Below are positions 1 to 64,000 of a stretch of DNA of 64,000 nucleotides, piece after piece. The translations under genes and the position numbers were made by a program. The notes under the pieces were generated by a model. That model saw only the letters and a program-made list of their open reading frames with translations, searched no databases and was not told the origin of the DNA. Source of the DNA: Albula goreensis. Taxonomy: Eukaryota; Chordata; Actinopteri; Albuliformes; Albulidae. Every line of letters begins with the position of its first letter. Position 1 is the first letter of the stretch. Where the stretch lies: NCBI GenBank assembly GCA_022829145.1, contig CM040753.1:4300149-4364148 (forward strand). Direction: 5' to 3'.

Positions 1-4133
<4,133 letters not shown>

Positions 4134-4266
4134 GCTCTTTAATTGTTCTTACATCTATCCCTCAGAGCATTTTGTGTACTTTTCTTTTCAGGTTTACTCT
4201 TAGGCATAGTACAACACTACAGGTAGGAAACAGTTTTGTAACAATGAAAGCATTTTTGGCAAAAAA

Positions 4267-4297
<31 letters not shown>

Positions 4298-6656
4298 ACT
4301 GTAGGCCAGTCTTTACGGAAGCCTTATATCTTAAATTAGACAAGATATAATTTACTCTTATCTACAGAAATTGTTTTCAGCGTGCTAATTATAAAATCAC
4401 TACATGTGTATCATTATAATGTCACTACATTCTTGTAGTTTACTTCCTGTACATAAGCGTACAAAAAGGCAGCCAATCAATAAATGTAGTTTTGTTGCAC
4501 TGACTGAATATTTCTTCCATTTTTACTAACTCTCCACAACATTCGTTTTGAAAATAATTCACTAACGGGTTAATTTGGCAGTTACACAGAACAAAGCAGT
4601 TACTTTCCAAATCTGGCATTTCACTCACACTGCTGTTGCTTTCATTTAGTTTTATCGTCATTGTCGTTATGATTATTATTATTGTTGTTTTGTGTGTTAC
4701 TTTCAAAAAGACACCGTTAAGGCATACATCGTCTATCTGTGTAGTTTAAAAAAAGGAAAATGATTGAAACAATTTTTTTCCTACAAAATACTTGAATCTG
4801 ACAAGTGCGTGCGAATTACCACTAGATGGCGATGATGTCGCAGTCACGTTAAGCCTTTGCATTCCGATGTTGGCAGCATTCCAGCCTTGAAAACGGAAAG
4901 GAAAATGAAAACGCTAGAATGGAAGGGAAAAGGCAACTCGTTGCTGAAATATAAACTGGACCAACTTACTTATTATGCTAATTTAATATGAAATTAAATA
5001 CAACTGTAGCTTTGAGGTGGTCCATCCTGCTCCGGGGCAATCAGCAGCCATGCTTGACAGAGAATATTGGTACGGCCATCTTTTTCCCAGCGTTAGAATT
5101 TCCTGCCACTAACTGTTCTGCGTATGACCTAGCACCTGGTCACACCTGCCCCGTCACAGGTGTGAATACTTCTTAACCAAGTTCCACTCTTTCAGTTTGT
5201 TCCTATTCTGATAATGGCAAGGTGTCACGCTGCCTGTGGTTTTAAATGGCCTCTCTTATTTTCAAGTAATGATACCCAACCATGACTTCATGAACTCCAT
5301 CTCCCAAGGTGCAATGCTTTGGTGAAAGATGGTCTGCATGTGAGACAGCTGGGTAAATTCTGGATAAGGCAGTAATAATGCACAGCTGTATGTCACAATT
5401 TTGCAGTTCTGAACCTTTATTCATGAAGCATCCCAGGAGTGATGATTCTTTTCATCTAATATTATGCCTACAGTTTATCTTATTTCATTTTGGATATGGT
5501 TAGGATTTTTAAAAAAGGGGAAACCAGGTCCAGCATCGGAACTCCTGCTGTGAGCATGGGCAGTGGATATGTACTTCCCTTAAACGGGAAATTTAAATAA
5601 GCTCTCCCATCCCATTCTCAACCCCAGCCATTAAATATAAAATGTGTGTTCTGATTCATACAAAAAAAAAAACTACTACGGCCAAAAAAAAAAAAAAAAA
5701 AATCTGCACCTGATAATGAACAAAATTAATAAAAATGTTGATCAAATGAAAATGCACTGTTAACAACAAGTACATCATGAAATCCTCCAGGGTCCTGAGA
5801 CCTGACCACCTCATATTCGTGGTCACTCGAGAAATGATCGGTAAAAATAAATAATTGCCAAGTCACGTCGCACTAATGAACCACTGACCCGATGAACCCA
5901 ACTTTGGTGCTGTAACTGAACTTTGCATGAATGGGGCTTTCAACTCATTATTTCTTTATTTTTTACTCAGTGCTGACCTCATCCTACCCCGTTCAGTTTT
6001 GAGGATGGCACAACAAATGTTGGGTAAGGGATCCAAGAAAATATATTACCCAATGCTACTCTAAAAATATGGTTTCCGTATTTGGACTAAAATCTTTATG
6101 TATTTATATGTATAAAAATATTAATATACCATAGGCAAATTTAATTTAATTATAAATACATTAGTTGTCCTCGTAGAATACCTACATGAAAATTATTCTG
6201 AAACTGGCACGACCAAACATGTAGCCTTTTATTGTCTCAAAACCCAAAAGAGGAAAAGAGCGTGACATGTAGCTTTTGTAATAAAACAATAATATGACAT
6301 GTGTGCGCAACCACCACTTTGAAGAAATGAAGGCAAGTTTGTGTAAAAATATAATGTTATGTCGAAAAGCATGACCTCCTTCGGTTCCCATCAGCCTTTA
6401 GCGGACACATTTGGTAGCTCCCATGAGTGGTCGCTCTCGGCAGGTTTTACAGTAGTTTATACGCAAGTGCGTCAGAATATGCAAATGCCCGTATGCATTA
6501 TGTATTTGAGCTGCCAGTAAAATAAAGTTTTTGGTCTCAAAAAAGTTCTGAGACGCCTTGCGCATAGGAATCAAAACATAATAAACAACTTTAAAGTAGT
6601 TAACTTTTACAGTTTATGAACGGTAAGGAAAAAAGCCGGGTTTTCTTCTGTTGGTT
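4134..6656. other. Intergenic region between the ptchd3 copies
   Basis: AT-rich sequence with no supportable gene. It holds the 3' UTR of copy A (candidate AATAAA at 4479-4484), two long A tracts (about 4260-4285 and 5683-5701), and the promoter of copy B just before 6657. I saw no obvious TATA box close to that start. Confidence 0.6.
4479..4484 (+). terminator. Candidate poly(A) signal of ptchd3 copy A
   Basis: Canonical AATAAA about 350 bp after the stop codon. Assigned by position only. Confidence 0.4.
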
Positions 6657-13593
<6,937 letters not shown>

Positions 13594-14349
13594 TACTCAT
13601 CTAAAGTATCGCATATGATGCATTTTATATGTAGGTTACCGTGTTACATTGTGTAAATGTTTGGGTGTAAAACACAAAGCACAATTTTCTGTTTCCGTTT
13701 TTTTTTCCCCCCACTTTCAATTTATTCATTATGAATGCACACTTTGACAGAAAACCAGCTGTAATTACAGTGATGAAATGGCCCTAATTTTTTTTTTTTT
13801 AAATGTTTGTTAAAAGAGTTTGGAAAACCATGGAGCCTGCAGTGATGCAGTCTACTTCTGTAGGAGCAGGAAAACAGTACAATGTATAGTTTCAAGTAGA
13901 GTTACACTGTGTAGCTGTTGCAGTCATAAGTCCTGAAAACATCTTGGTGTGTCACAAATCTTAAGCTTTATTGATGTATTAGATGTTTTTGACAGTGCAT
14001 GATTTTGTTAAAACAACAGAAAAAAAGTCTTTGTAAAAATGGAAATTGCATTTGTATTCAATCACAATTTGTCCATAGCGTTTTAATGAATTTACTCTGT
14101 ATTAATTTTTCAGCTGTGCCCTTAAATTTCAAACAAAAAACATGGTAGGGCAACGCCTTGTTTAACGGGCATAGCAGGATAGAGCTCTCTGAAAAACATT
14201 TTAAATAAATTGATGGCATGGATCTGTGAATATTTTAAAAAGCTTGTGCCAGTTTTCAAAAAGCAAAGGCTGAAAAATAGCATTTCATTTAAATGTAATT
14301 GGTAATTTCGGTGCTGAAAAGAAAAATTATTTTATTTTATGGAAAAACG

Positions 14350-14355
14350 AATAAA
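14350..14355 (+). terminator. Candidate poly(A) signal of ptchd3 copy B
   Basis: AATAAA about 760 bp after the stop codon at the end of an AT-rich 3' UTR. Another candidate lies near 14203. Assigned by position only. Confidence 0.4.
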
Positions 14356-15772
14356 AAGCACCTTAAATGTGTGTTGGTGTTTTATTCATGAAATTGTTTT
14401 GAGTATCTTTATCGTGAAGTGTCAAAACTATTAAACAAATCAACAGAAGTCCTTTGAGTACTGGCATTGACTACATAATGTGGTAGTTTATAATATTAAA
14501 ATAGAAAAAATATTGTATTGATTGGAATTTATTTGTGTGCTCTTTTCATCATAGCGTAGCTGTGGTTTGTCTTCCAGCATCCAATGCTCTGTACAAACAA
14601 CAAAAGTAACTGTATGAGACAACATTAAAGAAGCATTTTAATCCATACATCCAATACAATTACATCAAGTGTTATTAAATATGAGTTTAATATTTTTATT
14701 CAAACTGCAACCAATCATAATAAGTTGTGAATCTGTAAATTATTACCTTACATCCAATCATTAAATTATTATGTTATAATATTAATAACGTATTTTAGAG
14801 GTCACAAACCAACCCATAGGTACATTTATACATGGAAAAAAAGGGTTTAGGAATGTTTGTTCACAAATAATGTGAACCTGATTCACCCTTGGATAGGAAA
14901 AAGACAACATCCTAACAGGTCAGAAGGGAGAAAGAGCATCAGTTCTGACATGGCAGGGTTATCAGTGGAGCACTACAGTGAAACTGATTGGGAATCTGTA
15001 AATAGCTATTATCTTTATTTGCCAATTAATCCCTAGACAGCTTGATTATTGATCCCATTTTTTCAGTGAATAAACACCACTAGGTGGCAATGTAAGCACA
15101 TGCAGACCAATGAGAACGAGTTTCTCTCCGATCTTAATTACGTTGTCACAATGGAAGCATTTGAGTCCAATTCAACTTCGAACTGTGAACTTCAAGGGGC
15201 GGTATGAGGCGATCATGTGACTCGTCTGCACAAGACACGGTCAACACATATCGAAGCCAAATGCTCCGTGAGAGGTAAAGAATATGCACAAATATCATCA
15301 CTGTAATATCGATTTTAATTTAATTACGTCTGTATTTATTTCAGGCCAATGGTGGACCGGGTCTGTTCTGTGCCTAGTTCCTGGTGAATGAGTTCCTAGA
15401 ATTATTTCTGAAGTATACTTATGTGCTTACCTACTTACTCATACCTTTAGTCCCCATGGGAACGTGGGTCATTAATATGGGTGCTCCAGTTGATTAGCTA
15501 GTCTCCAGTTACAGTTGTTTTTTCCCTGAGGAACACTGGGGAAAAATAATAAAACATCTGTAGAACCTGGACTAAACAATAAATCATTGAAAATGGAAAA
15601 TGAAATGGATTTTTTTTTTTATTTTTATTCAATATAGACAAAAATACATGTCCTTTATAAGAAAAAATTATGCCTTTTATGAAAAGCATGTCGTGAAATG
15701 AACAGGTGATCATTCGGAACTACTATTACTTTCAAGAACATAAAAATCAAAACACTGAGAGGCTACGCAGTT

Positions 15773-15778
15773 TTTATT
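15773..15778 (-). terminator. Candidate poly(A) signal of the polyketide synthase
   Basis: AATAAA on the minus strand (TTTATT on plus) about 440 bp beyond the stop codon. Positional evidence only. Confidence 0.35.
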
Positions 15779-16217
15779 TTGTTGCACCATTAATTTGAGT
15801 TAGATGTCACAATATCCATATGACATTAGTACATACAGATAATAATCATACATATACAGGTACAGGAAAACATTCAAAGTTGTACTTATCATTCCTTGGA
15901 AATGAAAATTAGCAAACATGTAAGAAAAAACATGGAAAATTATTTTGATTACTCCGTTGCAATAGAAATGTTACAGTACAAGTGTTTTATATATATGCAA
16001 GGCATTTGCTCTTATCAAACCATAAAGGCTGATAAGGCTGAAATTGTATGTTCACTGTACATCTCAGGATGTTTGGGTCTCAGAATGTATTTGATAGTAT
16101 TTCAAATATTGCTTCACATTGAGTATTCAGATTTATACATTTCTGCTTTTCATTGTGATTTCCACGACAATCACAAGACCTTAGAATCAAGGTTAATGTC
16201 TAAAGCTCAGCTAACGT

Positions 16218-19200
16218 CTAAAACTCTGTGTACTCATCTTTCAGGTTTTCATTCAGACTCAAGGCTAATTTTTCAGTGTCTTCCTGAAGTCTCCACTCTC
16301 GTCCTTCTTTAACAATTGATACTAAAGTAGAGAGAGTGCTGTTTGGGTCCAGTAACTTAACAAGGGGAACATTGATTCCCCTGTCTTGGAAGATGAGGTT
16401 CTGTAGTGTCATGGACACCATTGAGTCGACACCCATGGCAGAAAGTGCCGTGCCTTCATTCAGCTCATCGATGTCCACATTGCATGTCTCACTGAGCAAA
16501 GTCCTGACATATTCCCCAGGACAGGCAGGGGAAGTTGCTGGACGTACCCTGGTTTCTGTTACTCCTGCGTTTTTGAGTTCCTCATCCACCAACGCTGAAA
16601 GACGTACTTTCAGGGAGGCATTTTGAGAAAGCACGTGATTCCTAAGGTTTTTGAAATTGAACTTGCACACAACCTGTTGGGCATTGTTTTGCAACAGGCA
16701 GAGCGCCAGGCCTTGGTGAAATTGTGCCACCTCCATAACCATCGTTCCCTTAGCCTCCAAAAATTTCTGCAAAGGATCTTTGTTCAGCAGGAGGCCAAGG
16801 TTGAATGCTCCCCAGTTGATGGACTGCGCAGCCAGGCCAAGCCTCCTCCGATAGTGGCAAAACATGTCTAGGAAAGAATTAGCTGCAGCATAGTTTGTTT
16901 GAGAGGCATTACCAATGAAGGAGGAGATGGAAGAGTAGCACACAAAGTAGTCAAGTTTGCAATGCATGGTTGCATCATGGAGATTCAGTGCACCATTAAC
17001 CTTTGGTCTGAACACTTTTTCAAAGTGTGATTTGTCAAGGTTTTCAAGTAGACCATCGTGCACGATGGCAGCACTATGGAATACTCCTCTGATTGGACAG
17101 GAGGGAAACCTCTGTCCAATCAAAACAACTGCCTTTGCTACCTGTTCCGGAATGGAGACATCACACTGTATGCTGATGACTGAAACGCCATGCTGATTCT
17201 GTAGAACAGCTATGTCATGATGCAGTTGAGAAGAGGGGGCACTTCTGGAGAGAATGACAATGAACCCTCCTCCTCTTTGAGCAACGAACTTCACTGTTTC
17301 AAACCCCAGCCCAGAAAGACCCCCCGTCACTATGTAAATAGAGTTCTTCCGGAACAGTTGCTTTGGTTTCCCCTGTAGTGGCAGGTCAGACACCACATCT
17401 TCAATGTTACTATCCAACACAACCACAGATGTTGTCCCTGAGCTGAAGTAAGATTTTGCATCCTGAACAGGCAAGCAGTCGGTACTACCTAATGTCACTC
17501 TTTGGAAGGTGGTGCTTTTCAGAACTACAGGAATCTCAGTCAATCGCAATGATTTCAGCCAGTTATAGATCAATTTTTTTTGCCTCTTTAGATATGCTCT
17601 TTGGAACATGCTGGCCACCTGAAGGATGTGAATGCAAATGTTTTCACTATCAGCTGCAGATACGTTCCACGAATGTATAGCTGACATTTCATTATCACAA
17701 ACCAAAACAATATCCCTGGTGGTGGAGACGCCGCAAGCACTAGCAACCAACGATGAATCAAAAGGAGGCAATAAGACAAATGTGTCACATTGGTTCACAT
17801 TCTGTAGCAGTCCGCTAAACTGTGTCCCTGCAATGGCATTCCATCCAGACTGAGTTGCAGTAAGCATTAGTACTTGGACCAGGTTAGAATCAGGCTCAAG
17901 AGAGATAATTCCCATCTTTCTCTGTTGTCTTGCTTTGGGCAACAACTGGTGCAAAATTTCCCATGCTACGACAAAGTAGGACACACATGGAATGTCCTTG
18001 AGAAATGGAAGCCTCTTTGTCCTGTAGCACGCAGCTTCAGGAATCACAATCTTTGAGGATGCAGCGATGGGGTAACAAGAAACAATGTGATCCCCCACTT
18101 TCAGCTTTCCCACTTCCTTCCCTACAGCTGTGACGGTGCCACTGAAGTCAAGAGCCAGAAGCTTGTGGTTCTGGGATGTGTGTTTGTTCCAGTACATGGT
18201 CTTACCAAAGGTAAAATCAGAGACACTAACGGGGAAGTAATCTGAGGTATGAACACAGATTTTATGCACTTTAACCTCAACACTTTGCTTCTGGATTTGG
18301 TCTATAGCCTCACTACAGGGAACTGCAGATAACTGTGTCATTCTGTAAGGGTCTGCGGTCTGCAGGGTGACATTTTCAGACCATAAAGTCTGAGCTGTGC
18401 TTTCGGGACTATCAATGGACTTAACCTGAGTGCGAGTGATGGCGGTTGAATAAATCTGACCCTTGCTTATTATCACCTCTGGATACTTGCCGCCTGGATA
18501 CGAACATATGACATGAGCCAGCAGCTGAATGTTCTCACTGGTCACAGAATCAAGATCGATTAGCTGGAATGAAAATCCTGAAATTTCAGCTGCGCAGGCC
18601 CGTGTCATTCCAGAAATGACAAAACCTGGACTGATACGATCTACTGTCCTCTCTGCTGATCTGTAGGTTAAGACTCTGATGGTGTGAGTGTATTCACTAG
18701 CCTTCAGTGCCAGAACAACATGACGATAAAGCTCACAGAAGCTGAGCAGGTGCTCAAGGATCATATTTGTTTTTAGGTGACTGAGGTTTTGAAGACCCCA
18801 CATGAACAACACCTCGTCAAAATCCCTGCCACTGTCTTGAGCGTTTAACTCAGACAGTAAATCTGTAACTTTTTGGTCGGACTTTCCAGATTCCTTGAAC
18901 CAGAGGAAAGTTGAACTTGAGTCGAGATACCCCCGTAGTGATTTAGCCACTCCCAACTGATCAGCAAAGACTAGGGCTTTTGGTTTTTGGCAAAAGCTGG
19001 CATCCTCGGATGTAGCATTTTGCTCATTATGAAAGAACAACTCTTTAGCAACGCAAGCATCCTCTCCCAGCAACATGATCTTCACATGTCTCAGCTCCAC
19101 CAAAATGCGACCCTGTTTGTCAGTAAAACAACCACATACCTCAAAACCATCCGGCGTCTCCTTGGTCATTCTCAGATAGACGACCATTTCATTCCGCAGA

Positions 19201-22200
19201 GGCTGTGATACCGTGATGCAGCCTATGGCAGAGGGGAACCCAGGCCTGGATGTGAATCCATTCATGGCTACAATGGCGGCCATCTGCAGAAAATGATCCA
19301 GCACTACTGGGTGAATGCAGTAGTCTTGCAGCTGCATCACTGTTTCATCTGGAACCCTGAGGATTGACACTGCCTCCTTGTATTCCTCTCCATAGTGCAC
19401 ATCACCTAGATGTCTGAAGACTGAACCGTACTGAAAACCTGCCAGACGGAGAGCCGCATAGGCCTCTTCTGTTGTCACGATCGACCGGCACCTTTTGAAG
19501 ACCACGTCTAGAGAGATGTTCTGCTCATCAGGAGCTATGGGTTCATTCCTCCATTCAATGGTGCCTGAAGCATACGTCGCCGACTGAGAATGCATTTTGA
19601 ATTTTGCAGTGTCCTCAAACAGTTCAACCTTTACTTTCATGTCAGCGGAGGTCTGGCTGAGTATAAATGGCTTTTGGAAACTTACACTGAGCTGCAGTGA
19701 GCTGAGTGACACCTTTGACTTCATGCTGGCCATGAAGGAGGCCAAAGCTAATTCAACATACATGGCACCAGGGACAAGGGGAACACCATTGTTTTTGTGT
19801 TGAGAAATATACTGAGTTGCATGTGATGAAAGATTACAGCCAAACTCTGTGCTGTGTTGTTTTGTTGGTCTAATAATTGGGTGGTGGCTGTAAGAGGTTA
19901 CTTCATTGCCACGCCTTACTGCTTCAAAGTTCACCTCTTTCTTTATGGAATCAAACTGATACTTTGGGAATGGTGTTGGTGGTGCCTCGTGCCCTCTGTA
20001 AAAATTTTCCCAGTTAACCTGCATCCCCAACTCAAACAGTTTGGACATGGCTGTGACTAGTGTCACATGATCTTTACCTGGCTGCACGGAGGAGAACACC
20101 GTGATGTCATTTCCCAGTGTCTCCATGATGTTCCTCTGAAGGGCCCTTCTTGGGCCTATCTCTACAAAGACTACGTTTTCTTTGCCTTTGGCTGCTGAGT
20201 TCAAGGCTTGTTCAAAGGCAACAGGCTCCCGGACATTTCTGGCCCAGTACTTCCCTTTGCTAAAATCCCCTTGAGAAAAAGCCTGCCCTGTTACAGTTGA
20301 AAACAACTCTGCTTCCATTAGATTCTCTTGCAAGAGTCCTATACTGTCCTCTATTTGGGTCAGGATGGGATCCATCATATGGCTATGGTAAGCAGTAGAG
20401 ACATCTAAGATGTGGAGGAACAGGTTCTTGTTGTTGAATGAGGTCTTCAGTTTCTGATGAAGGCTATCTACAGCATCTGCATTGCCTGACAAGGTACAGG
20501 ACTGTGGGCTGTTGAAGGCAGCTAAGCAGACCTTCCCTGAGTATGCAGGGAGAAACTTCTGGATTTCTGACACTGCTATGTTACTGACAACAAGCATCTT
20601 CCCTCCTGTGACCTTGCTCTGTAAAGTGCTGCGGAAATAGATCACCTTTACTGCATCCTCAAGAGACAGCAGACCAGAGCAATGGGCAGCTGCAACCTCA
20701 CCTACAGAGTGGCCAAGAATAGCATCAGGTCTGACACCCCAGTGCTTTAGAAGGGTGGCAATGGCTACCTGGATAGCAAAGAGAAGGGGCTGGACAACAT
20801 CTGGTTTTGAATGATCATCATTGTCATAACCATTTTCCAGCTTCTGCAAAATGCTCATGTTTTTGTATTTTTGGAAAAGGTCCTCAACCTCTTTCACCTT
20901 TTCTCTGAAAATAGGCTCTTCTTTCAGCAGCTGCTTGCACATGCCTCTGTAAGTCACCCCATTCCCACAACAAACAAATACCAATCTTGTGTCTGACTTT
21001 GATGTTGTAATGTTTTCGTTCTGTGCAGAGTTCAGTTGCACTCCTAAATCACTCAGAGAAGATACCAGGAACACTTTTCTGTATTTGTGTTTTAAGTGGC
21101 TTCTCCTGCATGCTGATGTATACACCAGAGCATTTAGGTCCACATTGCTGTCTGTTCCTATTGCTTGAGCAGTGTCTTTGAATGTCATTTTCAGAGATGT
21201 TACAGAAGCTGCAGAGAGTACAAATAATGTAGATGATCTTTCATGAAATGATTCAGTGAAATATGAATGAATGTACTCTCTGACAATAGCATGTGCATTA
21301 GTCCCCCCAAACCCAAAGTTATTGATACCTGCAGCCCTCCCTATTGGGCCAGTCTTTTCCCACTTCTCTACTGTGGTGGGAATTCTCAGATTCAAGGCTT
21401 TGGCATCAATGCTGGCACCGTCCTCAGAGTAGAAGAGTGAGGGAACGATGGTTTCATGGTGCATCATCAGAAGCACCTTGATGAGTCCCGCCACTCCAGC
21501 TGCAGACTCGGTGTGTCCGATGTTACCTTTCACAGAGCCGATGCAGAGCGCTTCTGATCCTGGAGGTCTGGCTTTGGCAATGACTCTGGAGATGCTGCCT
21601 GCTTCTGTGGGATCCCCCACTGGGGTTCCAGTCCCATGTGCCTCTATGTACTGGACTTGTGATGGATGAACCTCCAAGTAAATTCTGTGGAGCAGCTCCT
21701 CCTGCTGGTCCATGGATGGCCTTGTGATGGGAGTGGCAAAGCGGCCATCTTGATTGACGACAGTTCTGCTTATGACGCCCCATATATGGTCAAAGTCCTT
21801 TACAGCCTGTGAACATATGAAAAGTTACATCGGCGACGTTGACATATAAGTCATATATAGCAAAGAGGGGCACTCTGATTCTGAAAATCAGTCTGTTTAT
21901 TTGCAAATCCTAAAACTGGCTGGTTTCCTGGATTTAATTATTTAGCTTCACGTCATGGCTATGCAATCTATGAAATGCCTAAGACCACTTTTTGTGTTCT
22001 TTGTCAAATTCAGATTGATCTCACTCAGGTAAGTCTCAATCCGATTAATTAGCACTTCTGCTTTCTACAAAATTATGCAAACATTTTCTGCAAAATTATG
22101 TATACATATTGTTTTTATAAATGAATGAGAACTGAATACATACATTAAAGCTCTTGAAATAGTATTGAGAAGGGCAGCAAGAATGGTCCCAGGTATCAAA

Positions 22201-24587
22201 CCTGTAAATTATTTGTAAACCTTTTTTTCTGTAGGTGAGGATAATCCTAGTGTAACTGGTGAAATGGTCTTCCGGTATTTCTACTGCACTAAATACATAA
22301 CGTGACGATGTATGACAATGTAATCACAGCGATGTAAGGCTGTCAAAATCCTTTTTATAACAGGACGGTTCTATTATAACTATCAAATTTACTCAGATTG
22401 TTAACGTGTAAAATGCTGAACAGCACTATATATCATCAAGCAAAACATACATGCCAAGCCAAATTTTTTTTCCATGATGTATTTACATGGTTGTCACCAT
22501 ACCAGGAGCACATTATTTGTACATTGCAAAACTGCCACCTTCGATATATCCACTGTATACAATGGATCATCAAGTACATCAACTCATAGACTCTGTAATA
22601 TAATATTTTATAGTATTCAGAATTATGCAAATATATTCTAAAAGCAAACATACAGATACATAATTACAGTATCACTGTCTTACTTTTCTAAGTGGCTTGA
22701 GCAGGACGATCCCACAGCCTTCTCCTCTACCGTAGCCATCTGCTCTGCTGGAGAAAGGTTTGCTGGTTCCCTCAGGTGAGATCATTTTGGCTTTGCTGAG
22801 AGCAACAAAGACTCGCGGCTCCAGGATGCAGCTGACCCCACCACACACGGCCATCTCACAGTCTCCTGGGAAAAATATTTAGGAAAAAAGGCTTATTTTC
22901 TGCAACCATTTGTAACCACAGTTGGTGAAATAATCAAGTTTACCTGCATGGTTAAAAAAGAGTAATATAAATAAACGACAAAATGTCAGTCATAAATGAC
23001 AGGTTTTGCTACCTTGTCTAATAGCTTGAGCCGCAAGGTGTAAAGCCACAAGGGAGGAGGAGCAAGCACTGTCGATAGCCAATGAGGGTCCAGTGAAATT
23101 GAAGGTGTAGGAGATCCTATTGGCAGCTATACTCATGGCTGTCCCTGTACCGTTGTAGTGGGTTATGGTCGTGGGGCTGTTGTTCAGGAGAGTCTCGTAG
23201 TCCCTGTTCATGAGACCTATAAGAATGAGTTTTTCTATATTAGACCATCATTTGAATCACAAATTACATATATTACATACACCACACTGACCCGCAACAT
23301 TTAAAGGGATAGGTCAGGTATCTTGAAAGTTGCAAATGATTCCACCAGAAGTGAATGTCGGCGATGAGCCAGTTTCCTGTATGCTTCATTAATCACATGC
23401 TAACGATGCTAGCAACATCGTGGTCGCCTATGTAGACTCAGCTTACACTTTGCAAGTAAATGCCTTTAATGACATGGACTGTGTGATGGGTGCAAAACTA
23501 CAAGATATTGACTTGTCATCCACAAATTACATTCAGACATTTCCTGTTATCCAGAGCAACTTACAGAGGTTCACATTTTCACACACAATCCTTTTATACA
23601 GCTGGATAGTTCTACTGAAGCAGTATGGAACACCAGCAGTGCCCTTTTGGTGGCACTGAACCTGCAATCTCAGGATCAAAAATCCAACTCTCTATTCATT
23701 ACACTACACTGCTGTGCCGGACCAATGGTTTGTAGATGACTTGGAACTTGCAGCGTATATGGAATATTACAGAAATATACAATGTGGTCAAAACATACGT
23801 AGATCTAGTGGCTAAACATGGCTTTGATTTCATCGAAAAATGAAAGTTCATACCAATGTAAACCCCAGTTCTGGTTGCGCTGGCCTTCTCCATCGGTATC
23901 CCAGCATTCTCCAGTGCTCTGTAGGTGCACTCCAGCAGGAGCTTCTGCTGGGGGTCCATTAAATCTGCTTCAGCCTCGGTGATGCCGAAGAACTTGTGGT
24001 CAATCTCATTTAACCTGGAAAACGAGCCACACACGATTTCTGTGATAAATCAATACAGGCTTCACATTTGACAGTTTAGTCATTGTGCAGACACGTTTCA
24101 TTCACAGCCACTTACAGGATAGACTTCAAAAGGACTTCCCACTTCCTCCTAAGTGTCGCTGAATGAAACCCTGTCATGCACACTTTATGACATAATCAGT
24201 AATTAAGGTTGATAATAAAAGGTAATTATGGTTCATAAACCTATGTTCACTATACTACTATACTACATTACCCATCAATCAGTGCAGCCTTGGCAGTTTG
24301 TGTCTTCCCAGCCTTCCTGTCATCCAGATCATACCAGAATGCACTGTCAAAACGCTCCTCTGGAATGTCCACAGCACAATTCTTTCCTTCCAACAGAACC
24401 TTCCAGAAATTGTCAAGGCCTTCACCTTAAATAAGAATACAAGAAAATCATGAAATCATTTTTTTTTTAAAAATGTATTGAACAAAATAATAACCTATAC
24501 GGTAACTTATACAGTGGTTTAGATTTTACCTCCAGGGAAATGGCACCCTATTCCTACAACAGCAATATCTTCATCCGAGTCCTCCAT
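16218..24587 (-). CDS. pks1: Animal type I (iterative) polyketide synthase
   Basis: Coding exons in gene order: 24587-24530, 24425-24272, 24014-23854, 23216-23013, 22865-22684 and 21806-16218, totalling 6348 nt or 2115 residues plus stop; every junction keeps phase. Domain order: KS (Cys in DSACSSS near 176, His in EAHGTG near 310 and NIGH near 351), AT (Ser in GHSVGE near 620), DH (His of [11 protein letters not shown] near 923, then [10 protein letters not shown]), a non-catalytic SDR-like segment, a degenerate ER-like segment (about 1400-1700), KR (TGGLSGLG near 1746 with downstream Ser/Tyr/Asn) and ACP (Ser in GVDSM near 2048). There is no thioesterase. The predicted product is an unsaturated, partly reduced polyketide. 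Vertebrate homologues have been linked to otolith mineralisation in fish and yellow feather pigment in parrots (established for the family, not shown here). The start fits the short acidic lead [14 protein letters not shown]. Confidence 0.95.
23535..23705 (-). mobile_element. tRNA-derived SINE, copy 1
   Basis: Read on the minus strand, it starts with a tRNA-like head containing a B-box-like GCAGGTTCAGTGCC. It continues with GGGCACTGCTG and a body ACTGCTTCAGTA...CCAGCTGTATAAAAGGAT, and ends near GTAAGTTGCTCTGGATAA. The same block order recurs at about 34.9, 40.0 and 59.5 kb. It lies in an intron of pks. Confidence 0.75.
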
Positions 24588-24740
24588 CTTACAGTTTCTT
24601 CAGGACAGGTACAATTTTCTGATCAGATCATCATCTGTTTTTCCCACTCACTATTTGACCCTGAATGCAGCTATCCCCTGTTACTGGAGCATGGAAGATA
24701 CAAGGCACAGTGTTTAAAATGTTTGGATTCTCACAGAAAT

Positions 24741-24777
24741 GATAGATTAGATTAGATTAGATTAGATTAGATTAGAT

Positions 24778-24834
<57 letters not shown>
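24741..24834 (+). repeat. Compound microsatellite (GATTA)n then (GATA)n
   Basis: About seven GATTA units pass directly into about thirteen GATA/ATAG units, ending with a degenerate GATTT. It lies in the 5' UTR intron of pks, about 150 bp upstream of the start codon. Confidence 0.95.
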
Positions 24835-25169
24835 TTAGATTTTTCCATTTCTGGAAATGTGTCTTTGGCTTCACCAGGTTACACAAAGTATAAGAAAACA
24901 CACAATAAGACAATCAAAATGGGGGAGGGGGAGAATTAAAGCATATCAAAATGCATAACACAGGACACACAATCACAACATACACATTAACACGAACACA
25001 GCAAGAGCTTCAAGTACAAACCAGTTATCGAAGTGACACACAAAATCGCCACGAGTCATAAGCAGAATATTGTCATAACTCTCATATCATCTCATCTGCT
25101 GTATGAAACAGACATTCTAAATGCACAGTTCTCACTATGTGCTCATGGTTAATGACAGCGATCACTTAC

Positions 25170-25219
25170 CTCATGTTGTGACTGTTGAGCATTCTCAGCA
25201 ACCTGTTCCTCTTTATATA
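25170..25219 (-). promoter_or_regulatory. pks core promoter: TATA box and non-coding first exon
   Basis: On the minus strand, TATATAAA (25219-25212) is followed after about 25-30 bp by a short leader ending at 25170 with a strong donor (GAG|GTAAGT). The leader has no usable ATG of its own leading into the PKS frame, so this looks like a non-coding exon 1 spliced to the exon carrying the start codon at 24587. The acceptor is not certain. Confidence 0.6.
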
Positions 25220-25440
25220 GGTTCTTTCATCTGATAATCGATCCCTACAGTTAGGAGGCGAGGTAACGGGGGGGGGCGTCCAGGAACAGTCGGATTTCTA
25301 TATCATTTCCTGTGTGTAAGACAATGTCTTTGCTTATTTAAGGGTAACCTGTGCTCTGAGTGGTTTTGCTCATAATGACAAAGAGCCTTTATTTTGGCAA
25401 TCTGTAACAGAAGCCTGTAATTGGAGGGTTAAGTGTGGAG

Positions 25441-25488
25441 GTAAGGTCAGCCTCCAGTGCCCAGGTAAGGTCAGCCTCCAGTGCCCAG
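25441..25488 (+). repeat. Perfect 2 x 24-bp tandem duplication
   Basis: Two identical 24-bp units beginning GTAAGGTCAGCC, about 220 bp upstream of the pks TATA box. Confidence 0.9.
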
Positions 25489-28400
25489 GTGATACAGTGC
25501 TTACACACAAAGACACAAAGACCACTCTTTCCATTTTCTCTGCACTTTAATTAGTCTGAGCTGAACCTGCTGTATGTGTGTAGATGATTTTGATATACAT
25601 TATTGACTAATTTACTCATGTATTCATTATATTAACATGAACTGGACATATCAGAAAATCTCTCATTATCTTCCTTGCTGGGACTGATTTCACAAAAAAA
25701 ATGTTTTACAGTTGTTTTGATGTTATGGTGATCTTTCTGAATTTTCAAGGAGAATCTTCTGTCACTGTAGACATTCTGATGGTCCTCATTCATCGAAAAG
25801 TGGAGGCTTACCGTGTGCTTTACTCAGATAAAATGTGTATTTTTACTGCCATTTCATCAGATACAGTATATTTTAACCTGCACACAACAATGATGTGAGT
25901 CTGTGTGGACAGAGTCTACATTTTATTAGATTGTACATGGTGAGAGTGTGTGTGTGTGGAGGGGCTCTGTAATGGGGGGCATACTTTTGTCCCCCCAATA
26001 ACACAGGCCTGTTGTATTTTTGTATCTAGTTTCTCTAATTAAGACGTAGTGAGTCGTGTCCCCCCCCAATATCCAACTCTCTCCTTCGCTCCCGTGTGTG
26101 TGTGACAGAAAGAAATGTTTGAGGACAATTTGTATGCTAAAATCAATCTTTTTGCATGAGAGCAAAAACACTCACCATGACAAATGTCTCCAGCCCTTTT
26201 CTTTGGGATATATAGTAACCTAGGACCCGCACACTGGCACACATTACACGCACCCTAATAAACTCAAAACAAGGCCGAAATACAGTTTCATTTTGCTGAT
26301 TTAATTTGAAATCTGTCTGGGACCTGGTGATTCGGAGACACCGTTTAAGAGTGTCCTTTTAAAAAAAAAAAAAAAAAAAAAAGGGAAGTGAACCAATTTA
26401 TAACATTTTAAGAAGTTACTTTATCCTGTGATACGCTACGCAGAATTACACATGGTAAAAACGTTGGAGAAATGCGACTATGTAATGATACGCTTTCAAG
26501 GAAATGTGTGTCACCGAATCACCGATAGTCCTTTCAATAGACAAGTGTTCAACAAAGGGGGCCTTGTTGAATTAGTAGGTCATTGGAACACCCCCAAACG
26601 CAGCTCTAAGTATACCCTTAGAGTTGGCTAAACAAAGGACCCACATTCCAATTACCTGAAATGGAAACCTGAAGGATTGGCAATAAAAATGTTTCGGAGA
26701 GTTTTATAACAGGGGTTGTCACGCATGATCCACGCCAACTTCTGTATGTAAGAAACAACAAACACTATGATATCTTTGAGCTAATGCAGGCTTTTGTTAT
26801 AGCCTGGAGCTAAAAATACAGTGCAATTCAACCATGCAACTTCACTCAAAACGTTGATTACAGGTGTTTCAGTGCTGGGCTTACAGCAAACGCCTGTATC
26901 CACACTGGCTCTTCTTGGACACACCTGGAGACCCCTGGTGTACAGCACAGTGCACAGTCCTATACCTGACAAACCCTTTTAAATGGTGTGCTCATTCACC
27001 AACAGATCTAAATGCAATGACCATTTCTGAAAATTATGAAGACAATTACATTGCATTTGTGTACACTTTCAGTTGGCTTTGAGCAAAAAGGAGCCTAAAC
27101 AATAGAAATTTATTCACATCGGTTCACCTTTGATCTCCATTACTCCGATGCACAGTTGTAGAAGCCAGGTGAGATGACACATGCTGGGTCAGCAAGCAAA
27201 CAGGAACATTTTGAAAAATAATATTTGATCTAAAAGTGAGACTGGTTCAACTGTACAACAACCTTATTCACTTAGTGATGCCCTGGGAATCAAAGAAAAG
27301 AGTCACTTCATGGGATTATATGGCCAAATCAGGTCTAGGAGATGATTAGGTGGTCAGACAAATAGCCAGCTTTTTACCTGGGACCTGAGAATTAATACCC
27401 ACAATTCTTTGCAAAATGCCAGGGGACTTTCAGTGACCATATGCCCTCAATGTTGTCAAGCACACAAGCAAGATAAATTGCCAGAATATGCTTTATTTCA
27501 GATTCAAATCTCCATTTATGATTCAGACAGACAAAGCACCTGGGGGTTCATTTAAAAACCAAAACAACGCAGTTTCTGACAGATAATCCTAACATACACT
27601 TATATACAGCCGCCCCTTTCAGATCCTGCGCAGTCACAGAGCAAGGGACAGGGATTAAAAACCTGTAACTGAGGCCAGATAAAATCCAAAGTACTTTATA
27701 AAGTACATAAATAAGTTACACACTGGATAAAAGATAGGTTACACCCAAAACTATGACTATATTTGTCATGTGACATCCCCCTTATAGTGACAACACTGAC
27801 TTCATTTTGACTGGGAAAAAAAAAAAAAAAAAAAAAGGCGAGGAGAGTCAATTCACTTCAACTCAGGACATAGTTCGCTGCAAACTGTACTCTCACCAAA
27901 AATATTTCAAAATAATGGACCTTCAATTTAAATCTGAAGGCTGTTTTTATTGTAATAATGGTGTGTGAAAACTGTACACAGAAGCCTATGTTGGAAAAAA
28001 CTGGGACCTTTTTGGAATTCTTAATGTTAACACACCCTTCTCAGGAAAGTGAAATGAATATGAACAGAATACAGGCTCCCTGACAACAAGGCCTCGTCAC
28101 ATTTTACATTCTCTTATCTACAGCATTTCAGAAATCTTCCTGTGGACAGAAGAGGAGGACCAAGACACAAGCCTGGCCATGTGACTGTGCATCACTTTGG
28201 AACAGAAGGGCTCAGCCATTCCAATGTGTCCGACAGTACTGTGTGACATCACAGTCAGTGATCCTATTCCCATACATTTGCCAAGAGGAGAATAAGGAAG
28301 GCTGCAATGTAAAAGTAACTTCTTCCACTAACTCTCCTACTCCAGGTCCCACACTGAAAAAAATAAGAAAAAAGGAAAAACAAGTGCATGTACAGCCTGT

Positions 28401-28610
28401 AAATTAAAAGCTACCCATGACGGATTGGCTCAAATGCTTGAAGTTTTTACTTTTGAGGTCAACATCTTATTTGATTACATGCATGGGGGTGTAACCCTGC
28501 TCAGCAAGCACCTAAACGTGCTTTGGACAAGAAAATGGAGGCCTCTGAGCCGTGAGACACACACAGCTAAGATGGCCACATGACATGGGCTGTGCCACCT
28601 ATGGGAGTTA

Positions 28611-28616
28611 TTTATT
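28611..28616 (-). terminator. Candidate poly(A) signal of yme1l1
   Basis: AATAAA on the minus strand about 390 bp past the stop codon. More distal candidates exist, so the choice is tentative. Confidence 0.35.
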
Positions 28617-29003
28617 GCACTGTTTCCGGAGCCTGCAGAGCTCAAATTCACCAGCGGAGAGGGAAATTCTTTCACTGGCTTTGAGTGTCTGAGGAGAACA
28701 CTGACCAGCAGAGCTGCTTCAGTTCTGGAGGTCCAGTCCATTGGCTGTGCCAAAGATAATGAGGACTTGGAAGGGGAACTCTTGACAGAGATGAAATGAA
28801 ATGTTGTATACTAATAAAGACACTGAAAGTAATGAAAGGGTGTATTCGGTGTTCGTACTTATGTAGGGAAAAAGATAAAAACCCAATATCCATGTTTTTT
28901 TCCCCTCCCCCCAAGGTTCCTGTTCCACTGTTCTGATGCATATGTGTTTATTTACACTGAGAAATCCCACACGCTGTCCCATGCCTTCCCTCTAGGGGGC
29001 GCA

Positions 29004-42721
<13,718 letters not shown>

Positions 42722-44993
42722 CTTCTCCAGTTCTAGATCGAATAAACTAGCTAGATACTAAGATGTTTGCCCCTGTGGCTTAATTATAAACGCCGTCCTT
42801 TCTGCTTTTCACACTTGTTTCTAACCTCCTCTAGTCTGACGATTATGAAAATGGCTTCGTCAAGAGGTCAGACCGAAGACTCCTATTATTGTTGAGGTAG
42901 AGGTTTAAACAAGTCTTCCTGTACAGAATAAGAAGTTCCGGTTACGGGTCCTGCTTCAGTAGACTTCAGTAGTTCAAATAATACAGGAAGAAGGCGTTAG
43001 CCAATACGGTTTTGTTTCAAATATCTTTTTTATAAAGGTTTTTTCAGACTGCTCAGAGCTACTACTACCGGTTTAAATATTATTACGTCAGTCACCGGTC
43101 GGATGGATGGTGCCCCTCATGTGCAGAGTTACGAAAAGCATTTAATGACACTGGCTGATATAATGACTGAATTTAGAACTTAGATGGCTGCATTTAAAGA
43201 GAGCAATACAGTAAATTTCAAGAATCTATTTAAAATTTTCTTACATCAGCACAAGAAGGGGACACAGGAGAAATTAGTGTAAGATAACATGTGAAAGTAA
43301 TTTTGTCCTATAGGTATATAAAAGTTTACATAAGCTAAATAATCACCATAGATGGGTTAAATAGTTTGTTCTTATGTAAGTAGTTATTTCCATCACAAAT
43401 CAACCCATACTCCCACCTGATTCACTTCATTTTTAGTTGATTTTTGTGTACAGTGACTACAACATCCAGCATATTTGATATTAAAATAAATGTCCTAGTC
43501 TAAACATTTTTTGAGTTATGTACCTCAGAACACATGGAGGTTCCATTTTTAGCAGATAAAATTTATTGATTGAATTTATAGCCATTTTAAACCCTGATTA
43601 CTACCTTGCTTATAAACATTAAGACATGGAAGTTGCAACACTGAAAAAATACCTTTTTTACATGTTGTAGATAAATAAACTCACAACTATCGTTTTGATA
43701 TATGAATCAAAAGGCATATGCACAATCAAATTCGCAAGAAATCATAGTCATGATGATTGAACTGAAATCTAATAAAATTTTATAAAACCAACACTATCAT
43801 AATGCAAACTGGTTTACACAGTTTTCTCAGAGAAATTGCATATAAAATCAGGGAGGATACAATGTTGTCCTGTGGTTGGGGGCTTTGCCAGATGGAGAAG
43901 ATGCTATACATATGGGGGAAAAAAGCATTCCAAATGAAAGGGCTTCTTTTGCCTTACATGTTTTTATCTGACTCCACATCCAGCCTGCCAAACTTACGCA
44001 CGCTGATCTGCCATGTTTGGGGGAATTGGCATGTGGGGTAGATTTTTGTGAACACATGCATACAGATACATACTGCGTTTGGGGTTCAGGGAATAGCAAA
44101 GCCAGAATTTTTCTTTCTGTGTCCATTTTGTATATAGTTGCCTTCATGTAATTAATATACAATTTCATATGAATTTCAAATTCATTTTAACTTTGGTTCA
44201 TAGTTGTCTTATAATGTAATTATATTATCATATGATTGTATAACATAGATCGAATTTGTAATAATAATAATAATAATAGAAATGCAATTCCAAATGCAAG
44301 CACTTGACACGATGTTACCTGAAAATACAATGCCATGCATATCGTTTAAAATAAAACTGTTTAAAATACTGTAATCATAATAAATATACGACAAAATGTG
44401 GACTGAATTTAGGCTGAATTAGACACAAAACAAAACAAAACATTGTATGTGGTGTTCGGCAGAAAAATGGCAAATACATTCAATTTCAACTTTGTATAGG
44501 TGCCCGAGCTGATGCCTGTTTAAAAAAACAGTTCGTTACTCGTCCTTAGGTTTTCATGAATAAGTGCATTTTATTGTTTTTCGATGTAAATTTTAAATCT
44601 TGACAGTACTCTAAATCAATAACTTAGGTTGTTGCACATTAGGATTTAGGGAGTACACAGGCTTTGGCAAGTATGCATCACATAGGGCCCCAAGGTGGAG
44701 CGGATTTCAAATTTTCAAAACATTGCCTATGGTCAGGTGTTTGTTGTTGTGATAGAAGAAAAACCGCTTAGCCTTTTTTCTTGAGAGGGCAACAAAGTGA
44801 AGTGGCCTGGATTGTACTAAAGCGACCTTTGCTAGCAGTTTGTTTTAAGTTTAACGTAGTCGAGCTAATTTGTACAGCATTTGTAATCTCCGTCGCTGTG
44901 CACCATTAGAAATACATTTGATTTCCAGCTCTCATTTTGACATTAGCTCGCTATCGCTAGCTAGCTTGACTGGCTAACGTTAGTGAGGTAGTT
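42722..44993. promoter_or_regulatory. Divergent promoter region between yme1l1 and mastl
   Basis: A 2.3 kb region between two start codons on opposite strands. It must carry both promoters and 5' UTRs. Mostly AT-rich; no TATA box was evident close to either start, as expected for housekeeping genes. No other gene seen. Confidence 0.6.
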
Positions 44994-52552
<7,559 letters not shown>

Positions 52553-53213
52553 GAGGAAAGTGTGGCCTCCGTCCTTCTCCCCGCTGTCCTCTCGGCTTCC
52601 CCTAGAGGTCCAAAATCAGATCTGAAAACAAGGCATAATGGGGAAAGGTTTCATATCCACCTTTCCATACTCTCACTGTATGACATGCTAAAGGTATCTG
52701 CAAAAGAGATTTTTATTATGATGGGTATCTATATTTTATGGTGAATGCTGAACAGGTGGATTTGAAATCTGTATAATGAAGGATCGTTGGTTCAAATTAA
52801 TCTATAAACACTAAAATAATGATTTAATATATGCTGGCACATTCTCATTAACTTTTATTTAAATGAGGTTTAGAAAATTTTATGACTACTAGATGGTGTT
52901 TTAGGTAAAAAAAATTTCAGAAGTTGTTTATATTTTATGTGTTCTGTCTGTCTGTTACCTGTGTGGTTTGTTTTAAGATATTTGTGATGCAGTACTTTTG
53001 AACCTTCAGTGTTGTGGCTTTGGTCAGCTACTGCTGGAGATTGTCTCAACAAACAGCTGCCAGTGTCAGACTTTTGTTTTTTTTTTTCTGGTATGTGCAA
53101 TCATTTTATCTCCATTTCAGTTTTCAACTGAAAATCTGTTTTTGCTCGAAACAGGTGTTTATTAAGGAAAACGTTCTACAACGGACGCTTGGGCAACCGG
53201 AATACTGTCTAAT

Positions 53214-53219
53214 AATAAA
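53214..53219 (+). terminator. Candidate poly(A) signal of mastl
   Basis: AATAAA about 660 bp after the stop codon. A second candidate lies near 53425. Positional evidence only. Confidence 0.45.
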
Positions 53220-53685
53220 CGTAATGTAATTGCCATCTTGTTTGACTGCCCAAGTCACCTGCAAATAGTATCAGGCTTATAATTAGTGGATGATGAGGCT
53301 ATTGAATTTGCATCCAATTGCTAACATTGGGAAGACTTCACCAGAATTTCATAATTTTCATTTGGTTATATTTTTATTGTTTTTAAGTTAACGTTTCATG
53401 ATCGCAAACTCTGAAAATAATTGAAAATAAAATGTACAAACATGTTTTTGTACTATGCATGTTTAGAGAGAGGGCGGAGGGGGGGAGGGTGATTCAGTCA
53501 AACATCACTGGATCTTCCAAGTACATGTAACTGGTTTGCATGCCACAGTACACAAAAAAATGCCACGGGATTATAAGTACCTTTCTCACCAATCGGGCAC
53601 ACGGTTCACGAAACAGGAAGTGGGTCTTAAAATGCCAAACATTTGTACTGGGAGCCATGGGCTGTTTTCCTTCCCGTCATGAGTT

Positions 53686-53707
53686 GGGGGGTGGGGGTGG
53701 GGGTGGG
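53686..53707 (+). other. Putative G-quadruplex motif
   Basis: Four G runs of 6, 5, 5 and 3 separated by single T residues, which fits the classical quadruplex pattern with one-base loops. It lies about 0.5 kb downstream of the candidate mastl poly(A) signal. Confidence 0.7.
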
Positions 53708-56700
53708 TGTGAAAAACGTTTCCCGAAAAAATAACCGCGGGCCTCGGTGCAACCAGCTGGCACAGACGCAGCTGAGATAAAGAGCCGTTGTCTTTGTGCC
53801 GCTTGTGGTTTTTCTGTATTTTGCATCACAAGAAAAATGTTCAAAATGTACGGACCACAGCCTAAGGCCGTTTGGAAATGCCTGGCTCCTCAGTCTCCTC
53901 TGGCTCTCACTGCTCCACATGCATGAAAAGCACAAGCGTTAAAGCACAGCTCTTCTCTCAGAGCCCTCGTTCCCTGTCATTAATGGTGGGGATCACCCAC
54001 AATTAATCTGGAGAAACCATGCTACATCCCTCACTCGTTTATTTCATCAAGCTGCCTTTAAAGGTGTCTATTCTTGCAGCAAAAGTCAATCATTCAAGTC
54101 AAAAGTGTCCCTTTTGCATCTGTACGGTTCACTGCCACTGTTGATGGTCATGTGTATTTTAAGGTTTCCTATTTAAAGGTTTTTGTTTCTGTCAAGCTGC
54201 AACTTTTGCTTATGCATAGGCAATAATTTTACATTGTTTCAAAATAAAAGTATCTTTGGATATGGTTATCAGGATGATGGAAAGGCATTCCTTTTTTGCT
54301 TGTGATTTGCATGGAAAAAGATTTGTACGAATGCACTCATTGATGGAAATATAGCGGTTTTTGAGATTTCTATTCAAGTTGTTCTGTAATGACATTTCCT
54401 TGTAAAATCTACCATACAGATCTACTGCCTTCATCCTCGCTCTTGCATGAACAGAGCCTTTGTCAACATGGAGCAGGTGGAGGTGAAGACCTCCCCTAGT
54501 GTGTGCTACTGTTTCATTAAAGCCCAGTTATTAATACACATGTTCATGTTCTCTTTTTTCACCATGCCAGTTCAGCACTTTGACCTTATCTATCTGCGTC
54601 TGTCAGACAATGTGTTTCACATTGCTAACCTGGACTCTGTGATCTGTGTTACCTCTGTGATGCCGAAGATCTCACAGGCCCATTCTAGCTAAGCATGACT
54701 GATAAAATAGAATCAGAGAATGGTGATGTGGTGAAGTCCTGTCTCTACATATCCTCCGTAACTTTATGAACAGGGTAGCAACATTGCATCTTTGGAAAAA
54801 AAAAAAAAAAAAAAACACTTACAAATAGTTTGAGCAAGTCATAGAATTTACAGGCAAAATACTCAAAACTGGATTGTCAGTTTTGGGACTTGGATCATTG
54901 TTCAAACACAATTTTTAAACTACAGGGTTTGACATGTAGCTGAAAAACATCATTATCACACAAAGTGGCCTGTATATTTGATAATGGGCAGTAATGATTA
55001 GTGAGAGAATTGAATTCCCACAAATTCCATGAGAGACTAGAGATAATTTAACTGCACATTCTTGGAAATGATTTTTAAAATGAAGGTTTGAATAACTGGT
55101 GGGAAAAATTAACCAAGACTGAAATGTTAATACAAAAAAACAAACAAACAGACAAGTCTGGTAATACACTTGAGACAACAAAGAAAAACACTTGAAAAAG
55201 TTAATGAAACTTTTATTCATGCTTTGGACAGTATTACTAATATTCTAACTGCCTGCGTTAGGCCAGGAAAAAGTGAGAAAGCTTTAATTTAAATACAAAG
55301 GTAATATATGCATTAAGAAAATGTCTGTAGAACTGTACACATGGTGCAGTTGCAAACCCAAACGTTATATTACAGATTATTTTTGAATATATAGTTCTAT
55401 TCTCAGCAATATAAGTACATTTAAGTGCAATTAAAATATTACACATCTTTATATTTTCTCAATCATGTCTGTACATCTATTAACAGTATTCAACAGCTTC
55501 TACTAATAGCAGGGGAAAAAAACATTTTGTTGTTTTAAATCTGTAGGTGTAATTCTAAAATTGCTAAAAATGTTAACATTAAAAATGGATTGAAATTTGT
55601 ACATGATCATCTTTGGTCCACCACGATTCACATTTCCATGGGCATGCGTCTCAGTGTCTCTTTAGGGGCTTTTCACCAGAAAACCCTGATACTGGCTTTG
55701 TGGCTAAGGATACATTTCTTTCTTAAATAAAATGTTACTGTAATCTTTAAATCAATTTCAGTTTTGAAGTAACTGATCTAGCGAGGCCTTAAAAGTTTCA
55801 ATATTACAAGGGAGGGGGGGGGACAGTAGCTTGACAGCAGCAGTGGATGCTCCAATCTCTTTTGTCTTTAGGTCTTTGCTATGGCAGTGTTAGCATCACC
55901 AACACTGGGGCTAAGTTGCAGCCCTGAATCTACGCCCAACTGTCGAGCCACCAAACTGGAACAGCTTTGCCACAAAAATCTGGGCATCCCTCATGAAATC
56001 TGCATGTCCTGAGGGCATGTGACAACCATTGCACGTTTTTCCATCTGATTTGGGTTAAACTTCATCAAGTTATTTATTCATTTAAATTTATGAGGGTTAA
56101 TTAGCCATACAAGCCAACTCTTCCTTGGAAATGCCCCTACCTGGACCCTGGTGTGGTGCTAATTTTCTGATGCACAACTCAGTCTCTCCAAAAACCTGAC
56201 ATCACTCTTTTGTTTTCAGGGTAAACATCATTTGGGAGCGATGGAAATGCAAATGGTGTATAGACTAGACTTAAATTACACAACACAACCCGACTCTGGG
56301 ACAAGAAATAGCCAGACTAGGTTTGCAACAGCTACTGTCAATATATCAATAAAGCTTGACACACAGATCATGTACTAGAATAAAATCCATTAGCAGCTAC
56401 TGGGGAATAAAAACCCAAGCCTGTATTACAGCTTAATTATACCCTGTTCAGAGGATCAGTCGCCCTGTGACTTTATTTTGGATGGTAACAGGTATACATA
56501 TTGAATCAACACGACAACTGGATTAGAGGTATCACTTATAGGAGCTGCAGTTCATCCAGTGATTTGACTGCAGATCTATTATTATTTGGCAGCTATTTCT
56601 GCATAACCAATAAAAAAAAAGCGGTGTATGGTCTTCATAGCTGTTTGTTACTGAGCGTCATTGGTTTTGCCATGAGTATGATGTTAATGTTCTTCACTCC

Positions 56701-57158
56701 CGAAGGTGGGATAAATGATATCTTCATGGGTTTACAAAACTTTTTTTAATTTTTAAACATCATAGTAAAAGTCAAATTTTTAACCAACACAAAAGTGCTA
56801 CAATCAAACCATTAAAAACAAAAAAACGTTCATCCAGCTAAACCTAATTTCTTTACTTCACAAGTTACTGCTACCTGTCCAATTCCACGGCTACCGACTA
56901 TTGTATGAACACAAGTCATGACCAAAGTTGCAGTTTAGTACATTCACATTTTTTATCTTCTCTGTATGACTAAAACCCATTTCTGGCCTCGGGCGATGCC
57001 ACTCAGCGGGTTCTTTGCCAGCAGTGCCTCAGTAATAGTGCAAAAGCGAGTTGAACACACAAAAGAAAGCAAAAACGAAGCTACGTCCATCAAGGAACGG
57101 ACGACTGCAAATGCCCTCATCATAGTGCATGTCCAAGGGACAACCGTCACTTCAGTCT

Positions 57159-60100
57159 TCAGTCTATTTTCCTGAAAAGAAAAACAATATGTGATATGAT
57201 TAGCGTTTAGCAGATATTTGTTACTCAGGGATAAAGTGGCATTCCCAGCTCACTGTGATTAAGCCAATCCAGGTTTTTTTAGGTGAATTCGTGCACCTTA
57301 CGGTAAGTTCATACTGTCTGTGGTTCTTATTCAGAAACTGCATCAGCAGTGACTTGACTCAAAAATACCCTGATCGGCTGAAACCACTATTACGCAGTGG
57401 GAATGGTATTTGCATCACTGAGTTTATATTGCACATGCAATTAAGTAATTTGCAGTAAAAATACGTAATAATTCACATCAAAGAAGATTTGAATCTGTGT
57501 TGATCTCAGTTCTAGAAGGGATGCAAAACGAGGTAAATTTGTACAAAACCGTCAAGAAAGTACTAGTGATGTGAATAGAAGTGTTTTTTTGAGGATGTGC
57601 ACTAAGGGCACTGGAGTCATGCTGTGTATGTATTGTGTGCATAACAATAGACTAATTCAGCAGTGACAGAATTACATGCAAAACGCATGCATGTGGTACA
57701 TAAGGTCTGGATTCAGGCCTTAGCTTCAAGAGAAGGCTACCTATAGCCCCAGGTGCCAATACCTTCTCCTCCTCTGTAGGTAGGCGCGAATCAACCACTG
57801 TGCTACGAAGGGCCAGACCACAGCGAAGGCCACGGTGGCAGGGGAGACATCAAAAGGCCACCAAGATGGCTTCTGAAAGAGCAACATAGTCATGTGAGCC
57901 ACCCAAGATGGCTTCTGCAAGAACCATACAGTAATGTGAGCCACCCAAGATGGCTTCTGCAAGAACCATACAGTACAACACTTGCTTTAAGCAAATAAGC
58001 TACTCAGCAGTCCCAGAATGAGAAACTATGAAAATTCTGAAACATTAAAGGTGAGATATTCTGCACTACAGTACCATGATTTAGAAAGGTAATTTTAGAT
58101 TAAAATTAAAAGCAAAAAAACTTTCATCAGGTTCAGGGTTTTTTTTTTTTTTTGCTTTACATGTCCACAGGAACAGCCAATGCAAACTGGCCTTTGGCTA
58201 AACGGTGTAAAATGCAGAGCGTGTCATGTCGCAGATGTTTGCAGTTGCACACTGTCCCAGATTGGAAAGGATTCGATAAAAAAAAAAAAAAAAAAAAACA
58301 TGCATACGGCTCTTACATCAGTGGCTGTGCCCGGTATCTGTTAACAGATACAAAGGGTATTTGCTTTCTGTTAATGACTGAACTGAACTAAAAACCAAAA
58401 CATCTGACAGCGATGGAGGGAAAGCTTCAAAAGTTTCTCCCCTACAGGATACATACCTTATTTGCCTTATATGCAGGGGGAGATGGGTAATTTGGTTGTA
58501 GAGTCAATGACCTAGCCTAGAGTGCAAAAAACAAACCACAAAATTCAAATGAGAACATTCCAGTAAAGCAATGATTATAATGTTCTACTGTATATGGAAT
58601 TGGGAGACTTACACAGAAACACAATGCCTCAGGAGTTCTGGGAATATATTCTACCTCAGGTGGAAAATGTTAAACATACAGTAATGCAAGTGCCTCAGAA
58701 TCGTAAATAACACGATAATTATACTGAAATACACACATACAGTGGTCCTCTAATTGCTCTTCTGAGAAAGGGCAAGGCAGGGTGAAGATGAAGCTGGTAA
58801 GGAAGAGACAAAGTCTGGTCAGTAGGACCACAGCACTTGGACCTATCTGATCTACCTGGCTGAAAACACTCACCTGTGAGTCGGTCAGGGCCTCCAGAGT
58901 CTACCTAGCCTACCTGGCTATAGAAACTCACCTGTGAGGCAGTCAGAGCCGACAGTCTACCTGGCCTACCTGGCTGTAGGCACTCACCTATGAGGTGGTC
59001 AGAGCCTACAGAGTCTACCTGGCCTACCTGGCTGTAGAAACTCACCTGTGAGGCGGTCAGAGCCTACAGAGTCTACCTGGCCTACCTGGCTGTAGAAACT
59101 CACCTGTGAGGCGGTCAGGGCCTCCAGGGTCTGCAGCCTCTGCAGCACACTCTGCATGTCCTCCTGCAGCCGGGCCAGCGCCGTGACGATCTGCTCATTC
59201 AAGTTGCCACTGGCGCCACCCTCTGACCCCCAGCGCTCCCCATCTCCTGCCCCACCCAGCAGCACCCCCTGGGGCCCCGCTCCTGGAACCAGGGACCTGG
59301 ATCCTGGACACAGAGGGGTGAGGGATGAGAACAACTTTCATGGCCTCGATATTCCTCAAAGTAAAGGAAATCCAATCAAAAACATGCCTTTTCTATTCCA
59401 ATACTCAGGTGGTCAAAAAAGAACATACCATTCTGTGAAGGACTGGACTGTAGTATACTGGTAGTGTAGTATAACTGTCAGAGAGCTGGGCTTGTAACTA
59501 AGCAGTTGCAGATTTTATTTTTCCTCCCACTGAGGACATCACCATTATACCTTTGGGAGGCATAAACTGCTTATGTAAATATTTAGTTGTACAAAAGGAT
59601 AGCGAGTAAAAATGTAAGCTGTGCAATTCGTTCTGGATAAAAGCATTCATTAAATCTCTACAATGTAGCTATGACTTAACTCCTCTGTTATTTTATTTTC
59701 TGTAGAGGTCCTTCGGTGAGGACATGGTCCAACTTCCCTCAAAACTACCGACAGTGCTCCACTGATCTCCTGCCATTCAGCCCAGACACAAAAATCTCCT
59801 TTGTGTGAAATGTTGACTGAATGGTCAGTCTGGAGGTTTTATATTAAAAAAAGAACAGGGCAGGCTGTGCTCAGTGCAAACTCCGTGCTGAGATAGAAAA
59901 TGCCAGCACAGGGGCAAAGAGCTCCTGGCACCGAAGACCTAGAGACAGTCACAAAAAATGCAGGACTACACTATAAAAGGAGTAGCGAGTGGCCATGCTT
60001 TAAGAGTAAAGAGCTGAGGTATGTCAACAAGGCAATATAATACTTAAACCAAAGGGCTTAAGAAGGGGGCTTTCATACCGATCCCCCTTGCACTTTCCGC

Positions 60101-63100
60101 CATCCAAGCTACCCTTATCACCCAACTCCAACCACCTTCTCCCACTGACTCAGCATGACGAAGACATCCACACGTGACCCCTCAGATTCATAATGATGGC
60201 AAGTCCTCACTTACTTCCACACTGCAGACACGTCACCAATTACATATTGGCTATGCTGGCAGATGAACACAAAGTCAACATATACTCAGTTCATGCACTA
60301 TTAGGCGCTTTGCCAGCCACGAGAGAAAGCTGACACTTTTGATTTCAACCTGCCTTTAACTGCCGTTTTCCTGGTGAGGCCAAGCCAACTGTTCTCCTGC
60401 CAATGTGGACTTCCAGCCATAGCCAGTAATGGTGCACATTGGACTCAAACACCCAGTTTTAGGACCAACAGCTGCAACTCCGACATGTGTCTCTATACTG
60501 TGTGAGTCACTCAGAGCCCCATTTCATGCTCTTTAATGAAACAATCATTTACTTGTTCTGACATTTTGTGGTTACTCTGTGGACCAGTTTGGCATGAGGC
60601 TGAAGGCTGTGCTCATACCCACTTCAGAAATGTTTTCCTGTGGCAGAACCAACATCTTAGCCAGTGGTGGTGGTTTCAGCTAATTAGCCTATTTAGCCGG
60701 CGTAAGTGGTTCAAAACAAACATAGCATCCTGTGGATGTGGACTGGGGACTGGCTATATGCTCTGTTTATGCCTTACCCCGTCCCCTCCTGGTTAGGGAG
60801 CTGTCTGGTCTGTCTGCGCTCTGTCTGCTTCTCTGTGGGGCGTTTCTGCTGGATTTCCCATCTTCTCCTCCGTGCTGGATGCCCCCTGGGCCGCCCTGTG
60901 GCTCGTCGGGCCCCAAGCGTCCCCCTCCCTGAGACCCACGCTTGGGACGGCGGGAGCCGTGCCCCCCCTCCCCCGTCTCCTGGGAGTGGTTGCTGAGCAC
61001 TTCCGAGCCCTGGGGACGAAGCAAAGAATGAAGGAACAGGACGAACGAGTTGATCAAGGTATGGCAGTTGGCTTTAGTTATGAAGGAGGGCAGTGCTTCC
61101 AAAGTGGGCCAAATCCCTACCCCAGACTGTCCAAGATTCAGCTATCCATATCAGCCATGAGAAGAATACAGTTGTGGTAACCCTGAACACATCCTCTGTT
61201 TCCTTTCTTACCCAAGCATTGACATCGGTGAAAATTGTCCATCAGAATCCATGGCAGCATTCCTCAAAGTACGCCTATCCCACAATGCACTGCAGCCAGG
61301 TGTGCAAGTGACTGCGCTCACAAGTGTTTAAAAGCACATGTGGAAATCGTACCTCCTCTGTACCAAACTGGTCCACAGAGTCGCAGTACACCTCGCTGTC
61401 AGAGTCGCTGGCCAGGTGATGAGGACCGGGTACGTCCTTGTCTTCATCTGAGGGGTGGGGGGGGAAGCAATAAATCGTGACACAAAGGAACAGGCCAATG
61501 ACTCATCGTTGTGGGAACCAGAGTGCTTACCAGCACTTTATGCAGTTTGGACCGTTTAAGACACGACACTAGGGGCCTGGAGCTGCTGGAAAGAGATAAT
61601 CCTGCCTCTGCAATATGCAGCACCCTGGAGAGAGCCGAGCTGCAGGAGCGAAATCTGCTGCCAAAGTACACTGGTGCTGTTTATCAGATCACACACTACA
61701 GAATAAGGGGAACAGATGAGGGTTCGATAACAGAACTTGCATGGATTCCTTGCCTCAGGCTTTTCATGTTCTTGTGCATAAGCACAATTTGTAACATACA
61801 AGCAAGAATTAATAAAGCTGTGTAAATCACACATACAAGTGTTTCAGTTGTAAATGATTAAAGTCTTACTGACACTGTGTGTACCTTGAACAAGATTCAT
61901 GATTCTGCAAAGTGAACACCCTCAATTAGCCTTGCATAATGGCTTGTTATATTTCCATCATGCAATTTCATCTGTGCTTTGACTTGGTGCAAGGAAGGTT
62001 CTAAAATACAGTCATGGTCAAATGGTGAAACTCCATGAGGTTTTGCAACAGGGCTACCTAAAGCCACAAAGCCCGTTAATGGGATGTAGGTGTTCCTCTG
62101 CATCTTGCCTGAATCATTCACAAGCTTAAAGAAACAGAACTGCTGCAGTATCCTGTCTCTTTCAAAGGCATTTATGCTGTTTTACTGTCACACCTCAGAG
62201 ATCAGGAAAACATAATCTCAATATCTCAGTTTTAAGGGGCCACATTTAAGGGATTTTTTACAATGTTGCTGATCTCACCTCTGGATAAGAGGATGCAGAA
62301 CTGTTGAGAAAATTTTTTAAAGGGGAGCTTGACTTCTGCTTTTGCATTCAGAATTGCAAACACACATTCAATTGCAATATAATGCATTATTATTACACGA
62401 TAATACATTATCACAATCACATTATATGTGCTAATCTAACAGAATCTGGAAACTATATAAATGGAGCCATTTTAATCAGTACAGTGCTACACCAGCGCTT
62501 GCAATAAAAGACAGAGATAGTCATATCTACCGCTGAGATGGCCGTTGAGTTCTGTGGTCTCTGGGGGAGGGGTACCATGCACTGCAGTCTCCAGGGGCCC
62601 GTCGCCGTTCAGGGCAGATTTAGAGCCATGAGTGCCATTGGTTAGGGGCGTGGCTCTGTGCTCCACGTTGCCGTTCAACATGGGGACGTCTGGCTTCCCA
62701 GCGGAGGCCTCAATCTTCAGCTTCAAAGCTGATACTTCCTCTTCTGCAGGAAATGTGATTAGAACACAGTAAAAAAAATAAAAACATTTTCAGATTGAAT
62801 CTGATGAATCTGGTGAGTCTGCAGATGCTTCTTTAAAAACCCACTCCAGCCAAATCTACTTCCTGATTTTATTCAAAGAAATAATCGAATGGAAGCAAAT
62901 GGTGGTGACATAAGAGTTCAGGGGGTAAGAATACGTATTTTCCTGGCCAATATACTTATACTTCAGCTGGCATGTTAGTTTTCATCACTTTCCTAAAACA
63001 ATAACATATACAGTTGTAAAAACACCAGGATAAGACAAGGGTACCTTTCTCTATTGGCTCCTCTTCTTCACCATCCTCTTCTTCCCCCTCCTCTTCTTCC

Positions 63101-63899
63101 TCCTCCTCCTCCTCTTCTTCTGGCTGTGGCTGCTCAATCATCAGGAGCTTGCTGCTGACTGGCTCAGCTCTTCTGCAGCTGCTCTCCAAAGTGCCGTTCA
63201 GAGTCATGTTTCTAATGATGCTTTTAGTCATGGCTTTCGAAGGACACGTCAACATGCTTCCAAATCCTGAAGACACAAAAAAATGATGTTTCCTAAAACG
63301 ATCCTCCCAAATACGTCTGTGAGGGCATATACGTGTACAAAATATATATTTACTCTCCACTGCAAGGTCATTAAGTGCTTGTTTTTCAAATTCACTGAGA
63401 ATTGGTGTCATCATTTTTTTATTGAGAGGACACAATTTAGAGGTTTATCCGAGAGCGGGGTCTCTAAATCTTGGGAAAAACAGCCGGAGAAGGTTTCTGT
63501 GGACATGGAGGGGAGGCAGGATTACCTCCTTCACATTCACTGCAGGTGTTCTGGTGAATATGAATGACGCTATCGAAACTCTCCTCCTCCTTTACTGGAC
63601 AGTTCTTCATGTTTCTTTTAAAGGTTTGTTTATGCCAGGAGCTTTGCGGTGTGCAGCATCGATGTCTCATGTTTCTTGAATAAACTACAATGCTATCCTT
63701 TGGCTAAACCCACAGACCACTACAGAACACAGCTGTGTTCATCTACAGTGTCTTTCTTAATCAGCAGTACACACGACTAAAGGGAGCTATGGAGAGACTA
63801 GAAGCAGTGTCAGAGATGCACTGACCCGACACAATCACTACGAGCATGACACAGTCACAGACTTGCCTTCCAGTGACCTAGCAAATCTTTCCAACCGGG
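57159..63899 (-). CDS. acbd5: Acyl-CoA-binding domain-containing protein 5 (N-terminal exons beyond right edge)
   Basis: Tail-anchored peroxisomal protein that binds very-long-chain acyl-CoA and tethers peroxisomes to ER VAP proteins. Visible coding exons in gene order: 63899-63867 (33-nt microexon), 63266-63045, 62743-62531, 61447-61353, 61009-60778, 59303-59104, 58516-58457, 57872-57763 and 57171-57159. The microexon plus the next exon give ARLERFARSLEGFGSMLT, aligning with the human LEKISKCLEDLGNVLT region. A long Glu run follows. The exon at 61.4 kb encodes SDSDSEVYCDSVDQFG, the FFAT-like VAP-binding motif. The 59.2 kb exon encodes the coiled coil LNEQIVTALARLQEDMQSVL. The tail is PSWWPF, one TM helix, then QRRRRKID. 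I place the stop in a 13-nt final exon because that restores the family ending (human RRRRKLN); reading through instead gives YWHLGL. The acyl-CoA-binding domain is outside the window. Confidence 0.93.
57861..57963 (-). repeat. acbd5: Tandem 42-bp array triplicating the 3' splice site of an acbd5 exon
   Basis: Three copies of a 42-bp unit, each with a pyrimidine-rich stretch, CAG and the exon start AAGCCATCTTGG. Possible exon starts are 57872, 57914 and 57956, exactly 42 bp apart. The frame is open throughout, so the outer acceptors would add 14 or 28 residues (KPSWVAH... type) before KPSWWPF. The innermost site gives the family-like protein. Confidence 0.9.
58869..59104 (-). repeat. acbd5: Five-copy 58-bp tandem array spanning an acbd5 5' splice site
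   Basis: Units start (plus strand) with CTCACCTGTGAGG or a close variant at 58869, 58927, 58983, 59041 and 59099. The last is the real exon-intron border (exon ends 59104). Each copy carries the end of the exon and a donor-like CACAG|GTGAG (CATAG|GTGAG in the third). Use of any outer donor would add 58, 116, 172 or 230 nt, none a multiple of three. Confidence 0.9.
59450..59660 (+). mobile_element. tRNA-derived SINE, copy 4
   Basis: Contains AGAGAGCTGGGCTTGTAAC, a diverged B box, AACTGCTTATGTAAATAT and a tail ending TTCTGGATAAAAGCATTC, the typical 3' end of teleost V-SINE-like families. Located in an acbd5 intron. Confidence 0.7.
62840..62935 (+). repeat. Unclassified dispersed repeat (acbd5 intron copy)
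   Basis: Second member of the repeat at 46627-46765, sharing the CCCACTC...AGCCA and TCCTGATTTTA blocks in the same orientation. Confidence 0.5.
63865..63866 (-). other. acbd5: GC 5' splice site after the acbd5 microexon
   Basis: The 33-nt exon ends CTGGAAG followed by GCAAGT, the strong consensus for GC donors. Joining to the next exon (GATTTGGAAGC) restores SLEGFGSML, matching the family. The acceptor of the microexon has an excellent pyrimidine tract (63900 upward). Confidence 0.75.
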
Positions 63900-64000
63900 C
63901 TGAGCAGAAAACAGAAGCAAATACCATCAAGTTAAAACTGTGATGTCATAAAAGGGACACATTCTTTCCCCTTGAGGGATAACGTGATGCGCACAAATCC

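Follow-up and report, generated by a model that had tools for sequence, protein, structure and literature searches.

A stretch of 64,000 nucleotides from Albula goreensis (contig CM040753.1; the window, at its whole length) carries on its minus strand the acbd5 exons from mid-gene to the tail, the 3′ part of the gene, and raises the question of what it means for a gene to have the splice acceptor of its last main exon three times in a row. The initial annotation of this DNA had regarded the three acceptors as equally usable, and as a source of tail-anchor isoforms with a longer linker before the membrane helix. Are the copies sites selected for such isoforms, or are they products of mutation beside which the original sites are still the ones mainly used?

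Repeat arrays at the two ends of an acbd5 intron

The gene had been named acbd5 at the outset, and rightly so: the joined translations of three exons just beyond the window match the acyl-CoA-binding domain (PF00887, E = 1.3e-30). Along the translation, SDSEVYCDSVDQFGTEE, LNEQIVTALARLQEDMQSVLQRL and an end in ...QRRRR follow one another in that order; these may be the FFAT-like motif, the coiled coil and a C-terminal anchor whose tail is basic. The tail exon alone matched no Pfam family, the sole Pfam match of the coiled coil with the tail was PspB, under its cut-off, and a search of the PDB gave nothing below E = 0.7. The candidate terminal exon (Table 1) was chosen by eye among many for its likeness to KLN, the end of human ACBD5; one of six terminal-exon candidates of the paralog described below gives KMN. 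Elsewhere around the gene, a 31-bp minisatellite (L004:2664-3293) precedes the acbd5 start codon by about 8.7 kb, two-copy arrays at 25439 and 38476 of the window were read and no exon was tied to either, and a stop-to-stop open frame of 1868 codons (16221-21824) resembles, by eye, a large animal polyketide synthase.

Table 1 Features of acbd5 in the window, and boundary arrays at recognisable exons elsewhere in the assembly
Feature	Position	Strand	Copies or length	Details
Upstream coiled-coil exon	59104..59303	-		ends ...LEALTASQ, phase 0; paralog exon stops at the same codon
Donor array, same acbd5 intron	58852..59132	-	4.9 copies (five)	spacing 56-58 bp; TRF
acbd5 intron, first donor to inner acceptor	57873..59103	-	1231 nt	paralog intron 1312 nt
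Acceptor array	57857..57975	-	2.9 copies of 42-bp unit	each unit: intronic tract, CAG, the 12 initial bases of the exon, then filler containing CTCAC
Possible further in-frame extension (were the outer acceptor used)	57915..57956	-		KPSWVAHITVWFLQ
Possible in-frame extension (were the middle acceptor used)	57873..57914	-		KPSWVAHMTMLLFQ
Tail-anchor exon from inner acceptor	57763..57872	-	110 nt	translation KPSWWPFDVSPATVAFAVVWPFVAQWLIRAYLQRRR(R)
Candidate terminal exon, probable coding part	57159..57171	-		QRRRRKID* (R-K-I-D-stop from 57171)
PLAT donor array	C1:533596		11 copies	E = 0.002, 19.3 bits, below Pfam cut-off 23
Harmonin donor array	C1:2778903		8 copies	PDB E = 1.3e-4
Fucokinase donor array	C1:6160534		8 copies	PDB E = 5.3e-8
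HNF4 acceptor array	C12:6334287	-	nine CAGACT sites	about 220 bases, real acceptor included, mostly 24-28 bases apart

The acceptor array consists of units that each hold an acceptor and the first 12 bases of the exon, as had been noticed at first; TRF reports it at 57857-57975 with a period of 42, 2.9 copies and 91% matches. Its three acceptors, each CAG followed by AAGCCATCTTGG, lie 42 bases apart with first exon bases at 57956 (outer), 57914 (middle) and 57872 (inner), in agreement with the boundaries originally placed after 57957, 57915 and 57873. The outer unit repeats the middle one base for base (42 of 42). Compared around the acceptor, the middle copy agrees with the inner one at 13 of 19 intronic positions and at all 12 exonic ones. 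Beyond these 12 copied exon bases, the duplicates read GTGGCTCACAT and the real exon TGGCCTTTTG, which may mean that 16 exon bases were copied and one G inserted. An exact match to 30 bases of the unit is found at two places in the 932-Mb assembly, both in this array, and the 84-base double unit matches the assembly once, here. A tandem pair of identical 42-base units does not arise by chance.

Joined to the upstream exon (end at 59104, phase 0), all three acceptors leave an open frame, with 28, 14 or 0 extra residues, so that the claimed preservation of frame holds. Such frame keeping is weak evidence of function, however, because a period has a one-in-three chance of being divisible by three, and because 49% of shuffled 42-mers are open and the actual unit is open in all three frames. 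Another weak hint, here of constraint, comes from a comparison of the middle copy with the inner one, in which 0 of 12 exon bases changed, versus 6 of 19 intron bases (P = 0.037, although it was the match that delimited the compared stretch).

A second array, absent from the initial finding, occupies the opposite end of this intron. Each of its units carries the end of the upstream exon and a donor: the five copies have their last exon bases at 59104, 59046, 58988, 58932 and 58874, with GTGAGT next in every case. Of the 15 possible donor–acceptor pairs, the three that use the first donor are open, and the remaining 12 all hit a stop. In the 94 kb scanned, a period of 20 or more together with 2.5 or more copies is seen in four arrays (counting overlapping rows as one and excluding a 27-bp row with 55% matches), two of which are the acceptor and donor arrays of acbd5.

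Probable ancestral sites and predicted use of the copies

Searched at the protein level, the assembly (932 Mb in 208 contigs) yielded eight matches: two each to this acbd5, to a second acbd5 copy on C3 and to a related gene on C8 that we infer to be acbd4, and two that were weak. Two acbd5 copies, together with the gene content, would suit a teleost fish. Read by eye, the C3 paralog and the C8 gene each have a single donor and a single acceptor at the codons where the acbd5 of the window has its first donor and its inner acceptor, and TRF found no array at their matching junctions. The tail exons of the two acbd5 copies are identical at 88 of 110 bases, and the C3 exon begins at the same codon. 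Since neither relative has an array, or more than one acceptor at that codon, the inner acceptor (57872) would most simply be ancestral, as would the first donor (59104), and the simplest reading is that duplications in this acbd5 copy proceeded outward from the two; loss of the arrays in the C3 and C8 relatives is a possible alternative history. A processed copy recording past splicing was also sought among the eight matches, none of which spans both exons at high identity.

These features point to what has been called in amphioxus a 'mirage', a minisatellite produced by local tandem duplication of a short stretch across an exon–intron boundary. Tandem units span the boundary at both ends of the intron; the authentic boundary, set by the paralog at 57872 and 59104, sits at the edge of each cluster beside the real exon; and the splice signals are kept throughout (CAG in three of three acceptors, GTGAGT in five of five donors). 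The acbd5 intron would then have gained a mirage at either end, most simply once the two acbd5 copies had split, with the original acceptor and the original donor staying the main sites. The first donor would win by its position, the other donors giving stops; the inner acceptor probably leads, the middle one, having a complete set of signals, might see low to moderate use, and the outer one is probably used least. Given the 42-base period, use of an extra acceptor would do the frame no harm and would insert 14 or 28 residues ahead of the membrane anchor; isoforms of this kind are possible. We give this whole account (an origin by duplication, original sites still the main ones and the inner acceptor in the lead) a probability of about 70%. 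The arrays are most likely mutational products that probably left normal acbd5 splicing in place, which would make them mainly a curiosity of DNA mutation.

How far the three acceptors differ bears on this account. Scored with a matrix of vertebrate frequencies, the outer, middle and inner acceptors reach 6.7, 7.7 and 8.4, respectively (eight other acbd5 acceptors range from 1.0 to 12.5), scores that are equalled or exceeded by 5.4%, 3.2% and 2.1% of the AGs on the minus strand of 84 kb; the matrix discriminates poorly, because three decoy AGs within the intron (58793, 58761 and 58516) outscore the inner acceptor. A branch-point-like CTCAC stands at −26 to −22 (A at −23), with no AG between, before the middle and inner acceptors only, whereas the outer acceptor has only CTTAT, with its A at −40 and two AGs between. 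Judged by scores and branch-point-like sites together, the copies do not appear equally usable, although the predicted difference in signals is modest. In the available text of a large splicing-library study (PMC6783452), the optimal branch point is likewise CTCAC, at about the same place as in the acbd5 acceptors, but adding it generally had no effect on the choice between tandem acceptors, which weakens the argument from CTCAC. Because its score is close to that of the inner acceptor, the middle acceptor could even be a major site.

RNA structure was considered as a selector among the acceptors and set aside. Averaged over 16 contexts, the probability of being unpaired (outer, middle and inner, respectively) was 0.49, 0.58 and 0.49 for the tract, 0.25, 0.04 and 0.14 for the YAG and 0.31, 0.58 and 0.38 for the branch region. 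Of the three YAGs, the middle one is the least exposed, and neither of the other regions has a clear winner. The acceptor array folds slightly better than its shuffles (z = −1.70); the donor array folds no better than its own (z = −0.42).

A narrower reading, that the inner acceptor alone is ever used and the two extra copies are silent intron sequence, we consider tentative and distinctly less probable than the mirage account. Its ancestral place and its top score among the three would suit exclusive use, as would the undisturbed splicing reported for the amphioxus arrays in the consulted portion of PMC3087553. The middle acceptor, however, shares the CTCAC site and comes close in score, and the library assay, as far as its available text goes, found the first of two consensus donors to be mostly used but no order preference between two consensus acceptors (PMC6783452), a pattern that agrees with a lead for the first donor and offers the inner acceptor no such advantage.

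That the extra acceptors are functional alternative sites, with isoforms of 14 or 28 added residues selected for their effect on membrane targeting or tether length, appears very unlikely. The frame is kept and open, the signals are good at the middle as well as the inner acceptor, and the exon part of the units is unchanged, all of which would favour selection; yet all five codons that differ between the two extra blocks are residue-changing, the unit is open in every frame, the array is missing from two relatives, and the identity of the outer and middle units suggests that the last duplication was young or that the units were homogenised. Longer linkers as the main reading were rejected on the one-in-three chance of frame keeping and on the unit being open in three frames. 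The proposal that the residues would lengthen the linker is incomplete in another respect: residues would indeed be added, but each 14-residue block comprises KPSW from the exon copy, VAH from the filler and ITVWFLQ or MTMLLFQ from the translated intron tract, so that half of it would place hydrophobic residues near the anchor. An insert acting as a second membrane segment was likewise discarded, its best 19-residue hydropathy being 0.87, against 1.53 in the anchor, and no second anchor is predicted. In human ACBD5, about 17 residues separate the coiled coil from the SWWPF motif, which would mean that length is tolerated there. Because targeting of ACBD5 in mammalian cells depends on anchor hydrophobicity and tail charge, at least in the part of PMC5450235 that we consulted, an effect of the extra residues on targeting is as thinkable as a longer linker, and this sensitivity would also speak for functional isoforms.

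Array copies added by mis-assembly are the least probable explanation, with hardly any weight in our view. One amphioxus mirage was aberrantly assembled in a genome draft, according to the consulted portion of PMC3087553, and the identical outer and middle units might be such an artefact. The present assembly, however, is of chromosome scale (208 contigs; C13 measures 36.0 Mb), the middle unit departs from the inner one at 6 of 19 intronic bases, and the five donor units vary among themselves, apart from agreements between neighbouring copies.

Similar arrays elsewhere in the genome

Arrays resembling those of acbd5 were looked for by the donor word CAGGTRAGT, three times in tandem with gaps of 25-55, which matched 793 times, compared with 172 times for the reversed pattern (overlaps included); single donor words numbered 22,649, against 15,718 reversed. 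The acbd5 donor array itself, whose third copy reads TAG, falls outside this triple pattern. Assessed by eye on C1 and the first 10.8 Mb of C2, donor arrays numbered 14, compared with 3 for the reversed word (two of these 3 being shared), which, given the single-word counts, corresponds to P = 0.039, or to P = 0.011 without the shared ones; and, within the first 100 listed words of either kind, more than one copy per 100 bases occurred in 7 of the 77 donor clusters and in 1 of the 99 control clusters (Fisher P = 0.022), all of these enrichment tests being post hoc and against one control word.

Three of the 14 donor arrays begin within two codons of the end of known-exon homology, in PLAT, harmonin and fucokinase (Table 1); of the other 11, five were searched in Pfam, with no match, and six were read by eye. 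The three alone are not proof of a preference for genes, because true splice sites may account for about 31% of donor words, the share by which these exceed the reversed word. Among the extra donors, 3 of 10 in PLAT, 2 of 7 in harmonin and 1 of 7 in fucokinase preserve the frame, about as chance gives. A short candidate exon with its donor (VQFEQVSCESAQ) was also seen twice, 56 bases apart, at C1:1699736.

For acceptors, a pattern built after the acbd5 array showed no genome-wide enrichment (11 matches, forming 7 arrays, against 8 matches for the reversed control). One of the six besides acbd5 lies at a recognisable exon, that of the HNF4 DNA-binding domain (PDB E = 4.8e-25; PF00105, E = 3.4e-17), and the other five were read by eye. 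Of the longer HNF4 forms tested, two of three have an open frame, which we count against reading the arrays as mutational products.

A broader picture would make these arrays part of a class of boundary minisatellites spread across the genome of this vertebrate, arising at donor words beyond what the number of such words accounts for, in which a period divisible by three (as in acbd5) turns variation in repeat number into polymorphism of exon length and gives individuals different tail-anchor isoforms of the peroxisome–ER tether; we regard it as rather unlikely. A vertebrate gene with arrays at both intron ends, single-copy relatives in its own genome and further genes of similar kind would be well suited to testing how the splicing machinery selects one of several near-identical sites, and how repeat turnover changes exon length and introns.

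Comparison with known systems

Tandem arrays bearing on alternatively spliced introns of human genes are reportedly the subject of a 2007 study by Zhuo and colleagues, to go by its title. As described in the available text on tandem 3′ splice sites of the NAGNAG type (PMC2279118, PMC2423196), acceptors of one exon compete there, as they might in acbd5, and the outcome can be in frame; the acbd5 acceptors differ in lying 42 bases apart and in having been made by duplication of an acceptor with the start of its exon, not by a nearby second AG. The Rogers model of intron gain in Drosophila, in the consulted part of PMC2891723, also invokes a tandem duplication that copies splice signals. There, a duplication of coding sequence with AG/GT sites yields a new intron, whereas in acbd5 the ends of an existing intron were multiplied, and no new intron was seen at the acbd5 arrays.

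The closest counterparts are the amphioxus mirages, tandem duplications of exon–intron boundaries resembling minisatellites, described in Adh3 and the globins BflGb6 and BflGb9 (PMC3087553, in the portion available). Judging by sequence, the acbd5 arrays appear to belong to this kind, for which the original remark that no description exists does not hold; among the matches listed, that paper alone concerns minisatellites spanning such boundaries, and vertebrate reports may exist. According to the same portion, the BflGb6 array lies on the acceptor side, with six and three units, 81-100% identical, in two haplotypes, the BflGb9 array lies at the 3′ boundary of exon 2, Adh3 units measure 10-72 bp, and regular splicing is undisturbed, as indicated by the Adh3 data and by RT-PCR of the globins. 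Variation in copy number and undisturbed splicing are thus features of the amphioxus arrays, the acbd5 arrays being known here from the sequence of one assembly. As far as can be compared with that account, acbd5 shares with amphioxus tandem units composed of an exon piece, a splice signal and an intron piece, and differs in being a vertebrate gene, in bearing arrays at both ends of one intron and in having a 42-bp acceptor unit that keeps the reading frame.
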